NCBI GenBank assembly: GCA_001648575.1
Contig: LQXN01000065.1
Coordinates: 124,001-188,000, forward strand
DNA length: 64,000 nucleotides
Source of the DNA: Sutcliffiella horikoshii DSM 8719
Lineage (GTDB): Bacteria; Bacillota; Bacilli; Bacillales; Bacillaceae_I
Reading direction: 5' to 3'
The notes under the pieces are model-generated. The model was not told the origin of the DNA, did not search any database, and was given only the letters and a program-made list of their open reading frames with translations. Below are positions 1-64,000 of this stretch, in pieces (position 1 is the stretch's first letter; every line of letters begins with the position of its first letter). The position numbers were made by a program, and so were the translations under genes.

Positions 1-211
1 TTGTCATTTTCGCTAATCTGCTGTACACGATATAAGTTCCGGTGGCGCCAATAAGAAAGGAAAGGATTATGGAGGCTCCGGCATGCTTGATTCCCAGAGA
101 GGACCCAAGAAAAAACCCGATTCCAATGGTGCATCCAATTCCTATTAATGATAATTGCCACCAAGCTAAATCACCTGATATTTGTTTGGTACCGCAAGTG
201 GCTTTTGACAT
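1..211 (-). CDS. APC-family amino-acid permease, N-terminal part only
   Basis: This gene runs off the left edge, so only the first 70 codons are visible. The start ATG at 211 has a good ribosome site (AAAGGAGAG, 5 nt upstream). The protein begins with a polar head and then LAWWQLSLIGIGCTIGIGFF, the first membrane helix of amino acid-polyamine-organocation permeases, which contains the G-rich substrate-binding break. A second helix (about residues 43-62) follows. It should import an amino acid with protons or sodium; the substrate cannot be told. The downstream gene on the same strand (MFS exporter) starts on the far side, so this is probably its own unit. Confidence 0.8.
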   Translation of the reverse strand, partial: MSKATCGTKQISGDLAWWQLSLIGIGCTIGIGFFLGSSLGIKHAGASIILSFLIGATGTYIVYSRLAKMT

Positions 212-231
212 ATTACTCTCCTTTTAACCAG

Positions 232-1464
232 CTACCATAGCATGCTTTTCTTCGGTTTTACATTTTGGATGAAAATAAAAACCAGGACTCCGATAATAAC
301 CGCCAGAGCTCCGGATATATAGAGACTTAGTAGAAGGTTATTTTTCATTACAACAGACATGATCGGCGGACCTGCTGCGACTCCAATGAAACGGGAAGAA
401 CTATAAAAGGATGAAATCGTCCCTTTTTCTTCCTTTTCTACATTTTCGGTAATCAAAGCATCAAGTGTGGGAAGCATTGCCCCGATGCTAATACCGATCA
501 AGCTGGATACCGTGAGCAATAAAAAAATGCTCTCATTGAGATATCCAATAAAAACGATGGTTGATGCAATTACTCCTAGGGAAACCATCAATATCTTTCT
601 CATCAATTCGATATCCCCTTTGATTACTTTTCCGGTGATAAAGGAAGAGACGCAGAGGGTGAATAAAGGGACAGCCAAGTATAACCCTTTAGTTACACCA
701 TGCAGGTCATGTGTTTTTTCCAGTATGTCTGATAAATAAAATAATAGTCCAAATAGGATCAGCATCGCATATATGCCGATAAGGAAGGTAGTATATATCC
801 ACTTTCCTTGTTTCTTGAAAATCTTTTTTGTGTTCTGGATAAAAATATTTAATGCCAACGGTTTGTCTTTTTTCTTAGGTACCTTGATGAAAATGATAAC
901 GAGCAAGATGGAAATCAGACTGAAAAAAGATATAGAAAAGAAAGGGAGGTACCATAGGACGGCGGCTAAAAGTGATCCTAAAATAGGGCTTAGAACCTTC
1001 CCGAATGTATTGGACGTCTCAATGATGCCCAGACACGAGCTTGTCTTCTCATCGTCATCCTGATACAAATCTCCAACAAGAGGCAAAATGATAGGGGTTG
1101 CCCCCGCGGCACCGACCCCTTGAATGACCCGCCCAATGATGATCCAAGTGAAAGGGTCCTCAATCTTCCAGGAAGCAAATCCTGAAATCAATCCCCCGAT
1201 TAGTGCCAATATTAAACTTGGCAAAATAATCATTTTCCTTCCAAACCGGTCTGACAAATAACCTGCAATAGGTATCAAAAAGATAGAAGAAACGGAGTAT
1301 GAAGTAATGATCATACTCGATTGGAAGGAGGATATGCCCAACTCTTTTTCGAGCAATGGCAAAACTGGAATAAGCATAGAATTGCCCAGAGTCATAATAA
1401 GAGGGATGGAAGCCATGCTTATTATGCACCAAGCACTGACTTGTCCTGATTTCTTGTTTGTCAC
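232..1464 (-). CDS. MFS drug/siderophore exporter, YmfD-like
   Basis: A 410-residue, 12-helix major facilitator. The N-terminal part reads SIPLIMTLGNSMLIPVLP and GYLSDRFGRK, the motif-A loop of DHA1 efflux pumps; a central charged loop near residues 195-210 separates the two halves. It resembles Bacillus YmfD, known as a bacillibactin exporter, but that function is only inferred here because no siderophore genes are nearby. The start is GTG at 1464, preceded by GGAGGGGC. The gene stops 20 nt before the permease start on the same strand, so the two could be co-transcribed. Confidence 0.8.
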   Translation of the reverse strand: MTNKKSGQVSAWCIISMASIPLIMTLGNSMLIPVLPLLEKELGISSFQSSMIITSYSVSSIFLIPIAGYLSDRFGRKMIILPSLILALIGGLISGFASWKIEDPFTWIIIGRVIQGVGAAGATPIILPLVGDLYQDDDEKTSSCLGIIETSNTFGKVLSPILGSLLAAVLWYLPFFSISFFSLISILLVIIFIKVPKKKDKPLALNIFIQNTKKIFKKQGKWIYTTFLIGIYAMLILFGLLFYLSDILEKTHDLHGVTKGLYLAVPLFTLCVSSFITGKVIKGDIELMRKILMVSLGVIASTIVFIGYLNESIFLLLTVSSLIGISIGAMLPTLDALITENVEKEEKGTISSFYSSSRFIGVAAGPPIMSVVMKNNLLLSLYISGALAVIIGVLVFIFIQNVKPKKSMLW

Positions 1465-1511
1465 CTCTAGCCCCTCCGTAGTATTGTCTATGTTAGATAA
1501 ATCGATTTTGT

Positions 1512-1940
1512 TTACAACTTAAATGAAAAAGCATCAATCGAATCAATCCTTCCACGCCACCAAGCGTGACTATGAAAAGGAGATTGTGTGTTTGCAGAAA
1601 TATATACAGCATCCTTTAAGTGAATAAATGTAGCGATCATATCCTGTTTGCTTTTCTCTTCCTCTTTTTGCTTTTCACTGATATAGGCTTCTTTAAGATC
1701 TGTGAATTTCTTATGTAGGACATGCGAGAGGGTACTATTCTCTACATCATCTGTTGATGAAATGATCCCCTCATAATAAGTATGCGGACCAACAAGCGTA
1801 CCGGCAATCACAGCCCCATTCACATTTAAAGTAAGCCCTATCTCCATACCGTCCTTATCAGTCAGATCAAGGAGCATCTGCAAAACTGCATCATCAGTGG
1901 ATACATTTTCTTCTTTTTTCGCCATCTTAACCCCACCCAT
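1512..1940 (-). CDS. GvpU-like gas-vesicle accessory family protein
   Basis: A 142-residue soluble protein. Residues 18-60 (VLQMLLDLTDKDGMEIGLTL, then NGAVIAGTLVGP) resemble the GvpU accessory protein found in Bacillus gas-vesicle clusters; such orphan copies occur in bacilli that make no gas vesicles. No gvp structural gene is in the window, so a gas-vesicle role is unlikely and the true function is unknown. A lysine/glutamate-rich helix lies around residues 85-100. The ATG at 1925 (protein starting MAKKE) is an alternative start, with GGTGGGG 5 nt upstream; neither site is strong. A long palindrome lies about 120 bp upstream. Confidence 0.55.
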   Translation of the reverse strand: MGGVKMAKKEENVSTDDAVLQMLLDLTDKDGMEIGLTLNVNGAVIAGTLVGPHTYYEGIISSTDDVENSTLSHVLHKKFTDLKEAYISEKQKEEEKSKQDMIATFIHLKDAVYISANTQSPFHSHAWWRGRIDSIDAFSFKL

Positions 1941-2060
1941 TCATTTTTGATCCCTTTACTCACGCACATAGTTAGTATAGGTAAATGGGGATAGGTTATT
2001 CTGGAAGTTTGTGCAAATGAAGACATTAAAAGGAGGGTAGAAGAAAGACGTCTATAAAAT

Positions 2061-2085
2061 ATTGTTGCTGACCATCAGCAACAAT
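2061..2085. promoter_or_regulatory. Perfect 11-bp palindrome upstream of the GvpU-like gene
   Basis: ATTGTTGCTGA (2061-2071), a 3-nt spacer CCA, then the exact reverse complement TCAGCAACAAT (2075-2085). There is no T run directly after either arm, so it does not look like a terminator. It lies about 120 bp upstream of the gene at 1512-1940 and could be an operator or an RNA hairpin in the 5' leader. Confidence 0.45.
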
Positions 2086-2133
2086 TCGGCATGTGGCTTT
2101 TTTTCCTCTTACCTGCTCTTAAAATACAACCAA

Positions 2134-2160
2134 CGAAAAAAAGCCCTATTAGGGGGCCTT
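2134..2160 (-). terminator. Intrinsic terminator of the LysE gene
   Basis: Read on the minus strand, a GC-rich hairpin (GGCCCCCTAATAGGGC) is followed directly by TTTTTTT, 9 nt past the stop codon of the exporter gene. Confidence 0.75.
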
Positions 2161-2168
2161 CAAGTATC

Positions 2169-2798
2169 TTACATAAACAATAATATAAATGCTTGGACTC
2201 CAAAATAAATGCCGAATCCAATCATCGAAAGAGATGAAATAATGGAGATTACCACAAGAAAATTTGTATGCAGAAGGTTCCTTGCGATACTCGAGATTGT
2301 AGCCATGAACACATCCCAGAGTAGAATCCCGCAAATGATGGCTGCACTATAAATAGCCAATTGACTGCTGGAAAAAGAAGATGCTGTCTTTGCTAAAACG
2401 GACCCATAAATACCGAGCCAAAAAAGGATGGTCAATGGATTAGATATCGAAAGAAGGAAACCGGCAGTACAGGAACGAAGTAATGTAGCCTTTCCTTTTG
2501 GTCCATCAATAAAAGAAGATTTCTTGCTTTTCACCAAGCTTTCTATTCCCGTATACGTAAGCACAAAAAACCCAAAAAGCCAAAGAAACGCCTTCATTAA
2601 AGGCTGTTCAATAAAATGAATCATCCCCATATAAACCAGAAGCATATAACAAACATCAGCAATAAGTGCCCCTATCCCAAAAATCCAGGCATGTCCAAAG
2701 CCGAGCCGCAGGCCTTTATCCAATTGCGCAGCATTCACCGGACCGATAGGCGCTGCTAGGGACACCCCTAAGAATATGTAAGTGAAAATTGAATTCAT
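2169..2798 (-). CDS. LysE/RhtB-family amino-acid exporter
   Basis: A 209-residue membrane protein with about six helices. The start FLGVSLAAPIGPVNAAQLDKG is the conserved first helix and loop of the LysE superfamily (the GPVN motif near residue 20). It should export an amino acid or similar solute; in Bacillus the closest style is YrhP. The start ATG at 2798 has a GGAGGGC site. It stands alone between a terminator and a reversed neighbour pair. Confidence 0.8.
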   Translation of the reverse strand: MNSIFTYIFLGVSLAAPIGPVNAAQLDKGLRLGFGHAWIFGIGALIADVCYMLLVYMGMIHFIEQPLMKAFLWLFGFFVLTYTGIESLVKSKKSSFIDGPKGKATLLRSCTAGFLLSISNPLTILFWLGIYGSVLAKTASSFSSSQLAIYSAAIICGILLWDVFMATISSIARNLLHTNFLVVISIISSLSMIGFGIYFGVQAFILLFM

Positions 2799-2897
2799 AT
2801 TATTGCCCTCCCCGTCATCTCCTTACACATTCTATTCATGACCTGGGGGTTGTACCACTATTTCAGTAAAAAAGAGTCCCATCCCTGGGACTCCACA

Positions 2898-3146
2898 TTA
2901 ATCATTTCGTATCGCATTCACAGCCGCTTGAGTCTCTTTCAAAAGCCTGAGCATATCTTTTGCACGTTGTTCTTCTACAGAAGAGGTGTGACTTTCTTTT
3001 ACCTCTTTCAATGCTTGTTCCACTCTCTCTATTGCCTGTTGGGAATAACCGAAATTATCACCTGTGCTTTCCAATTGTGTGGCATAGACTGCCTCGTCAG
3101 CATGTTTTATAGCTTCTGTTAGCTTTTCATTTTGCTCATGTGCCAT
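2898..3146 (-). CDS. Small helical protein, function unknown
   Basis: 82 residues, almost entirely predicted helix with heptad-like spacing (EAIKHADEAV, IERVEQALKEVKE, MLRLLKETQAAVNA) and no cysteine or membrane segment. It resembles in style the small Bacillus spore or cytoplasmic DUF proteins (YtzC/DUF2564 type), but I do not recognise the family. It follows the DUF3231-like gene by 11 nt, so the two are almost certainly one operon. The start ATG is preceded by AAGAGGTACCCTT. Confidence 0.6.
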   Translation of the reverse strand: MAHEQNEKLTEAIKHADEAVYATQLESTGDNFGYSQQAIERVEQALKEVKESHTSSVEEQRAKDMLRLLKETQAAVNAIRND

Positions 3147-3157
3147 AAGGGTACCTC

Positions 3158-3700
3158 TTACTTGTGCTCAGGACCATTTAGGTGTAAAGGAGGAGGAACG
3201 AGCCATCCTTTACTTTTATTCAGTTTTAAAAGCTTTGCCCCATATTGTGCTTTTGTCATATGGAATTGACCATACATCAAGGCAATATCCTCACGAACAC
3301 ATTGGGCAATGACTTGGCTGCAAGCCACTAAGGCCTCGCCTGTATTTTTAGACAATGTCGCACTGATTTCTGGATCACTAAACCTTGCTCCGACTGGAAT
3401 TTCCTCCAGGCTTGCTGTCGGTCTTTCTGGAGGTGCTGGAGGTAATCCGATGCCATTCGCCTTAAGCACTTGTTCGATTTGTTTGTTCTCTTCTTTTAGA
3501 CCTTCAATGCCTTCCTCTACAAGCTTTCTGAGATCTTCATCACCAGTATGATTCACAAAAGTCTGGGAAGCAGCGATAGCCCCATGATTTGCTAAAAGAT
3601 TGGACCACATACTAAATACTTCCCCATAATGTAAAGGTTCATTTTGAGGGTTCCCATCTAAAATTCCCATTATAACACTCCCTATTTTATCAAGATTCAT
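3158..3700 (-). CDS. DUF3231-like protein
   Basis: 180 residues beginning MNLDKIGSVIMGILDG. I chose the ATG at 3700 because AAAGGAGCC lies just upstream; a longer reading to 3730 has no ribosome site. The pattern (helical N-terminal half with HYGEVFSMWSNL, a PPAPPERP linker near residues 88-95, and a helical C-terminal half with ALMYGQFHMTKAQYGAKLL) fits the DUF3231 family of spore formers, ferritin-like four-helix proteins that often occur as two tandem repeats; here only one is present. Function is unknown. It leads a two-gene operon with the small helical protein. Confidence 0.65.
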   Translation of the reverse strand: MNLDKIGSVIMGILDGNPQNEPLHYGEVFSMWSNLLANHGAIAASQTFVNHTGDEDLRKLVEEGIEGLKEENKQIEQVLKANGIGLPPAPPERPTASLEEIPVGARFSDPEISATLSKNTGEALVACSQVIAQCVREDIALMYGQFHMTKAQYGAKLLKLNKSKGWLVPPPLHLNGPEHK

Positions 3701-3835
3701 GTTAGGCTCCTTTGTCAAGGATTTGCTCATCTAGTATGTGCAGAAAATATATTTCTACACATCCCAACTGGGAATCATTTATTAGTGCCTCTTGGGTAAC
3801 AATAAAAAAATCAATTCAGTAATGGGGGTCTACTA

Positions 3836-4690
3836 ATGTCATTATTTTCTAAAAGTCCGATGCGGCCGCATGTAAGAAGTGAGTATGATGTCCTGAAAAA
3901 AGTTATCCTGTGTAAACCGGAGTATATGACAATTCGGGAGGTCATCAATGAAACGCAGAAAAAGTTTAAAAATGAAGGAATTCATATCGAGATTGCGATG
4001 GCGCAACATAAAAGATTTGTGGATACATTGGAGGATCATGGGGTAGAAGTTATTCTCCTGCCTGCAATCAAGATGTTCCCAGAGCAAGTTTTCACACGTG
4101 ACATTGGCTTCACCCTTGGGAATATTCTATTTGTTGCGGAAATGGCCAACAAAATAAGACAAGGGGAAGACGATGTTTTGAAAAGCATGCTGGAGCAACA
4201 TGAAATCTCCTATTTGAATTTAAAAGGCGACATGATCGAGGGTGGGGATGTCATCATCAATGGCGAAACGGTCTATGTCGGCATAAGTAACCGGACAAAC
4301 GAAGAAGCCATCGAACACCTGCAAACCATCCTGCCGCATTATGAAGTCGTGAAAGTACCATTCAAGGAAAAATACTTACACCTGGATTGTGTATTCAATA
4401 TCATCTCGCCTAAAGAAGCACTCTATTATCCAAAGGCGTTCACACAACAAGAGCTAGACATTCTTTCGTCCCGTTTTGAGCTTATTGAAGTAACAGAAGA
4501 TGAACAGTTCTCCCTTGGTACAAACGTACTCAATATAGGCAACAAAAAAATCTTCAGCCTTCCGGTTAACCCAAAAGTAAACCAAGAACTCAAAAATAGG
4601 GGCTTTGAAGTAATCGAAGTCGACATAATGGAAATCATCAAATCCGGAGGCTCCTTCCGCTGCTGCACGCTCCCGATCTTGCGTGTATAG
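3836..4690 (+). CDS. ykgA: DDAH/amidinotransferase-family hydrolase, YkgA-like
   Basis: 284 residues of the pentein fold. Family hallmarks are visible: VFTRDIGF (substrate Asp near residue 90), IEGGDV (about 135-140), the catalytic His182 in LHLDCVF and the nucleophile Cys276 or Cys277 in FRCCTLP near the end. Such enzymes hydrolyse or transfer guanidino groups (dimethylarginine to citrulline and dimethylamine, or arginine to ornithine-type products). Bacillus YkgA is the closest named protein and its true substrate is unproven. It is monocistronic, with a GGGGGT ribosome site and a terminator after it. Confidence 0.8.
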   Translation: MSLFSKSPMRPHVRSEYDVLKKVILCKPEYMTIREVINETQKKFKNEGIHIEIAMAQHKRFVDTLEDHGVEVILLPAIKMFPEQVFTRDIGFTLGNILFVAEMANKIRQGEDDVLKSMLEQHEISYLNLKGDMIEGGDVIINGETVYVGISNRTNEEAIEHLQTILPHYEVVKVPFKEKYLHLDCVFNIISPKEALYYPKAFTQQELDILSSRFELIEVTEDEQFSLGTNVLNIGNKKIFSLPVNPKVNQELKNRGFEVIEVDIMEIIKSGGSFRCCTLPILRV

Positions 4691-4732
4691 AGCGGACAGG
4701 GACGCCGATCCTAGCGGAAAATCAATAATCTA

Positions 4733-4769
4733 CGCAGGCGCAAACCCACTGGGGTGCGTCTTTTTTTGT
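4733..4769 (+). terminator. Intrinsic terminator after the DDAH-like gene
   Basis: A hairpin formed by GCGCAAACCC and GGGGTGCGT is followed by CTTTTTTTG, 43 nt past the stop codon. Confidence 0.65.
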
Positions 4770-4907
4770 CTATTTTAGAGGATTTTTCAAAAACAAATAG
4801 AAACATACAACAGAAAAGTACGAGCATTTCTAGAAAAACCCGATAAGTTTGTTGGCCGCGTGGAATTTTTGTGGTTTCTAATTGTGTGATGGTGAATTCT
4901 TTGTGGT

Positions 4908-5012
4908 CATTGTGACTATTTTTACTGTGATTGTGAGTTTTTCAGGTGTTATTGTGACTAATTTTGTAGGCATTGTGACATTTCCAATGGTTAGTGTGAC
5001 ATTTATACTCAA
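4908..5012. repeat. Five tandem 21-nt repeats, ATTGTGAC family
   Basis: Five consecutive units start at 4908, 4929, 4950, 4971 and 4992. Each is exactly 21 nt and opens with a variant of NATTGTGAC followed by a diverged AT-rich tail. A weaker unit may precede them (4881-4907). They fill the gap between the DDAH-like gene and the HIT gene and end about 70 nt before the HIT start. Only the first 9 nt are conserved, which argues against simple slippage of identical units. Confidence 0.75.
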
Positions 5013-5085
5013 TCGTTCGATTAAAGGATTTCAGTGAGAAAAACGAATATGGTAGAAAAGCATTAATACATAGGGGGATAAGCTT

Positions 5086-5568
5086 TTGCGACAGATTACA
5101 TTAGCGAATGGTACGACGGTGGAAGTGGAGTGTTTAAGTTGTGCGTTAACGAGCGGCCTGATAGAGCCGGATGGGGGAGTGGTTCTGGAAACGGAGCACT
5201 TTCATGCGCATCAGGATGTGGCTTATCCCATTAGGGGGTTGATCATCCTTGCCTCTAAACGACATATCAAATGTTTTGATGAATTAACGGAAGATGAACA
5301 AATGGCATATATTCAGGTGCTGTCTAGGATCAGGAAGGCGCAAAGGGATGTGCTCGGTATTGAATATGTGTATTATTTTTATAACGAAGATACCACACAT
5401 CATTTCCATACGTGGATGGTGCCAAGATATGACTGGATGTACGAATTTGGTCGTTCTGTGGAATCTGTACGGCCGGTGCTGATGCATGCACGAACTAACA
5501 TGAATGGTGGGGAAAATCTGGAGGAAGTGATGGAGGCGATAGAGGCCTTGAGGCGGGAGTTGGAGTAG
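5086..5568 (+). CDS. HIT-family (histidine triad) hydrolase
   Basis: 160 residues with the histidine triad THHFHTWMVPR at about residues 105-115, and upstream pieces typical of the fold (AYPIRGLIILASKRHI, then ELTEDEQMAYIQVL). HIT proteins hydrolyse dinucleoside polyphosphates or AMP-linked substrates. The triad reads HHFHTW rather than the classical HxHxH spacing, a variant seen in Bacillus HIT-like proteins. An N-terminal CLSC pair near residues 17-20 might bind a metal. The start is TTG at 5086 with AGGGGGAT upstream. Confidence 0.75.
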   Translation: MRQITLANGTTVEVECLSCALTSGLIEPDGGVVLETEHFHAHQDVAYPIRGLIILASKRHIKCFDELTEDEQMAYIQVLSRIRKAQRDVLGIEYVYYFYNEDTTHHFHTWMVPRYDWMYEFGRSVESVRPVLMHARTNMNGGENLEEVMEAIEALRRELE

Positions 5569-5598
5569 AGTAACTGCTAGAGAAAGTATAAGTTACCA

Positions 5599-5660
5599 GG
5601 GGAAAGACAAATGGAGAAAGTAATAGCTAAACCTAATGCTCTACCTGTCTTTCCCTTTTA
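5599..5660 (+). terminator. Long-loop terminator after the HIT gene
   Basis: GGGAAAGACA near 5600 pairs with TGTCTTTCCC (5646-5655), which is followed by TTTTAA. The loop is about 36 nt, unusually large for an intrinsic terminator, but it is the only candidate between the HIT gene and the Zur-box promoter. Confidence 0.45.
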
Positions 5661-5684
5661 ACTCTTTTGCAGCTATTGTTCCCA

Positions 5685-5776
5685 TTGACAGAATTAAACA
5701 GAGTGCTATAATTCTGTTATATAAATCGTAATGATTTTGATTTAATATAAATTTTAAATCGTAATGATTACGCTAT
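5685..5776 (+). promoter_or_regulatory. Sigma-A promoter with two Zur boxes ahead of cntA
   Basis: A consensus promoter is visible: TTGACA (5685-5690), 16-nt spacer, TATAAT (5707-5712), so transcription should start near 5719. Just downstream are two Zur-type operators: TCGTAATGATTTTGA (core 5726-5740) and TCGTAATGATTACGC (core 5759-5773), both close to the Bacillus Zur consensus TCGTAATNATTACGA. Their centres are 33 bp apart, about three helical turns, so dimers could bind on the same face and block the polymerase. This predicts expression only under zinc starvation. Confidence 0.85.
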
Positions 5777-5801
5777 AAATGAGAGGGAAGTGGCATATAT
5801 A

Positions 5802-7397
5802 ATGTTGAAGAATGTGAAGTTACTAGTTTTTGCAATAATGTTTTTAATGGTTTTAGGTGGTTGCTCAGACGAGACTTCAGGTACAAAAGAAGAGCAAACA
5901 GATGAACTGATTTATGCTTCGTCTAAAGATATCAATGATATGAATCCTCATTTTTATACAGGATCGATGTCGGCACAAGGTAAGGTTTACGAGTCCTTAG
6001 TAGAAAACACTCAGGAAGGAATTAAGCCGCTACTGGCGGAATCGTGGGAAATCTCCGAGGACGGGAAAGTCTATACTTTTACCTTAAGAGAAGATGTCAC
6101 CTTTCATGATGGGGAGCCATTTAATGCAGAAGCGGTGAAGAAAAACATGGATGCAGTTCAAGCAAATGCAGAAAAACATGCCTGGATTAAACTTTCCACC
6201 AAAATTAAAGAAGTGAATGTCGTAGAAGAGTATGTAGTGGAGTTAGTATTATCAGAGACTTATTATCCTACTTTAGAAGAGTTGTCCATGACAAGGCCAT
6301 ATGTGTTCCTATCCCCGAATGACTTCAAAGAAGGGGGAACAAAGGACGGAGTGAATGGCTATAACGGAACAGGACCATACATATTAAAAGAACATAAAAC
6401 TGATGAATATGCAACATTTGAAGCGAACGATTCCTATTGGGGAGGGGCACCGAATATAAAAAAAATCACCTCTAAGGTGCTGCCGGCAGATGAGACTACC
6501 TTCTTAGCCTTGCAAAAGGGGGAAGTGAATTTTGCATTTACAGATGACCGTGGGGCAGATAGTTTAGATGTGGAAACCATGGAGCAGTTGGTGGCATCTA
6601 GTGATTATCAAATTATCAGAAGTGAGCCGATGAATACGAAAATGATTGTGGCAAATAGCAGCAGAGCGGATAATCCTGTGAATGAGAAAGCTGTAAGGGA
6701 AGCTATTTGGCATGCTATTGATAGAGAAACAATTGTAAAAGATCTATTGAATGGAACGGAATCAGTGGCAGAGACCTTATTTTCATCTAATGTGAACTAT
6801 GCGGATATTCCACTTGAAAAGCGTGAATACGATGTGGAAAAAGCAAAGGGCTTATTAGAAGAGGCAGGCTGGAAAGCAGACGGTGAAGGGACAAGGGTAA
6901 AGGACGGCCAAAAGTTGGAAATGGCACTTTACTATGACAGTAATTCTTCTTCGCAAAAGCGCCAAGCAGAATATATTCAGGCATTGGTCAAGGATATCGG
7001 GATTCAACTCGATATAGTGGGAGAAGAGTCCACGTCAATTGCGAACAGGCGTACAACAGGTGAATATGATTTATTATTTAACCAAACATGGGGACTTGCT
7101 TATGACCCGCAAAGTACAATTGCAGCCTTTACTTCTGAAGCTTCCTATTTGCACACAACCAAGGGGATGGCCCAATCAGAAGAATTATACAAAAAGATTG
7201 AAGAAGTAATGATTTCTACAGATGAGGAAGCGAGAAAGCAATTATATATGGATATTTTGACGATGGTCCATGACGAGGCTGTTTTCATTCCTATCTCTAA
7301 TGGAAGTGTGACAGTGATTGCGCCTAAGAACCTAGAGGGTGTCACTTTTAAGCAAACACAATTTGAACTGCCATTTGAAGGAATGAAGTTTAAGTAA
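5802..7397 (+). CDS. cntA: Metallophore-metal binding lipoprotein CntA
   Basis: 531-residue solute-binding protein of the SBP_bac_5 (nickel/oligopeptide) family. The signal peptide ends in the lipobox VLGGC (Cys about 20), so it is anchored outside the membrane. Segments such as GSMSAQGKVYESLV, FAFTDDRGADSLD, PMNTKM and FNQTWGLAYDPQSTIAAF match the Staphylococcus staphylopine receptor CntA closely, rather than E. coli NikA. It should bind a nicotianamine-like metallophore loaded with Zn, Ni or Co. I chose the ATG at 5802; a GTG at 5790 lies too close to GAGAGGG. First gene of a six-gene operon. Confidence 0.85.
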   Translation: MLKNVKLLVFAIMFLMVLGGCSDETSGTKEEQTDELIYASSKDINDMNPHFYTGSMSAQGKVYESLVENTQEGIKPLLAESWEISEDGKVYTFTLREDVTFHDGEPFNAEAVKKNMDAVQANAEKHAWIKLSTKIKEVNVVEEYVVELVLSETYYPTLEELSMTRPYVFLSPNDFKEGGTKDGVNGYNGTGPYILKEHKTDEYATFEANDSYWGGAPNIKKITSKVLPADETTFLALQKGEVNFAFTDDRGADSLDVETMEQLVASSDYQIIRSEPMNTKMIVANSSRADNPVNEKAVREAIWHAIDRETIVKDLLNGTESVAETLFSSNVNYADIPLEKREYDVEKAKGLLEEAGWKADGEGTRVKDGQKLEMALYYDSNSSSQKRQAEYIQALVKDIGIQLDIVGEESTSIANRRTTGEYDLLFNQTWGLAYDPQSTIAAFTSEASYLHTTKGMAQSEELYKKIEEVMISTDEEARKQLYMDILTMVHDEAVFIPISNGSVTVIAPKNLEGVTFKQTQFELPFEGMKFK

Positions 7398-7445
7398 AGG
7401 AGGGGAGAAATCCCTTCTTTTCTTTTATTGAAAGGTGTGAAATGA

Positions 7446-8378
7446 ATGATACATTACTTGTTTAAAAAGCTACTGATTGCCATTCCATTGCTATTCATTG
7501 TCTCTTTTCTAACATTTGTTCTAGTACATCTCTCACCACATGATCCTGCTAAGCTAATATTGCAGGCACAGGAAGTCCCGGAGATCACCGAAGGGCTTTT
7601 GGAGCAAACGAGAAAGGATTTTGGGTTAGATCAGCCATTAATTGTGCAGTATTTTCAATGGTTATTATCCTGCCTGAAACTTGATTTTGGGGAGTCATAT
7701 GTTAACGGACTGCCTGTCTGGAAAATCCTTGGGCCAGCTTTTATAAATACGTTAAAACTGACCTTTGTTTCTTCTGTCGCTATTATGGTGTCTTCCGTTC
7801 TTTTAGGTGTCCTTTGTGCTTTCAAAGAGGGCAAGTGGATTGATAAGTCCATTCGGGGATCCATGTTTTTTCTAACGGCCATGCCATCATATTTATTAGC
7901 ATCCCTTTTAGTTTGGTACGTATCTGTTCGATTGGACTTACTTCCAACAAGCGGAATGACTGGCTTTCAGAGTTACTTTTTACCTGTCTTGGTCATCACC
8001 ATCAGTTATGCGGGGATTTATTTCAGGAATGTGCGTTCTTCGATGCTTGCCAATATGAATGAGGATTATGTGCTTTATGCGAGAGCATCGGGGCTTTCTG
8101 AGGGCAAGGTTCTATTATATGTCTTAAAGAACTCCCTTCAGGTGACCATCTCTATTTTCGGAATGGCGATTCCCATTATCCTCGGGAGCACCGTTGTAGT
8201 GGAGAATGTCTTTGCTTGGCCGGGGTTGGGAAGCTTGAGCATCAAGGCCATCCTTGGGAGGGATTTCCCGATCATTCAAGCCTATGTACTAATTGTAGCT
8301 ACATTCTTTGTTGTATTTAATACGTTGTCTGACGTAGTGAATGTTGCAATGAATCCAAAGCTCAGAAAGGAGTTATAA
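7446..8378 (+). CDS. cntB: Metallophore ABC transporter permease CntB
   Basis: 310-residue inner-membrane permease of the DppB/NikB type, with a first helix at about 9-30 and the binding-protein-dependent transport signature around residues 200-225 (EDYVLYARASGLSEGKVLLYVLKNSL), the EAA loop that contacts the ATPases. It forms the translocation pore with CntC. It lies 48 nt after cntA; that gap holds a GGAGGGGAGAAATCCC hairpin that could lower expression relative to cntA. Starts at ATG 7446 with AAAGGTG upstream. Confidence 0.85.
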   Translation: MIHYLFKKLLIAIPLLFIVSFLTFVLVHLSPHDPAKLILQAQEVPEITEGLLEQTRKDFGLDQPLIVQYFQWLLSCLKLDFGESYVNGLPVWKILGPAFINTLKLTFVSSVAIMVSSVLLGVLCAFKEGKWIDKSIRGSMFFLTAMPSYLLASLLVWYVSVRLDLLPTSGMTGFQSYFLPVLVITISYAGIYFRNVRSSMLANMNEDYVLYARASGLSEGKVLLYVLKNSLQVTISIFGMAIPIILGSTVVVENVFAWPGLGSLSIKAILGRDFPIIQAYVLIVATFFVVFNTLSDVVNVAMNPKLRKEL

Positions 8379-9278
8379 ATGAGAGTCTGGCATAATTTAC
8401 GAAAAGATATAGTGGGCTGTGTTTCCCTCTTATTCATTTTAGGATTGCTGATTGCGGGAATATTTGCCCCGGTATTTGCCCCTTATGATCCTAATGAAGT
8501 GAATATGGCTTTACGCTATGCTTCCCCATCATTTTCACATTGGCTTGGGAATGACCATTTAGGCAGATGCATCCTCTCTAGAATTATCTATGGAATTAGA
8601 CCGAGTGTTCTATGGGTATTGGCAGTTCTTTTTGTTTCCGTTTTTATTGGCGGGGTCTTGGGCTTTTTAGCCGGTTATTTTAGAGGGAAAGTAGATATTG
8701 TCATCATGAGGCTTTGTGATATAATGCTCTCTTTTCCAGGTTATGTAATGGCACTTGCTGTCATTGGGATCCTGGGAGTTGGTTTGGAAAATATCCTGAT
8801 TGCCTTTGCGCTGATCAAGCGGGCTTGGTTTGCAAGGGTGATCCGCACGTCTGTCATGCAGTTCGTAGAGCTTGATTATATAAAGTTCGCCAAGGTTTCT
8901 GGAAGTGGAAACGGAAGGATTTTAAGAAAGCATATCTTGCCGGTAACATTTGCCGATATTACAGTCGTTGCAAGTGGTTCTATCGGATCGATGATTTTGC
9001 AGATCTCTGGGTTCTCTTTCCTGGGCTTGGGAATTCAGGCACCACATGCAGAGTGGGGGATGATGCTAAATGAGGCAAGGGAAGTGATGTTCATCAGACC
9101 AGAGATGATGCTCGCACCGGGGATTGCCATCGTACTTGTTGTCATGGCATTTAACTTTTTATCCGATTCCCTTCAAGTTGCCCTAGACCCCAAACTGGTC
9201 CGGATGAAAAATAAGAGGGTTTGGTGGAAGCGACAGAAAGCTAGTTTGCAAGCTAAAGAGGTGACCAACTACCAATGA
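8379..9278 (+). CDS. cntC: Metallophore ABC transporter permease CntC
   Basis: 299-residue DppC/NikC-type permease with six predicted helices. The EAA loop is at about 165-190 (DYIKFAKVSGSGNGRILRKHILP), and SFLGLGIQAPHAEWGMMLNEAR is the typical C-terminal signature. The start directly follows the stop of cntB, with AAAGGAG inside the upstream gene, so the two are translationally linked. Pairs with CntB. Confidence 0.85.
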   Translation: MRVWHNLRKDIVGCVSLLFILGLLIAGIFAPVFAPYDPNEVNMALRYASPSFSHWLGNDHLGRCILSRIIYGIRPSVLWVLAVLFVSVFIGGVLGFLAGYFRGKVDIVIMRLCDIMLSFPGYVMALAVIGILGVGLENILIAFALIKRAWFARVIRTSVMQFVELDYIKFAKVSGSGNGRILRKHILPVTFADITVVASGSIGSMILQISGFSFLGLGIQAPHAEWGMMLNEAREVMFIRPEMMLAPGIAIVLVVMAFNFLSDSLQVALDPKLVRMKNKRVWWKRQKASLQAKEVTNYQ

Positions 9279-10090
9279 ATCTATTAGAGGTACATAATTT
9301 ACAAGTTCAGGATACCATTTCAGGGAAGCTTCTTGTGAAAGGAAGCAGTTTTTCAGTGGGTGATGGAAACTGTCTCGCTATCGTGGGGGAGAGCGGAAGC
9401 GGTAAATCGGTGACAAGCAAAGCCATCATGCGTCTAAATAAGCCAGTCCTTCAGACAAAAGGAAGTGTCTTATTTAAAGGGGAGGAACTGACCCGGCTTT
9501 CAGATAAGGAAATGAGAAGAAGAAGAGGGAAAAGCATATGCATGATTATGCAAAATGGAATGAGTGCGTTTAACCCTACCAGTGTCATAGGAGTCCATCT
9601 CAGAGAGACGCTTTCTATGCACTTAGGTGTGACGAAGTCCCAGGCAGATGCGAAAATGATCCCAGCCCTTGAGCGGGTGATGATAAAAAATCCATCCGAC
9701 CTACTGGATAAATACCCCCACCAGCTCTCAGGTGGAATGCTGCAGCGTGTCATGATAGCCCTGGCGATCGTATTGGAACCGGATCTCATTATTGCGGATG
9801 AGCCGACAACCGCTTTAGACACGATATCACAGTATGAGGTGGTCGAAGAGTTTAAGAAGTTGCGCGAACGTTTGGGAACTTCCATGATCTTCATCTCACA
9901 TGATCTAGGTGTGGTGCAACGGATAGCAGAAAATGTCATCGTCATGAAGGATGGAGCAATCGTGGAAAGCGGGACCACCCAAAAAATTTTCAATGACGCG
10001 AATCATCCATACACGAAATACCTGGTGGCAACGAGACTTTCATTAAGTAATCATTTCAAAAAGATTATGGAGGGATCCAGTTGTTACTAG
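9275..10090 (+). CDS. cntD: Metallophore ABC transporter ATPase CntD
   Basis: 271-residue ATPase. Walker A GESGSGKS is at about 37-44, the Q-loop is in MIMQNGMSAFNP, the signature LSGGM sits around 149-153 and Walker B is LIIADEP. The Q-loop region and the C-terminus (NHFKKIMEG) match CntD more than NikD. It overlaps cntC by 4 nt (ATGA) and cntF by 10 nt, so the operon is tightly coupled. It hydrolyses ATP to drive import. Confidence 0.85.
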   Translation: MNLLEVHNLQVQDTISGKLLVKGSSFSVGDGNCLAIVGESGSGKSVTSKAIMRLNKPVLQTKGSVLFKGEELTRLSDKEMRRRRGKSICMIMQNGMSAFNPTSVIGVHLRETLSMHLGVTKSQADAKMIPALERVMIKNPSDLLDKYPHQLSGGMLQRVMIALAIVLEPDLIIADEPTTALDTISQYEVVEEFKKLRERLGTSMIFISHDLGVVQRIAENVIVMKDGAIVESGTTQKIFNDANHPYTKYLVATRLSLSNHFKKIMEGSSCY

Positions 10091-10824
10091 TAAAAGACGT
10101 AGAAAAATCGTATAAAAAAGGCGGATTATTTTCTAAGGAGAAACAAAAAGTCTTACATAAAGTCACGCTAGAATGCAGGGCTGGAGAATGTCTAGGCATC
10201 ATTGGAGAGAGTGGGAGCGGAAAATCCACACTCGGACGGATGATTCTTGGAGTGGAAAAACCTGACAGTGGGAGTGTTACACTTCAAGAGTTGCCGACCC
10301 ATTTAAGGAAAACGAGGCTTGGAAAAATCAGTGCCGTCTTTCAAGACTATAAATCTTCTATTAACCCATTCTTTACTGTAAAAGATGCCATCCTTGAACC
10401 ATTGCAGGTATTAGGAAGGAAAGATATAGGAGATGCGCGGCTGATGGATCTGTTAGAAAAGGTCGATCTTCCTGGCAACTATCTGAAAAAGTATCCACAC
10501 GAGTTATCGGGCGGGGAAGTACAACGTGTTTGTATAGCAAGGGCCATCGCAACAGAGCCTGCTTGTATCCTATTCGATGAAGCCATCAGCTCGTTGGATG
10601 TCTCCGTCCAAGTTCAGGTGCTGAATCTTTTAAAAGAATTAAAAAGCAACCACGACATGAGTTTCATCTTCATCACTCATGACATCCAAGCGGCAGCTTA
10701 TCTTTGCGACAGGATGATCATTTTCAAAGACGGTCAAATCGAAGAAACGGTTAGAACGCAAGATTTAGGCCAGGTCCAATCATCCTATGCAAAAAAACTA
10801 CTAGAGTCATTACTGACGATATAA
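10081..10824 (+). CDS. cntF: Metallophore ABC transporter ATPase CntF
   Basis: 247-residue second ATPase of the importer. Walker A GESGSGKST is at about 43-51, the signature is LSGGE, and Walker B is CILFDEAISSLD, where Ala replaces the usual Pro after DE. The switch histidine is in FITHD. It starts at TTG 10081 inside the end of cntD, with GGAGGG 6 nt upstream. It pairs with CntD as the heterodimeric motor. Confidence 0.85.
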   Translation: MLLVKDVEKSYKKGGLFSKEKQKVLHKVTLECRAGECLGIIGESGSGKSTLGRMILGVEKPDSGSVTLQELPTHLRKTRLGKISAVFQDYKSSINPFFTVKDAILEPLQVLGRKDIGDARLMDLLEKVDLPGNYLKKYPHELSGGEVQRVCIARAIATEPACILFDEAISSLDVSVQVQVLNLLKELKSNHDMSFIFITHDIQAAAYLCDRMIIFKDGQIEETVRTQDLGQVQSSYAKKLLESLLTI

Positions 10825-10836
10825 GGAGAGGGACAG

Positions 10837-11961
10837 ATGAAAGGCGCGTTATCTTGGCCCTTTATGCGGCTGTATATCCTGGTGCTCTTCTATTTCAGTG
10901 CCAATGCCATCTTAAATGTCATCATTCCTTTGCAAGGAAAAGCACTTGGAGCAACTAATACAACAATAGGACTCATTATGGGAGCCTATTTATTTACCAC
11001 GATGTTCCTCAGGCCATGGGCGGGATATTTAATCGCTCGATATGGGCCCATACCCATTTTACGGACCATTTTGGTTGTAAATGGAATAGCCTTGGTCTTA
11101 TATGCTGTTACTGGGCTTGGCGGATATGCATTTGCCAGGATCCTGCAGGGAGTCTGCACGGCTTTCTTTTCCATGGCGTTGCAGATCGGGATCATGGATG
11201 CACTTCCCGAAAAAGATCGCTCCCAAGGAATATCATTGTATTCCCTTTTTTCCTATATTCCCGGTATCGTGGGTCCGCTCTTGGCACTTGGGATTTGGCA
11301 AGAGGGAATGGGAACCTTCGGAATGGTCATGGTCACGCTGGCCATAGTTACAGGGATAATCGGTTTTACGGCTAAGGTAGGAGAAAAGCAAGAGGTAAAA
11401 GGAAGCGCCCCAACTTTAGGGATGGGAAAGGCAATACGTCAATTAGTAGCCAATTCAGACCTTACAAGAAGCTGCACATTAATGCTCTTCGGGTCGATTG
11501 TGTTTGGGGCGACGACCATCTTCATTCCGCTTTATGCACTGCAAGTCCCCAGTGGAAATGCAGGAATCTTTCTGATGTTGATGGCCGCCACGGTTGTCGT
11601 ATCACGCTTTACTTTACGTAAAAGCATACCATCAGATGGTAAATGGCATTCTACCTTTATGATAGGTACAATGCTATTACTCACAATAGGAACACTAAGT
11701 ATCAGCTATGCGGTAGAAGGTGGGGCTGGGTTCTTCTATTTTGGTGCCAACCCATCGCTCACAACGTATCTTAGCCTTGTTCTACCAAAGGCTAGTCGGA
11801 ATGTGTTATTAGGGCTCTTTATAGCATCGGCTGACTTAGGGGTGAGTATGGGAGGCGCTGTCATGGGGCCGGTTGCGGACTTAACTTCTTACTCGACCGT
11901 ATACCTGGTCTGTTCGGTGCTTGGGGGAATCATGGCAGTTGTGGCATACCGTCAAGGGTAG
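10837..11961 (+). CDS. cntE: Metallophore exporter CntE (MFS)
   Basis: 374-residue MFS protein beginning MKGALSWPFMRLYILVLFYFSANAIL, closely like the start of Staphylococcus CntE, which exports newly made staphylopine. It has about 11-12 helices and the motif FARILQGVCTAFFSM in helix 4. It follows cntF by 12 nt with its own AAGGAGAGGG site and ends the operon before a terminator. Its presence is notable because the biosynthesis genes cntKLM are not in the window: either they lie elsewhere in the genome, or the exporter clears imported metallophore. Confidence 0.85.
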   Translation: MKGALSWPFMRLYILVLFYFSANAILNVIIPLQGKALGATNTTIGLIMGAYLFTTMFLRPWAGYLIARYGPIPILRTILVVNGIALVLYAVTGLGGYAFARILQGVCTAFFSMALQIGIMDALPEKDRSQGISLYSLFSYIPGIVGPLLALGIWQEGMGTFGMVMVTLAIVTGIIGFTAKVGEKQEVKGSAPTLGMGKAIRQLVANSDLTRSCTLMLFGSIVFGATTIFIPLYALQVPSGNAGIFLMLMAATVVVSRFTLRKSIPSDGKWHSTFMIGTMLLLTIGTLSISYAVEGGAGFFYFGANPSLTTYLSLVLPKASRNVLLGLFIASADLGVSMGGAVMGPVADLTSYSTVYLVCSVLGGIMAVVAYRQG

Positions 11962-11963
11962 GT

Positions 11964-11997
11964 GGTCAAGGGGGACAGGTCCCCTTGACCGTTTTTT
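11964..11997 (+). terminator. Intrinsic terminator of the cnt operon
   Basis: GGTCAAGGGG (11964-11973) and CCCCTTGACC (11981-11990) form a perfect 10-bp stem followed by GTTTTTT. Its loop region GGGACAGGT is the same motif found in the REP-like hairpins elsewhere in the window. Confidence 0.9.
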
Positions 11998-12024
11998 GTT
12001 AGACGGACAGGCATCCCGATCTTT

Positions 12025-12579
12025 CTAATTTTTATACATTGTCAGCTTCTTATCTGCAGAAGTCCGCTCTCTCTTTGGTGGCACCTTTTCAAAGTATCCC
12101 ATATGCAAGAACCCGACAATCTTTTCTCCAGGCTGTACGCCTAAAATTGTATGGACCTTTGGATCGTATATATGTGGATTGGTTTTCCAGACAACGCCAA
12201 GCTTTTGTTCCCAGGCAAGCAGCTGGAAGTTCTGAATTAGCGAGCTGACCGCCCCAAAGTTTTCCTCCCATTGTTTTTGTCTCGGGTCTTCCTCCATAAC
12301 CACGATCAGAAAGGCAGCCGGCTGACTGAAATAATTCCTTCTATTTTCCTGCATCTCTGGTGGAAAGGTTTTGACCAGCTTTTCAACAAATCCTTCTTTC
12401 TCACTCGAAGAAACAAAAATGAACCGCCAAGGCTCTCTTAATCCATGGTTTGGTGCCCAGACTGCATCGTCTAGTAGTTCAAGTACGGTTTCCTGGGTCA
12501 CTTCTTTATCGGTATATCCAGCTTTTATAGAACGTCTCTCACGAATGGTTTGAGCTAAGGTTGATTTATTCTTTTCCAT
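12025..12579 (-). CDS. Nitroreductase-family flavoprotein, YfhC-like
   Basis: 184 residues beginning with the FMN-binding RERRSIKAGYTDKEV (about 13-27) and APNHGLREPWRFIF (42-55), hallmarks of single-domain nitroreductases, with a conserved IVGFLHMGYF near the end. It should reduce a quinone, nitro compound or flavin using NAD(P)H. A Fur box lies upstream, which fits Bacillus YfhC, reported as part of the Fur regulon; an iron-related reductase role is inferred. It is convergent with the cnt operon. Confidence 0.8.
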   Translation of the reverse strand: MEKNKSTLAQTIRERRSIKAGYTDKEVTQETVLELLDDAVWAPNHGLREPWRFIFVSSSEKEGFVEKLVKTFPPEMQENRRNYFSQPAAFLIVVMEEDPRQKQWEENFGAVSSLIQNFQLLAWEQKLGVVWKTNPHIYDPKVHTILGVQPGEKIVGFLHMGYFEKVPPKRERTSADKKLTMYKN

Positions 12580-12611
12580 TGGATTGTCTCCTTTTTAACC
12601 TTTTTTATCAT

Positions 12612-12630
12612 GAATGTGATTATCATTCTC
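12612..12630 (-). promoter_or_regulatory. Fur box upstream of the nitroreductase
   Basis: On the minus strand GAGAATGATAATCACATTC matches 15 of 19 positions of the Fur consensus GATAATGATAATCATTATC. It lies 33-51 nt upstream of the nitroreductase start, where it would overlap the promoter. Confidence 0.7.
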
Positions 12631-12782
12631 AATTACATTGTAGTATAGATTTTTATTTAATTCCATATCTATGGGAGAAAAGAAAAAATGTTCATTTAGA
12701 TAAGAGCGACTCATTAAAGAGAGTTGTAACTTTTTCCAGGTCCATTCGTAATTAATAGTAGAGAAAGAAAGGGGATCCACAC

Positions 12783-13313
12783 ATGTCAAAAAACATATAC
12801 ATAGTCAGGCATTGCCAAGCTGAAGGGCAACCACCAGAATCGCAGCTTACAGAAGAAGGATTCAAACAAGCTGAGGAGTTAGCCTTATTTTTTTCCCACA
12901 TACCAGTAGACCGAATTGTATCAAGCCCTTTCTTGCGAGCCATCCAAACTGTTAAACCATTAAGCAAAGAATGGAACATAAGCCTAGAGGTCGATGATCG
13001 CTTGGCTGAACGCACGCTCAGTTCCGTAGATTTACCAGACTGGATGAAAAAACTGGAAGCAACCTATGAAGATTTGGACCTGAAATTTGAAGGCGGGGAA
13101 TCCAGCAGAGATGCAATGGACCGGATCGTCTGCGTGGTAGAAGAAGCTTTTAAAAGTGACGCGGAAAATATCATTATCGTGACACACGGAAATATCATGT
13201 CGCTGCTGTTGAAAAACTATCAAGAGAGCTTTGGGTTCGAAGACTGGAAGAACTTAAGGAATCCAGATGTGTTTCTTTTGAAAAGAGGCGTGGTACCTTT
13301 CCGTCTCACTTAG
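12783..13313 (+). CDS. Histidine phosphatase family protein
   Basis: 176 residues. The phosphate-binding RHC motif is at 9-11 (catalytic His10), the second histidine is in VTHGN (His135), and the acid is probably Glu76 in LAERTLS. It is of the small phosphoglycerate-mutase-like type (PhoE or CobC relatives) that removes phosphate from small molecules; the substrate is unknown. Good AAAGGGG site. A relic of a second copy's C-terminus lies about 0.7 kb downstream. Confidence 0.8.
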   Translation: MSKNIYIVRHCQAEGQPPESQLTEEGFKQAEELALFFSHIPVDRIVSSPFLRAIQTVKPLSKEWNISLEVDDRLAERTLSSVDLPDWMKKLEATYEDLDLKFEGGESSRDAMDRIVCVVEEAFKSDAENIIIVTHGNIMSLLLKNYQESFGFEDWKNLRNPDVFLLKRGVVPFRLT

Positions 13314-13326
13314 GAGAGTGAGAGAT

Positions 13327-13356
13327 ATGGAATACGGATTTTGGCTGGCTTTTTAA
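13327..13356 (+). pseudogene. 5' relic of a CPBP-protease-like gene
   Basis: GAGAGTGAGAG, ATG, then MEYGFWLAF and a stop. This closely matches the start of the intact CPBP gene at 15224 (GAGAGTGACTGTC, then MEYGMWFVVIF). Only the leader and nine codons remain, directly after the histidine phosphatase stop. Confidence 0.45.
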
Positions 13357-13405
13357 TTGATTATCTGGTGATATAAGGTCATAACGGTAATGCAACCTCC
13401 CCAAT

Positions 13406-13489
13406 TATTCAATAAATGCTTCAAAGTATTCAATAAAAAGCACGAATTATACGATAAACCGTCAAAAGTATTCAATAAATCAGTTGAAA
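13406..13489. repeat. Four tandem 21-nt repeats, TATTCAATAAA family
   Basis: Units start at 13406, 13427, 13448 and 13469. Each is exactly 21 nt and opens with TATTCAATAAA (third unit TATACGATAAA), then 10 variable bases. The gap between the histidine phosphatase and the next gene (304 nt) holds only this array and the CPBP relic. Two related units occur at 15983-16024. Confidence 0.8.
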
Positions 13490-13617
13490 TTGATGACAAT
13501 CCATATTTTGTAAACGTAAAGCTTCCAAAATGGGCTGAAGGCCTAATAGAATGGTAGAAATTTTGGGTGTGAGAGGGGCAAAGTGCCAGCCTCTATAAAG
13601 AATCAAGGAGTGTGGAA

Positions 13618-13995
13618 ATGAAAACAGTGGAAGAAGTCATTAATAAGTATTTTCAAGCTTGGAACGAAGGATTTATTAGCAAAAATGGAGACGGCATTAG
13701 AAGTTTCATGTCACAGAATTTTGTTGGTTACTGGGCCCATTCCGAGATTACCCAGCCTGAACCGTATTTTTACTCGTATGATCTTAATAGTGTCTTGAGT
13801 CAAATAGATGATGCTGAAAAAACATTTGAGATATACTCAGTGGTTGAAAGAAATAACGGAAGCCAAAAAGTTGTCATGGGCAGGGAAACAAACGTTATAG
13901 GCGGAAGACCTTTTACTGCACAATGTATGTTTATCTGGAGACTTGAAGGAAGCGAATGGAAACTTTTGAGGGAATATATTGAGCTAGAGAAGTGA
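13618..13995 (+). CDS. SnoaL/NTF2-like fold protein
   Basis: 125 residues: a helical start (VEEVINKYFQAWNEGFISKNG), then strands including VVMGRETNVIGGRPFTAQCMFIWRLEGSEWKLLREYIE, the usual end of SnoaL/DUF4440 proteins. The cone-shaped fold binds or turns over small molecules; no function can be assigned. I chose the ATG at 13618 because AAGGAG lies 7-8 nt upstream; the GTG two codons earlier is too close. Confidence 0.65.
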   Translation: MKTVEEVINKYFQAWNEGFISKNGDGIRSFMSQNFVGYWAHSEITQPEPYFYSYDLNSVLSQIDDAEKTFEIYSVVERNNGSQKVVMGRETNVIGGRPFTAQCMFIWRLEGSEWKLLREYIELEK

Positions 13996-14027
13996 GTTGA
14001 AATGGGTCGCGGTCCCCACGACCCCAA

Positions 14028-14102
14028 AAGAATCCAGATGTGTTTCTACTTTCCTCAGATCGAGGGGAAATCACGGTGACCCGAACAGTCATAAGTAGAT
14101 GA
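14028..14102 (+). pseudogene. 3' relic of a histidine phosphatase gene
   Basis: The reading frame KNPDVFLLSSDRGEITVTR and a stop matches the last part of the intact phosphatase at 12783-13313 (LRNPDVFLLKRG...). There is no start or upstream coding part, so it is the tail of a decayed paralogue left between two small genes. Confidence 0.55.
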
Positions 14103-14135
14103 TTCAATTTTATTAAGTGGAAAGGATGATGTAAA

Positions 14136-14324
14136 GTGGATCTCTTATTGTGGGTTGCCATTGCCTTCTTCGTAATAGGATTTTCGGTGCTCTCCTATCT
14201 GAAAAGGAATCTCCAGGGTAGCAAAGAGCATACCCAACGTGGTTTATGGTTTATTATAGGGGCGTTTACTTGGGGGATTGTATGTATTTCTTTGGTAGTT
14301 TGGTGGTTTAATACAGCATTTTGA
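14136..14324 (+). CDS. Small two-helix membrane protein
   Basis: 62 residues with helices at about 3-20 and 38-57 and a basic, polar loop (KRNLQGSKEHTQRG). GTG start with AAAGGATGA upstream. I recognise no family. Its ribosome site and hydrophobic pattern support a real gene; it sits between the phosphatase relic and NAT. Confidence 0.5.
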   Translation: MDLLLWVAIAFFVIGFSVLSYLKRNLQGSKEHTQRGLWFIIGAFTWGIVCISLVVWWFNTAF

Positions 14325-14380
14325 GCATGAGGAACGAGGCTCGTACAGTCTCTGTCAACTCAAGCAGCTAAGGAGGAATT

Positions 14381-15199
14381 ATGACAAATTCAGAAGTAGT
14401 TAAAGGCTATATGCATCATCTTAATCTCGAGGCGGAGGCCCCGTCTCATCGTTTTTTAGAAAAGATTTGCACAGCACAGCTAAATACGTTTCCCTTTGAG
14501 AATATTGGTAAGTTATTACACCAGCAATCTAGTAGTTTCACTATTCCTTCGTTTGAGAAATTTGTATCCAATTTCCAAAAATTCAACTTTGGTGGAACAT
14601 GTTATACATTGAACGCAAACCTACTACTATTGCTGAGGGCCCTAGGGTTTGATTGTCACCATGTTATGCTCGGAAACGAACATATGGGTATTGTGGTCAT
14701 TCTTGATGATGCTTTTTATGTGGATTGTGGTGCTGCAGCTCCTTTCTTCAAGCCAGTCCGACTAAATGATGAAAACAACAATAACGTTCGGTTTGGAAAG
14801 GATGAGGTTTCTATCCTTCCTGTTGATTCCAAAGATAGCGACTATAAATATATCCGTTACACAAATGGCAAGCAAAGCGGTAAAGTGTGGCACTTTCAAT
14901 CTACTGAAAAAGCGAATATCAATGATTTCCAAAAAGTTATCGAAGAATCCTACAAGCCAGATGCTACTTTTATGACAATCTTAAGGTGTCAACTTTACCA
15001 AACGAACCTACAAAGAAGTGTCTCCCTAGTAAATAACAAATTCAGCATTCGTTATGAAAATGGGGAGATAGAAACAACTGCTTTAAATACTAAACAAGAA
15101 ATAATGGCAGTGATGGCAGATGAATTCTTTCTACCCAAGCTACCAGTCGAGGAAGCTGTTGATGCTTTGGAAAGAAGGGGAATAGATATCTTCAGCTAA
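14381..15199 (+). CDS. nat: Arylamine N-acetyltransferase
   Basis: 272 residues of the NAT family. The catalytic triad is visible: Cys74 in FGGTCYTLN, His101 in NEHMGIV and Asp115 in YVDCG. The NTFPFENI segment (about 35-42) is also conserved. It transfers acetyl from acetyl-CoA to arylamines or hydrazines, or acts on a natural amide-forming step. Good AAGGAGG site. It precedes the CPBP gene by 24 nt and may share a transcript. Confidence 0.85.
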   Translation: MTNSEVVKGYMHHLNLEAEAPSHRFLEKICTAQLNTFPFENIGKLLHQQSSSFTIPSFEKFVSNFQKFNFGGTCYTLNANLLLLLRALGFDCHHVMLGNEHMGIVVILDDAFYVDCGAAAPFFKPVRLNDENNNNVRFGKDEVSILPVDSKDSDYKYIRYTNGKQSGKVWHFQSTEKANINDFQKVIEESYKPDATFMTILRCQLYQTNLQRSVSLVNNKFSIRYENGEIETTALNTKQEIMAVMADEFFLPKLPVEEAVDALERRGIDIFS

Positions 15200-15223
15200 A
15201 TTTATCTGAGGAGAGTGACTGTC

Positions 15224-15943
15224 ATGGAGTATGGAATGTGGTTTGTAGTAATATTTGCCTTAATTTATGAACCTATTTTTGGTTATCGTGAATTTCAAAA
15301 GTTTAAAGTAGAGGTAAAGACAAACGAAAATGCGAGGGTCAAGTTTTATAAGAATAGCATTATTGGACTTTGGGTACCGACCATCTTTATTTTTTTATTA
15401 ATTGGTTTCACAGAGTTAACAGTACAGGATATTGGTTTATCGATGCCAAGCCTTAATACACAAACCTTAGGACCATGGGTAACCTACATCGTTTTCGCTA
15501 TTGCACTGCTCTATACAATTGGAATTTTGTATTATTCTATCGGTTATCATTATAGTTATAAAATTAGTGAAAAAATGAGACAAGTAAGGCAAAAGGAATC
15601 TGATAGTACCAGTTTTTTGGAAATGCTGCCTGTTACGAAGAGAGAGAAAGAAGTTTGGAATTATGTTTCACTGACTGCCGGAATTACAGAAGAAATAATA
15701 TATAGAGGTTTTTTAATGTTTGCCTTGTCGTTTTTGTTTCCTGATCTCTCTATTTGGGTCGTGATTTTGCTCTCTTCTATCTTGTTTGGTTTAGCACATA
15801 CTTATCAAGGGTTGGTCACAGGCGTAATAAGGACCACTATCTTTGGAATCGTCTTTTCTATCCTTTATATTGGTCTAGGGTCTATTGTGCCGCTTATCAT
15901 TCTCCACTTTCTAATTGATTATCTTGCCAAATTAGGAGACTAA
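15224..15943 (+). CDS. CPBP-family intramembrane protease
   Basis: 239 residues with about seven or eight helices. The Abi/CPBP motifs are complete: EEIIYRGF (Glu156, Glu157, Arg161), the His192 in FGLAHTYQG and a further His in LHFLID near the end. These glutamic proteases cleave within the membrane, some in bacteriocin immunity or prenyl-protein processing. I chose the ATG at 15224, about 9 nt after GAGGAG. No bacteriocin gene is close by. Confidence 0.8.
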   Translation: MEYGMWFVVIFALIYEPIFGYREFQKFKVEVKTNENARVKFYKNSIIGLWVPTIFIFLLIGFTELTVQDIGLSMPSLNTQTLGPWVTYIVFAIALLYTIGILYYSIGYHYSYKISEKMRQVRQKESDSTSFLEMLPVTKREKEVWNYVSLTAGITEEIIYRGFLMFALSFLFPDLSIWVVILLSSILFGLAHTYQGLVTGVIRTTIFGIVFSILYIGLGSIVPLIILHFLIDYLAKLGD

Positions 15944-15982
15944 ATGGAGAGGGGAGGCTGCAATCCTTACTCCAATTCCGTT

Positions 15983-16024
15983 TATAAAATAAACAGTCCA
16001 GATTATACAATCAATCGCATGAAT
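15983..16024. repeat. Two 21-nt repeat units, TATAnAATnAA family
   Basis: Two adjacent 21-nt units begin TATAAAATAAA (15983) and TATACAATCAA (16004). They share the head of the array at 13406-13489, and lie just ahead of the GNAT gene. Confidence 0.55.
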
Positions 16025-16070
16025 GATTAGAGGGACGGTTATTACAATAAAAGATAAGGGGGGTTCCGAA

Positions 16071-16577
16071 ATGTCAGAAATTTTCAAGTCTATGAAGTTT
16101 GAGATAGTGACTAAAAGGCTTTACCTACGGATGTGGGAAGAATCTGATGTGTTGTGGTACCGGGAACTCGTTGGGGAACGGGGGGTGGACAAACCAACTC
16201 TCGAAGCTGCAAGGGATAAAATTATCCTTTTTCGTGAAAGGGCTATAGAAAGTGGAATTAGTCTACTCCCTATCTGCCGTCGAGATGAAGGGGATGTCAT
16301 TGGGTATTGTGGTTTGATTATCGGCCGTTCCACCTTAGAAGAACCTGAAATTGCTTATGAGTTATTTAAAAGAGTACATGGTCAAGGATATGCAACGGAA
16401 GCCGCATCAGCAGTTATGGAAGCTGCAGTTGCCACGGGACGGCGAAGAATTTGGTCTACTGTACGTGCCTGGAACCATCCATCTTTTCGAGTTCTAGAGA
16501 AAATAGGATTCAAGCGACACCACAGTGATTGGGACGAAAAAGGGGAGATCGTTTGGAATGTAAGGGATCTTAATTAG
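16071..16577 (+). CDS. GNAT N-acetyltransferase, RimJ/RimL type
   Basis: 168 residues: KRLYLRMWEESDV at the start, then the acetyl-CoA site around GRSTLEEPEIAYELFKRVHGQGYATEAASAVMEAA (about 87-121), and RVLEKIGFKR, the usual end of RimJ/RimL-type GNATs. The substrate is unknown. I chose the ATG at 16071 since AAGGGGGG sits 7 nt upstream; an earlier ATG (16023) has no site. Confidence 0.8.
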   Translation: MSEIFKSMKFEIVTKRLYLRMWEESDVLWYRELVGERGVDKPTLEAARDKIILFRERAIESGISLLPICRRDEGDVIGYCGLIIGRSTLEEPEIAYELFKRVHGQGYATEAASAVMEAAVATGRRRIWSTVRAWNHPSFRVLEKIGFKRHHSDWDEKGEIVWNVRDLN

Positions 16578-16641
16578 AGGGAAGGTTCTTGCGCTTCTTA
16601 ATGTAAGTAACTTGAATATGAAAGCCCCTGGCTTGGAAAAA

Positions 16642-16673
16642 GGGTCGAAGACTGTCTCCTTCGACCCACTCTT
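16642..16673. terminator. Bidirectional terminator
   Basis: GGGTCGAAG (16642-16650) and CTTCGACCC (16659-16667) form a stem with a TTTTT run to the right for the GNAT gene and, on the other strand, TTTTT after the stem for the small gene at 16675-16917. Confidence 0.8.
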
Positions 16674-16674
16674 T

Positions 16675-16917
16675 TTAAGGTCGTTCCAAAACCTTCACAA
16701 GCATCCGGTGAACTACCTCATGGTCACGCGAATCATGCAACCGGTACTCTTCTCCGGGAAGCGTATACCATTCAGCAGCACCGACATAAGTAATCGCAAG
16801 CGAAAGGGCCCCATCTTCATCGCAAGTGGTAACCAGTTCAAGTTCACCGCTGATGACGCCGACTTCTGTTGTCATGACTCCGTGTGATGCAGAAAAAATA
16901 GAAGATTTCTTTTCCAT
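16675..16917 (-). CDS. Hypothetical 80-residue protein
   Basis: Starts at ATG 16917 with a strong GGAGGAG site 8 nt upstream. The sequence (ELELVTTCDEDGALSLAITYVGAAEWYTL...) suggests a small beta-rich soluble protein. I recognise no family. It is separated from the secreted nuclease gene by about 80 nt on the same strand and ends at a shared terminator. Confidence 0.5.
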   Translation of the reverse strand: MEKKSSIFSASHGVMTTEVGVISGELELVTTCDEDGALSLAITYVGAAEWYTLPGEEYRLHDSRDHEVVHRMLVKVLERP

Positions 16918-16998
16918 ATGTAAGACTCCTCCTGTTTCCGTGAATGAATAGTGCGTCTGCAAACTCCACCAACTCCGCTCGCAGACGCAAAATCTAAA

Positions 16999-17631
16999 TT
17001 AGTATGCGCAACCGTTAATCATCGTCTGTAAGGCAGTTTTTTCTGATGCTTGAAGATGCAGATTCCAACGGTGTTTCGTGTTAACCCACCATTTTGCATA
17101 AGCACAACGCGCACCGGCACGAGGAGGCTGCCATGTAGATGGATCTTGGTCTCCTTTGGAACGATTGACACTTGCTGTCACGGCAATCAGCTGTGGACCA
17201 GTAAGGTCGTTGGCAAAAGCGCGGCGCTGTTCGGTTGTCCAGCTGCTTGCACCGGAACGCCAAGCCTCGGCCAGGGGAACAATGTGGTCGATGTCAATTT
17301 CAGATGGAGAATAAACCGTTACACCATCAAAGTAACTATACCATTTTCCAGAGGTTGTGGGGCAGGTGCCGCTGTAATAGTCGGCATCACGTTGCAGGAC
17401 GATTTGGCGAGTGTCACAGCCGCTGCCTTGGCCGCTCCAATGTGGGAATAAATCCCGCGAATATCCGGTCATGGGGTCTTCCGATTTTACGGTCAATGAG
17501 TTCAACTGGGTTTGAGCTTCAGACTTGGACGGTGTTCCAGGGGGGAGCGCTGAGACCGTTTGTGGATCAAACTGCAGAGCTGAGAACGACAAGATAAATG
17601 CAAACACAACCAACATGGACTTCTTCAGCAT
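16999..17631 (-). CDS. Secreted HNH-type nuclease (DUF1524-like)
   Basis: 210 residues with a cleavable signal peptide (LKKSMLVVFAFILSFSALQF, cut near residue 28). The catalytic part shows DIDHIVPLAEAWRSG, the HNH/DUF1524 metal and His site (about 115-129), then LIAVTASVNRSKGDQDPSTW and CAYAKWWV, a set shared by secreted bacterial and actinobacterial nucleases. Several cysteines could form disulfides outside the cell. It probably degrades extracellular DNA. Antisense readings over this gene are shadows. Confidence 0.8.
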   Translation of the reverse strand: MLKKSMLVVFAFILSFSALQFDPQTVSALPPGTPSKSEAQTQLNSLTVKSEDPMTGYSRDLFPHWSGQGSGCDTRQIVLQRDADYYSGTCPTTSGKWYSYFDGVTVYSPSEIDIDHIVPLAEAWRSGASSWTTEQRRAFANDLTGPQLIAVTASVNRSKGDQDPSTWQPPRAGARCAYAKWWVNTKHRWNLHLQASEKTALQTMINGCAY

Positions 17632-17814
17632 ATAAATGCCTCCTACTATTAAATTTTTTATATCAAAATCTCGTAGATGGACAAGATTTTAATAGTCGAC
17701 TATGTATCTACTTGAAATAATAATATATAAAAGCGCTTAAATAAGTTAAAATATTGTAAAGATTAAGAAAAGGTACTCCCCTCCTGCGCCTGATGGACCA
17801 GCTGGGGACGGGGA

Positions 17815-17873
17815 GGGTCGAAGGGACAGGTCCGTTGACCCAGTTCGTGGCTTTGGGATCGTGGAACTGTCCC
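17815..17873. repeat. REP-like GGGACAGG hairpin
   Basis: GGGACAGGTCC (17823-17833), a middle part starting with GTTGACCC, and GGAACTGTCCC (17863-17873) form an imperfect hairpin ahead of a GNAT gene. The same arms and inner TGACCC are found at several other places in the window (see findings). Confidence 0.6.
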
Positions 17874-17916
17874 TGCAGCCCAACAATTCTATTGAAATGC
17901 TAAGGAGTGTGTTGAA

Positions 17917-18582
17917 ATGAAAAAACGAGAAAGCACACCAGAGATAGAGGGTTCTTTTTTTGAAGAATATGATATGGAAAAAAAGCTCAGGATAGTCCCT
18001 GCCAATGAAGCATCGTGGGAGCATTTGGAGCTTATACTTGGTGAAGCCCGCTGCCATGGAGAAAAATGCTATTGTCAACGCTTTAAGCTCCCAAATCCCC
18101 GTTGGCGGGAAACAGATGATGATGAGCGCGCTTTCCTTCTTAAGCTTCAAACGAATTGTGGAAACTCAGCTTCGACTACCACTAGCGGACTAATCGCTTT
18201 TTGGGAAGAAGAGCCCGTTGGTTGGTGTGCGCTAGAGCCACGAAATGTGTATATAAAGCTGAGAACGAGTCGTGTCATTTGGGCAGAAAGAAACGAAGAT
18301 AAAAATGACGACAAGGTTTGGGCAGTCACTTGTTTCATTGTTCGTAACGGATTCCGCAAACGTGGCATCACTTACGCCCTAACACGTGCAGCTGTAAATT
18401 ATGCCAAAAAACGTGGTGCTCATGCACTGGAGGGTTATCCGATGATTACAGAAGCAGGCAAGGATATCACTTGGGGAGAGCTGCATGTTGGTGCCCACAA
18501 AGCGTTTATTGCTGCTGGTTTCCATGAGATCACCGAGCCGACTAAACGGCGAAAGGTGATGCGGGTTGATTTTCTAAAGTGA
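17917..18582 (+). CDS. GNAT N-acetyltransferase
   Basis: 221 residues. A cysteine-rich segment CHGEKCYCQRFKLPNPRW (about 46-63) precedes the GNAT core: VTCFIVRNGFRKRGITYALTRAAVNYAKKRG (about 137-167) is the acetyl-CoA binding region. The CYCQ segment is typical of a Bacillus GNAT subfamily of unknown substrate. ATG start with AAGGAG 9-10 nt upstream. Confidence 0.75.
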   Translation: MKKRESTPEIEGSFFEEYDMEKKLRIVPANEASWEHLELILGEARCHGEKCYCQRFKLPNPRWRETDDDERAFLLKLQTNCGNSASTTTSGLIAFWEEEPVGWCALEPRNVYIKLRTSRVIWAERNEDKNDDKVWAVTCFIVRNGFRKRGITYALTRAAVNYAKKRGAHALEGYPMITEAGKDITWGELHVGAHKAFIAAGFHEITEPTKRRKVMRVDFLK

Positions 18583-18644
18583 CTGAACAAGGCGGAATCG
18601 GGGTTGCCAGCCGAAGTAACTCATAGAGCAGGAAGGATATCACC

Positions 18645-19079
18645 ATGCAGATGATAACGGAAAATATCAAAGGGAAAAAATATAATCAACTCATCAACTT
18701 TCTGACTAGTCATTGTGACCGTTTTGCTTTTGTGGAAAACAGACAGCTAATGGAGATCGAAGAAGAGCGTCTGGCTTATGTAGAGGAGTTGATTGCGGAC
18801 ATAAAGGAACATCTACTTGAAAGAAAAGTACAACGGGAATGGGAAACGACAAAGCTTGGTGGAGCTACGGCATATGTGTATTATTTTAAAATGAACAATG
18901 AGACAAAATTATTTTTAAGAGATCATAGCAACTCACTTTTTGGTTGGACCCATGATCTGCCGGAAGATCTGATGTTTTACAAGAAGGATAAATGTCTGCT
19001 GGCTGCCTGTTCCCATGAGGGCTTTTTTCTGGTGGATAAGGTTTTCTGGAAGGAATTTTTAAAGAAGGGCCTTTTCTAA
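18645..19079 (+). CDS. Conserved hypothetical protein
   Basis: 144 residues, soluble, mixed helix and strand (ITENIKGKKYNQLINFLTSHCDRFAFVENRQL; WTHDLPEDLMFYKKDKCLLAACSHEGFFLVD). I cannot name its family with confidence. It has a ribosome site (GGAAGGAT) and sits in a run of small genes between two acetyltransferases. Confidence 0.6.
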   Translation: MQMITENIKGKKYNQLINFLTSHCDRFAFVENRQLMEIEEERLAYVEELIADIKEHLLERKVQREWETTKLGGATAYVYYFKMNNETKLFLRDHSNSLFGWTHDLPEDLMFYKKDKCLLAACSHEGFFLVDKVFWKEFLKKGLF

Positions 19080-19161
19080 AGGTCCTTTCTCGTAAATCGT
19101 TTTTATTCACAAGTAAAAAGTCGGAAATTGGATTGTTTATATTAGAAATAGAGGTGTTAGC

Positions 19162-19989
19162 ATGCTAACAAAAGAACAACTACAACAAATCAAAGAACTT
19201 CGAATTGCCTGTGAAGAAGAAGGCGGGTTCGAGCTAAAGCTCAATGAAGATATGCTCGAAACCCGCGATGAAAACAGGAAAGAAGATTTCTTTCATTATG
19301 AGGATGGCCGACTTGTCGGCTTCCTCGGTTGCTATAGGTTTGGTAATAAAATTGAGATGACCGGAATGGTCCATCCAGACTACCGAAGAAAAGGGGTTTT
19401 CACAAAATTATTCTCAGAAGCTGTGGCAGAGGTGAAAAAGCAAGATGACACGACGATCTTATTAAATGCACCTACTTCCTCCCAAAGCGCCAAGAAGTTT
19501 CTGAAAAGTATTCCATGCACTTTCGAGATGGCAGAGTATCAAATGAAATGGGAATCAGGCGAGTTATATGATGATCCTGCTGTAGTCATTAGGCCATCAA
19601 CATCCCAAGAGGATTTTGAAGCGGAAATTCAACTCGAAGTGGCTTGCTTTGGTTTTTCAGATCAAGAAGCGCGAAGCTTTAACAAGCGAATGAAGGAACT
19701 CAACAGCGAGGACATGTTCATCATTGAAGCGGATGGCCGTACTGCCGGGAAAATTCGTGTCTCTGAAACAAATGGGGAGGCGTGGATATATGGGTTTGCG
19801 GTGTATCCGGAGCTCCAAGGAAAAGGAATCGGCCGGAAAGCTCTATCTAAAATGGTGAAAATGGAGACAACAAAAGGATTGCCTGTCTTTTTGGAAGTAG
19901 AAGCGAGAAATGCCCATGCGCTGAAGCTCTATGAATCTTGCGGGTTCAAGAGCTATCATTCGCAAGATTATTATAAGTATGGGGAATGA
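19162..19989 (+). CDS. Tandem-domain GNAT N-acetyltransferase
   Basis: 275 residues carrying two GNAT folds. The first has MTGMVHPDYRRKGVFTKLF (about 71-89) and the second YGFAVYPELQGKGIGRKALSKM (about 211-232), both being acetyl-CoA pyrophosphate loops, the second with the strict QGKGIG. The end reads ALKLYESCGFK, the usual GNAT tail. The second domain is the more likely active one. Substrate unknown. Confidence 0.8.
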   Translation: MLTKEQLQQIKELRIACEEEGGFELKLNEDMLETRDENRKEDFFHYEDGRLVGFLGCYRFGNKIEMTGMVHPDYRRKGVFTKLFSEAVAEVKKQDDTTILLNAPTSSQSAKKFLKSIPCTFEMAEYQMKWESGELYDDPAVVIRPSTSQEDFEAEIQLEVACFGFSDQEARSFNKRMKELNSEDMFIIEADGRTAGKIRVSETNGEAWIYGFAVYPELQGKGIGRKALSKMVKMETTKGLPVFLEVEARNAHALKLYESCGFKSYHSQDYYKYGE

Positions 19990-20089
19990 AATAGGAGAAA
20001 AAATGGACATTCATTATGACTCATGAAAAACAATGTGGCCCATATTTTATTGGCTCTTGAAGCGCTTCACCGCCATTAGGAGGATACCT

Positions 20090-20467
20090 ATGATAAAACG
20101 ACTCGCCATCATCACCCTCATTGCCATCATCCTTGGAATACTCGCATACAATAGCAGATTCTACTACGCGTCCCTGCCGATGGAATCAGTAAGTAAAAAG
20201 GAGGTATTGCAATCTATTGATGAATCTTCAGAACCGATCGTGAAAATTGCAAATGAAGATGGCTATGATTGGTTTATTACGCGGATGGAACAAGGAAAAG
20301 GAGCTGAAAATATGAAACAGCTGCTGAAGGAGCAAGGGTGGGAGTTTGAATATCAAGAAGGCGGGGGCTATTTTTTCAAAAAAAGTGATCAATCATTAAT
20401 TGTAACAACACAAATGTGGACGGGCGAATATGTGTTAGTGAAGGTGCCCGAGGGTTGGGAAAGCTGA
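20090..20467 (+). CDS. Membrane-anchored or secreted hypothetical protein
   Basis: 125 residues: one hydrophobic segment at 5-20 ( signal anchor ) and a small soluble domain. I chose the ATG at 20090 because AGGAGGATA sits just upstream; an upstream in-frame ATG has none. I do not recognise a family. It lies 33 nt ahead of the next GNAT gene and may share its transcript. Confidence 0.6.
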   Translation: MIKRLAIITLIAIILGILAYNSRFYYASLPMESVSKKEVLQSIDESSEPIVKIANEDGYDWFITRMEQGKGAENMKQLLKEQGWEFEYQEGGGYFFKKSDQSLIVTTQMWTGEYVLVKVPEGWES

Positions 20468-20500
20468 TTAAAAGGAAAAAACAGTAAAGGGAGAGAAGAT

Positions 20501-21070
20501 ATGAACAACACAAAACCAATCTTAAAGGATTTTCCTTCAGAGTTCACCACAGACAGGCTCTTAATAAGAATGCCCTTGCCGGGAGACGGTCCAGCGGTAC
20601 ATGACTCCATCATCCAGTCTCTTCCTGAACTGAAGCCGTGGATGATTTTTGCCCAACATGACCAGACAGTAGAAGATGTGGAAGCAAATATCAGAGAAAG
20701 TCATGCTGAATTTTTGCAGAGAAAAGATCTTAGACTTTTGGTTTTCCTAAAAGAAACCGGCGAATTCGTCGCCTCATCTGGATTGCATCGCATCGACTGG
20801 GCCATTCCGAAATTTGAAATCGGCTATTGGGTCGATTCAAGATATGCAGGAAAGGGTTACATCACCGAAGCGGTGAACGGGATCACCAAGTTCGCGTTTG
20901 AACAACTGCATGCCAATCGTGTGGAGATACGCTGCGATTCCATGAACGTGAAAAGCAGGGCAGTTGCCGAGAGAGCAGGGTACACGTTAGAAGGAATACT
21001 CAAAAAAAGTGAGCTAGGTGTGAATGGGGAACTGCTGGATGCGTGTGTATTTGCAAAAATATCTATATAG
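20501..21070 (+). CDS. GNAT N-acetyltransferase, RimJ/RimL type
   Basis: 189 residues: TTDRLLIRMPLPGDGPAVHDSI, EIGYWVDSRYAGKGYITEAVNGITKFAFEQLHANRVEIRCD and NVKSRAVAERAGYTLEGILKKSEL are the ordered hallmarks of the RimJ/RimL/SpeG-like GNATs. It probably acetylates an amine on a protein N-terminus or polyamine, unproven. Ends before a terminator. Confidence 0.85.
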   Translation: MNNTKPILKDFPSEFTTDRLLIRMPLPGDGPAVHDSIIQSLPELKPWMIFAQHDQTVEDVEANIRESHAEFLQRKDLRLLVFLKETGEFVASSGLHRIDWAIPKFEIGYWVDSRYAGKGYITEAVNGITKFAFEQLHANRVEIRCDSMNVKSRAVAERAGYTLEGILKKSELGVNGELLDACVFAKISI

Positions 21071-21081
21071 CAGGTAACGAG

Positions 21082-21111
21082 GACAAGTGTGATGGCACTT
21101 GTCTTTTTTTT
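21082..21111 (+). terminator. Intrinsic terminator after the GNAT gene
   Basis: GACAAGTG (21082-21089) and CACTTGTC (21096-21103) with a 6-nt loop, followed by eight T. Confidence 0.9.
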
Positions 21112-21294
21112 GTGGGGGAGGGGAATCTTTTTAGGCGAAGATGTAGAAGGTGGGAGTTGAAAGGTAGATGTATGCTTGGGAAATTGAGAAGTAAGCTCGG
21201 GAAATAAAGTAGTTGACAGTAAAGTGGTAGAAGTCGATACCCGAAAGCTAGAATAGCAAGTAATGTAGTTGATACTACCATCATCATTTCTACC

Positions 21295-21332
21295 AAAAAA
21301 AACCGGTGCCGGCAATCGAACCCCTGCACCAG
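21295..21332 (-). terminator. Terminator of the alpha/beta hydrolase gene
   Basis: On the minus strand CTGGTGC and GCACCGG pair across a 16-nt loop that contains GGTTCGATT, followed by TTTTTTTT. The loop resembles a tRNA T-arm by chance (see rejected items). Confidence 0.7.
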
Positions 21333-21348
21333 TAACATTTTCTTATGT

Positions 21349-22308
21349 TTATTGACCCAACACTTCCTCCTTCAAAATCCTCCTAAACTCCTCGTGCTCT
21401 TCAACAAAAGGCGAATGAGCGGACTGCTCAAATGTATATAGTTTTTTATTAGGAGCTTCTATTATCTCGTAGAAGCGCTTTGCTTCCTGGTAGCTCGTTT
21501 GGTAGTCGTATTTTCCATGGATGATGTGGACGGGGACGTCGATTCGTGGTGCTAACTGGGCGGTATCTGTTGTTGCCATTGTTTTGCTTAATGCGTCATA
21601 GCTTGCGAAAATTCCTTTTGGTATGTTGAGTTTTTCTTTCCACGTATAGTGACTGCAGGAAAAGAGATCTTTCACTCCTTGCAAATTGGAATATCCGTTC
21701 CGCTTGGCACCTCCGCCAAACTTATTCAGATAGCGGCCCAATATTCGCCGGTAATCTGTGCTTTTATAATATTCCTCATCGAATGTGACCGAACGGATAT
21801 CTTTTTCTGCTCGTTTATCGCCTCTGAAGATTGCGGTTTCCAACAAAAATTCATATGTATGTTGGTTGGATTCATAGTGCCTTCCTATTTGACCGACTCC
21901 AATATAGGCATGAAAATGTTCGGGATGCCGATGGACGATATGGCTTCCTAACATCGTTCCCCAAGAGTGTCCGCAGAGATAGATTTTTTCCTGATCATAC
22001 TTCTTCTTTAAGTACTTTGTTACTTCCAAAGCATCCTCCGCCAACCGGTCAAATGTAATATCTCCTTGTGTGGATGCATCATATGACATGCCGGTTCCGC
22101 GCTGCTCCCAATAGCACACCGTGAAAAACTCTTCCCACCGCAGTTCGGATTTCTTCAAAAAAGAATATTGAGGAAAACCTGGACCGCCGTGCAAAAACAA
22201 GAGTACAGGATTACTTGAGTCGACCGTCTCTAGAAATAAACCAGTTTTGTGACCGTCAATTTCTATGTATTCTTTGGAAAAGGTAACCTTCTTGGCTTCT
22301 TTTATCAA
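21349..22308 (-). CDS. Alpha/beta hydrolase, proline-iminopeptidase type
   Basis: 319 residues. HGGPG (about 40-44) is the oxyanion-hole motif, YWEQRGTGMS follows, and the nucleophile is Ser115 in GHSWGT. An extended cap domain (about 150-240) and the C-terminal HIIHGKYDYQ and SAHSPF (catalytic His) complete the set of a proline iminopeptidase-like hydrolase. Actual substrate unknown. Starts at TTG 22308 with AAAGGAGTGA. A decayed second copy lies directly upstream. Confidence 0.8.
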   Translation of the reverse strand: MIKEAKKVTFSKEYIEIDGHKTGLFLETVDSSNPVLLFLHGGPGFPQYSFLKKSELRWEEFFTVCYWEQRGTGMSYDASTQGDITFDRLAEDALEVTKYLKKKYDQEKIYLCGHSWGTMLGSHIVHRHPEHFHAYIGVGQIGRHYESNQHTYEFLLETAIFRGDKRAEKDIRSVTFDEEYYKSTDYRRILGRYLNKFGGGAKRNGYSNLQGVKDLFSCSHYTWKEKLNIPKGIFASYDALSKTMATTDTAQLAPRIDVPVHIIHGKYDYQTSYQEAKRFYEIIEAPNKKLYTFEQSAHSPFVEEHEEFRRILKEEVLGQ

Positions 22309-22439
22309 AAATAAATCACTCCTTTAAAAAGTTACTTCTAAATAATGTAATATGAACTTTTTCCTAATTTTAACACAAAAAACCAAATGTTACTTGAAGG
22401 CATTTTGAAAGTTCAAATTAACCTCCTTATGCAATAAAA

Positions 22440-22540
22440 TGTAGAAGTGGAGTAACCGATCCGCCACCTCCGAATTTTTTGAAATAGCGGCCCCGTATTT
22501 GTCGATGTTCTTTTGTTTTTTATCATACATGTCTTTCTAA
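22440..22540 (-). pseudogene. Relic of a second alpha/beta hydrolase gene
   Basis: Read on the minus strand, one frame gives HRQIRGRYFKKFGGGGSV, which aligns with YRRILGRYLNKFGGGAKR in the intact hydrolase at 21349-22308. No start, catalytic motif or continuous frame is left. It is the main content of the 277-nt gap between the hydrolase and the next membrane-protein gene. Confidence 0.6.
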
Positions 22541-22585
22541 AAACTGTTAATAATATCTTTAAAATACGTTTTTAGGAGTAGCTAA

Positions 22586-23095
22586 ATGTATAATAAAAGA
22601 AAGATTATTTCTTTAAGTGTCTTAATTATTCCGTGGTTAACTGTCCCTTTTATAGGAATGAAATCATTTGTCCGTTTTTTGCCCGTAGCAACCTTCGCTA
22701 ACCTAGTAATAAGTGTATTTACCGTAATTGCTAATCGGAAAAAATGGTTTAAAAACAAAAATCCTTATTTTTCTAATGCTCCAATAGATTTTACATATAT
22801 ATTAGGTGCTCATTTTATCGCAACACTTTGGATATTTAAGTTAACTTATGGTTCTTTTCGAAAGTTTTTAATCACAAATATTGTGTTGGATTGGGTAAAT
22901 ATTTTTCCTTTTGGTGGCTTTTTGAAAAAGGTAGGAATATTTAAATTAAGAAGAATGTCACCAAGTATGTACTGGTGCATTACTGTGATTTTAGCAGTTA
23001 TTTTATACGGATATCAGTACATCGTAGAAAAAGTGATTAGACAAACAAATAGCAAGCCACCCCTTCCTATGGTACAATCGGAACAGCGATTTTAA
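22586..23095 (+). CDS. Hypothetical four-helix membrane protein
   Basis: 169 residues with hydrophobic segments at about 5-25, 32-48, 70-88 and 125-145 and basic loops (NRKKWFKNKN, KLRRMS). Good AGGAG site 7 nt before the ATG. Family not recognised; base composition is more AT-rich than the rlmD gene that follows, which may indicate transfer. Confidence 0.6.
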   Translation: MYNKRKIISLSVLIIPWLTVPFIGMKSFVRFLPVATFANLVISVFTVIANRKKWFKNKNPYFSNAPIDFTYILGAHFIATLWIFKLTYGSFRKFLITNIVLDWVNIFPFGGFLKKVGIFKLRRMSPSMYWCITVILAVILYGYQYIVEKVIRQTNSKPPLPMVQSEQRF

Positions 23096-23115
23096 CGTGA
23101 AGGAAGAGAAAAAAC

Positions 23116-24489
23116 ATGACAGTACCCGTTCAAAAAAATGAATACTACGATGTCACCGTACAGGACTTGACCCATGACGGCGCCGGCGTAGCAAAAATAG
23201 ATGGCTTTCCGATCTTCGTCCAAAATGCCCTGCCGGACGAGGAAATCACAGTCAAAATAATCAAGGTGAAAAAAGGCTATGCATTCGGACGGCTTGAGGA
23301 AATTCACAAGACAAGCCCTTACCGTGTAGACGCCCCATGCCCGATTTACAAGCAATGCGGGGGCTGCCAGCTTCAGCACCTGAGCTATGAAGGGCAGCTT
23401 GTGGCCAAGCAAAAGCAGGTCAAGGATGTCCTCGAACGCATCGGACATCTAAAAGATGTGCCGGTTCATCCGGTACTTGGCATGGATCATAATCCATGGC
23501 GTTACCGAAACAAAGCGCAGGTTCCGATCGGGGAGCGCGAAGGTGGTCTGATTGCAGGCTTTTATCAGCAGCGCAGTCACGAAATTATCGACATGAAGGA
23601 ATGCATGATCCAACAGGAAATCAACGACCGGGTGGTTCAAAAAGTCCGCGAAATCTGTGACAAGCATGGTGTGCGTGCATATAACGAAAAAACACATAAA
23701 GGCGTTCTCCGACATGTGATGGCCCGCTATGGCCTCGTAACTGGTGAAGTGATGGTTGTCCTAATCAGCCGTACGCCAGATATCCCGAACCGCAAAGCAA
23801 TCGTGGAAGAGATAGCAGCAGCCCTGCCGGAAGTGAAGTCAGTCGTGCAAAACGTGAACACGAAGAAAACGAACGTGATTTTTGGTGAGGAAACACGTGT
23901 GCTTTGGGGCAACGAGTACATTTATGATTTCATCGGCGACATCAAGTTTGCGATTTCCGCCAGATCCTTCTACCAGGTCAATCCAGAGCAAACGAAGGTT
24001 CTATATGATAAAGCGCTCGAGTATGCCGACCTGACAGGCGAAGAGAGTGTCATTGACGCATACTGCGGTATCGGCACCATCTCCTTATTCCTGGCTCAAA
24101 AAGCGAAAAAAGTGTACGGAGTGGAAATTGTGCCAGAAGCGATTGAAGATGCAAAACGAAACGCAGAGTTGAATGGAATTACCAATGCGGAGTTTGCAGT
24201 GGGGGAAGCGGAAGTCGTGATTCCAAAGTGGTATAAGGAAGGAAACACCGCAGACGTGCTTGTGGTAGATCCACCACGAAAAGGCTGTGACGAAGCTCTT
24301 CTGAAAACCATTCTGGAAATGAAGCCTAAAACAGTTGTCTATGTATCCTGTAATCCGGCGACACTTGCAAGAGATCTGCGAGTGTTGGAGGACGGGGGAT
24401 ATAAAACGGTTGAAGTACAGCCGGTGGATATGTTTCCGCATACCACCCACGTGGAGTGCGTTTCACTACTAACTTATGAGGGAAGATAA
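23116..24489 (+). CDS. rlmD: 23S rRNA (uracil-C5)-methyltransferase RlmD/RlmCD
   Basis: 457 residues. An N-terminal TRAM domain (about 7-65) is followed by the 4Fe-4S cluster ligands Cys75, Cys81, Cys84 ([10 protein letters not shown]) and a later Cys in KECMIQ. The SAM domain shows [25 protein letters not shown] and the catalytic cysteine in [14 protein letters not shown]. The Bacillus enzyme (YefA) methylates U747 and U1939 in 23S rRNA, hence the RlmCD name; bacilli may carry two paralogues and I cannot tell which this is. Confidence 0.9.
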
Positions 24490-24507
24490 AAATGTAACAG
24501 TGAGTTG

Positions 24508-24540
24508 AGAGCCTTTCTAAGCAATTGAAAGGCTCTTTTG
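24508..24540 (+). terminator. Intrinsic terminator of rlmD
   Basis: AGAGCCTTTC (24508-24517) and GAAAGGCTCT (24527-24536), then TTTTGG. The rest of the gap to 24812 holds a repeated octamer ATGCAAAC (two copies 2 nt apart near 24737-24754) and no gene. Confidence 0.8.
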
Positions 24541-24812
24541 GTATTAAAAATTTATAAGAACTGAAAAAATTGTTTCTTTCCACTACGAGGTTTGCTAAGA
24601 GACCTTGAAACAATAAAAATGCTTGCAAATAAAAGGATACGCAGAAGTATTACCAGTGTTGTACTTACAGAGTGATTACATCTGTAAATACATTTTGTCA
24701 AATTCTATAAGTGGAATGGCATATTTTAGTAAACATGGGATGCAAACGAATGCAAACTTTAAATAAATCGTGTACTATTAATCTATAAAAATAACCGTGG
24801 CGAGGTATAGAC

Positions 24813-25829
24813 ATGATAATGAAAAAGGAAATTACAGTAGGCGATGTGGATCTGAAATGGGATCTGGAAACTGGACAAGTCCTCTTTGATGGTGGAGACG
24901 TGGTATTCTTTTGGGTCTCTGCCATGAAAACATTTTTTGATACCATCAGGGAGATTTCGGGAATAGAAGCAACGAATCTGGTACTCGAAACCACAGGTTA
25001 CCGTCAAGGGATAATCGTTGGCGAAGGATTTCGTGATTTAAAGAATATCAACATGACCAACGTGGTTCAATGGATGAGCAACACGTATGCACCTGCCGGA
25101 TGGGGAAAAGTTGAAATCAAAGAAATGAATGAAGAGGAGAATACCTTTACCTTACACATACAAGATGACTGGGAATATAAGATGAACAGTCTGAATCATC
25201 ACAAGTTTTCTGGCATCTTTGTGCCTTGTCACTATGCCGGAGTGTTTGCAGGGCTATTTGGGGGGAATTACTGGTATAAAATCATTCAGCACCAGAATGA
25301 TCAAAATGTAAATACCATAGTGGAATACTATCCTTCCGATGTAAATGTAGAACACAATATACATGAGCTTTCAAGGAGGAAGGAAGCGGAGGAGATTTCC
25401 CGGCTTGAGAGAATGGTGGAAGAGAAAACAAAAATGCTGCAGGCACTCGTGAAGGAGCTTTCTTCCCCGATGATTCCGGTATTCGATGGAATCGTGGTGG
25501 TACCATTGATTGGCACCTACGATGAAGACCGTGCAGAGGATCTGATTGAAAATACACTCACTAGATTGGGCCAATTCCAAACACAGTATCTGCTGCTGGA
25601 TCTGACCGCTTTTAACAACGATATATCTGAATACACGGCAGATCTCATTGATAAATTGGGTTCCGCCGCAAAGCTCCTCGGCACAGAAGTTATCCTGGTG
25701 GGCATTTCTGCAAAACTTGCTATGGTCATCACTAAAACCCTGACCAATCTTAGAAAATATGAATGCCTGCAAACCCTCCAGCATGGCATCTACTACGCCC
25801 TGGGCAAAAGCGGGCGCCGGATCGTATAA
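24813..25829 (+). CDS. V4R-like plus STAS domain regulator, RsbR-type
   Basis: 338 residues. The N-terminal half (about 25-185) has TTGYRQGIIVGEGF and PCHYAGVFAGLFGGNYWY, like V4R small-molecule-binding domains. A helical linker (about 190-220, SRRKEAEEISRLERMVEEKTKML) leads to a STAS domain (about 225-335; MIPVFDGIVVVPLIGTYDEDRA, LLLDLTAFNNDISEY, AAKLLGTEVILVGIS), as in the RsbR proteins of stressosomes. The linker-STAS layout suggests it joins or imitates a stressosome and senses a ligand. The loop usually holding a phosphorylated Thr reads DISEYT here. ATG 24813 with GAGGT. Confidence 0.75.
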   Translation: MIMKKEITVGDVDLKWDLETGQVLFDGGDVVFFWVSAMKTFFDTIREISGIEATNLVLETTGYRQGIIVGEGFRDLKNINMTNVVQWMSNTYAPAGWGKVEIKEMNEEENTFTLHIQDDWEYKMNSLNHHKFSGIFVPCHYAGVFAGLFGGNYWYKIIQHQNDQNVNTIVEYYPSDVNVEHNIHELSRRKEAEEISRLERMVEEKTKMLQALVKELSSPMIPVFDGIVVVPLIGTYDEDRAEDLIENTLTRLGQFQTQYLLLDLTAFNNDISEYTADLIDKLGSAAKLLGTEVILVGISAKLAMVITKTLTNLRKYECLQTLQHGIYYALGKSGRRIV

Positions 25830-25841
25830 ACTACCATTATT

Positions 25842-25867
25842 GAAGCTTATCAGGGATGATAAGCTTC
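25842..25867. repeat. Left copy of a duplicated terminator hairpin
   Basis: GAAGCTTATCA and TGATAAGCTTC around a GGGA loop. It matches the terminator hairpin at 26073-26097 in direct orientation (22 of 25 positions) and lacks the T run. Together they bracket the 200-bp element between them. Confidence 0.8.
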
Positions 25868-25869
25868 AG

Positions 25870-26070
25870 TGTGTAGACAAAGCTTAAAATAATGAAATTC
25901 CCTAGTTGATCGTAGTGGAAGGAGCGTAGACTCCTGCGGGAGGAAGGGACAGGTAAGACCCCGCAACGGAGTGAGGAGGCTTACGGACCGCCCGCTGGAA
26001 AGCGAAGCTCCTGCAACGGAGAACAACCGTTCCAACAGATAACTCAACTGATTCTTAGTTTGTCAACAGT
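25870..26070 (+). mobile_element. ~200-bp dispersed element, copy 1
   Basis: A non-coding element with a GC-rich core (25904-26027) that begins GTTGATCGTAGTGGAAGG and ends AAGCTCCTGCAACGGAG, flanked by end A TGTGTAGACAAAG (25870-25882) and end B, the reverse of ACTGTTGACAAAC (26058-26070). Two more copies in reverse orientation are at 33111-33310 and 37470-37667. The core (AGACTCCTGCGGGAG, GGGACAGGTAAGACCCC, GAGGAGGCT) is a repeat I know to be common in Bacillaceae intergenic DNA; its biology is unknown. It has no gene. Confidence 0.8.
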
Positions 26071-26072
26071 CT

Positions 26073-26100
26073 GAAGTTTATCAGGATTGATAAGCTTTTT
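26073..26100 (+). terminator. Terminator next to element copy 1
   Basis: GAAGTTTATCA and TGATAAGCTT with a GGAT loop, then TTTTTTATT. It probably ends transcription from the V4R/STAS gene, now pushed about 240 nt downstream by the element. Confidence 0.8.
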
Positions 26101-26289
26101 TATTATGGATACTGCTCTACAAGGGAATAAACACTGGGAATGTGAATACAGGAAGTCTATAAAAAATCTAACTTTTGGAGGTGAGATTAACATACTATTC
26201 TGCACCTCCTAATTTTATTAATATGTGATATGCCAACATTGACCCTTGAATTAGGATGATCTTGCGGAATGAGTAATCTGTGTGTCGAC

Positions 26290-26388
26290 AGGTGTCGAAT
26301 GGCATTTATACGGCTTCAAATGGATCATAAAATCAAAAAGTGGCTTATAAATTTAAAAGTTGGACTATAAAACAAAAAGTTGGATCAA
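26290..26388 (-). repeat. 20-nt-period tandem repeat block, copy 1
   Basis: AGGTGTCGAATGGCATTTATA followed by alternating units of the type GTTGGACTATAAAACAAAAA and GTGGCTTATAAATTTAAAA, each about 20 nt. The same block occurs inverted at 47049-47173. The surrounding 26101-26681 gap (580 nt) otherwise shows a GGAGGTG/CACCTCC inverted repeat near 26177-26209 and no gene. Confidence 0.8.
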
Positions 26389-26681
26389 ATTACTTTTGTG
26401 CAGGTTAATTAGTCCAAAGTAAGGTTACCTCCCGGAAATCATAGAGTTTTCTTCCCCCATGCTGGCCAATATTACAGTATCCACCTCTAATCACCTGGAA
26501 AACTATAAAAATTCACCCAATTTGACTCCATATAAACGAGTTACCAGCCTGTGCGCATCCTACCCAGCAAGCTTTGAATTTAAATAAGGGAACATGCAAC
26601 ATTATATAGATGGAAAGGTTTAGTCCCACACTACATAGTGGAACATATGAATAACCGCTTAAATAGCTTGGAGGTCTGAAA

Positions 26682-27548
26682 GTGGATCATATTGAGTTCA
26701 CTTATATAAAATCAAACGGCATCACTTTACACACTGCAATTTCGGGGCCGGAAAATGGACCGCTTGTGATCCTTCTGCACGGTTTCCCTGAATTCTGGTA
26801 TGGATGGAGAAAACAGATTGCACCGCTTGCAAAGGCCGGTTACCGTGTAGTGGTGCCAGACCAGAGGGGCTACAATCTCAGCGATAAGCCAAAGGGTATC
26901 GAGAAGTACGGGCTTGATACATTAAGGGATGATGTTATCGGACTTATCGAAGCGATGGGTGAAAAAAAGGCAAGTATAATCGGCCATGACTGGGGAGGGG
27001 TGGTTGCCTGGCATCTTGCCGGAAGCAGACCGGAATATGTGGAAAAACTGATGATCATGAATAGCCCACATCCGGCAATCTTTCAAAAAGGGATCACCCG
27101 GGCTCCTACCCAATTATTGAGAAGTTTGTATATAATGTTTTTCCAAATTCCCCGAATTCCGGAAAGGACGCTGAGCGATGGAGATTTCGAAGCCCTAAAA
27201 AAGATGTTCCGGAAAACAAGCAGAGAGGGGGCATTTACTGTAGAGGATTTGAAGAAGTATTCCACATCCTGGGCCAGGACCGGCGCAATAACCTCCATGC
27301 TGAATTGGTACAGAGCGCTAAGGAAGGGCGGACTTGCCCAAAGGAAAAAACCCCTGATAAAAGCCCCCGTCCTCATAGTATGGGGCATCGAGGATAAATT
27401 TCTATCGCTTAAACTTGCTGAAGAAAGCAAAAACCAATGTACCAATGCCGACCTGATTTACGTTGACGCCACGCATTGGGTTCATCACGAACAGGCGGAA
27501 ATAGTGAATGGGTTTATGATGGAGTACCTCGGAAAGGAAGAACATTAG
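26682..27548 (+). CDS. Alpha/beta hydrolase, epoxide-hydrolase-like (YfhM-like)
   Basis: 288 residues. HGFPEFWYGWR (about 33-43) and DQRGYNLSDKP are the soluble epoxide hydrolase/dehalogenase signature; the nucleophile is Asp103 in GHDWGG, not a serine. The catalytic His is in THWVHHEQ. The protein closely resembles Bacillus YfhM. It should open epoxides or cleave a related substrate through an ester intermediate. Start is GTG 26682 with TTGGAGGT. Ends before a terminator. Confidence 0.85.
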   Translation: MDHIEFTYIKSNGITLHTAISGPENGPLVILLHGFPEFWYGWRKQIAPLAKAGYRVVVPDQRGYNLSDKPKGIEKYGLDTLRDDVIGLIEAMGEKKASIIGHDWGGVVAWHLAGSRPEYVEKLMIMNSPHPAIFQKGITRAPTQLLRSLYIMFFQIPRIPERTLSDGDFEALKKMFRKTSREGAFTVEDLKKYSTSWARTGAITSMLNWYRALRKGGLAQRKKPLIKAPVLIVWGIEDKFLSLKLAEESKNQCTNADLIYVDATHWVHHEQAEIVNGFMMEYLGKEEH

Positions 27549-27609
27549 TGATTTTTTGTTTGTGGAAACCCTTCACTAGGAAGCATGGAGGAACAAAATA
27601 ATATCTAAT

Positions 27610-27636
27610 AAGGGACAAGGGCCGCCTTGTCCCTTT
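27610..27636 (+). terminator. Intrinsic terminator after the YfhM-like gene
   Basis: AAGGGACAAGG (27610-27620) and CCTTGTCCCTT (27625-27635) with a 4-nt loop. Confidence 0.8.
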
Positions 27637-27736
27637 ACATATGTCTAAGAGATTCGCATTTGTCGTATCTCAGCTCAACTTGACATTATTCCCGTTTCCA
27701 TGAATGATATGGTTAACAATTGTGAGGGTGATTACA

Positions 27737-28429
27737 TTGAATGATTCAATAAATATTCTAATAATCGAAGACGATGAGGATATTAATCGTTTACTATGCA
27801 ATATTGTCAAAAAAAACGGATATTCGCCTAAGCCTGCATATTCCGGGACAGAAGCAATGATTTACTTGGATAGCGGGAAATGGAATATGGTTATTATCGA
27901 TCTTATGCTGCCTGGTTTGCCTGGTGAAGCTATTTTGAAAAAGGTAACGGAAGAGAGTAATATCCCTATCATTATTATTTCTGCAAAGCTAGAAACACAA
28001 ACAAAGATAAATGCCTTAAGGGCAGGTGCGGATGACTATATTACAAAACCATTTGATATTGAAGAGGTATCTGCCAGAATTGATTCTTGCCTTAGAAGGT
28101 ATCGTAATATAACGGATGCACCGATAACCAATCAAATCATCCATAAAGATATTATCTTGGATATGGATGCGAAAATTGTTACAGTGAATGGAACTGAACT
28201 TAAATTAACGGCACGGGAATATGAGATATTGCTCCTGATGTTGTCTTCTCCTAGTAAAGTCTTCTCGAAGGCGAACTTGTTTGAAAGTGTCTGGAATGAA
28301 AATTTCCATGGGGACGACAATACTATAAATGTTCATTTAAGCAATATCAGGAGTAAGCTTGCAAGAGCAAATGAAAATGAAGAGTATATAGAAACAATCT
28401 GGGGAATGGGCTACAAACTCAAAACTTAA
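27737..28429 (+). CDS. OmpR-family response regulator
   Basis: 230 residues: receiver domain (about 6-118) with the acidic pair in IIEDDED, the phosphorylation site Asp55 (VIIDLMLPG) and Lys in SAKLE, then a winged-helix domain (about 130-230) with ELKLTAREYEILLLM and WGMGYKLKT. It should pair with the histidine kinase at 30226 and control the ABC transporter between them. I chose TTG 27737, with GAGGGTG 6 nt upstream; the longer reading (ATG 27704) lacks a site. Confidence 0.85.
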   Translation: MNDSINILIIEDDEDINRLLCNIVKKNGYSPKPAYSGTEAMIYLDSGKWNMVIIDLMLPGLPGEAILKKVTEESNIPIIIISAKLETQTKINALRAGADDYITKPFDIEEVSARIDSCLRRYRNITDAPITNQIIHKDIILDMDAKIVTVNGTELKLTAREYEILLLMLSSPSKVFSKANLFESVWNENFHGDDNTINVHLSNIRSKLARANENEEYIETIWGMGYKLKT

Positions 28430-28480
28430 GGTTTTCTTAAGATATTATTTAAGATTTTCTTATGTTTTCCTTCTTATAGT
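28426..28480 (+). promoter_or_regulatory. Direct-repeat regulator site and promoter of the ABC genes
   Basis: TTAAGGTTTTCTTA (28426-28439) is repeated as TTAAGATTTTCTTA (28449-28462), 23 bp apart. TATAGT (28475-28480) follows 12 nt later at the right distance for a -10, with no good -35, as expected for a promoter activated by an OmpR-type regulator bound to the direct repeats. The first copy overlaps the end of the regulator gene. Confidence 0.65.
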
Positions 28481-28544
28481 GTAAGAGTGTTCAAATGAAA
28501 GCCATTTGGACAAATTAACTGAAGACTAAGGAGAGGAAAACTTC

Positions 28545-29468
28545 ATGTATGAATTTGTGTTGAAAACTAATCAGTTATCAAAAAAATATCAAAATAACAT
28601 GGCGCTTAATAAGGTGAGTGTAGAGATAAAAAAAGGGTCCATCTATGGCTTTATCGGGCAAAACGGGGCTGGAAAATCAACGCTGATCCGTTTGATCACC
28701 GGTCTTGCGTATCCATCAGCGGGGACATTTGAATTGTTTGAAGAGAATGAAGGAAAAGATATAATTGAAGCCAGAAAAAGAATCGGAACAATCATTGAAG
28801 GTCCTGCTATATATCCCAAAATGACCGCTGCTGAAAACCTGGAAGTCCACCGACTTCTGAAAGGGATACCAGGAAAAGATTGTATAGATAAGACGCTAAA
28901 GCTAGTAGGTTTACAAAGTACAGGGAAAAAGAAAGCAAAAGATTTTTCTTTAGGCATGAAGCAACGTCTGGGGCTAGGTATCGCTCTATTAGGAGATCCT
29001 GAATTTTTGATTCTTGATGAGCCCATAAATGGACTGGACCCAATGGGCGTTGTTGAGATCCGAGAGTTACTGAAAAAGCTTAATAAAGAATATGGCATTA
29101 CCATTTTAATATCTAGCCACATTTTAAGTGAACTGCATTTATTGGCCACTCATTATGGAATTATCCATAAAGGGGAATTGTTAGAACAATTATCCTCAAA
29201 GGAACTTCAAGAAAAATGCCAGCAGTACTTGCATATTAAAGTAGATGATCCAAGCAAAGCTGCAACCATAATAGAAAGCCGATTATCGACACAAGCGTTT
29301 GAAGTAATGCCTGATGGAACAATTAAGTTATTTACCACTGTTGATGCTCCAGGAAAAGTATCTAAAATCTTAACCGACGAAGGCTTGGTAATCGAACAAT
29401 TTATGCCTATGGGTGAAGATTTGGAAACGTACTTCAGTAATCGCATCGGGGGTGTGGAGCATGGATAA
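28545..29468 (+). CDS. ABC transporter ATPase, BcrA/LanF-like
   Basis: 307 residues. Walker A GQNGAGKST is at about 38-46, the signature is FSLGMKQRLGLG, Walker B is FLILDEPINGLDP, the switch His is in ISSHILSE. It belongs to the bacitracin/lantibiotic self-protection group that pumps peptides out of the membrane. Its last codons overlap the start of the permease gene. It should act with the permease at 29461-30204. Confidence 0.85.
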   Translation: MYEFVLKTNQLSKKYQNNMALNKVSVEIKKGSIYGFIGQNGAGKSTLIRLITGLAYPSAGTFELFEENEGKDIIEARKRIGTIIEGPAIYPKMTAAENLEVHRLLKGIPGKDCIDKTLKLVGLQSTGKKKAKDFSLGMKQRLGLGIALLGDPEFLILDEPINGLDPMGVVEIRELLKKLNKEYGITILISSHILSELHLLATHYGIIHKGELLEQLSSKELQEKCQQYLHIKVDDPSKAATIIESRLSTQAFEVMPDGTIKLFTTVDAPGKVSKILTDEGLVIEQFMPMGEDLETYFSNRIGGVEHG

Positions 29469-30204
29469 CTTAATGAAAACGGAGTGGTATAAATTAAGGA
29501 AAGATCGATCATTTCGGTTCCTGGTCTGGATGTTAACGGCAGCTGCCATCCTGTTTCCTCTTTTAGCATTGGATAACGGAAACGTGCCGACTGTAAAGGA
29601 TTTCTATCAAGAAAGTATTCTTGGACCTCATGCGAATATCATCAAGCTTATTCCAAGTATTCTTGCAGGGTTTTTCATTACAGGTGAATATGCCACAGGT
29701 ACGATGAAAAGTATCGTTTCTTCAGGGAACAGCAGGCCTCGTATTTACGTTGCGAAGCTTATCACATTTTCATTGGGAACTATTATTATATCCTTGATTT
29801 TACCTGTCATTATGACCGGCTCAAGCGCTCTATATTTTGGATTTGACAATATGCCAGATTGGTCATATTATCTCCAGACTACAGGACTGATAATATTATA
29901 CGGGGCAGCTTTCGCATCTATAATGGCGGTTTTCTCCATTCTGTTTACCGAAAGTGGAAAAACGATAGGATTTCTTCTGATGTTTTTTATATTTGTGGAC
30001 TGGCCATTGCAAATGTTAGCCTTTAAAGTGCCGGTTTTTGAACCAATACTCAATCATTCCGTTTTTAAGTTGATATATGACATTAGTATCGTGAACACTT
30101 TGGACAGAGGTGATCTGTTGCCTCTTGTAGTCATTCCCATTCTAACCTTCCTGTTTTTTGCGGTTATTGGAGTCTTTATTTTTCAAAGAAAAGAAATTAA
30201 GTAA
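29461..30204 (+). CDS. ABC-2 permease, LanE/BcrB-like
   Basis: 247 residues with six predicted helices (about 20-36, 58-76, 100-122, 140-165, 172-190, 222-240). Starts MDNLMKTEWYKLRKDRSFR, the usual basic N-terminal stretch of lantibiotic-immunity permeases. I chose ATG 29461, which overlaps the ATPase stop; the longer reading lies within the ATPase gene. It pairs with the upstream ATPase. Confidence 0.8.
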   Translation: MDNLMKTEWYKLRKDRSFRFLVWMLTAAAILFPLLALDNGNVPTVKDFYQESILGPHANIIKLIPSILAGFFITGEYATGTMKSIVSSGNSRPRIYVAKLITFSLGTIIISLILPVIMTGSSALYFGFDNMPDWSYYLQTTGLIILYGAAFASIMAVFSILFTESGKTIGFLLMFFIFVDWPLQMLAFKVPVFEPILNHSVFKLIYDISIVNTLDRGDLLPLVVIPILTFLFFAVIGVFIFQRKEIK

Positions 30205-30225
30205 ACTAAAGGCGGGTGAAGTCAA

Positions 30226-31122
30226 ATGCTCTATCTACTCATTATTCTCATCATAGTATTAGCATATATCCTCACTCGCTTGACCTTACTGAAAAAAGAA
30301 ATAAAAAGGGCAACATGGCAGCTATTAGCATTAAACCAAAATAAGACAGCTAAAAAGATTGATATTGTCTACCAAGATCATGATTTTGAGGAACTGGCAA
30401 AGGAAATTAATAAACAGATTGATTTGACGAAACAGGCAGAGGCAGTCAGGCGTTCCACTGAAAATGAATTAAAACAGGCCATATCGCATATTTCGCATGA
30501 TATCAGGACACCTATGACTTCAATATTTGGATACGTACAGTTGCTTGAATCAGATGATATCAGCCCTGAATTGAAAAAGGAGTACATAGAGACGGTGAAA
30601 AATAGTGCAGGTAGGTTGAGAATTCTACTGGAAGATTTTTTCGAGCTATCGATTATTGAACAAGCAGATTATCCTTTGAAACTGGAGATGGTTAGATTAA
30701 ACGCTGTCATTGTAGAGGCGTTATTCGGATTTTATGAGGAATTCAATAAAAAAAACATAGACCCTGAAATCCATATTCCAGATATTGATATTATGATGAT
30801 GGTAGACCCATCTGCTGTTAAAAGAGTTATAGAAAACTTAGTAGTGAATGCCATCAGATATTCAAATGGACATGTTATCATCAAACTTGAAAAATTAGAT
30901 CAAACAGCTCAACTTAGAATTTCTAACACTGTGGATAATCTTAGTGAAAATGATGTGAATCAAATGTTTGACCGTTTTTATAAGGCGGATCAGACACGGT
31001 CAGGAGACGGTACAGGCTTGGGGCTGCCGATTGCTAAAAGCTTGATGGGGAAAATGAAAGGAAGTATCCATGCAGAGTTTGATGGTAAACAATTAACATT
31101 GATATGTGAATGGAAGCTATAA
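30226..31122 (+). CDS. Sensor histidine kinase
   Basis: 298 residues. One N-terminal helix (about 2-18) with almost no outside loop, the H-box ISHISHDIRTPM (His91), the N-box VIENLVVNAIRYS and the G-box GDGTGLGLPIAK. Kinases with so little outside domain (intramembrane-sensing type) often use their partner ABC transporter as the sensor. It ends the regulator-ATPase-permease-kinase set and should phosphorylate the regulator at 27737-28429. Confidence 0.85.
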   Translation: MLYLLIILIIVLAYILTRLTLLKKEIKRATWQLLALNQNKTAKKIDIVYQDHDFEELAKEINKQIDLTKQAEAVRRSTENELKQAISHISHDIRTPMTSIFGYVQLLESDDISPELKKEYIETVKNSAGRLRILLEDFFELSIIEQADYPLKLEMVRLNAVIVEALFGFYEEFNKKNIDPEIHIPDIDIMMMVDPSAVKRVIENLVVNAIRYSNGHVIIKLEKLDQTAQLRISNTVDNLSENDVNQMFDRFYKADQTRSGDGTGLGLPIAKSLMGKMKGSIHAEFDGKQLTLICEWKL

Positions 31123-31281
31123 ATATGCTCCCTATTTTCCACTAATAATCAGATTTCATTCATTACAATTCCAACATTTAATGATTAAAGCACGAATATG
31201 GTAAAAGCCCCTTAAGAATAATAAACCAATAACTGTAAATAATACCCTTATCTGCACACATACGGGAAAGGGGTAAACATT

Positions 31282-31806
31282 TTGATAAAAAAAGCACTGA
31301 TTGTCTTAACTGTTTTAGGACTGCTTACAGCTTGCGGAGGTAATAAAGATGAGGCAGGGAAAGAAACCCAAAATGCAGCTGATAAGATACAAGCGAAAAA
31401 AATGGCCAATAGAGGAGATTTCACAACAGCTGAGGAATTAGAAGAGATGGATTTTGATTCCAGGGATTTCAATTGGGAAGACATTTATTTGTCAGAGCAA
31501 ACGTTTAATGATATTTTGTATAGGTTTACCGAACCGAATGATCAAGGGTATGCACTTCTCAAAAGGGCAGAGCTAGTAGATTTGGATACGGTTGAGCTAG
31601 AGATTAATAACTCGGAAGGCGAATCGCTAGAAAATTCCCTGCAGGCTGTATCTCTTGACTCGATTGTACGCCAGCTTTATAAGCATTCTGAGCTATATAA
31701 TGGAGAAGAGCCACATATCAGGATGATGGATTTAAACGGTGTTGTATTGGCAGAGAATAAAGAACCCATTCGTTTTGGGGACAAAGTAAAGAAAAAGAAA
31801 GGGTAA
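31282..31806 (+). CDS. Lipoprotein of unknown function
   Basis: 174 residues. Signal peptide with the lipobox LLTACGG (Cys18) anchors it outside. The mature part is acidic (EELEEMDFDSRDFNWEDIYLSE) with a KKKK tail. No known family is recognised. It starts at TTG 31282 (AAAGGGG 8 nt upstream), 160 nt after the kinase, and has its own terminator, so whether it belongs to the resistance cluster is uncertain. Confidence 0.7.
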   Translation: MIKKALIVLTVLGLLTACGGNKDEAGKETQNAADKIQAKKMANRGDFTTAEELEEMDFDSRDFNWEDIYLSEQTFNDILYRFTEPNDQGYALLKRAELVDLDTVELEINNSEGESLENSLQAVSLDSIVRQLYKHSELYNGEEPHIRMMDLNGVVLAENKEPIRFGDKVKKKKG

Positions 31807-31827
31807 GTTTATCACAACTTATACGAA

Positions 31828-31862
31828 AAAAGGCAACTACCTCGTGGTATGTTGCCTTTCTG
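31828..31862 (+). terminator. Intrinsic terminator after the lipoprotein gene
   Basis: AAGGCAACTACC and GGTATGTTGCCTT form a stem with one bulge, then TCTG; an A run precedes it. Confidence 0.75.
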
Positions 31863-32107
31863 CGTTCTTCTTCCTCTTATATTGGAATTACTTCTTCGCG
31901 TCAGACAGAAGCAGGTATCTTCTGGCAGTTTGTTTAAATAAATTCCATTGAGGAGCAATTTTCGTTAAAATAAACATTGTCGGTTTTTAAATAAGTATTC
32001 CACATTCATATATGTGTTTGAACATAAGTAAGAAAGCATGATATAAGTTAAAGGTGTAATTTTTAGAGTGTGAATGGTTGTATATTAAGAGAGGATTTGA
32101 GTTAGAC

Positions 32108-33076
32108 ATGATAGATAATTTTTGGCGTGATTTACCGCGGCCATTTTTTGTATTGGCGCCGATGGAAGATGTGACAGATGTCGTTTTTCGCCAAGTGGTG
32201 AGTAAAGCAGGGCGTCCGGATGTATTTTTCACCGAGTTTACAAATTCAGATAGCTATTGTCACCAAGAGGGCAGGGACAGCGTGCGTGGCCGGTTGCTTT
32301 TTACCAAAGACGAACAGCCGATGGTGGCGCATATTTGGGGAGATAATCCAGATTATTTTCGTCAAATGAGCATCGGTATGGCCGAGTTGGGATTCAAAGG
32401 TATCGATATCAATATGGGTTGTCCTGTACCGAATGTGGCGACAAGAGGGAAGGGGAGCGGTCTTATCCAACGTCCGGATGTTGCCGCCGAGCTCATCCAA
32501 GCTGCAAAAGCAGGCGGATTGCCGGTCAGCGTGAAAACACGACTTGGCTTTACGGACGTGGACGAGTGGAAAGAGTGGTTGAAGCATATTCTTGAACAGG
32601 ATATTGCGAACCTTTCCATTCATTTGCGTACAAGAAAAGAGATGAGCGAAGTAGATGCACATTGGGAGCTGATTCCAGATATAAAAGAATTACGTGACCG
32701 CATCGCACCAAATACGCTACTGACCATCAACGGGGATATTCCAGACCGTCAAAAGGGTCAGGAACTTGCTGAGAAATATGGCATCGACGGGGTGATGATC
32801 GGACGGGGTATCTTCAAAAATCCATTTGCTTTTGAAAAAGAACCAAAAGAGCATAGCAGCGAGGAGTACTTGGATCTCTTAAGATTACAGCTGGATCTTC
32901 AAGATCATTATGCAGAGATAGTCCCGCGTTCGATCACAAAGCTTCATCGCTTTTTCAAGATTTATGTCAAAGGGTTCCGCGGAGCTGGTGAATTAAGAAA
33001 CCAACTGATGAACACGAAGTCAACAGATGAAGTGCGGGCGTTGCTTGATAAGTTTGAGAAAGAAACTGAGGTATAG
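32108..33076 (+). CDS. tRNA-dihydrouridine synthase
   Basis: 322 residues, FMN-dependent TIM barrel. [13 protein letters not shown] is the Dus start, catalytic Cys105 lies in [21 protein letters not shown], and NGDIPD and [15 protein letters not shown] carry flavin-phosphate contacts. It reduces uridines in the tRNA D-loop. It is more like the Dus2/YfjN-type than DusB beside the dhps cluster, but this is a guess. The ATG 32108 (after AGAGGA) is preferred to the upstream TTG. Confidence 0.85.
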
Positions 33077-33110
33077 GGAGATTTCGCTATGCTATGCTCA
33101 TATGTGGAAG

Positions 33111-33310
33111 GCTGTAATTATCTTTAGATTTGCATTTGCTTGTTAATCTTCGTTCCAGGCGCTTCGCTTATCCGAGGGCGGTCCGGGAGCCTCCTCAGGC
33201 TCCGCCTTCCGGGGTCTCCCATGTCCCTTCCTCCCGCGGGAGTCTGCGCGCCTTGCACTACGATTAACATAAGAATCTCATCATTTTTTTTTAAAAACTT
33301 TGTCTGCACA
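33111..33310 (-). mobile_element. ~200-bp dispersed element, copy 2
   Basis: Reverse-orientation copy: core 33142-33268 and end A (CTTTGTCTGCACA, 33298-33310) are clear, while end B (near 33111, GCTGTAATTA) is diverged. It lies between the Dus gene and its terminator, so only one terminator hairpin abuts it here. Short open readings on both strands across it are by-products of its GC-rich core. Confidence 0.75.
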
Positions 33311-33312
33311 AT

Positions 33313-33341
33313 GCCGAGAATAATTGCTATTCTCGGTTTTT
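33313..33341 (+). terminator. Intrinsic terminator next to element copy 2
   Basis: GCCGAGAATA and CTATTCTCGG with an ATTG loop, then TTTTTTG. It starts 2 nt after end A of the element, the same arrangement as in the other copies. Confidence 0.85.
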
Positions 33342-33480
33342 TGTTGTGGAGAAATATGCTGATTTACCCCTATTTCCTCAATACTTCAGCCACTAAAATA
33401 CTAAATTTGTAATCTCTAAAATGAAATCTCCTAGAATACTAAAAAAAATTCAATTTATTTTGGTTTTTTTTGAAAATTCA

Positions 33481-33507
33481 TGGAACTTTTTGTTACTTAT
33501 CTGCGTC
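33481..33507 (+). promoter_or_regulatory. Possible ECF-sigma promoter of the PASTA-ABC operon
   Basis: TGGAAC (33481-33486), 17-nt spacer, CGTC (33504-33507). It resembles the sigma-M/sigma-W class (TGAAAC, 16-17 nt, CGTM). The start codon is about 200 nt downstream, so other promoters are possible. Confidence 0.4.
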
Positions 33508-33704
33508 TATATATGAGGGGCAATGTCGTTACTAGGAGAAAGTAAAAGAAAAAGCTCGAAGTTGCTTTTAATCTACTCTTTTCAAGGAATTTGAATTCGT
33601 GGAAGAAGTGGTAATTCTTTGATTTATACATATAAAAAATTCAAAGGAAATTTACTGTAACCAAGGTGAGTTGTTGCATCCTAAATATTTGAGGGGGTTT
33701 GTAC

Positions 33705-35171
33705 ATGAATTTTATCAAACGGGGATTGTTGAGCATCACAAGAAACAAAGGAAAGTCCATCATTTTGCTATTGGTCATTTTTGTGTTGGGCAACTTGATC
33801 TCAGGAGCAATTTCCATTCAACAAGCAACGGGGAATGTAGAGACAAGTATTAAAGAGAAATTGGGAGCTGCAACAACAGTCGAGCTTGATTATGAGGCAT
33901 TGAATGAAATGTCGGAAGAAGAAATGATGGAGTACGAGATTAAAAACTTGGATCTCGACCTGATCAAGAAAATCGGTGGGTTATCTTATGTAAAATACTA
34001 TGACTATAATACAAATACCTATTTAGGTTCAAAAACGCTTAAAAGTTACAGAGGAGAACATCAAGAAGATTTTGAAGAGCATGAAATGGATGATTCTTTC
34101 ATAAGTATGGATTTTAACATAAAAGGGATTAACTATGCACCTGTCCTTGATTTTGAAGAACAGAAATCAAAATTAATTGATGGACGTGTTTTTCAGACGG
34201 AAGAAATAGAGAATGGATCTTCAGTTGCCATTATTTCAAAAAAATTGGCTGAAAAAAATAGTCTTCAAATTGGTGATACGTTCGTATTAAATAGTGAAAT
34301 CTATGGTCCAAACAGTGACAAGCCCACTACTATTCGTGATGTTGTGTTGGAAGTAATAGGGTTCTTCGAGCCGCAAACGGTGAAGAAGGAAGAAGGATCG
34401 AACAAAGATCAAGGCATGTACGACTGGATGGATATGGATCTTCAAAATACCATATATGTACCAAATGAAGTGGTAATAGCTGAAAATAAAGCGCATATGG
34501 AAGAGTATATGAAGGATCCGGAATTTGCAGAGATGATGGAAAATGAAGAACAGTTCGAATACTATACTCCTATTTTTGTATTGAACAAACCGGAAGATAG
34601 TGCTTCATTTGAAGAAGAAGTAAAGCCATTGTTACCTGATTTGTATACAGTACGAAAAGCTAGTGATCAATATGAAAATATTGCTGCACCAATCCAATCC
34701 ATGTCTAAATTATCCAACTATGTATTGATTGCAGCAATCATCACAACCGTTTTGATTATCGGCCTTGTCGTCCTTCTATTCTTACGTGATCGCAAACGTG
34801 AATTAGGCATCTACTTATCATTAGGGGAACGTCGCGGACGCCTGGTTGGACAAATCATTTTAGAAGTAATGATCATTTCTCTTATCGGTATCACTTTGTC
34901 CTTATTCACTGGAAACTATTTGGCTCAAGGAATATCGGATACGATGATCAACACGGAAAAAGGTCAAAGTAACGATGATCATTGGATGTACCCAAATTCA
35001 GGTATTCACTCTAACTTGACGACAGATGACGTAATCGCATCGTATCAAGTGACACTGGATGCTTCCTTCATCTTTTTATTCTATGGTGTAGGTATTGCTA
35101 CGATTCTATTATCAACCATCCTACCGCTTATTTATATCATTCGATTGAATCCTAGAAAAATAATGATGTAA
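33705..35171 (+). CDS. FtsX/MacB-type ABC permease
   Basis: 488 residues: one N-terminal helix (about 15-38), a large outside domain (about 40-340, acidic), then three C-terminal helices carrying the FtsX domain (LIAAIITTVLIIGLVVLLFLRDRKRELGIYLSLGERRGRLV). This mechanotransmission-type layout senses or acts outside the membrane without itself transporting through a pore. I chose ATG 33705 with GAGGGGG. First gene of an operon with an ATPase and a PASTA protein. Confidence 0.8.
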   Translation: MNFIKRGLLSITRNKGKSIILLLVIFVLGNLISGAISIQQATGNVETSIKEKLGAATTVELDYEALNEMSEEEMMEYEIKNLDLDLIKKIGGLSYVKYYDYNTNTYLGSKTLKSYRGEHQEDFEEHEMDDSFISMDFNIKGINYAPVLDFEEQKSKLIDGRVFQTEEIENGSSVAIISKKLAEKNSLQIGDTFVLNSEIYGPNSDKPTTIRDVVLEVIGFFEPQTVKKEEGSNKDQGMYDWMDMDLQNTIYVPNEVVIAENKAHMEEYMKDPEFAEMMENEEQFEYYTPIFVLNKPEDSASFEEEVKPLLPDLYTVRKASDQYENIAAPIQSMSKLSNYVLIAAIITTVLIIGLVVLLFLRDRKRELGIYLSLGERRGRLVGQIILEVMIISLIGITLSLFTGNYLAQGISDTMINTEKGQSNDDHWMYPNSGIHSNLTTDDVIASYQVTLDASFIFLFYGVGIATILLSTILPLIYIIRLNPRKIMM

Positions 35172-35275
35172 ACAAGACAGGGATATATTAATAGATACCC
35201 TATTCAATGAAAGCTAAACATCGTATGTAACATTTTTTATATTTTGCAAACCTACAACCTGAAAGGTGATGAAAC

Positions 35276-35947
35276 ATGATATTAGAAGTGAAAGACTTGA
35301 ATTATTACTACCAAGATGGTGAAAATCGCCGTTTTATATTAAAAGATACAAATATTTCCTTTGATAAAGGAAAGTTTTATACCATCTTAGGACAATCCGG
35401 ATCTGGAAAGAGTACCTTTCTATCCCTTATAAGTGCCTTGGATACCCCTCAAAATGGATCTATCTTGTTTAATGGACAAGATATTAAAGGTATTGGTTAC
35501 GATCATTATCGACGCAATAATGTGGGAATCATTTTTCAAAACTATAATCTGATCCCTACCTTTACAGCAGTGGAAAATGTATTGATTCCGATGTCCATAA
35601 CAGAAAATCCGCTACCTGATGATAAAATGACTGTCGCATACAATCTATTAGATTATATCGGCATTGGGAAAAGTAAGGCGGATCGCAGGGTAAACCAACT
35701 TTCTGGTGGAGAACAGCAACGTGTCGCCATTGCAAGATCCTTAGCGACAAATGTGGAGTTAATCCTTGCTGATGAGCCAACAGGAAATCTGGACGAGGAA
35801 ATGGAACAAGAAATCATCGCTATTTTTAAGAAGTTAGCACACGAACATCAAAAGTGCGTCATCGTGGTAACCCATTCCCAAGAAGTTGCTCAACAATCTG
35901 ATAAAATCTTTCAACTGAAAAAGGGTGTCTTAGCTCCTTATGAGTGA
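35276..35947 (+). CDS. MacB/LolD-type ABC ATPase
   Basis: 223 residues. Walker [10 protein letters not shown] is at about 38-46, signature [15 protein letters not shown], Walker [13 protein letters not shown], switch His VVTHS. Typical of ATPases that work with FtsX-fold permeases. Its last 8 nt overlap the start of the PASTA gene (ATGAGTGA), so those two are translated together. Confidence 0.85.
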
Positions 35948-37370
35948 TTTTTTATCCAAGTTTGGTAAAGATAATTATGATAAATTGGAGAATGAGCAAA
36001 AGAGTTCTGGGGAAAAGAATGAACCAAAAGCTGAAGAAAAGCAAGATGAGCCAATAGTTGAGTCGGCACCGTCAACTAGTAGTGATCCTGTAAACCAACC
36101 TGCACAAAGTAGATATTATTCTAATATAGCGCAACGGGATGCTGACAACGACAGGTCAGATGAAGAAGTAGAAGTGGACCCCGACTATAGGAGAAAAAAA
36201 CGTCGTAAGCAAGGGTTCATTATTGCTGGATCCGTCCTTGCTGCTATCTTACTCTTTTTCATTTACTATCAAATGGTCCATGTAAAGATGGAGGATTTCG
36301 TTGGTAAGCCTGTTTCCGAAGCTCGTACTTGGACTACGGACAACGACTTAGAAATGGAATTAACCCAAGAATATAGTACTGAGTATGAGGAAAATCAAAT
36401 TATCTCTCAAAGTGTTCCTGAAAAAGATAAAGTTCGCAAAGGAAAAAAGGTTCAATTTGTAAGCAGCAAAGGGGCAGACCCTGAAGATGTTATTCCACTT
36501 CCTGATTTTTCACAGATGTCTCAACCTGATATTGTAAGCTGGATTGAAGAAAATCATGCAAAGAATCTCAAAGTTGTGTATGAATTCAGTGAAACAATTA
36601 AGCAAGGTGAATTCATCCGTATGGAAATTAGAGATAGCAATATTACGGCTGAGGAATATAAACGAAAAGATAGTGCAGCTGTGTACCTGTCTAAAGGAGA
36701 AGAAGTGTTTGCAAAGGATATCACTGTCCCGGATTTTTCTAACAAACCAAAAGAAGAAGTGGAACAATGGGCCAAAACAAACATGATTGAAATGGAGTAT
36801 GAAGAAGAAGATTCAAACACCATTGAAGCTAATTTAATCATTAGTCAGAGTGTAAAAGCAGAGGAGAAAGTTGCCAAGAAGGATCAAATGAAGGTGAAAG
36901 TCTCCTTAGGAAAGGCAACTCTCGTACCGAATTTCGGAGAGCTCACACCAGATGAAGCGAGTGAACAAACTGGATTGACGTTGTCGGTAAAACAAAAATT
37001 CCACTCGGATGTATCATATGGGAAGCTCATTTCTCAATCCGTTGAAGCAGGGACGAAACTGATGGGTCAGGAAGAAACTGCCGTCAATGTGGTGTACTCT
37101 TTAGGACGCCCGTATTTAAGGGATTATCGCGGTCAGTTAGATGGAGATTTACCAAGGTTATTTTATGAAGATTACCATTCAAAGGGTGCCAATGTTAACT
37201 ACATTGTAAAATATGTCGACTCCCCAGAAGTAAAGGGTACGATTGTCGGGATGAGTGCATTCAATCAATTCATAAATATGACCTATACGGTTGAAGTGCA
37301 AGTCAGTAATAATGATTCTGTCTCGCCGATATCGGTACCAGTACCGGATGATATGGGAGAGGGAGAATAA
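35940..37370 (+). CDS. Single-pass membrane protein with PASTA repeats
   Basis: 476 residues. The first 90 residues are polar, charged and intracellular, ending in RRKKRRK. One helix (92-110) follows, then about four outside PASTA-like repeats, seen as the recurring VPDF...(ISQSVxxxxKVxKG)...VSLGK pattern (about 115-160, 165-250, 255-325, 325-385), and a non-PASTA end. PASTA repeats bind peptidoglycan or muropeptides in PrkC-type kinases, but there is no kinase domain here. Operon position suggests it recruits or gates the FtsX-type transporter at the cell wall. Confidence 0.8.
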   Translation: MSDFLSKFGKDNYDKLENEQKSSGEKNEPKAEEKQDEPIVESAPSTSSDPVNQPAQSRYYSNIAQRDADNDRSDEEVEVDPDYRRKKRRKQGFIIAGSVLAAILLFFIYYQMVHVKMEDFVGKPVSEARTWTTDNDLEMELTQEYSTEYEENQIISQSVPEKDKVRKGKKVQFVSSKGADPEDVIPLPDFSQMSQPDIVSWIEENHAKNLKVVYEFSETIKQGEFIRMEIRDSNITAEEYKRKDSAAVYLSKGEEVFAKDITVPDFSNKPKEEVEQWAKTNMIEMEYEEEDSNTIEANLIISQSVKAEEKVAKKDQMKVKVSLGKATLVPNFGELTPDEASEQTGLTLSVKQKFHSDVSYGKLISQSVEAGTKLMGQEETAVNVVYSLGRPYLRDYRGQLDGDLPRLFYEDYHSKGANVNYIVKYVDSPEVKGTIVGMSAFNQFINMTYTVEVQVSNNDSVSPISVPVPDDMGEGE

Positions 37371-37436
37371 GGGTAGGCTATTTTGATATGGCCGATTGCC
37401 CAGGGTGATAGGACCTTATTGTAAGAAACTAGAAAA

Positions 37437-37467
37437 GGCGCTTTCCTGAGATGGAAAGCGCCTTTTT
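37437..37467 (+). terminator. Terminator of the PASTA-ABC operon, left hairpin copy
   Basis: GGCGCTTTCC (37437-37446) and GGAAAGCGCC (37453-37462) with loop TGAGAT, then TTTTT. A near-identical hairpin occurs at 37672-37702 in the same orientation. Confidence 0.9.
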
Positions 37468-37469
37468 CT

Positions 37470-37667
37470 ACTGTTGATAGATGATAGGTTAGTTAGGTTA
37501 TCCGTATGAAAAGTTGATCTTCGTTACAGGCGCTTCGCTTTCCTGCGGGCGGTCCGTAAGCCTCCTCGGCTACGCCTGCGGGGTCTTACATGTCCCTTCC
37601 TCCCGCGGAAGTCTGCGCGCCTTTCACTACAATCAACAGGGGATTTATAAATACCTTTGTTTACACA
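37470..37667 (-). mobile_element. ~200-bp dispersed element, copy 3
   Basis: Reverse-orientation copy. End B reads ACTGTTGATAGA (37470-37481), the core is 37513-37637 and end A is CTTTGTTTACACA (37655-37667). It is bracketed by two directly repeated terminator hairpins, at 37437-37462 and 37672-37697. Confidence 0.8.
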
Positions 37668-37671
37668 ATTA

Positions 37672-37702
37672 GGGGCTTTCCTGAGATGGAAAGCCCCTTT
37701 TT
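37672..37702 (+). terminator. Right copy of the duplicated terminator
   Basis: GGGGCTTTCC (37672-37681) and GGAAAGCCCC (37688-37697) with the same TGAGAT loop as the hairpin at 37437, then TTTTT. A third partial copy (GGAAAGCCCTTTTT) is near 37718. Confidence 0.85.
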
Positions 37703-37794
37703 CCTATAGGTGGGTGGAAAGCCCTTTTTGTGAAACATTTTCAGCCTCTCAACCGTAATATAATTATAGAAATATGGGAGGGGGAACCAATATT

Positions 37795-37983
37795 ATGGAA
37801 ATAATCCCAATTTTACTTATCATCCCTATATTATATTTATTGAGTTATGTGATTTTGTTTTGGGTATTTGTTGATGCAATGGGAAAGCATTGAGCAAATA
37901 TCGGCTGTCTTTGGGGGCTCATCGTTTTTGTAACAGGACCATTAGGTTTGATTGCTTACTTAATCGTCCGAAACGCTGATTAA
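37795..37983 (+). pseudogene. Small PLDc_N-like membrane protein with in-frame TGA
   Basis: A strong GGGAGGGGG site precedes ATG 37795. The frame codes IIPILLIIPILYLLSYVILF, WVFVDAMGKH, then TGA (codon 33), then ANIGCLWGLIVFVTGPLGL, AYLIVRNAD and a TAA at 37981. Joined, it has the pattern of PLDc_N-type two-helix proteins (W-x-W-D-A ... GPxGLIxYLxxR). The TGA (perhaps from CGA) therefore breaks an otherwise intact gene. It ends 5 nt before the convergent MFS gene. Confidence 0.6.
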
Positions 37984-37987
37984 GGGG

Positions 37988-39187
37988 TCAGCTTGGCTGC
38001 CCCCTCAATGCTTCTTTCTGATCCAAATAATAACTCAGGAACGTAAGTAAACTAGCACAAACTGCAACAATTCCACCTACCCATGTAACATGGACGAGTC
38101 CTGCTTGGTGGTAGACGAGTCCTCCTAGAGCCGAACCGAACGCGATGCCGACATTGCTTGCGACTGGCATGAGCGAAGCGGCAAGTCCTGTTGCTTTTGG
38201 CTGATAGATTCCGGCAAGATCTATCAGGTAGAGTTGTGTAGATGTGGTCAAAAGGATGGCCATTAACGACATCAATCCAATGTTAACAAGTCCCAGCCCG
38301 AAATGGTTGGTAGTCCAAAATAGGCTTATCAGGACAACCGCCTGAATAAGGAACACAAATCGAAGGCGGCCGATTGCATTATGGCTGGCTATTTTACCTG
38401 CCAGAATATTGCTGAAAATCGAGATGAATCCATATATGAATAGAATCAAACTGATGGAATAGCTTGGTGCACCCATTCCTTTCAGAATCGGAACAAGGTA
38501 GGTGAACACGACATATGTTGCCCCGAATCCGAGAGCCGGAATGAAAAAGGCGATTAAGATTCTCGGATTGGTTAACAACGAGAACTGATCCCTGATCGAG
38601 CTTCGTACCTGACTGAGCTTGCTTGGCAGCACGAAATAAGATGCTATAAATGCCTGCACTCCCATAATAGTAGTCAGCAAGAACGTGGAGTTCCATCCAA
38701 ACCATGATGCCACCACTGTCCCGATCGGCACACCAATAACATTCGCAAGCGTAAAGCCTCCGAACACGAATGATATGGCAAGCCCTCGTTTTGCAGCAGG
38801 CATGGTTTCACTTGCCACTATCATGGCCAGGGAGATCAGAACCCCCGTCACAATAGCCGTCAATATCCGAAAAGCAAGTAGCATTGTGTAGGATGTGGAA
38901 AATGCGCACAAAGCATTGAAAATGATGAAAGCCCCTATTAAAAACAATATCCATTTACGCTTTGGAAAATGACTTGTTGCCGACATCACGATGGGTGTGG
39001 CGATGGCAAACGTTATAGCAAATGCAGAAACCAGCGTCCCTGCCTTAGCATTAGACATATCAAGGCTTGAAGATATTTCCGTCAAGATCCCGACGATAAC
39101 AAACTCACTTGTGCCAAGTACAAATGTTAATAATGAAAGAGTTAAGATGAGCAACCAATGTTGCCTCGTTAATTTCTCAGATTGCAT
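37988..39187 (-). CDS. MFS transporter, DHA1/AraJ-type
   Basis: 399 residues, 12 helices. The start (LILTLSLLTFVLGTSEFVIVGIL) and the motif GVPIGTVVASWFGWNSTFLL are those of AraJ/YdhP-type DHA1 pumps that export sugars, purines or drugs. Which substrate cannot be told. It is followed by the broken small gene on the opposite strand. Confidence 0.8.
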   Translation of the reverse strand: MQSEKLTRQHWLLILTLSLLTFVLGTSEFVIVGILTEISSSLDMSNAKAGTLVSAFAITFAIATPIVMSATSHFPKRKWILFLIGAFIIFNALCAFSTSYTMLLAFRILTAIVTGVLISLAMIVASETMPAAKRGLAISFVFGGFTLANVIGVPIGTVVASWFGWNSTFLLTTIMGVQAFIASYFVLPSKLSQVRSSIRDQFSLLTNPRILIAFFIPALGFGATYVVFTYLVPILKGMGAPSYSISLILFIYGFISIFSNILAGKIASHNAIGRLRFVFLIQAVVLISLFWTTNHFGLGLVNIGLMSLMAILLTTSTQLYLIDLAGIYQPKATGLAASLMPVASNVGIAFGSALGGLVYHQAGLVHVTWVGGIVAVCASLLTFLSYYLDQKEALRGQPS

Positions 39188-39360
39188 AAATACCTCTTTT
39201 CTAAGCTGAATAAAAGTAAGTCATTTGGTAGATGAACAACCTAAATATCATAACATATTGTGTGCTATTTAAAGAAATATTCTCGCGTTGGTAAAGAATT
39301 AAAGGGTTTAACCCCTTTAACGAGAATACCTTTTTAATGATGATTAAGGGAGTGTAGTGA

Positions 39361-39840
39361 ATGACAAATCTAAAAGAAGTGCTTGCCGATCAGCTGTTGG
39401 CCAATGCGAACGATACAAGTTGGTATGTTTCCTTAGAGGAAGCGCTGGAAGGCCTTAAAGAAGAGGCTGCTTTTTGGAAACCGAATGAGAATTCAAATAG
39501 TATTGCTGAGCTAGTCTGGCATCTTTTGTTTTGGAATAATGTTTGGCAAAAGCGTTATCGAGCCGATGATGTTAATGTCGTTCCATCCATAGGGGATAAT
39601 GAAGAAAGCTTCGTCATTCCGGAAGAATACAGTTTCGATCGCATGAAAACGGAACTGCTAGAAGGCCTGTTGGCTTGGCAGGATATTCTCTCAGAAGAAA
39701 AGCTTGATGGAGATGCCACTGGTTTTCCCGTGGATGCGAAGTGGTGGCATTTGATAAGCAATGCTACCACTCATAATGCTTATCACATCGGACAAATCCT
39801 CTACATTCGGAAACTGCAGGGAAGTTGGAGAAGTGTGTAA
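39361..39840 (+). CDS. DinB-family protein
   Basis: 159 residues, four-helix bundle. The three metal-binding histidines are visible: ELVWHLLFW (about 55) and TTHNAYHIGQILYIR (about 138-145). DinB/YfiT-like proteins include thiol transferases using bacillithiol. A TTAAAGG/CCTTTAA hairpin lies near 39299-39320 ahead of the gene and may be an operator or terminator. Confidence 0.8.
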   Translation: MTNLKEVLADQLLANANDTSWYVSLEEALEGLKEEAAFWKPNENSNSIAELVWHLLFWNNVWQKRYRADDVNVVPSIGDNEESFVIPEEYSFDRMKTELLEGLLAWQDILSEEKLDGDATGFPVDAKWWHLISNATTHNAYHIGQILYIRKLQGSWRSV

Positions 39841-39911
39841 GGTAAACGCCGTTTCAACAGAAAGGAAACTTTCCCCCATCTTTTCCGTATAAGTTAGGAG
39901 GGGGATTGCTT

Positions 39912-40334
39912 ATGTACTTTGCTTCTAGAAAAGATCTTTTTTATGCTGTGGTGATTTGGGGTTCTAGTATAGTGACTCTTTCACTTTATCTTCTCGGTCC
40001 GTCTGCACCTAAGACAGCGTTGCTTATGGTGGGTACAGTCGTCACTTTATTTATGTGGATTTGGTTCGGTACCGGTTACAGGCTGGAAGACGGGAAAATC
40101 CATGTGCGATGTGGACCGTTTCGCATGAAAGTTAAAATAGATGAGATCAAAAAAATTCAGAGAACGAGGAACCCATTCACAGCGCCAACTTTATCGATGG
40201 ATAGGTTGGATATTATGTATGGATTCTATAAAACAATCCAGATATCTCCTAAAAATGAGGAGGAATTTCTAAGGTTTCTGCTGCAGGAAAACCCACAAAT
40301 CGAGTGGGATGAGAAACAAAAAAGAACCCAATGA
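39912..40334 (+). CDS. PH-domain membrane protein (bPH_6 type)
   Basis: 140 residues: two helices (about 10-28, 34-52), then a small beta domain (TGYRLEDGKIHVRCGPFRMKVKIDEIKKIQRTRNPFTAPTLSMDRLDI) that matches the bacterial PH-like domain of Bacillus YyaB-type proteins. Function unknown. ATG 39912 follows GGAGGGG by 7 nt. Its stop lies inside the terminator stem. Confidence 0.7.
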   Translation: MYFASRKDLFYAVVIWGSSIVTLSLYLLGPSAPKTALLMVGTVVTLFMWIWFGTGYRLEDGKIHVRCGPFRMKVKIDEIKKIQRTRNPFTAPTLSMDRLDIMYGFYKTIQISPKNEEEFLRFLLQENPQIEWDEKQKRTQ

Positions 40335-40372
40335 AACGTCACGGAAGGAGACGTTTTATTGGGTTCTTCTTT
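40323..40372 (+). terminator. Intrinsic terminator overlapping a gene end
   Basis: AAGAACCCAATGAAACGTC and GACGTTTTATTGGGTTCTT form a long stem, followed by CTTTTT. The stop codon at 40332 lies in the left arm. Confidence 0.9.
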
Positions 40373-40565
40373 TTAGGCTACTTTCTCAAATAGTATAGCT
40401 AATCACTTGTGAGTAAGTCGGCAGTTGGACTTTTTACATTTTGAAAAAGAGTATGACAGTTAGGACGGGGGTGACTTATAAAGTCGTAATAGCATTAATT
40501 ATTCCCAAAATAGCCTTTGTATCGGGGTTATTTGTGAGCATCTTTTAATAATGAAAAAAAAGTAA

Positions 40566-40629
40566 TTGCACATTGTTAATAAGTGTGTATATAATGTGTA
40601 TATAAGATATATACAATATATACACACTT
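40566..40629 (+). promoter_or_regulatory. Promoter and palindromic operator of the GntR-ABC operon
   Basis: TTGCAC (40566-40571), 18-nt spacer, TATAAT (40590-40595). Over and after the -10 lie two nested inverted repeats: AAGTGTGTATATA (40581-40593) with TATATACACACTT (40617-40629), and TGTATAT with ATATACA (40597-40615). This fits a YtrA-type GntR operator (AGTGTATA...), so the operon likely represses itself. Confidence 0.75.
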
Positions 40630-40655
40630 TATCATTTCAAAGAAGAGGGATCGTT

Positions 40656-41027
40656 ATGAAATTAATTATTTCAAATAGTTCGAAGGAGCCGATTTATGAG
40701 CAGATTACGAACCAGATTAAGACAGCGATTCTAGCAGGGGAGCTGCAGGAGGGGATTGCATTACCTTCGATTCGACAGCTTGCCAAAGATTTGCAAATAA
40801 GTGTGATCACGACAAAGCGAGCATATGAGGAACTGGAAAAGGCTGGCTTCATTTACTCGATTGTAGGCAAAGGCTCATTTGTCGCCGAGCAGAATTTAGA
40901 GGTCATAAGAGAGAAGAAACTAAAGGTTATTGAAGAACAGCTGAGTGCGGTCATCACTAATAGCAAGGAAATAGGACTGACATTTGATGAACTGCAGGAG
41001 CTTTTGACGATACTGTATGAGGAGTGA
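40656..41027 (+). CDS. GntR-family regulator, YtrA/YhcF type
   Basis: 123 residues: winged-helix domain (about 8-75; PIYEQITNQIKTAILAGEL, LPSIRQLAKDLQISVITTKRAYEELEKAGFIYS) and a short helical dimerization tail rather than an effector domain, which defines the YtrA subgroup. It should repress its own ABC transporter operon through the palindromes just upstream. ATG 40656 follows GAGGGAT; the longer reading to 40566 would start inside the promoter. Confidence 0.85.
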   Translation: MKLIISNSSKEPIYEQITNQIKTAILAGELQEGIALPSIRQLAKDLQISVITTKRAYEELEKAGFIYSIVGKGSFVAEQNLEVIREKKLKVIEEQLSAVITNSKEIGLTFDELQELLTILYEE

Positions 41028-41032
41028 CGGGG

Positions 41033-41899
41033 ATGGAAAATGTAGTGGAATTAGAAAATGTGAGTAAGAAGTTCAGCGGTTTTTCGATAAACGACATGAA
41101 CCTGGAAGTGAAGAGGGGTTACGTTACAGGGTTCATAGGGGCAAATGGCGCAGGAAAATCGACAACCATTAAAATGATGATGAATCTACTGAGACCTGAT
41201 AGCGGAGAGGTTAAGCTGTTTGGCTTGGACTATAAAACGCATGAGAAGGAAATAAAGGAGCAAATAGGCTTTGTGTATGATGGGAATGTCTTTTATGAAG
41301 GCATGAACTTAAAGGATATCAAGCGCATTGTCGGACCAGCCTATAAAAAATGGGATGATATGTTGTTTTATCAATATGTAGAGAAATTTCAATTGCCATT
41401 GAATAAGCCGATCAAAACATTCTCAAAAGGGATGCAGATGAAAGCCTCCTTGGCTTTGGCTTTGTCACATGACGCCAAGCTGATCATCATGGATGAGCCG
41501 ACTGCTGGTTTGGATCCCATTTTTAGACGGGAACTGCTGGATTTATTACAAGAGCTTATGCTCGATGGGGAGCGGACTATTTTCTTCTCCACTCATATCA
41601 CGACCGACCTTACGCGGATAGCTGACTACATAGCTTTCATCCAAGATGGCAGACTGGTTTTCAATCAATCTATTCATGAGATTGAGGAGAACTATGCATT
41701 GGTCAAAGGCGGGAGGGAACTATTGGATCGTGATACGGAAAAGGCATTCATCAAAATACACCGTGCATCAACCGGATTTGAAGCGCTGACGAATGATGTG
41801 AAAGAGGTTAAAAAGATTTTTGGGGATTCAGTGGTCATTGAACGTCCATCTCTTGAAGATATTATGTATTACATGAAAGGGAGCGAAAGCTATGTTTAA
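41033..41899 (+). CDS. ABC transporter ATPase, YhcG/PmtA-like
   Basis: 288 residues. Walker A GANGAGKST is at about 37-45, the signature region reads FSKGMQMKASLALAL, Walker B LIIMDEPTAGLDP, switch STHITTD. Start at ATG 41033, 8 nt after GAGGAG, overlapping the regulator end. The GntR-ATPase-permease order is that of yhcFG and of the pmt peptide exporters, which export toxic peptides or give protection from them; the substrate here is unknown. Confidence 0.85.
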   Translation: MENVVELENVSKKFSGFSINDMNLEVKRGYVTGFIGANGAGKSTTIKMMMNLLRPDSGEVKLFGLDYKTHEKEIKEQIGFVYDGNVFYEGMNLKDIKRIVGPAYKKWDDMLFYQYVEKFQLPLNKPIKTFSKGMQMKASLALALSHDAKLIIMDEPTAGLDPIFRRELLDLLQELMLDGERTIFFSTHITTDLTRIADYIAFIQDGRLVFNQSIHEIEENYALVKGGRELLDRDTEKAFIKIHRASTGFEALTNDVKEVKKIFGDSVVIERPSLEDIMYYMKGSESYV

Positions 41900-42497
41900 T
41901 TTGATCAGGCGGGATGTTATTTTACAGAAGAAGCTCTTGCTGACATTTATACCGTTTGTTTTATTCTTCATCTATATGGGTTCAGATCCAGTGTTCATTT
42001 TTGTGGTGGCTAGCATCTTTATCCCTTATAATGCATATGCCTATGACGAAAAAGCAGAGGTGAATATACTATTAAACTCTTTGCCATACACAAGGAAAGA
42101 AATCATTGCTTCTCGTTATCTTGGAGCTCTTGTCTATATGGTGCTTTCAATCGGGGTCACAAGCTTTGCGTTATTCTTATTCGATAAGCCTTTTGGATTA
42201 ATGGATATCAGCATGGGAGTGGGCTTGTTCTTATTCTTTGCTGCCTGCACATTTCCATTGTTTTATATCCTCAAACCAGGACATATCACCACCTTCATCA
42301 TTATTACATTTATCGCGATGGGTGCATTTGGACCTAAGCTTGTTTCTTTTATGGCGGGACATTTAGCGGTAATAACTGATTTCATTTTCAGTATCTCGAC
42401 ATTTACGCTTTATTCGGTACTGACAATTATCATTTTGGTAGCCTATACAGCTTCTTGGGGATTTACAACGGCAATTTATGAGAAAAAAGTGTTTTGA
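41892..42497 (+). CDS. ABC-2-type permease
   Basis: 201 residues, six predicted helices, with the basic start MFNLIRRDVILQKK and YDEKAEVNILLNSLPYTRKEIIASRYLGAL, the family's coupling helix. It overlaps the ATPase gene by 8 nt. It forms the membrane part of the GntR-regulated exporter. Confidence 0.8.
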   Translation: MFNLIRRDVILQKKLLLTFIPFVLFFIYMGSDPVFIFVVASIFIPYNAYAYDEKAEVNILLNSLPYTRKEIIASRYLGALVYMVLSIGVTSFALFLFDKPFGLMDISMGVGLFLFFAACTFPLFYILKPGHITTFIIITFIAMGAFGPKLVSFMAGHLAVITDFIFSISTFTLYSVLTIIILVAYTASWGFTTAIYEKKVF

Positions 42498-42518
42498 GGT
42501 AAATAGGGGAAGGGAAAA

Positions 42519-42543
42519 GCCGAGAATGATAGGATTCTCGGCT
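42519..42543 (-). terminator. Hairpin between convergent genes
   Basis: AGCCGAGAAT and ATTCTCGGCT; only the minus-strand side is followed by T bases (TTTTCCC), so it suits the SDR gene better than the permease. Confidence 0.5.
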
Positions 42544-42610
42544 AAAACAGTTTGCATAGTGTGATTATCTTTAGAGTGGTACTTACGGGATGCCCGCTTG
42601 TGCTTATAGT

Positions 42611-43375
42611 CTAGTTTTCCTTCATGACAAGCTTGGCAATTTTAGCTGCCGTTTTTCTAGGTAAGAACTTCGCTGCCATTGCCCCTATTTTATTGAATCC
42701 CCCTGTTATCACAACTCTTTTTCCTTGCATTAAAGAATGATACCCCTGTTCTGCTACAACTTCAGAAGACATGGCATTGCTGAACATTATGGTGTTCTCC
42801 ACATTTGCAACAGAGCTGAAGTTGGTCTTCGTTGCTCCAGGGCATAGGGTGGTGACCGTAATGGCATCGTCTATCAACTCCTCTGCTAATGCTTCAGAGA
42901 ATGATAGTACAAAAGCTTTTGTTGCATAGTATACAGCCATGTTAGGTCCAGGTTGAAAGGCCGCAGTGCTAGCAACATTCAGTATTTTACCAGATTTACT
43001 CATCCTCAAATCTGGAAGTAAACGATAGGTTAATTCAGTTAATGATGAAACGTTAAGCTGAATCATATTTAATTGCTGCTCGATGCTTAGTGACTCGAAT
43101 GATCCCAACAATCCAAAACCCGCATTATTTACTAATACATCCACTTTAATGTTTTGCGCATTCATCTCTTGGATTACTTCATTGATTGCATTTGGCTTGC
43201 TTAAGTCCTTTGGAATTACCGTTACGGTGATATTCGGATAGCTTTGCTTTATCTCGAGCAGTTTTTCTTCATTACGTGCAATTACTACCAGGTTATATCC
43301 ATCTTTCGCAAATAATTTAACGAATTCCAAGCCTAGCCCACTTGAGGCTCCAGTGATTATAGCTGTTTTAGTCAT
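42611..43375 (-). CDS. Short-chain dehydrogenase/reductase
   Basis: 254 residues, Rossmann fold. TGASSGLG (about 8-15) binds the cofactor, NNAGFG is at about 87-92, and the catalytic Tyr and Lys are in YYATKAF (about 154-160). The run VVIARNEEKL suggests NADP preference through the Arg. It resembles DltE/YdfG-like SDRs. Substrate unknown. Confidence 0.85.
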   Translation of the reverse strand: MTKTAIITGASSGLGLEFVKLFAKDGYNLVVIARNEEKLLEIKQSYPNITVTVIPKDLSKPNAINEVIQEMNAQNIKVDVLVNNAGFGLLGSFESLSIEQQLNMIQLNVSSLTELTYRLLPDLRMSKSGKILNVASTAAFQPGPNMAVYYATKAFVLSFSEALAEELIDDAITVTTLCPGATKTNFSSVANVENTIMFSNAMSSEVVAEQGYHSLMQGKRVVITGGFNKIGAMAAKFLPRKTAAKIAKLVMKEN

Positions 43376-43547
43376 GAAAATACCTTCCTTTATACATCAG
43401 TTTATATGTTTAAGTGTTTAAACATACAATAAACAATACGTTTTTCATTGTCAATGAAATTTTATTTAATACTGAGGGATAAGAGGCAGGGGGCAGTTAG
43501 AACGAAAGTCGAGAATAACCCGTATTTTCAGGTTTTAACGATGAAAA

Positions 43548-43571
43548 AAGAGTAGAGGCTGTACTCTACTC
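43548..43571 (-). terminator. Terminator of the truncated kinase gene
   Basis: GAGTAGAG and CTCTACTC with a 6-nt loop; on the minus strand TTTTTTC follows. The right arm covers the kinase stop codon. Confidence 0.7.
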
Positions 43572-44093
43572 CAGTGGAAGTTTGATGCTGATTGTAAAAT
43601 ATTCGTGGTCACTTGTGGCCCATACTTTACCGTGATGCATTTGGATGATGCTTTTAACGATGGCAAGGCCAAGGCCAGATCCGGTGGATGTGCGGGATTG
43701 GTCTTTTTTATAGAAACGTTTAAATAACTGGTCAATCTCTTCAGCGACAAGAGGGGAGGCTGGATTTGAAAAAGAGATAAGGGCGGTATCGTCATTTTCT
43801 ATCTTTGATTGAATAGTCAAAGTGGATGGCTTCAAGCTATACCTGATGGCATTGGTTAGCAGATTTTCAAATACTCGAATCAATTTTTCAGGATCGGCTT
43901 GGATCCAAATAGTTTCCTTGCTTAAATCCAGGGAAGTTTGCATGTCTTCTGGTAGGGTGCCTTCGCTTTCCATGACAAATTGTTGAAGCAGCAGGTTCAA
44001 GTTAACCCTTTGTTTAGTAAGGTTAGCTTGATTGTCGGATAAGGTAGTCAGGTCGAACAAGTCGTTGATAAGGTGCACGAGTTGCCGTGCTTT
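43566..44093 (-). pseudogene. Truncated histidine kinase, C-terminal part
   Basis: The frame begins PKARQLVHLINDLFDLTTLSD just after a stop codon, in the middle of a kinase dimerization helix, and runs through the N-box (VFENLLTNAIRYS), the DQSRTSTGSGLGLAIVK G-box and the end of the ATPase domain. The phosphorylated His, the membrane part and the partner regulator are missing, so it cannot work as a sensor. Its sequence differs from the intact kinase at 30226-31122. Confidence 0.7.
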
Positions 44094-44190
44094 TGGTTAT
44101 AATTTTCAATTGAAAACAGTATATAAAGTAAAGCTGAAGAAAATAGGAGGGGAAATCTTAAGGTTTCTTAAGGAATGTACAAGGGAGGAA

Positions 44191-44228
44191 AATAAAAAAA
44201 GCCAAAGATACTTGGTATCCTTGGCTGT
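44191..44228 (-). terminator. Orphan terminator in a 300-nt gap
   Basis: On the minus strand AGCCAAGGATAC and GTATCTTTGGCT pair across a short loop and TTTTTTT follows. No minus-strand gene lies upstream of it now, so it may be left from a deleted gene beside the kinase fragment. The rest of 44097-44396 has only the Fur-like site. Confidence 0.6.
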
Positions 44229-44287
44229 GAACACAAAAAAACACTTGAATCCCACACAAATACGTGGTAAATTCAAATGGACTGTAT

Positions 44288-44306
44288 TGTAATAACTATC
44301 ATTATC
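44288..44306. promoter_or_regulatory. Fur-like site upstream of helD
   Basis: TGTAATAACTATCATTATC read in reverse matches about 15 of 19 positions of the Fur consensus. It is about 90 nt upstream of the broken helD. Iron control of helD would be unexpected, so it may be chance in AT-rich DNA. Confidence 0.35.
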
Positions 44307-44396
44307 GTATAATTATCCCTATTATAATCATACAATACATTCCATCCCCGAGTCAACCCCCTAAGTATCTATTTTCAAAAAAAAAGGAGTGTTTGC

Positions 44397-46727
44397 ATGA
44401 GTACGGAATTTCAGTTAGAACAAAAACGTGTGAACGATGTGATGGAGACCATTACAGAGGAGATCAGGAAGCTGGAAAATGAGACTTCCAGACGTAAGGA
44501 TGAAGTCATTCATATTCGCAAACACTTTTGGGATGAGGTCAAGGTCAGTACAGATTCTTTTGATGATTATTTGGAGACTATCATTGGCTTGAGGCAGGAG
44601 GCACAAGCATTATCTGTGAGTCAAAGCTCCCATAGGCATGCCTCCAAGCGTTTGATCACCTTGCGTAAAATGCAGGAGATCCCTTATTTCGGCAGGATCG
44701 ATTTTATAGAGGATGGCATAATGGAGTCAGAGCAAATCTATATTGGAATCTCCGCCCTGATGGATCAAAGTGGGGAGGACTTCCTGATTTATGATTGGCG
44801 GGCTCCGATCTCAAGTGTTTATTATGATTACCAGCCTGGACGGGCGAAGTACACGACTCCCGGAGGAGAAATAGAGGGAAATTTAGAAAAGAAGTGGCAA
44901 TATCTGATCCGAAATGGTGAGCTGGAGTCCATGTTTGACACAAGTCTCACCATAGGCGATGAGATTTTACAAAAGGTACTAGGTAAAGCGACAGCAGACA
45001 ACTATATGCATAATATCGTAGCAACCATCCAACAGGAGCAGAACCGGATCATAAGGCATGACAGCGGAAGGCTTCTGATTGTTCATGGTGCGGCAGGGAG
45101 CGGGAAAACGTCGGCTGCCCTGCAACGGATTGCTTATCTTCTCTATAAATACAGGGATAACCTTGATGCCGACCAGATTATATTATTTTCTCCCAACTCC
45201 ATGTTTAAAAGCTATGTGTCCAATGTCTTGCCAGAGCTTGGTGAGGAAAGCATGCAGCAGGTTACCTTTCAAGAGTACCTTGACCACCGACTATCGAAGG
45301 CGTTTCAGGTGGAAAATCCATATGAGCAGCTGGAATATGTGATGACGGAGAAGGATTCGCCTGGGTATATTGCTAGGCTTGCGGGCATTAAATTCAAGGC
45401 TTCCCTGCGTTTTTATGACACAATCCAATCATATATATAGTCACTTGGCTCAAAAGGAATGACTTTTAAAGATATCTCTTTTAGAGGAGAAACGATTTTA
45501 ACGGCCAAGCAAATTTCAGAGCGATTTTATCAGCATGAAACGGACCTTCGCCTTTCCAATCGACTGGAAAAATTGAAGGAATGGTTGATCAAGGAGTTAA
45601 AATCCATCCAGAAGACAGAAATCGATAAGCCTTGGGTCCAGGAGGAGATGGAACTTCTCAGTAACGAAGAATACAATGAAGCCCGTGCCTTTTTAGCGAA
45701 AAAGAAAGGTTTTGAAAGGGAAGACGTCGCGGATTATGAGGTAGATCCAAGGGCACTTGCGAGGTTGCTTGTGCAAAAGAAAATGAAGCCGTTGCGTCAG
45801 CGTATCCGTGGCTATCAATTTATCAGCTTTAAGGATTTATATCAGCAGATTTTTGCTGAGCCGGCTCAGGTCGGCCAATGGCTGGTGGGGGAGCCTCCTG
45901 AAGAATGGGCTGCTATATGCGAGGGGACAATCGGGGCGCTTACGGAAAATAAACTGTGGTATGAGGATGCTACGCCGTTTTTACTTTTAAAAGAATTGAT
46001 TCTTGGCTTCCAGATAAACAGCTCGATCAAGCATATAGTCGTGGATGAAGCCCAGGATTATTCCCCGTTTCAATTTGAGTTTATGAAGCGGCTTTTCCCT
46101 GGTGCCAGAATGACCGTCCTTGGAGACTTTAATCAGGCGATCTTTGCCCATGCAAGTGAAGCGGTCAACTTTGATGTCCTTGAAGGCCTCTATGGACCGG
46201 AGAAAACAGAAATCATTAATATCACACGAAGCTACCGCTCTACAAAACCAATCATCGAGTTTACAAGAAGGCTAGTTCCAAACGGAGACCAAATCATTCC
46301 GTTTGAGAGGGATGGCGAAGAACCAGTTATGACGGAAGTTGATAATTATGAGAGTCTGCATGCAGGGATTAGTGGGCGAGTAAAAGAGTTGAAGGCTAAA
46401 GGGTATCACAGCATAGCCATCATCTGTCAGTCTGCTGCAGAGAGTCGCCGCGCATTTGAAGCACTTTCTTCTGGGATCGAAAACCTAAAATTGGTGAAGA
46501 TGAACTCTATGGAGTATGAACAAGGCGTAGTCGTAGTGCCGTCCTACTTATCAAAGGGCATCGAGTTTGACGCCGTCATCATTTATAATGGATCGGAAGA
46601 AGTATATGGTGACGAGAGTTTGAGAAGAGTGTTTTATACAGCATGCACGAGAGCCATGCATTATTTGGAAGTTTGTAGTGTGGGGGCGGGTTGTGGGGAC
46701 AGGTTCCTTGACCCGTCGGTGCGTTAA
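44397..46727 (+). pseudogene. helD: helD (RNA polymerase recycling helicase) with an in-frame amber codon
   Basis: Two frames in register, 44397-45437 and 45441-46727, are separated only by TAG at 45438-45440. Together they give 776 codons, the size of Bacillus HelD. The first part has the N-terminal coiled coil that enters the RNA polymerase channel (about 1-60) and Walker A GAAGSGKTSAALQ (about 230). The second has VVDEAQDYSPFQ and SKGIEFDAVII. HelD frees stalled RNA polymerase from DNA. The last residues (GDRFLDPSVR) come from a REP-like repeat. An ATG at 45480 could restart the second half. Confidence 0.8.
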
Positions 46728-46801
46728 TGAATAGAAGTATTTAGTGGGTGTACTTGTGAAGCGCAAACAACCAGATTGGCAAATCGCAACGATTCTACCT
46801 C

Positions 46802-46836
46802 AAAAAGGCTTAGCGGTTTTTCCGCTAAGCCTTTTT
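46802..46836 (+). terminator. Intrinsic terminator after helD
   Basis: AAAAAGGCTTAGCGG (46802-46816) and CCGCTAAGCCTTTTT (46822-46836), a perfect 15-bp stem with a T loop. Confidence 0.95.
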
Positions 46837-47048
46837 CAGTTTCCATTTAACTCTCGGATAAGGGCCAGGATATGGATGAGACAACCGCTTTTTAATGGAA
46901 AGTTGAATTTATGGTCAATATCATAGGAACACCTTAGTTTTTATGCCGATGGGAGGTAAATCTTATCACTTTTAACTATCCTGCGGGGGGAAACCTTATG
47001 AAAATCTTGGTAGAAATCCTCACTCAGGCCTTCTTCTCCCTCGCGTTA

Positions 47049-47173
47049 TGATTATATAATCCAAGTTTAAAATTTATAAGCCACTTTTTTGTTTTATAGT
47101 CCAACTTTTGAATTTATAAGCCACTTTTTCGTTTTATAATCCAACTTCCCACATATAAATGCCATTCGACACC
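47049..47173 (+). repeat. 20-nt-period tandem repeat block, copy 2
   Basis: The inverted partner of 26290-26388: units of the type TTTATAAGCCACTTTTT and TTTATAGTCCAACTTTT alternate every 20-21 nt, then TATAAATGCCATTCGACACCT. It is the main content of the 560-nt gap 46728-47286 besides the terminator. Confidence 0.8.
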
Positions 47174-47286
47174 TATTGACATGTTGATTGTTGTTTCAAG
47201 GAATTGGTCATCAGAGGGTTGTGGGGACCACAATCTACTGAAACTTATCTCCTGCCAATTCGTAAATAATAACAGGAGGCGATAAT

Positions 47287-47322
47287 ATGCAGAAAATATG
47301 GTACTCGGTGAAAGCCTCATGA
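47287..47322 (+). CDS. Possible 11-residue leader peptide
   Basis: ATG CAG AAA ... TCA TGA codes MQKIWYSVKAS and has the best ribosome site in the region (AGGAGGCGATAAT). Its stop overlaps the ATG of the membrane protein at 47319 (ATGA), an arrangement typical of translational coupling. Confidence 0.4.
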   Translation: MQKIWYSVKAS

Positions 47323-47810
47323 AATTCTATTGGCTGAAACAATCCTTGGTAATTCTTTTTCTTGTTTTATTAGCATTCATAGCCAATTTCAACCTAGTTG
47401 ATCCTTATTTGACTATGGAAAATACACTTTTAAAACAACTGGTAATTGTGGTGTCCGTTTCACTGATCTTGTTTGCATGTAATCAATTGCTCTATAACTA
47501 TGCAAAGAATAAAAACGGATTTATGCAACATCCTATATGGAATAAAATGTTCATCATCCTTTTGGTGGGGTTAATGATTTCCTTTGTCCTGTTTATAGCA
47601 TTGTTTTTAACTACGCCATTACAAGACTTACTTAGTCAACATGCATGGCTGATGTTCCTGGTTGTCTATTACTTTTTGTTTTTCACCAATCTTTTCATTT
47701 TATCCCTTGTACATAAGATGATGGACTCAACATTAAATGTAGAGAAGAAACTCGTTATGACATGGATCTGCTCATCTTTATTAATTGCAATAGTTTTGTT
47801 TATGGTTTGA
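47319..47810 (+). CDS. Hypothetical four-helix membrane protein
   Basis: 163 residues starting MKFYWLKQSL, with helices at about 8-25, 40-58, 80-100 and 112-132 plus one near the end. Family unknown. I prefer ATG 47319 because it overlaps the stop of the leader peptide; ATG 47298, seven codons earlier, is in frame but has no ribosome site. Ends at a REP-like hairpin. Confidence 0.55.
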   Translation: MKFYWLKQSLVILFLVLLAFIANFNLVDPYLTMENTLLKQLVIVVSVSLILFACNQLLYNYAKNKNGFMQHPIWNKMFIILLVGLMISFVLFIALFLTTPLQDLLSQHAWLMFLVVYYFLFFTNLFILSLVHKMMDSTLNVEKKLVMTWICSSLLIAIVLFMV

Positions 47811-47855
47811 AGGGACAGGCACTGTGACCCGTGATGGGGCGTCGTGCCTGTCTCT
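47811..47855. repeat. REP-like hairpin between convergent genes
   Basis: GGGACAGGCAC (47812-47822), TGTGACCCGTGA in the loop, GTGCCTGTCTC (47844-47854). It lies just past the stop of the membrane protein, 25 nt from the end of the MFS gene, and may work as a terminator for both. Confidence 0.65.
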
Positions 47856-47879
47856 TTTGACCACCCTCAGTGAATTCCC

Positions 47880-49115
47880 TTACTGCACCTTTGAGAAACT
47901 ACTCCGCCTGACCACAACATATAATGTAGCCGTAATGAAAGTCGATATTACAAACAACAAAGGAATAGGCAAGAATTCAGCCCACAATCCTGCTATGAAC
48001 AAACCCAATGGCAATGCCAGCTTCATTAGCATGGATGATGTGCCGGCAACCCGACCTAGCAGATGATTTGGCGTGAATTCTTGACGGATGGTGAAATATA
48101 CGACATTAGACATGATGACCGCAAAGCTTCGGATTAGTAAAGAGAGACCGATCAGCCACCAAGTATTGGCGAAAATAAGAACAGCCAGCCCGATAATTTC
48201 GATAAACAAGCACCACGAATAAATTTTCCCGCGTCCCAACGTTTTTCTAAGTCTTGTAATAACGAGCGATCCGATTAATCCGCCAACTGCACCAAAGCTG
48301 AACATAAACCCAATCTGTTTTTCTGATGCTCCCAGGACATCTGCCGCATAAAAGATAAGGACCCCAATGACAAGGCTTGCTGAAAGGTTGGAGAACACTG
48401 TCACAATGGTTGGCGTGAGTAGAGTTTTGTTCCCAAAGAGCTCGTGAATCCCTTCTTTCATGTCTGCCCACACAGACGCTTGTTGCTTTTTTACCTTTTC
48501 AACAGGTGGTACCTGTACAAAAAGTAAGAAGATTAACATGATTACAAGGCAAATCAGATATAAAGAAAAGCTTAGGCCAAATGAATAAAAGGCAATGATG
48601 ATACCAGCTAAACCTGGTCCAACCATCGAAACAAAAGTGTCCACGAAGGTTAATTTTGCATTTGCAGCTGTCAGTTGCTGCTTGGACACCAGCTGAGGTA
48701 TGGCTGAGTGTTGTGAGTTTCCAAAGGTGTAGCCTGAAGTGGTTAAAATAAACCCTAATATGTAGAGATGCCAAACAGCTATTTCATCTGAAAAAATTAA
48801 CAATACAATACCTGTTAATGCTACGATTTGCAAAAGGACTGCGTATTTCATGATGCTCTTCCGGTTAAAACGATCTACCATCACGCCTGCCAGCATTCCT
48901 ATGAAAATATTAGGAAGAAAATCTACGGCACGCATCATACTCATGGCCAGTGCTGATTTTGATAATTCATAGATTAATAGAGGCAATGCAATCGCATAAA
49001 TCTGAAATCCGAAGTTTGATATAACTTTTCCAACCCACAAGAACATAAAGTTTTTGTTTTTCCACAAACTAGGCTCTTGAAAAACTGGTTCTAACTTTCT
49101 TTCGCCCAAGACCAT
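47880..49115 (-). CDS. MFS exporter (MFS_3/EntS-like)
   Basis: 411 residues, 12 helices. FMFLWVGKVISNFGFQIYAIALP at the start and GVMVDRFNRKSIM (motif A) are typical of the MFS_3 group that includes macrolide and enterobactin exporters. It is divergent from the SgrR-like regulator with 110 nt between them, which suggests that the regulator controls it. Starts ATG 49115 after GGACGGGATG; other starts possible. Confidence 0.8.
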   Translation of the reverse strand: MVLGERKLEPVFQEPSLWKNKNFMFLWVGKVISNFGFQIYAIALPLLIYELSKSALAMSMMRAVDFLPNIFIGMLAGVMVDRFNRKSIMKYAVLLQIVALTGIVLLIFSDEIAVWHLYILGFILTTSGYTFGNSQHSAIPQLVSKQQLTAANAKLTFVDTFVSMVGPGLAGIIIAFYSFGLSFSLYLICLVIMLIFLLFVQVPPVEKVKKQQASVWADMKEGIHELFGNKTLLTPTIVTVFSNLSASLVIGVLIFYAADVLGASEKQIGFMFSFGAVGGLIGSLVITRLRKTLGRGKIYSWCLFIEIIGLAVLIFANTWWLIGLSLLIRSFAVIMSNVVYFTIRQEFTPNHLLGRVAGTSSMLMKLALPLGLFIAGLWAEFLPIPLLFVISTFITATLYVVVRRSSFSKVQ

Positions 49116-49225
49116 CCCGTCCTTCCGTATTTCAACAACTTTAAGTTTATCTGGAAAAAAGGGGAAGAAAAAGTGTACTATTTAGATAATAGATAGAGCA
49201 CCTTTTATGAGGAGAGTGACTGAAC

Positions 49226-50962
49226 GTGAAAATGTTAGAACACTATTTAAGGTTGTTGGACAAGCTGAACGTAGTGGATACACCAGTTCCCACAACAATA
49301 GAGGAACTCTCGAAAATGCTTTTTTGCTCAAAACGATACACGAAACAAATCATCAAGGAACTGCATGAAAAGAGTTGGATTTCTTGGGAAGTCAAGCCTG
49401 GACGGGGAAATCGCTCGATCCTGAAGCTTTTACTAAGTGTGGAGGATATGGAACTGAAGAAGGCGCAAGAGCTATTCCAACAAGAAAAGTACAAGCAATC
49501 CCTTGAGCCAATCAGAAAAGTCTCAAACGAGAAAAGAGAGGAATTTCTCCACTGGATGGAGGGGCAGCTTGGCTATGTAAATGATACAAAAGAGGATAAA
49601 GATATTCTACGCTATCCTTTCTATGAAGCAGTGAAAAACCTAGACCCCAACGGCCTGGTATCACGGCATGATGTCCACATTGCCGAACAGATATATGATA
49701 CACTAGTCGGCTATAAACCTATGGAAAACCTGTTTGAACCACTGCTTGCCTTTGCTTGGGATGTAGATGAATCAGGGGTTATTTGGGATTTTTACTTAAG
49801 AAAAGGAGTGTACTTTCATCAAGGCAGAAAGTTTGATGCCGAAGATGTGGTTTACACGTTTGAACGATTGCTTCACATGGATTCAGAGGAGACGGAATGG
49901 ATAAAAGAACTTTTGACTAGGGTGGAAAAAATAAACCAGTATACAGTACGATTTCATTTGAAGTGCGTAAACTACTTGTTCCTCAATTATTTAAGTGGCA
50001 TTCGAGCGGCCATCCTCCCGAAGGACGAAAAGGTGGATATACCTTCGATGCCGGTTGGCACGGGGCCGTTTATGCTAGTTCGAAACGATGAGTCTATGAT
50101 GGTTCTTGATGTAAATGAAAGATATTTTCTGGGACGTCCTTTTCTAGATAGAGTCGAAATTATTCACGTACCTGACCTTTCCCTGACACAGGCCCAGCTT
50201 TCCTTCTGGTTGAGCAAAAGAGATGTTAAACCGGAAACGAGCATTCGTAAACTAGAAAAAGGTGCAACCTATCTATCTTTTAATCTCAGAAAAAAAGGAC
50301 CTTTATTAGAGGAGAAGTGGAGAGATGCCATCATTGGGGTATTAAATCCAAACCTACTTATAGAAAGTATTGGTTCGGAACATCATGTTGTTGCAACGAG
50401 CTTCCTTCCGGAAAAAAGTATGGTGTCTGATTGCGAGCCAAGTGTGAAAACTAATTCGTCCTTAGGGGAAACTTTGGTTGTTTGCGGTACTCAAATTAGA
50501 AAAGGAGCCAATGTGGAGAGGGAGCTTATATGGGTGACACGTATGCTTCAGGAAGCGGGTTATAAGGTGAAGTCTGAAATTGTTCCGATTGAGAAACTTG
50601 CAAGCGATGAGTATTTAGAAGGTGTCGATATGGTGATTGGAGGAATTGCCCTGAGCGAGGATGAAGTACTGTCCTATGTCAGGTTTTTTCAAATGTCCCA
50701 GGCCTTCATTTATAATCTGGCAGATGAAGATTTGCGAAAGGTTATAAATGAGACATTAAGTTTGGTGGAAAAAACTCCTGCAAGAAGTGATCAGCTTCAA
50801 CTATTGCTAGGGCTGGAGGAAAAAATTATCCAAAGTAAGCTCATTCACCTTTTCTATCATCGTGCACAGCAGGTGAACATCTATAATTCATCGATTCAAG
50901 GAGTTTCCCTTAAGAATACGGGAAGGGTAATGTACAAGGATTTGTGGGTGAAGGACGGTTGA
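49226..50962 (+). CDS. SgrR-like regulator (HTH plus solute-binding domain)
   Basis: 578 residues. The first 70 form a winged helix (TTIEELSKMLFCSKRYTKQIIKELHEKSWISWEVKPGRGNRS), and the remainder (about 150-575) is an SBP_bac_5 solute-binding fold without a signal peptide (LRKGVYFHQGRKFDAEDVVYTFERLL, PVGTGPFML). E. coli SgrR has this layout: it senses sugar-phosphate stress and activates the setA efflux pump. Here it stands back to back with an MFS exporter, so local control of that pump is likely. GTG start 9 nt after AGGAGAG. Confidence 0.85.
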   Translation: MKMLEHYLRLLDKLNVVDTPVPTTIEELSKMLFCSKRYTKQIIKELHEKSWISWEVKPGRGNRSILKLLLSVEDMELKKAQELFQQEKYKQSLEPIRKVSNEKREEFLHWMEGQLGYVNDTKEDKDILRYPFYEAVKNLDPNGLVSRHDVHIAEQIYDTLVGYKPMENLFEPLLAFAWDVDESGVIWDFYLRKGVYFHQGRKFDAEDVVYTFERLLHMDSEETEWIKELLTRVEKINQYTVRFHLKCVNYLFLNYLSGIRAAILPKDEKVDIPSMPVGTGPFMLVRNDESMMVLDVNERYFLGRPFLDRVEIIHVPDLSLTQAQLSFWLSKRDVKPETSIRKLEKGATYLSFNLRKKGPLLEEKWRDAIIGVLNPNLLIESIGSEHHVVATSFLPEKSMVSDCEPSVKTNSSLGETLVVCGTQIRKGANVERELIWVTRMLQEAGYKVKSEIVPIEKLASDEYLEGVDMVIGGIALSEDEVLSYVRFFQMSQAFIYNLADEDLRKVINETLSLVEKTPARSDQLQLLLGLEEKIIQSKLIHLFYHRAQQVNIYNSSIQGVSLKNTGRVMYKDLWVKDG

Positions 50963-50979
50963 AGGGTCGAAGGGTCGAA

Positions 50980-51022
50980 GGGACAGGTTAAATGACCCTG
51001 CAATGCTTTACAGAGAAGAAGC
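50980..51022. repeat. Left flanking repeat of the XRE gene
   Basis: GGGACAGGTTAAATGACC and the following bases to ACAGAGAAGAAG match 51992-52034 in direct orientation with about seven changes in 43. The head is the REP-like motif, but the tail is shared only by these two copies. Confidence 0.7.
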
Positions 51023-51132
51023 CTAATGTGGCCAACATCAACCAAAAACAACTAACTCAAGCACCACTTTATATACATACCACCAGAGAAAACTTACAAT
51101 TAACCTATCAAATGCAAAGAGGTGATGGAGAA

Positions 51133-51984
51133 GTGTTTAATATGAACAAAATTGGTGTGCAGATTGCTAACTGGCGGAAAGAGAAAAAGTTGACACAGAT
51201 GAATATGGCGGATCAGTTGGGTGTGAGTTATCAGGCAGTAAGTAATTGGGAGCGTGGAGCAACGATGCCGGACATCGCAAAGCTACCTGAACTTGCGAAC
51301 ATATTAGAAGTTAGTATTGATGAGCTATTGAGTCATGAAAAAGGCAGTGGGCTCATTCAACAAATAGTATCTGGGGAAGAGGAGGATTACGAAGTTACGG
51401 CAGAGGAGTTTTCCAATGTGGCTCCACTACTTGATACTGAAAAAGCGGATGTGGTTTTTAAACATCTACCTGCCACGTTGGCAATGAAAGATTTAGCAGC
51501 TTTTGCCCCATTTATCAGTCAAGAAGTGCTTGATGGTTGTGCCAAAAAGAAGTTTGATGAAGAAGGAATAAAGCCATTGACACCCCTCGCACCATTCTTA
51601 AGTAGTGAACTCCTTGAAAAGTGCGCGGAGACAACGGTAAACGAGCATGGGATTAAATTTATCGCTCCAGTTGCCCCATTCATTAGTAAGGACAAGCTAG
51701 GGTATTATGCAGAAAGTGCCTACGATGGACAAGGATTCAAACAAATAAGCGGAGTTGCACCATTTTTAAATCAAGAAGTGCTCACATCCTTGGCACAGCA
51801 AGGTTTTGAAAGAGAAGGGATCCGCTCCATAGTTCCACTATGTCCATTCCTTGATAAAGATGTGTTAAGTAATTTAGTCTTAAAAGCGATTTCAGAAAAA
51901 GGCTTGAAGGAGATCATGCCGATCCTACCATTTATAGACCAGAGTTTGCTCAATGGATATGTGAAGGAACGAGCTGAAGTATAG
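51133..51984 (+). CDS. XRE-family regulator with six 28-residue repeats
   Basis: 283 residues. The HTH domain (about 5-65) reads IGVQIANWRKEKKLTQMNMADQLGVSYQAVSNWERG. After a linker come six repeats of about 28 residues with the core (I/F)K.(L/I).P(L/V)APF(L/I)S.E.L...(A)....(E)G, starting near residue 120. Such helical repeats could sense or bind a partner; I know no named family. I chose GTG 51133, with AGAGGTGAT 8 nt upstream; ATG 51142 is the alternative. A longer upstream frame has no start signal and runs through the flanking repeat. Confidence 0.75.
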   Translation: MFNMNKIGVQIANWRKEKKLTQMNMADQLGVSYQAVSNWERGATMPDIAKLPELANILEVSIDELLSHEKGSGLIQQIVSGEEEDYEVTAEEFSNVAPLLDTEKADVVFKHLPATLAMKDLAAFAPFISQEVLDGCAKKKFDEEGIKPLTPLAPFLSSELLEKCAETTVNEHGIKFIAPVAPFISKDKLGYYAESAYDGQGFKQISGVAPFLNQEVLTSLAQQGFEREGIRSIVPLCPFLDKDVLSNLVLKAISEKGLKEIMPILPFIDQSLLNGYVKERAEV

Positions 51985-51991
51985 GGCTGAG

Positions 51992-52034
51992 GGGACAGGT
52001 TGAATGACCTTGTAATACTGTACAGTGAAAAAGG
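51992..52034. repeat. Right flanking repeat of the XRE gene
   Basis: GGGACAGGTTGAATGACC and following bases, the direct copy of 50980-51022. The two bracket the XRE gene. Confidence 0.7.
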
Positions 52035-52058
52035 ATAAGCGTGCTTAATATTATTAAA

Positions 52059-52091
52059 AGAAAAAGCCAAGTCCCGTAATAGGGCTTGGCT
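52059..52091 (-). terminator. Terminator of the sigma/anti-sigma operon
   Basis: On the minus strand AGCCAAGCCCT and GGGACTTGGCT pair across a short loop, followed by TTTTTCTTTT. Confidence 0.85.
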
Positions 52092-52130
52092 ATTAGTGAT
52101 GGGTCGGCTTGCCTCGACTCTTGCTCCTTT

Positions 52131-53300
52131 TTACTGGATCGGCATAAATGACACAGCCCAGCTGCCGTCCTCTTCCTTCACCATAGAGAACCCCCACTCT
52201 TGTCCATAGAGATTCGTATAGCTGATGTATCCACTATCTCCTTGATCATGGAATACTCCATCCTGGATCCCGAAGAACGTATCGCGGATTTGTTCGGGTG
52301 TTGAATTACCCATTTCGCTTAAATATTCCTCTTTATCTAATTGCATCATGTCCTGTCTGTCTGTGTAAAAATCATAACGTAATTCCCTTTCGTCATCCAA
52401 CGTAGCTTGAACATAGAGCTTTGCGATGCTGATAGGGGAGAGGGAGAGTAAGTGTTGGGTATCGAACTCCGTTTTTAGTAGTTCGTAGACTTCCAATTCT
52501 TCCGCTGTCAGCCCAAAGTTCTCCGCGATTGGATTTGCTTCTAAAAGTTCGTGACTTCCGCCACTTCCGCCATTCCCATAAAGCGTATCAATAGAATAGA
52601 TTACTTGACCATCTCTTGTTAACCCATGTATTTCAAACATTTCGTCTGGTTTTATATCTGTGAAAGTAAACCAATATCTCTCTCCGTTTTTTGAAATAAC
52701 TTTCTCGGTCTTAATTTCTTGTTTAGTCTCAACCTTTTTCAAAAGTACTTCTTGAATATCTGAGCTAATGATTTTTCCGAAAATAAGTGGGAAGGGAGAA
52801 TCTTCATTTATAGGAGATATAAACTCATGGGTTATATCAGCCTGATCAATGATCGCATGTTCTCCGCTCTCTGTAGTTTCCTCCCAACCGGACTTTGTTT
52901 TTCTTATAAACATGGCGCTTACCATTTCAATATTTTTCTCTTTTTTATTATGGTAAGTAAAAAAAACAACCACACCAGAATCTACTTTTTCTATATGGAT
53001 TATTTCATTATTATCATAATGAATGAGCATTTCCTCTAGTCTTTCAGCTGGAATTTCGTCGGCCACCACTACACTATCGCTCGGCTTCTCCAAATTATTA
53101 AAAATAGCAGGTATCAAAATAAGCATAAATATAAGCGCCGCCGCACCCAATGCAACATAATACTTACGGGGAGTAGTTGCCTTTCTTATCTCAGGCGATG
53201 TGTTCATTCTGAGGTTTATCAGTTCCTGAACTTTTTCGCGTTCCTTGTCTGTCATCGTGATTTTTTCGTTTAAGGATTGGAAGTCATTAGATTGCTTCAT
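52131..53300 (-). CDS. Probable anti-sigma factor
   Basis: 390 residues. The first 45 are polar and cytoplasmic (NDFQSLNEKITMTDKEREKVQELINLRM), one helix follows (about 47-68, YYVALGAAALIFMLILIPAIF), and the large outside part (about 70-390) is unfamiliar. This is the usual layout of single-pass anti-sigma factors. ATG 53300 follows GGAGGGATT and overlaps the sigma gene by 14 nt, which supports co-translation. A longer reading into the sigma gene is not credible. If the sigma gene is dead, this has lost its partner. Confidence 0.7.
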   Translation of the reverse strand: MKQSNDFQSLNEKITMTDKEREKVQELINLRMNTSPEIRKATTPRKYYVALGAAALIFMLILIPAIFNNLEKPSDSVVVADEIPAERLEEMLIHYDNNEIIHIEKVDSGVVVFFTYHNKKEKNIEMVSAMFIRKTKSGWEETTESGEHAIIDQADITHEFISPINEDSPFPLIFGKIISSDIQEVLLKKVETKQEIKTEKVISKNGERYWFTFTDIKPDEMFEIHGLTRDGQVIYSIDTLYGNGGSGGSHELLEANPIAENFGLTAEELEVYELLKTEFDTQHLLSLSPISIAKLYVQATLDDERELRYDFYTDRQDMMQLDKEEYLSEMGNSTPEQIRDTFFGIQDGVFHDQGDSGYISYTNLYGQEWGFSMVKEEDGSWAVSFMPIQ

Positions 53301-53810
53301 GGCGGAATCCCTCCTTCTCCAATTCTTTTCGCAAGACTTTAAGTGCCCTGAATAAATCAACCTTGACCTTTGCCTCTGAACACCCCAGGATCTCAGCAGT
53401 CTCACCAATCGAAAACTCCTTAATCTTACGTAAAATGATGACATCCCTAAAGGAAGGTTTGATTTTACTAATGGCTAAATAGAGCTGTTTCTCGGATTCA
53501 TTCAAGATAGCGATATCCTCGGCTGACTTTTCATCATGCAAGCCAAACGGAAGAAATCTTAAATAGTTTGCTATCGTTTTATTTTTTCGTATGTAATCAA
53601 TGGTCAAATTCCTGGCAATCCGGAACAACCAACTTTTCTCCCGCTCTCCCTGGAAGCTTTCCAGATGTTGATAAGCACGAATAAATGTATCCTGAACAAT
53701 ATCTAACGCCTGCTCCCGATCCCGATCATAAAAAAAGCATAATTAAAAACATCATTGTTATAAGTCTCATACCAATCATTGATCAGCTGCTTCCTAGCAA
53801 ACTGCTCCAT
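53287..53810 (-). pseudogene. ECF sigma factor gene with a frameshift at a T7 run
   Basis: ATG 53810 (after AAGGGGTGGG) starts MEQFARKQLINDWYETYNND, a region-2 start. After codon 26 the coding strand has GC, seven T, ATGATCGG; with eight T the frame continues YDRDREQALDIVQDTFIRAYQ into the second frame (WLFRIARNLTIDYIRKNK and region 4, FRDVIILRKIKEFSIGETAEILGCSEAKVKVDLFRAL). One base is therefore missing at 53730-53736. It could be decay, a sequencing error, or slippage that restores the frame. Confidence 0.75.
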
Positions 53811-53843
53811 TCACCCACCCCTTACCTTTCTATCTACTAATAA

Positions 53844-53869
53844 AACGGGCCAGAGAAGAAAAAGTTACA
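53844..53869 (-). promoter_or_regulatory. ECF-type autoregulated promoter
   Basis: On the minus strand TGTAAC (53869-53864), 16-nt spacer, CGTT (53847-53844), about 34 nt before the sigma start codon. This is the pattern of Bacillus ECF promoters (TGWAAC, 16-17, CGTN), so the sigma factor likely drives its own operon. Confidence 0.65.
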
Positions 53870-54008
53870 AAAAAGAATGAAGGTGATTGGCAGCGTGATC
53901 CTAGCAAAAATGGGTTGGTGTGGGCCGTAACCATTCTTTCATGTCTATCATATTTTAATAGGGTAAGGGACAAGTGCTTTTTAAAAATTAATAGGGGGTA
54001 ATTGAAGG

Positions 54009-54563
54009 ATGCAATATTACTATTATAAAAAAGGGAAAGAACAGAAATTTGCTGAGGGTGTGGGAAGTCACGACAAAAAGGAGAAGGACATTAATGTAGT
54101 TATCAATTGTGGAAACGGTGGTGGCGAAGAGGAAAGTGCAGCATTTCGTGCCGTAAACGGGGATGTTCAAACTTATGGAACACCAGATGAGTTTGTTAAG
54201 GTGTTATTTCAGGTCGAGCAGTTTGATATAGGAAATGTATATAATGCGAACACATCTACATTTGTGCCAACAGAGGAGGGTATTTACTTTGTTGGGGGAA
54301 CCGTGACGTTTTTCCCGAACGACTCTACAATTCCATACCGTGCGCGGGTGGAAATCAGGGTGAATGGAGTAAGTGTAGCAGCAGATAATGATTTCTTTAA
54401 TAATATTGAATCATTTCCATATGTGAATGCAATCAACACATCCACTGTTTTACAACTTCAAGCAGGTGACCTCGTCGAAATCTTCCTCACAAGCACCGCA
54501 CCAGGAATAATTGACCGGAACGTTTCTGGAATTAGCACTCGTTTTGAAGCTTCGAAATTCTAG
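54009..54563 (+). CDS. C1q/TNF-like jelly-roll protein, possibly spore surface
   Basis: 184 residues. After a basic, tyrosine-rich start (MQYYYYKKGKEQK) and a glycine-rich stretch (NCGNGGGEEE), residues 44-184 form a C1q-like domain: AFRAVNGDVQTYGTPDEFVKVLFQ, FVPTEEGIYFVGGTVTFFP, LQAGDLVEIFLTS. This is the fold of the BclA tip and of other exosporium proteins, but there are no collagen-like GXX repeats here. No signal peptide, as for spore-coat proteins. Spore role is inferred. Confidence 0.7.
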   Translation: MQYYYYKKGKEQKFAEGVGSHDKKEKDINVVINCGNGGGEEESAAFRAVNGDVQTYGTPDEFVKVLFQVEQFDIGNVYNANTSTFVPTEEGIYFVGGTVTFFPNDSTIPYRARVEIRVNGVSVAADNDFFNNIESFPYVNAINTSTVLQLQAGDLVEIFLTSTAPGIIDRNVSGISTRFEASKF

Positions 54564-54639
54564 GTTAGAGAATATAGAATCAGATATGAAAATTGTCTTG
54601 AAGCCGGATGATGGCCATGATTGTCTTCATTTATTATGT

Positions 54640-54687
54640 TGTGGGGATAGGTACTAAGACCCGTGGGGGGATGCAGTGCCTGTCCCT
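54640..54687. repeat. REP-like hairpin
   Basis: GGGATAGGTAC (54644-54654), AAGACCCGTGG in the loop, GTGCCTGTCCC (54676-54686): the same structure as 47811-47855 with compensating changes in the arms. Confidence 0.65.
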
Positions 54688-54736
54688 TCATTTCTATTAT
54701 GCTATTATTTACATAAAAAGTAGGAGGGGATATTCC

Positions 54737-56110
54737 ATGGATCTGGTAACAGAAAAGAAGGAGTTAATCTATAAAACGGTATTAGATCATATGCATGAAG
54801 GGGTAATCTTAATAGATACTTCTACGAAAGTGGTTTATGTGAATGATTCGTATTATCAAATTCTAGGCATAAAAAATAAGAGTATCATTGGGGAATTTTT
54901 GGATGATATACAACCAGGTACGAATGTTAGTAAGGTAATTAAAAATGGGAAGCCCCTGATTAATGTGGAGTTTACATTTATTCAAACGAATGTAAGGGTG
55001 GTAGCGAATATATTACCTATTTTTAACGAGGATAATAGTTTATTTGGGGCGATTAGTGTATTCCGTGATGTTACCGAGGTAAGGAATTTAATTCAGGAAA
55101 TTGAACATTTAAAAGGCTATACGGAATATTTGAAGGAGAGGTTAGAGGTAAATTCAAATGCGGCATTCTCCTCTATGGTAGGGGAGCATCCTTCTATCAT
55201 TCAAGTAAAGGAGAAGGTTAAGAAAGTAGCAAATACAGATACAACTGTTCTCGTTACAGGGGAGAGCGGTACAGGAAAAGAAGTAGTTGCCACTATTATA
55301 CATGAGGCTAGCAATCGAAAGAATAGACCGTTAATTAAAGTGAACTGTGCAGCAATTCCAGAGTCATTGCTAGAGAGTGAGTTTTTTGGTTATGCGGATG
55401 GAGCTTTTACAGGTTCCAAACGGGGCGGGAAGCTAGGGAAGTTTGAATTGGCCAATAAAGGAACCATATTCCTAGACGAAGTTGGTGACATGAAGCCTAA
55501 TCTGCAGGCAAAGCTTTTACGGGTTTTACAAGAAAAGAAAATTGAAAGGGTTGGAGGAGAAGCGCCGATTGATGTGGATGTGCGGATCATTGCTGCTACA
55601 AATTGTAACTTATATGAAAAGGTAAAGAAAAAAGAATTTCGTGAGGATCTTTACTATCGGTTATTCGTTTTTCCGATTGAAGTCCCAGCTCTACGGAAAA
55701 GAAAAACAGATATTTTAACATTAGCCATTAAGTTTTTAGAAGAGTTCTCCCTGAAGTATAATAAGCAGCTTTCCTTCAGTGCAGATGTTACCAAGCTTCT
55801 TATCAGCTATGAATGGCCGGGGAATGTAAGAGAATTAAAGAATGTGGTAGAACATGCAGTGGTTATGAGCGAGCAAAGTGGAAGAATAATTGTTGCTAAC
55901 TTTCCATCATATCTTAAGGAAATTCGAAGTGGAGGACAACAGGATGGAATAGATCATTTGCATCTCTACAGAAATTTCGCCCAAATTGAGAAAAGTGCGA
56001 TGGAGGAGGCATTGATAGTGACAAAATATAATCGTTCGGAAGCAATGAAGCTCTTAGGTATGAGCAGAAATAAATTTTACAAAAAAATTAAGGAATATCA
56101 ACTAGATTGA
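54737..56110 (+). CDS. Sigma-54-dependent activator (PAS-AAA-Fis)
   Basis: 457 residues: PAS domain (about 10-115, VILIDTSTKVVYVNDSYY), AAA+ domain (about 148-380) with Walker A GESGTGKE (175-182), Walker B TIFLDEVGDM, and the sigma-54 contact loop GAFTGS in place of the usual GAFTGA (222-227), then a Fis helix-turn-helix (NRSEAMKLLGMSRNKFYKKIKEY). The PAS domain should sense a small molecule. It should activate the sigma-54 promoter 130 nt downstream. ATG 54737 follows GGAGGGG. Confidence 0.9.
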   Translation: MDLVTEKKELIYKTVLDHMHEGVILIDTSTKVVYVNDSYYQILGIKNKSIIGEFLDDIQPGTNVSKVIKNGKPLINVEFTFIQTNVRVVANILPIFNEDNSLFGAISVFRDVTEVRNLIQEIEHLKGYTEYLKERLEVNSNAAFSSMVGEHPSIIQVKEKVKKVANTDTTVLVTGESGTGKEVVATIIHEASNRKNRPLIKVNCAAIPESLLESEFFGYADGAFTGSKRGGKLGKFELANKGTIFLDEVGDMKPNLQAKLLRVLQEKKIERVGGEAPIDVDVRIIAATNCNLYEKVKKKEFREDLYYRLFVFPIEVPALRKRKTDILTLAIKFLEEFSLKYNKQLSFSADVTKLLISYEWPGNVRELKNVVEHAVVMSEQSGRIIVANFPSYLKEIRSGGQQDGIDHLHLYRNFAQIEKSAMEEALIVTKYNRSEAMKLLGMSRNKFYKKIKEYQLD

Positions 56111-56129
56111 TTGTATTTTTTTGTTACGG

Positions 56130-56171
56130 ATTGTATCTAAAAGATACAATAAAACGCTTTCATTGTATCAT
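56130..56171. promoter_or_regulatory. Enhancer palindrome for the sigma-54 activator
   Basis: ATTGTATCT (56130-56138), AAA, AGATACAAT (56142-56150) is a perfect inverted repeat; a second half-site ATTGTATCATTGTA follows at 56162. It lies about 100 bp upstream of the sigma-54 promoter, the normal place for an enhancer. Confidence 0.75.
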
Positions 56172-56240
56172 TGTAAAACAAAATAACTGAATATTTTTAT
56201 AATAGAGAGAAAAAGTTCATAAATAAAAGCATTTAAATCT

Positions 56241-56256
56241 TGGCACGATTATTGCA
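56241..56256 (+). promoter_or_regulatory. Sigma-54 (SigL) promoter of the HMG-CoA reductase operon
   Basis: TGGCACGATTATTGCA has the invariant GG and GC with exact -24/-12 spacing (TGGCAC, 5 nt, TTGCA). It is 28 nt upstream of the reductase start. Confidence 0.9.
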
Positions 56257-56284
56257 ATAAGATAAATATCGAAAGGAGGAGCTT

Positions 56285-57541
56285 ATGAAATCAAGAGTAG
56301 AGAAATTTCATTTGTATACGATGGAGGAACGAGTTAACTGGGTGAAAAATTTCGTGGGATTAACGCAGGAGGATTTGCGTTTATATGAAAACCATGGGGC
56401 ATTAGGAAAGGAATTAACTGAATTACTTATTGAAAATACAATTGGGGTTATGGAAATTCCTATTGGGTTGGCGATGAACTTTATTATAAACGACAAGGAA
56501 ATAGTGGTTCCGATGGCTGTAGAAGAGTCTTCCGTAGTTGCTGCGGCAAGTAATGGTGCAAGATTGGCCAGGAGGTTTGGAGGCTTTCATACAACGGTGG
56601 ATGAATCAATCATGTTCTCACAGATTCAGGTGCTTAATTGTCAGGATCCTTACGGGGCAAAGTTTAGAGTTTTGGAAAAGAAAGAGGAGATTCTAAAGCT
56701 AGCAAATGAACAGGACCCGACCTTGGTAAGGTTAGGCGGCGGGGCAAAAGAAATGGAAGTCCGGGTTATTGGACAGAAAAATAACCTGATGCTAATTCTT
56801 CACTTAATCGTAAATACACTGGATGCAATGGGAGCTAATGCAGCAAATACAATGGCCGAAAAAGTCTCGCCATTAATAGAAGAGATTACAGGTGGAACTG
56901 TTAATTTAAGAATCATTTCCAACTTTGCAGATAAGCGTTTGGCCCGAACACGTTGTGTAATTCATAAAGAGGATATTGGTGGGGAGGAAGTCGTCGATAG
57001 AATTGTTTCGGCTTATGAGTTTGCGGCATTAGATCCTTATCGAGCAGCAACCCATAACAAAGGGATAATGAACGGAATTTCTGCAGTTATTTTAGCGACT
57101 GGTAATGATACTAGAGCCATCGAAGCCGGAGCTCACGTGTATGCAAGTAGAAACGGTCAGTACACTTCTTTATCTCACTGGGAGAAAAATAAAGAAGGTC
57201 ACTTAGTAGGTACATTGGAATTACCCTTGGCTGTAGGGATTATTGGGGGAACAACCGCACTTCATCCTAAAGCCAAAACCAACCTTAAAATAATGAATGT
57301 AGAATCTGCCCGACAATTAGCTGAAATCACTGTTTCAGTTGGTTTAGCACAGAATCTTACAGCATTAAAGGCGCTCTCTACAGAAGGGGTGCAAAAAGGA
57401 CATATGAAACTACACGCGAAAAATATTGCAATCATGGCTGGAGCAACCGGGGAAAAAATTGATCTGGTAGCAAACAAGATCGTAGAAGCAGGTAAAGTAA
57501 GGGTGGATTTTGCGAAAGAAGTCTTATCACAAACGCCCTAA
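56285..57541 (+). CDS. mvaA: Class II (degradative-type) HMG-CoA reductase
   Basis: 418 residues of the class II fold, as in Pseudomonas mevalonii MvaA. Catalytic residues are visible: Glu80 or Glu81 (PMAVEESSVVAAAS), Lys259 (THNKGIMNG), Asp275 (ATGNDTRAIEAG) and the C-terminal flap His377 (MKLHAKNIA). The dinucleotide segment DAMGANAANT (180-189) is present. In bacilli, which use the DXP route for isoprenoids, the enzyme should run backwards, oxidizing mevalonate and CoA to HMG-CoA. The sigma-54 promoter and the transporter genes behind it support catabolism. Confidence 0.9.
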   Translation: MKSRVEKFHLYTMEERVNWVKNFVGLTQEDLRLYENHGALGKELTELLIENTIGVMEIPIGLAMNFIINDKEIVVPMAVEESSVVAAASNGARLARRFGGFHTTVDESIMFSQIQVLNCQDPYGAKFRVLEKKEEILKLANEQDPTLVRLGGGAKEMEVRVIGQKNNLMLILHLIVNTLDAMGANAANTMAEKVSPLIEEITGGTVNLRIISNFADKRLARTRCVIHKEDIGGEEVVDRIVSAYEFAALDPYRAATHNKGIMNGISAVILATGNDTRAIEAGAHVYASRNGQYTSLSHWEKNKEGHLVGTLELPLAVGIIGGTTALHPKAKTNLKIMNVESARQLAEITVSVGLAQNLTALKALSTEGVQKGHMKLHAKNIAIMAGATGEKIDLVANKIVEAGKVRVDFAKEVLSQTP

Positions 57542-57565
57542 GTGGAAGGAGAGTGAAGTGAAAGT

Positions 57566-57844
57566 ATGGCAAACTTAAAACCGGAAGCAGGCACTAATAC
57601 ATCTCCAAAAGTAAAAACGGAAAAGGAAACCATTGAGATATGGGGGGATAATGTCAATATTAAAGATTTGCTCTTTGCTATTATTATTTGTGTTGTCACT
57701 ACTTTAGGTGGTTACTTAATTGCACCGGCAGAGCCGCCTAAGCCGCTGGTCTTTGGACTTGTGGGAGGGGTGATCGGTTTCACAGTTTCAGCTATTCTGA
57801 TCAAGCCGAAAAGAACCATCACATATAGTGGGGAGGAGGAATAA
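57566..57844 (+). CDS. Small two-helix membrane protein of the transporter
   Basis: 92 residues: a polar start, then helices at about 34-52 and 58-78 (LLFAIIICVVTTLGGYLIAPAEPPKP, FGLVGGVIGFTVSAILI). It sits 24 nt after the reductase and its stop overlaps the start of the large permease. By position and topology it could be the small (TctB-like) subunit, though it is smaller than typical TctB, which has four helices. Confidence 0.7.
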   Translation: MANLKPEAGTNTSPKVKTEKETIEIWGDNVNIKDLLFAIIICVVTTLGGYLIAPAEPPKPLVFGLVGGVIGFTVSAILIKPKRTITYSGEEE

Positions 57845-59202
57845 TGGATCCGATATTAATTATACAAATGATCATTGCGGCCATTATTGCAGCATCTCTT
57901 TATACATTGATAGGGATTGCTCCGGGAACGGATGAAACCGCAGTATTGGCACCTGTTACACTTGTACTAGTATTAACCGGCTTCCCACCAGAGGTTGTAT
58001 TAGCCTTCTTTATGTCGGCGATTGTTGCAAAGAAACTTACAGACTCCATACCTGTAGCTGTCGCGGGTATACCAGGTGGCGTGATGTCAGCGCCGATGGT
58101 CGATCATGCAATGGTGTTAAAGAAGTACGGCAGTCCAGATGTGAGTATTAGAAAAATGGCTTCTGGTTCCGTGATCGGGACACTAGTAACAGTACCATTG
58201 AGTATTTTTTTTGCTAGCGCCATCATACCAATCGGCGATTATATAAAGGATTATGCAAATGTACTCTTCTTTGCTGGAGCCATTTTTTTAGCCCTAATTA
58301 GTAAAAATAAGTGGTTGGCTTTAACATTAATCGTTCCCTTTGCATTGTTAATACAGGGTTTAAGGCATTTATATTGGGGTATTGGAGCTGTTCCAGAAGG
58401 CACAAATGTATTTGTATCCTTTTTCCTGGGAATTACGATTGGTCCTGTCATTTATAGTTTATTTCAATTAATGAATAAGAGCTTTAGAGAGAAGCTTCAG
58501 CCATTAGGCAATAAACAGATTACAATGATTAAATCAGAAAAAATAAAAGGCTTTCCAAATCCATTTAAAATCCTGGATAAAAAAGAAGTCGCAACTGCAA
58601 GTGTTGCATCATTCTTTGGATCGATCACTTTTTTTATGAGTCCAGTAGGAATGACAATATTTATTGGGGAGACTTTAACAAGTAAAATCAAAGATCCAAT
58701 AAAAAGAGCTTCGAGAGCCATTTCAAGCATGGACGGTTTAACAAATGCAGCGTATATAGCGGGAGTTCTTATTCCTTTAATAGCTATTGGAGTTCCATTG
58801 TCTCCAATGGCCATCGGACCTGCAAATGCGCTCTTTAATGCACCACCGGTATATACCGTGGAAAACAATATTCATCATATATTAAGTACATCCCAAATTG
58901 TGGTGGCAACCATCATTGGGGTAATAGTAGCCCTTGCCATCACTTTCTATGTCACCATTAAATACTCCCAGCAAATATGTGCTTTTGTCTTTAAATATGT
59001 GCCCCATGAAGCGATGTTAGCACTATTTGTTGGTCTAGTCGTTATGCTTGCATTCATGGATGCAGGATTGATTAATATTTTTGGAGTGCTGCTCATTGGA
59101 TTAGTAGCTGGTCTTCTACACCGTTGGGGAATTAATTACGGAATACAATTTATGATCCTATATGCTGCACCATGGATTGTAACTAAGTTAATGGGCATGT
59201 AA
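57844..59202 (+). CDS. TctA-like transporter permease
   Basis: 452 residues with about 11-12 helices. The N-terminal signature YTLIGIAPGTDETAVLAPVTLVL and, later, AVAGIPGGVMSAPMVDHAMVL resembles the TctA subunit of tripartite tricarboxylate transporters, and a second such loop occurs around 310-330 (IAIGVPLSPMAIGPANALF). No TctC-type binding protein follows, so the system seems binding-protein-independent or uses one encoded elsewhere. Mevalonate or a related carboxylate is the likely substrate, inferred from the operon. Confidence 0.75.
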   Translation: MDPILIIQMIIAAIIAASLYTLIGIAPGTDETAVLAPVTLVLVLTGFPPEVVLAFFMSAIVAKKLTDSIPVAVAGIPGGVMSAPMVDHAMVLKKYGSPDVSIRKMASGSVIGTLVTVPLSIFFASAIIPIGDYIKDYANVLFFAGAIFLALISKNKWLALTLIVPFALLIQGLRHLYWGIGAVPEGTNVFVSFFLGITIGPVIYSLFQLMNKSFREKLQPLGNKQITMIKSEKIKGFPNPFKILDKKEVATASVASFFGSITFFMSPVGMTIFIGETLTSKIKDPIKRASRAISSMDGLTNAAYIAGVLIPLIAIGVPLSPMAIGPANALFNAPPVYTVENNIHHILSTSQIVVATIIGVIVALAITFYVTIKYSQQICAFVFKYVPHEAMLALFVGLVVMLAFMDAGLINIFGVLLIGLVAGLLHRWGINYGIQFMILYAAPWIVTKLMGM

Positions 59203-59204
59203 TA

Positions 59205-59242
59205 CAAAAAAGATTGGGAGAATAACCTCTCAATCTTTTTTA
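59205..59242 (+). terminator. Terminator of the HMG-CoA reductase operon
   Basis: AAAAAAGATTGGGAG and CTCTCAATCTTTTTT. The following 300 nt up to the germination operon (59243-59541) hold no gene; a weak CTACCTCC/GTGGTAGG hairpin near 59334-59355 is the only structure seen. Confidence 0.85.
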
Positions 59243-59541
59243 TATGTAAGGCAACAGTGAAAATAGAGAGTTGCTACTCTTCCTAAAGGGGCTGGTGTAT
59301 CATTCACTAAGGCCAACTACTGACCGACTAAGGTACTACCTCCTAAAGGTTTTAGTGGTAGGTTATCCTAATAATAATTAAAATATGGGGCTATTTAATG
59401 TGGGTGTGGATATCACTACCTATGGTGGGTTCCCGTGCCTATTCCCCAAAACCTCCATCTATATCTCCGATTCCGAAACAATATGGAATAAGTTTTCAAT
59501 CTATAAGGGAAAATAAATGAAAACAACTAGGAGTATCAATC

Positions 59542-60924
59542 ATGAGTATAGTGGATAGTGAATTTTCCCATGTAGTGGATAAGTTAAAAACTGATTTTAG
59601 TCATACAGATGATTTTACATACAGAGAAGATCAAATCAATACCAAAAGGATATTCATTTGCTATATTGCTTCCTTAACTGACCCTGATAAGTTATTTAAA
59701 CGACTGTCCGATTTAACAGAGAAAATGAAGCAGGGCATCAATAAACCAGTCGAGTTTTTGGCAGTGCCAGATACTTCCGATATAAAAGAGAATATTCTAG
59801 AGGGGCAAGCAGCTGTAATTGTTGAAGGGTGCAAAGAAGTAATCTTAATGGATGCTACCCTAAGTGTATTAAGGAGTAATGAAGAACCTGGAAATGAAAG
59901 GGTTATCAGGGGTGCTCATGATGGGTTTATTGAATGCTTGAAGAGCAATATAAATATCATTAGAAATCGAATTAAAGACCCCAAGCTATCGGTAAAGTAC
60001 TTTACCATCGGGCATTCAACATGTGCTCTACTTTATATAAATGACAATAAGAATTCCCGATTAATTAAGGAGATCGAAGAAAAACTACAACTAATTAAAG
60101 AAAAGGACCTTACCACATCCGGCATTGTGGAGGAGGTTCTAGAGGAAGTTCCTTTTTCCCCTTTTCCTCAAGTATTGCATACAGAACGTCCAGATAGGAC
60201 AGCTTCCTATTTAACAGAAGGAAAAGTAGCGCTGCTTTTTCAAGGCCATCCTAATTCCTTGATCATTCCCATTACATTCATTTCCTTTTTTCAATCCCCG
60301 GATGACTTCAGTTCACGGTGGTTAACGGGTTCCTTTTATCGATTGCTAAGGACATTGAGTTTTTTTATTGCGATCAGTTTGCCTGCACTCTACATCGCAA
60401 TCGTTTCGTTTCACCCGGAGGTCATACCAAAAGGGTTGATACTTTTATTTAAACAAAGTGTAGAGGACGTCCCATATCCACCGATTGTGGAAGCCATAAT
60501 CATCGAGATAACTCTTGAATTGCTAAGGGAGGCAGGAATCAGGTTGCCAAGTCCCATCGGGCAAACGATAGGAATTGTAGGTGGTTTAGTAATTGGCGAT
60601 GCTGTTGTCAATGCTGGTTTGGTATCAAACATGATGATTATCGTGGTTGCTCTGACGGCTATTTCTTCCTTTATCGTTCCTACACATGAAATGAGTAGTG
60701 CAGTAAGGCTCATTAGGTTTCCTTTAATGATAACAGCTTCAACCCTAGGGTTTGTAGGTATAATTTATGGGTTATTGATAATTTTCATTCATTTATGTCG
60801 ATTATCCAGCTTTGGACAAGCTTATTTCTTTCCCTTTGCACCATTTAATAAAGAACACATGAAAGATTCCATCGTCCGATTACCTTTTAGCACCCGTAAG
60901 CAAAAAAAAGATAAGAGTTCCTAA
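59542..60924 (+). CDS. Spore germinant receptor subunit A (GerAA family)
   Basis: 460 residues. A soluble N-terminal part (about 1-225) with the paired GerA motifs (INKPVEFLAVPDTSDIKENILEGQAAVIVEG) is followed by about five helices in the rest (LRTLSFFIAISLPALYIAI, SPIGQTIGIVGGLVIGDAVV). It lies in the spore inner membrane with the B and C subunits. Which germinant it senses cannot be told. First gene of a gerA-type operon. Confidence 0.9.
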   Translation: MSIVDSEFSHVVDKLKTDFSHTDDFTYREDQINTKRIFICYIASLTDPDKLFKRLSDLTEKMKQGINKPVEFLAVPDTSDIKENILEGQAAVIVEGCKEVILMDATLSVLRSNEEPGNERVIRGAHDGFIECLKSNINIIRNRIKDPKLSVKYFTIGHSTCALLYINDNKNSRLIKEIEEKLQLIKEKDLTTSGIVEEVLEEVPFSPFPQVLHTERPDRTASYLTEGKVALLFQGHPNSLIIPITFISFFQSPDDFSSRWLTGSFYRLLRTLSFFIAISLPALYIAIVSFHPEVIPKGLILLFKQSVEDVPYPPIVEAIIIEITLELLREAGIRLPSPIGQTIGIVGGLVIGDAVVNAGLVSNMMIIVVALTAISSFIVPTHEMSSAVRLIRFPLMITASTLGFVGIIYGLLIIFIHLCRLSSFGQAYFFPFAPFNKEHMKDSIVRLPFSTRKQKKDKSS

Positions 60925-60945
60925 CAACCTTTTGGAGGTTAGCCA

Positions 60946-62037
60946 ATGGAAAAGCCCCAAATTCAACTACATCAACTATATTTTCTCATTGTTAAAACAC
61001 AGGTAGGGGTAGGGATATTGTCGCTTCCGTATTCGGTATATGGAGTATCTAAAAATGATGCTTGGATCTCTGTAATAATAAGCGGATTACTTGTACAGCT
61101 CCTTTTGTTTGTCATATGGCTGATTGCGAAACGGAATGAAGGCAAAGATTTGTTTGATATCAATCATCATGTGTTTGGCCCAATCATAGGTAAAGCATTT
61201 AATTTTGTATGGTTTCTTTACTTTATGGCGATAGGAATTATTATTTTAGTCCTTTATGACAGTCTTATTAAGTTATGGATATTTAAAAATACACCAAGAG
61301 CCATAATTATTGGTTTTTTTATAATGATTTGCTGTTACTTAGTAACGGGTGGAATAAAACTCATAGCAAAGTTTTACGTGTTAGCGTCTATTTTGATTGT
61401 TATCATAATAATCTCTGTGACGATCGGATTAAAGGAAGCAGATTATTATTATCTATTTCCGATTGGATATAACGGGATGGGAGCAATAATCAAAGGAGCA
61501 AAAGAATGTGTGATTGCCATGTTGGGGTTTGAGTTAAGTTTAATCTTCTTAGGTTACACCAAAGGAACAAGTAAAGAAAAACTAAAAATCATTTCGTTTG
61601 CAAATCTATCTGTGATTGCTTTATATACCTTTGTTGTTTTTGTCACCATCGTTTTTTATAGCCCAAAGGAAATAATAATCGTACCAGAACCCGTTCTTTA
61701 TATGCTGAAGGAATACTCGCTAGTAGTAATTGAAAGACTTGATCTACTATTCATTTCCTTTTGGATCGTTATCGTTGCGACAACTTTTAGTAGCTATTTA
61801 TTTGCTTCTGCTGAATCTATCAGCAGTATCTTCTTTAAAAAGAAAAAACTCACATTGTCTACCCTTTTAACTGGAGTAATCATGTTCACGTTAGCCCTGC
61901 TTCCTGAAAAAAGTTTATTAATCGATAAATTATCTAACTATATAGGGGGTTTTAGTATATATATCACTACCATTCTGCCGGGTCTGATATTAATCACTTC
62001 ATATTTAAGGAGGAAAAAACATCATGAGAAAGCTTAG
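60946..62037 (+). CDS. Spore germinant receptor subunit B (GerAB family)
   Basis: 363 residues, ten helices, amino-acid permease-like fold: TQVGVGILSLPYSVYGVSKND is the substrate-binding first helix. In GerA receptors this subunit binds the germinant. Follows subunit A by 21 nt with TTTGGAGG; overlaps the C gene by 14 nt. Confidence 0.9.
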   Translation: MEKPQIQLHQLYFLIVKTQVGVGILSLPYSVYGVSKNDAWISVIISGLLVQLLLFVIWLIAKRNEGKDLFDINHHVFGPIIGKAFNFVWFLYFMAIGIIILVLYDSLIKLWIFKNTPRAIIIGFFIMICCYLVTGGIKLIAKFYVLASILIVIIIISVTIGLKEADYYYLFPIGYNGMGAIIKGAKECVIAMLGFELSLIFLGYTKGTSKEKLKIISFANLSVIALYTFVVFVTIVFYSPKEIIIVPEPVLYMLKEYSLVVIERLDLLFISFWIVIVATTFSSYLFASAESISSIFFKKKKLTLSTLLTGVIMFTLALLPEKSLLIDKLSNYIGGFSIYITTILPGLILITSYLRRKKHHEKA

Positions 62038-63130
62038 CGGAATGTTGATTGTCTATATCGGAGGGTTAGCTCTACTTACGGGATGTTGGGATGAACAGTT
62101 ACTTAAAGAACGCTCGTTGATCAAAGCAGTAGGGTTTGATGGAACAGGGGTAGAGGGAGAGATTAGGGAAACTTTGTCCACAACCGTTATTGATAATAAA
62201 CAGATGAAAGAATTAAATATTTCGGTAACGGAAAAATCTCCAAGGGCAGCGCGTAACAAGTTAGAAAGAATTGTGCATGAGAATTTAGATCCTTCAAAAA
62301 ATAGAGTGGTCTTAGTAAGTCAAGATATAGCCAAAAAGGATATTTATCCAGTACTAGATATTTTCTACCGTGACCCGATTGCCTCTCTAACAGCAAAAAT
62401 AGCTATAACAGAAGTGGCAGCTGAGACCATTATAAAGAAACCGGTCCCCCCGCCGTTGATGAGTGGTGAATTCTTATCCAATCTTTTGGAAAATCTGGAG
62501 GATAATACGAATATACCAAGGGAGAACTTACAAACAATTTGTCCCTCATTGCTAGACCCGATTACTGATTTTGCAGCCCCATTTATCAAGGAAGAGGGAG
62601 GGGAGACGATAGTAGATGGAGTGGCACTTTTTAATGACAAAAAGATGACGGGAAGACTCGATACGGATGAAACGATGTTGTACTTGATCATGAAGGATAA
62701 ACTCCAGAAAGAAGCAACTTTCACCATTTTCACTAAAGAAGAACAAAGTATTTCAGACATTATAACCATAAATGTAGAAAAAGCCAACATTAAAAAAAAG
62801 CTTGAATTTGATAAAGCAAGCCCGGTAAGTGTTTCATTCCAAGTCAATCTAAAAGTAGGTGTCATTGAATATCCCCAAGACGAATTATTTGAAGGGGGAA
62901 AAGTTAAAGACTTGGAAACCATTCTCTCTACCGTACTGACTGATAAAGCGACAACGGTTACTACAAAGTTACAAGAAGCAAAGTGCGATGGCTTCGGTAT
63001 CGGCCGAGAAATTTATGCTTTCCATCAAAAGGTATGGAAGGAAATAGATGATTGGAAAGAGGTGTACGCTTCCATTCCCATTACAACTAAGGTGAATGTA
63101 GAAATAGTGAATTCCGGTATAATTGATTAA
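62024..63130 (+). CDS. Spore germinant receptor lipoprotein C (GerAC family)
   Basis: 368 residues with the lipobox ALLTGCWDEQLLKERSLIKAVGFDG (Cys21), the fixed start of GerAC proteins, then three domains of the Ger(x)C family ending EIYAFHQKVWKEIDDWKE. It is lipidated on the outside of the inner spore membrane. It ends the operon; no D subunit follows. Confidence 0.9.
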   Translation: MRKLSGMLIVYIGGLALLTGCWDEQLLKERSLIKAVGFDGTGVEGEIRETLSTTVIDNKQMKELNISVTEKSPRAARNKLERIVHENLDPSKNRVVLVSQDIAKKDIYPVLDIFYRDPIASLTAKIAITEVAAETIIKKPVPPPLMSGEFLSNLLENLEDNTNIPRENLQTICPSLLDPITDFAAPFIKEEGGETIVDGVALFNDKKMTGRLDTDETMLYLIMKDKLQKEATFTIFTKEEQSISDIITINVEKANIKKKLEFDKASPVSVSFQVNLKVGVIEYPQDELFEGGKVKDLETILSTVLTDKATTVTTKLQEAKCDGFGIGREIYAFHQKVWKEIDDWKEVYASIPITTKVNVEIVNSGIID

Positions 63131-63251
63131 CAAGTTGGAAAAACCTTAACGTGATACATTTTCAGAGGTGGAGAACTTGGTTTGATGTCTGATACGGTCT
63201 TTATCCTCTGAATTATGCTATAGCACTGATATATGAAAAATTCATTTCATT

Positions 63252-63995
63252 TCAGATAGAAGCTAACCATGTTTCCACAGTTTTGTTAAAAAGATCTGGA
63301 TCCGCCAGGGAAAAGCCGTGACCAATCCCAGGGAGGATTAACGCTTTACAGTTGGGGTTACTTGCGACAATCGCATTCAGGGAATCTCTCATGACTTTCC
63401 GTTCCTTTTCACCCACAGTCACTAAAATGTTTGCGCGCGCGTCTGCAAATCCTGACGGGATGCTGAATGCCATGTTTTCCTGCATGATACACAAGAAGGA
63501 ATCCTTGCTCATCTGAGAGCTTTCTTGATAATAGGTTTCATGGTATGCCGCATCTATGTACATCGACTTAGCTTGAATGTTGGAAAATGCTTTAATTTTA
63601 ACAAGCGGAAGTGCAAAAGTCATTGATTTCAGGAGGGCATTTGCGAAAGGGATAGGCTTAACAAGGGCACTGTTGATCATGGCAAAATCAATGAGGGTGG
63701 GGTTCAGGCTAAGCATAGAGATGAGAACCTGTGCTCCCAATGAAAAGCCGACTGCACAAACCTGTTTCCCTTCACCTTTCTCTTCAATCAATCTATTAAT
63801 CTCTGCAGCGGCGCTATTAATTGTAAAAGTAGATCCACTCTTGCTTTGACCATGCTCTGGTAAGTCCAAAACTAAACAATGATATTTTGAACGAAAAAAC
63901 TCCACCTGTTTATCCCACATCCATCCACTAACACCGCCGCCATGAATGAACACCATCAAAACTGAATTTTCACTTCCGTACTCTTGAACATACAT
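63252..63995 (-). CDS. Alpha/beta hydrolase
   Basis: 247 residues. HGGGVSGWMW (about 18-27) is the oxyanion loop, DLPEHGQS follows, the nucleophile is Ser94 in VGFSLGAQ and the catalytic His is in GIGHGFSL near the end. It is of the general esterase/MenH-like type; substrate unknown. The ATG at 63995 is 5 nt from the window edge so its ribosome site is not visible, and a longer N-terminus cannot be excluded. Confidence 0.75.
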   Translation of the reverse strand: MYVQEYGSENSVLMVFIHGGGVSGWMWDKQVEFFRSKYHCLVLDLPEHGQSKSGSTFTINSAAAEINRLIEEKGEGKQVCAVGFSLGAQVLISMLSLNPTLIDFAMINSALVKPIPFANALLKSMTFALPLVKIKAFSNIQAKSMYIDAAYHETYYQESSQMSKDSFLCIMQENMAFSIPSGFADARANILVTVGEKERKVMRDSLNAIVASNPNCKALILPGIGHGFSLADPDLFNKTVETWLASI

Positions 63996-64000
63996 TGGTT

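Follow-up and report, generated by a model that had tools for sequence, protein, structure and literature searches.

A probable mevalonate catabolic operon in Sutcliffiella horikoshii and its candidate importer of the TctA family

A locus found in a 64-kb stretch of the Sutcliffiella horikoshii DSM 8719 genome (hereafter, the window) is in all likelihood a substrate-inducible operon for mevalonate catabolism. The 92-aa protein encoded there and its TctA-like partner probably represent a family of importers specific to mevalonate that has yet to be named. It would be common to catabolism, beside HMG-CoA reductase (HMGR), and to salvage, beside mevalonate kinase (MVK), phosphomevalonate kinase (PMK) and diphosphomevalonate decarboxylase (MVD), the latter in Bacillales that possess the MEP route and apparently lack the means to produce mevalonate.

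Organization of the locus

The mevalonate locus is composed, in order, of the following elements:

54737..56110, + strand, sigma-54-dependent activator (Pfam, NCBIfam; relatives in loci L111 and L051)
56130..56150, no strand, palindrome, proposed upstream activating site (exact inverted repeat)
56162..56182, + strand, weak, degenerate second copy of the palindrome (3 mismatches, one good half-site)
56240..56257, + strand, exact -24/-12 (sigma-54) promoter (pattern scan)
56285..57541, + strand, class II HMGR (Pfam, NCBIfam, PDB sequence match, residues)
57566..57844, + strand, 92-aa two-helix protein, proposed small importer subunit (no family; predicted helices)
57844..59202, + strand, divergent TctA-family permease, proposed mevalonate importer (PF01970, neighbourhood comparison)
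59206..59241, + strand, terminator-like hairpin with a T-run, closing the three-gene operon (scripted fold)

The genes, palindrome and promoter claimed in an earlier note on this DNA were all real, its coordinates being correct within a few bases. By eye, AGGAGGGG precedes the activator ATG at 54737, and the start of the permease gene overlaps the stop of the 92-aa protein gene at 57844. The hairpin 3′ of the permease gene reached -17.6 kcal/mol in the scripted fold and was absent from the output of a consensus terminator scan.

The reductase and its metabolic setting

The HMGR was recognized by PF00368 (9.5e-109) and TIGR00532 (437.9 bits against a cut-off of 259.95), and it matched PDB 1QAX (E 1.5e-133), the Pseudomonas mevalonii HMGR. 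It retains Glu81, Lys259, Asp275 and His373, presumably the catalytic residues, as assigned from the P. mevalonii enzyme, which bears out the earlier description of a class II reductase with all of them in place. The "degradative" label of TIGR00532 was discarded as evidence of direction, since 7 of 7 further HMGRs tested passed it too, three of them kinase- or synthase-type. Residue 144 is an Asp that aligned with the NAD(H)-determining Asp of the Ruegeria pomeroyi enzyme, with an agreeing spacing of 63 residues to the catalytic Glu; in the report on that HMGR, D154 determines NAD(H) use, and the enzyme is reversible, both directions having been measured (PMC12292504). This position was occupied by Asp in all 21 TctA-linked HMGRs, by Tyr or Phe in 11 of 11 kinase-linked HMGRs and by Lys, His or Arg in 7 of 7 synthase-type HMGRs of Bacillales. 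Asp144 alone was not accepted as evidence, because Asp is common among the HMGRs outside the four groups compared (53/57), many of which are archaeal and probably biosynthetic. It is proposed that the window HMGR would oxidise mevalonate to HMG-CoA.

The window HMGR showed a 62% match to an Asgard MAG. An archaeal origin was considered; in the HMGR tree, its sister was the L111 HMGR (support 100), on long branches. Only one genome among the 18 from the family had an HMGR, and the trait is therefore rare in this lineage.

No HMG-CoA synthase was detected in the window genome, and no mevalonate kinase was found, its three GHMP kinases being IspE, GalK and ThrB. The presence of dxr (DXR) and ispE, from the MEP route, agrees with the earlier claim that isoprenoids are made through the DXP route, and the whole pattern is that of a host making no mevalonate with its HMGR. 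A biosynthetic role of the reductase was rejected on the lack of synthase and kinase, and the complete mevalonate pathway that the earlier note regarded as fatal to catabolism was not found. A single HMG-CoA lyase exceeded its family cut-off, on another contig (C48), as had been anticipated; its best PDB sequence matches were 1YDO and 2CW6, both HMG-CoA lyases, and its gene is divergent from those of a thiolase and a 3-oxoacid CoA-transferase (ScoAB type). As judged from these gene assignments, the route from mevalonate to acetyl-CoA is complete in the window genome. Catabolism is well supported by these route genes, by the lack of detected biosynthetic partners and by the recurrence of the gene block described below.

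The substrate, direction and inducer that we infer for the operon lead to the following mechanism. The activator would sense mevalonate or a derivative and bind the palindrome, and together with the RpoN/SigL sigma factor it would open the -24/-12 promoter. Mevalonate would enter the cell through the TctA-like permease acting jointly with the small two-helix protein, and the reductase, in its oxidative direction, would convert it with CoA and 2 NAD+ to HMG-CoA. The lyase encoded elsewhere would then yield acetyl-CoA and acetoacetate, and the CoA-transferase and thiolase would turn acetoacetate into two acetyl-CoA.

The opposite flow, with a synthetic reductase and a permease exporting mevalonate as overflow or signal, is very unlikely. 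Such a reading accords with the reversibility of this type of HMGR, described for R. pomeroyi in PMC12292504, and transport direction is unreadable from sequence. However, no HMG-CoA synthase was found in the genome, so HMG-CoA would have to be supplied by some other process, for example leucine breakdown; export would be senseless in the kinase-linked operons of genomes seemingly unable to make mevalonate, and in several relatives the lyase gene belongs to the block or borders it.

A candidate mevalonate importer

The 92-aa protein had no Pfam or NCBIfam match, and no Pfam family was obtained even at E 1. It carries two transmembrane-length helices (32-52 and 59-78), as the earlier reading of a small two-helix protein implied, and its structure model shows only two helices. 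It is proposed as the small subunit of the importer. A relation to TctB was considered and had no support from Pfam, and the model has no more than the two helices; for 22 small-protein members, TctB was not among the 25 listed of 28 weak Pfam families.

The permease matched PF01970 (TctA) with 90.7 bits against a cut-off of 28.9, which upholds its description as TctA-like, whereas a canonical TctA near the L024 block scored 471.4 bits. No relative with a solved structure was found by sequence, and a fold search with the permease model (mean pLDDT 86.2) returned 0 matches at E 0.001. Canonical TctA proteins act with TctB and the binding protein TctC. The operon contains no recognisable TctB or TctC, and no binding-protein gene lies between activator and terminator. 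In L024, the canonical TctA and two further genes, which look to us like TctB and TctC, adjoin the block on the opposite strand.

The setting of the closest permeases is informative about their substrate. In 15 of the 18 Bacillales loci with TctA relatives of 58-72% identity, the neighbours were MVK, PMK and MVD; no HMGR was detected in 14 of these 15 kinase-linked genomes, and HMG-CoA synthase was absent in 14 of 14. Genomes G186, G298 and G375 have two HMGRs each, the first accompanied by mevalonate kinases and the second by TctA, and HMG-CoA synthase is present in them. Since near relatives occur in two opposite pathways that share only mevalonate, the small protein-TctA pair would be a mevalonate importer, and the permease very probably acts in this way together with the small protein. 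It is unlikely that its substrate is a different carboxylic acid, hydroxylated or branched, such as a tricarboxylate or 3-hydroxy-3-methylglutarate, with an indirect link to the reductase. The TctA members that have been studied do carry tricarboxylates, and for two of the 18 close relatives (L181, L182) the neighbouring genes include none for mevalonate; yet other near relatives stand with MVK, PMK and MVD in genomes where neither HMGR nor HMG-CoA synthase was detected, and still others adjoin HMGR, mevalonate being the metabolite common to both settings.

A mevalonate importer could also serve salvage in S. horikoshii itself, with imported mevalonate directed to isoprenoids rather than catabolism, which is very unlikely. 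The TctA relative of highest identity (72%, L165) does sit in a salvage-type operon, but no mevalonate kinase was found in the window genome, and in the TctA tree the window permease clusters, with weak support (86/59), among those linked to HMGR. In that tree, the split between salvage and catabolic permeases is weak (77/82), as is the root, with the canonical TctA outgroup on a very long branch.

Regulatory elements

The catabolic operon would be controlled by an activator with PAS, Sigma54_activat (3.9e-71), AAA lid and Fis-type HTH_8 domains (Pfam/NCBIfam), which carries the motif GESGTGKE and a loop reading GAFTGS instead of GAFTGA. The elements of a sigma-54 operon were found together: a -24/-12 promoter, an activator with Walker A and a GAFTGA-type loop, and rpoN in the genome. 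The activator is proposed as a mevalonate-responsive regulator. Its best NCBIfam score, 469.6 bits to NF041552 (PrdR), was far under the cut-off of 795, and its identification as PrdR was rejected. Relatives were found at the corresponding position in L111 (52% identity) and in Clostridium bovifaecis L051 (41%); they are few, as among the HMGR loci compared only L111, L051 and L021 have one.

The promoter TTGGCACGATTATTGCAA at 56240-56257 showed 0 mismatches, ended 27 nt upstream of the HMGR ATG and was the sole site within 2 mismatches in the 64 kb. Shuffled sequence gave a mean of 3.96 sites at ≤2 mismatches, so only the exactness and position of the promoter carry weight. The palindrome ATTGTATC-N5-GATACAAT is exact at 56130-56150, and a loose copy with 3 mismatches lies at 56162, two such loose matches being reached in 12 of 100 shuffles. 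In the 4.68-Mb genome, one further site was found within 2 mismatches (it has 2), inside an open reading frame, and the reversed control pattern gave 0 sites. A palindrome regulon was considered; that sole further site is intragenic and none occurs at the lyase. The lyase region contains neither a -24/-12 site nor the palindrome; thus, the lower route is not visibly co-regulated.

At the position corresponding to the palindrome, the inverted repeat of L111 is not the same (TGTATAC...GTATACA). Elements resembling -24/-12 with one substitution were found upstream of HMGR in L111 and L051 and upstream of the lyase gene in L051; one-substitution sites also occurred at unrelated places (12 matches in 394,757 bases). 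The regulator differs by lineage, being a sigma-54 activator here, XRE-cupin elsewhere in Bacillales and MocR type in Proteobacteria, as in L050, whose regulator has GntR and aminotransferase domains. In four Pseudomonas loci (L033, L034, L070, L071), BLAST detected no relative of the window activator, and a gene belonging to the MocR-type cluster is divergently oriented. Nothing was found in the open-licence PubMed Central literature on MvaR, cited earlier as the sigma-54 activator of P. mevalonii.

Recurrence of the block in other bacteria

The HMGR-small protein-TctA block was also found in five further genomes of Bacillales, in a Clostridium and in numerous Proteobacteria, frequently together with HMG-CoA lyase, which does not support the earlier view that the system arose independently in Gram-positive bacteria and uses another kind of transporter. 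The order label Bacillales was inferred from the nesting of the HMGRs with named Oceanobacillus and Virgibacillus HMGRs in the tree. Looked for as had been suggested, this gene order together with a related activator was found in one other Bacillales genome (L111). The order in C. bovifaecis L051 is lyase-activator-HMGR-116 aa-TctA, and in the Bacillales locus L121 the lyase is inside the block. TctA relatives accompanied HMGR at 15 of the 80 named loci; in a plasmid collection, HMGR adjoined the TctA relative in all six records having one (gene tables for four, coordinates only for two Burkholderia replicons). The lyase gene forms part of the block or flanks it in L121, L033, L034, L071 and four plasmid records. 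The proteobacterial permeases share about 36-40% identity with that of the window, and their small proteins are longer, about 150-195 aa as called. A second arrangement in Proteobacteria is HMGR-TRAP (R. pomeroyi, Acidovorax, Comamonas and others), for which a search of solved structures with the TRAP binding protein gave no ligand information.

Implications

These observations give bacterial mevalonate uptake a testable genetic identity; no description of it was found in open-licence PubMed Central papers, and subscription papers may have one. Bacillales without detected HMG-CoA synthase and reductase that have the lower mevalonate pathway could feed it from outside. If so, many Bacillales would use free mevalonate as food and also as a common precursor of isoprenoids. 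One transporter module is found under three kinds of regulator. The importers and the candidate mevalonate-responsive promoter could be used in isoprenoid engineering.

Comparison with known systems

PrdR-type PAS-sigma-54 activators are the best NCBIfam likeness of the window activator, whose score is well under the PrdR cut-off. As in TctABC transporters, the window permease exceeds the PF01970 cut-off; unlike them, it scores only 90.7 bits, its small protein has no family and no TctC gene is in the operon. HMGR-TRAP operons likewise place HMGR beside a dedicated carboxylate-type transporter, but the small protein-TctA pair is replaced there by a TRAP transporter (DctPQM), which includes a binding protein. 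The P. mevalonii mvaAB operon serves mevalonate catabolism via HMGR and HMG-CoA lyase, with the same class II HMGR (1QAX) and the same expected route as in the window; in the latter, however, the operon lacks the lyase, includes the transporter pair and is linked to a sigma-54 activator. The proteobacterial operons, annotated as degradative HMGR, hypothetical protein, TTT permease and HMG-CoA lyase, share with the window the same block in the same HMGR-small protein-TctA order, and differ from it by a divergent MocR-type regulator, a longer small protein and, in many of them, a lyase gene that the block contains or adjoins.

Organization of the locus in the window

All the elements that the earlier note had described, an activator, a palindrome, a -24/-12 promoter and genes for a class II HMG-CoA reductase (HMGR), a small protein and a TctA-like permease, were recovered in the window, with the following layout.

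54737-56110, + strand: activator of the PAS/AAA+/Fis sigma-54 type, 457 aa
56285-57541, + strand: HMGR, first gene of a three-gene operon
57566-57844, + strand: 92-aa small protein, second operon gene
57844-59202, + strand: TctA-like permease, third operon gene
59206-59241: hairpin with a T-run after TctA, obtained by folding and absent from the terminator scan listing

The perfect palindrome and the exact -24/-12 promoter lie between the activator and the HMGR operon, in which the small protein and TctA genes overlap. Shine-Dalgarno-like sequences were seen by eye ahead of the genes of the locus. The HMGR promoter is the sole -24/-12 site within two mismatches in the 64 kb, and it has none; since shuffled sequence yields about four sites at that looseness, its weight lies in the exact match and in its position 27 nt before the HMGR start. 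Only one other copy of the palindrome within two mismatches occurs in the 4.68-Mb genome, inside an open reading frame.

The sigma-54 contact loop of the activator (55400-55417) reads GAFTGS, and its relatives carry GAFTGA or GSFTGA. Just 5′ of the activator, a small gene (54009-54563) with weak, sub-cut-off similarity to BclA_C/C1q possibly encodes a spore-surface protein, and a GerA-type germination gene is found downstream of the operon.

Isoprenoid route and proposed mevalonate degradation in the host genome

The host genome carries DXR and IspE, and a profile search that was positive in four of 14 control genomes found no HMG-CoA synthase in it. Its three GHMP kinases are IspE, galactokinase and homoserine kinase, which leaves HMGR without a detected biosynthetic partner. 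A complete mevalonate pathway, named in the earlier note as what would speak against its reading, was thus looked for and not found. RpoN is also encoded. The HMG-CoA lyase, expected by the earlier note to come from elsewhere in the genome, was located on a different contig as the single match above the family cut-off, its best solved-structure matches being the HMG-CoA lyases 1YDO and 2CW6. The lyase gene is divergent from a thiolase gene and a pair of 3-oxoacid CoA-transferase genes, which would convert acetoacetate to acetyl-CoA; neither a -24/-12 site nor the palindrome was found in the lyase region.

Distribution of reductase loci

HMGR was present in one of 18 genomes of the family and in 19 of the 397 genomes sampled from the order Bacillales, at 22 places. 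Six of these places hold the small protein-TctA pair (the window, G244, G314, G186, G298 and G375), seven hold mevalonate kinases, seven a synthase-like gene (cluster C2), and two an XRE-cupin gene without TctA (G024 and G152). The G152 copy is shortened and is followed by genes that we take to be transposase-like. HMG-CoA synthase was found in all four C2-type genomes searched (G113, G212, G309, G352), and G186, G298 and G375 each carry two HMGRs, one kinase-linked and one TctA-linked.

Genome G244 repeats the window arrangement: an activator sharing 52% identity with that of the window is followed by an inverted repeat and a -24/-12-like site, then by HMGR, small protein and TctA. The genes of G375 run HMGR-lyase-small protein-TctA. 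In Clostridium bovifaecis, a lyase, an activator (41%), HMGR, a 116-aa protein and TctA (41%) occur together, and -24/-12-like sites stand ahead of both lyase and HMGR. Such sites in relatives come from a one-substitution scan giving 12 matches over 20 sources (394,757 bases), so that one of them alone is weak evidence. A Sporomusaceae locus (L021:445-9242) presents a related sigma-54 activator and a -24/-12 consensus site at 2355, upstream of HMGR; genes presumably for an MFS-like permease and for aconitase-X-like and AtuA-like proteins also precede HMGR there.

The block also occurs in Proteobacteria. Among the named HMGR loci, which are the best 80 of 574 confirmed matches, relatives of the window TctA occurred in 15, the Clostridium one included, and a TRAP transporter (clusters C22/C23) in six. 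A TctA relative (E 1e-5) was found in six of 72,556 plasmid records, with HMGR beside it in all six; the two Burkholderia records are megabase replicons whose adjacency was read from coordinates alone. The gene tables of two Roseomonas, one Rhizobium etli and one Lichenicola plasmid comprise HMGR, a hypothetical protein, a TTT permease and HMG-CoA lyase, the last on the opposite side of the block in R. etli. In two loci, L067 (11262-12293) and L070 (12166-13188), a protein of one cluster, assigned to the SMP-30/gluconolactonase family by Pfam in L070, adjoins TctA; it is a candidate mevalonolactonase, which would fit mevalonolactone hydrolysis.

TctA in operons without reductase

Matches to the window permease were found in 33 of the 397 genomes, 24 at 58% or more, four at about 40% and five short or weak (G044, G053, G113, G198, G309). 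The 24 close relatives comprise six HMGR-linked and 18 others, and these 18 loci (L165-L182) were compared together with three of the four distant ones (all save G317). Mevalonate kinase, diphosphomevalonate decarboxylase and phosphomevalonate kinase adjoin TctA in 15 of the 18 (L165-L174, L176-L180), ten of which also hold a type 2 IPP isomerase; these families were over cut-off for L165 and assigned elsewhere by BLAST to L165. The exceptions are L181, L182 and L175, the last of which has TctA at the end of its contig. The small protein stands beside TctA in 14 of the 15, the gene call of L173 showing none. The distant loci were mixed: the four lower-pathway genes adjoin TctA in L186, but not in L183 and L184.

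Fourteen of these 15 genomes are missing from the HMGR-positive set (the samples being alike in size and handles), the exception being G352, with HMGR and HMG-CoA synthase elsewhere in the genome. DXR was present in all 14, and HMG-CoA synthase was found in none (G191 being only 87% complete). The set is probably a mevalonate salvage operon in Bacillales that use the MEP route. Short TctA remnants, some with stops, were detected at G113:C13:204852-205293, G309:C13:70868-71011 and G044:C47:223714-224127; both HMGR and HMG-CoA synthase are encoded in G113 and G309, a pattern that would fit a loss of import in genomes capable of synthesis. Because TctA is paired with mevalonate-consuming enzymes of two directions, mostly in genomes seemingly unable to make mevalonate, the best explanation is that it imports this compound.

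The small protein matches no Pfam family. Across 22 aligned members, P-K-R following the second helix is fully conserved, as is one glycine, and most carry a W-x-D-x-V stretch ahead of the first helix; the AlphaFold2 model predicts two helices (32-52 and 59-78; mean pLDDT 78). Its constant position before TctA suggests that it is likely the small subunit of the putative importer.

Reductase type

A tree of 102 HMGRs pairs the window enzyme with that of G244 (support 100) and places both outside the kinase-linked clade of Bacillales (99) and the clade of synthase type (100); deeper placement is unsure owing to long branches, that of the G244 locus (L111) included. The four neighbour labels cluster on the tree beyond all 200 shuffles.

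PMC12292504 gives D154 as the NAD(H) determinant and E91 as the catalytic Glu of R. pomeroyi HMGR. In our alignment, Asp144 of the window enzyme and its R. pomeroyi counterpart each follow the catalytic Glu at a distance of 63 residues, matching that E91-D154 spacing. Asp occupies the position in all 21 TctA-linked and all six TRAP-linked enzymes, Tyr or Phe in all 11 kinase-linked ones, and Lys, His or Arg in all seven synthase-type Bacillales ones. Since 53 of the 57 remaining rows also carry Asp, the residue alone is no proof of catabolism. All seven additional HMGRs that were scored, including three of kinase- or synthase-type, passed the NCBIfam 'degradative' label.

Regulation by lineage

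The motif TTCAAC-N3-GTTGAA precedes HMGR in all six loci formed by four activator-less Bacillales TctA-linked and two XRE-only ones, once with a mismatch; an XRE-cupin cluster gene (domains from L121, the G375 locus) adjoins the block in four of them. Ten whole control loci contained no exact copy and two one-mismatch sites (window 47388, L116 15603), neither before HMGR. In the L112 locus, the motif overlaps the called HMGR start, whose true position is probably further downstream. The same locus (8760-12986) shows HMGR, the XRE-cupin gene and a second exact site ahead of another gene cluster. This cluster is presumably hydantoinase-like and includes genes resembling those for CoA-transferase and enoyl-CoA hydratase; it may provide an alternative way of using mevalonate or HMG-CoA. 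In Proteobacteria, a divergent MocR-type protein is common (cluster C1, in 21 of the best 80 named HMGR loci; Pfam domains from one member). From these differing sites and regulator genes, we infer a common metabolic module placed under a sigma-54 activator, an XRE-cupin or a MocR-type protein according to lineage, each presumably binding the predicted sites.

Comparison with known systems

In the open-licence literature searched, no description was found of a gene for mevalonate import in bacteria, of Bacillales salvaging mevalonate or of mevalonate catabolism in Gram-positive organisms. Neither 'salvage' nor 'mevalonate uptake' occurs in the accessible part of a review from 2026 on the diversity of isoprenoid pathways in bacteria (PMC13001223). 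The small protein probably fills the role that TctB has in the tripartite transporters, although it is not recognisable as TctB. Mevalonate catabolism through a class II HMGR together with a lyase is already known from P. mevalonii; we therefore rate as new the proposed mevalonate importer and its double use, and not the catabolic route itself.
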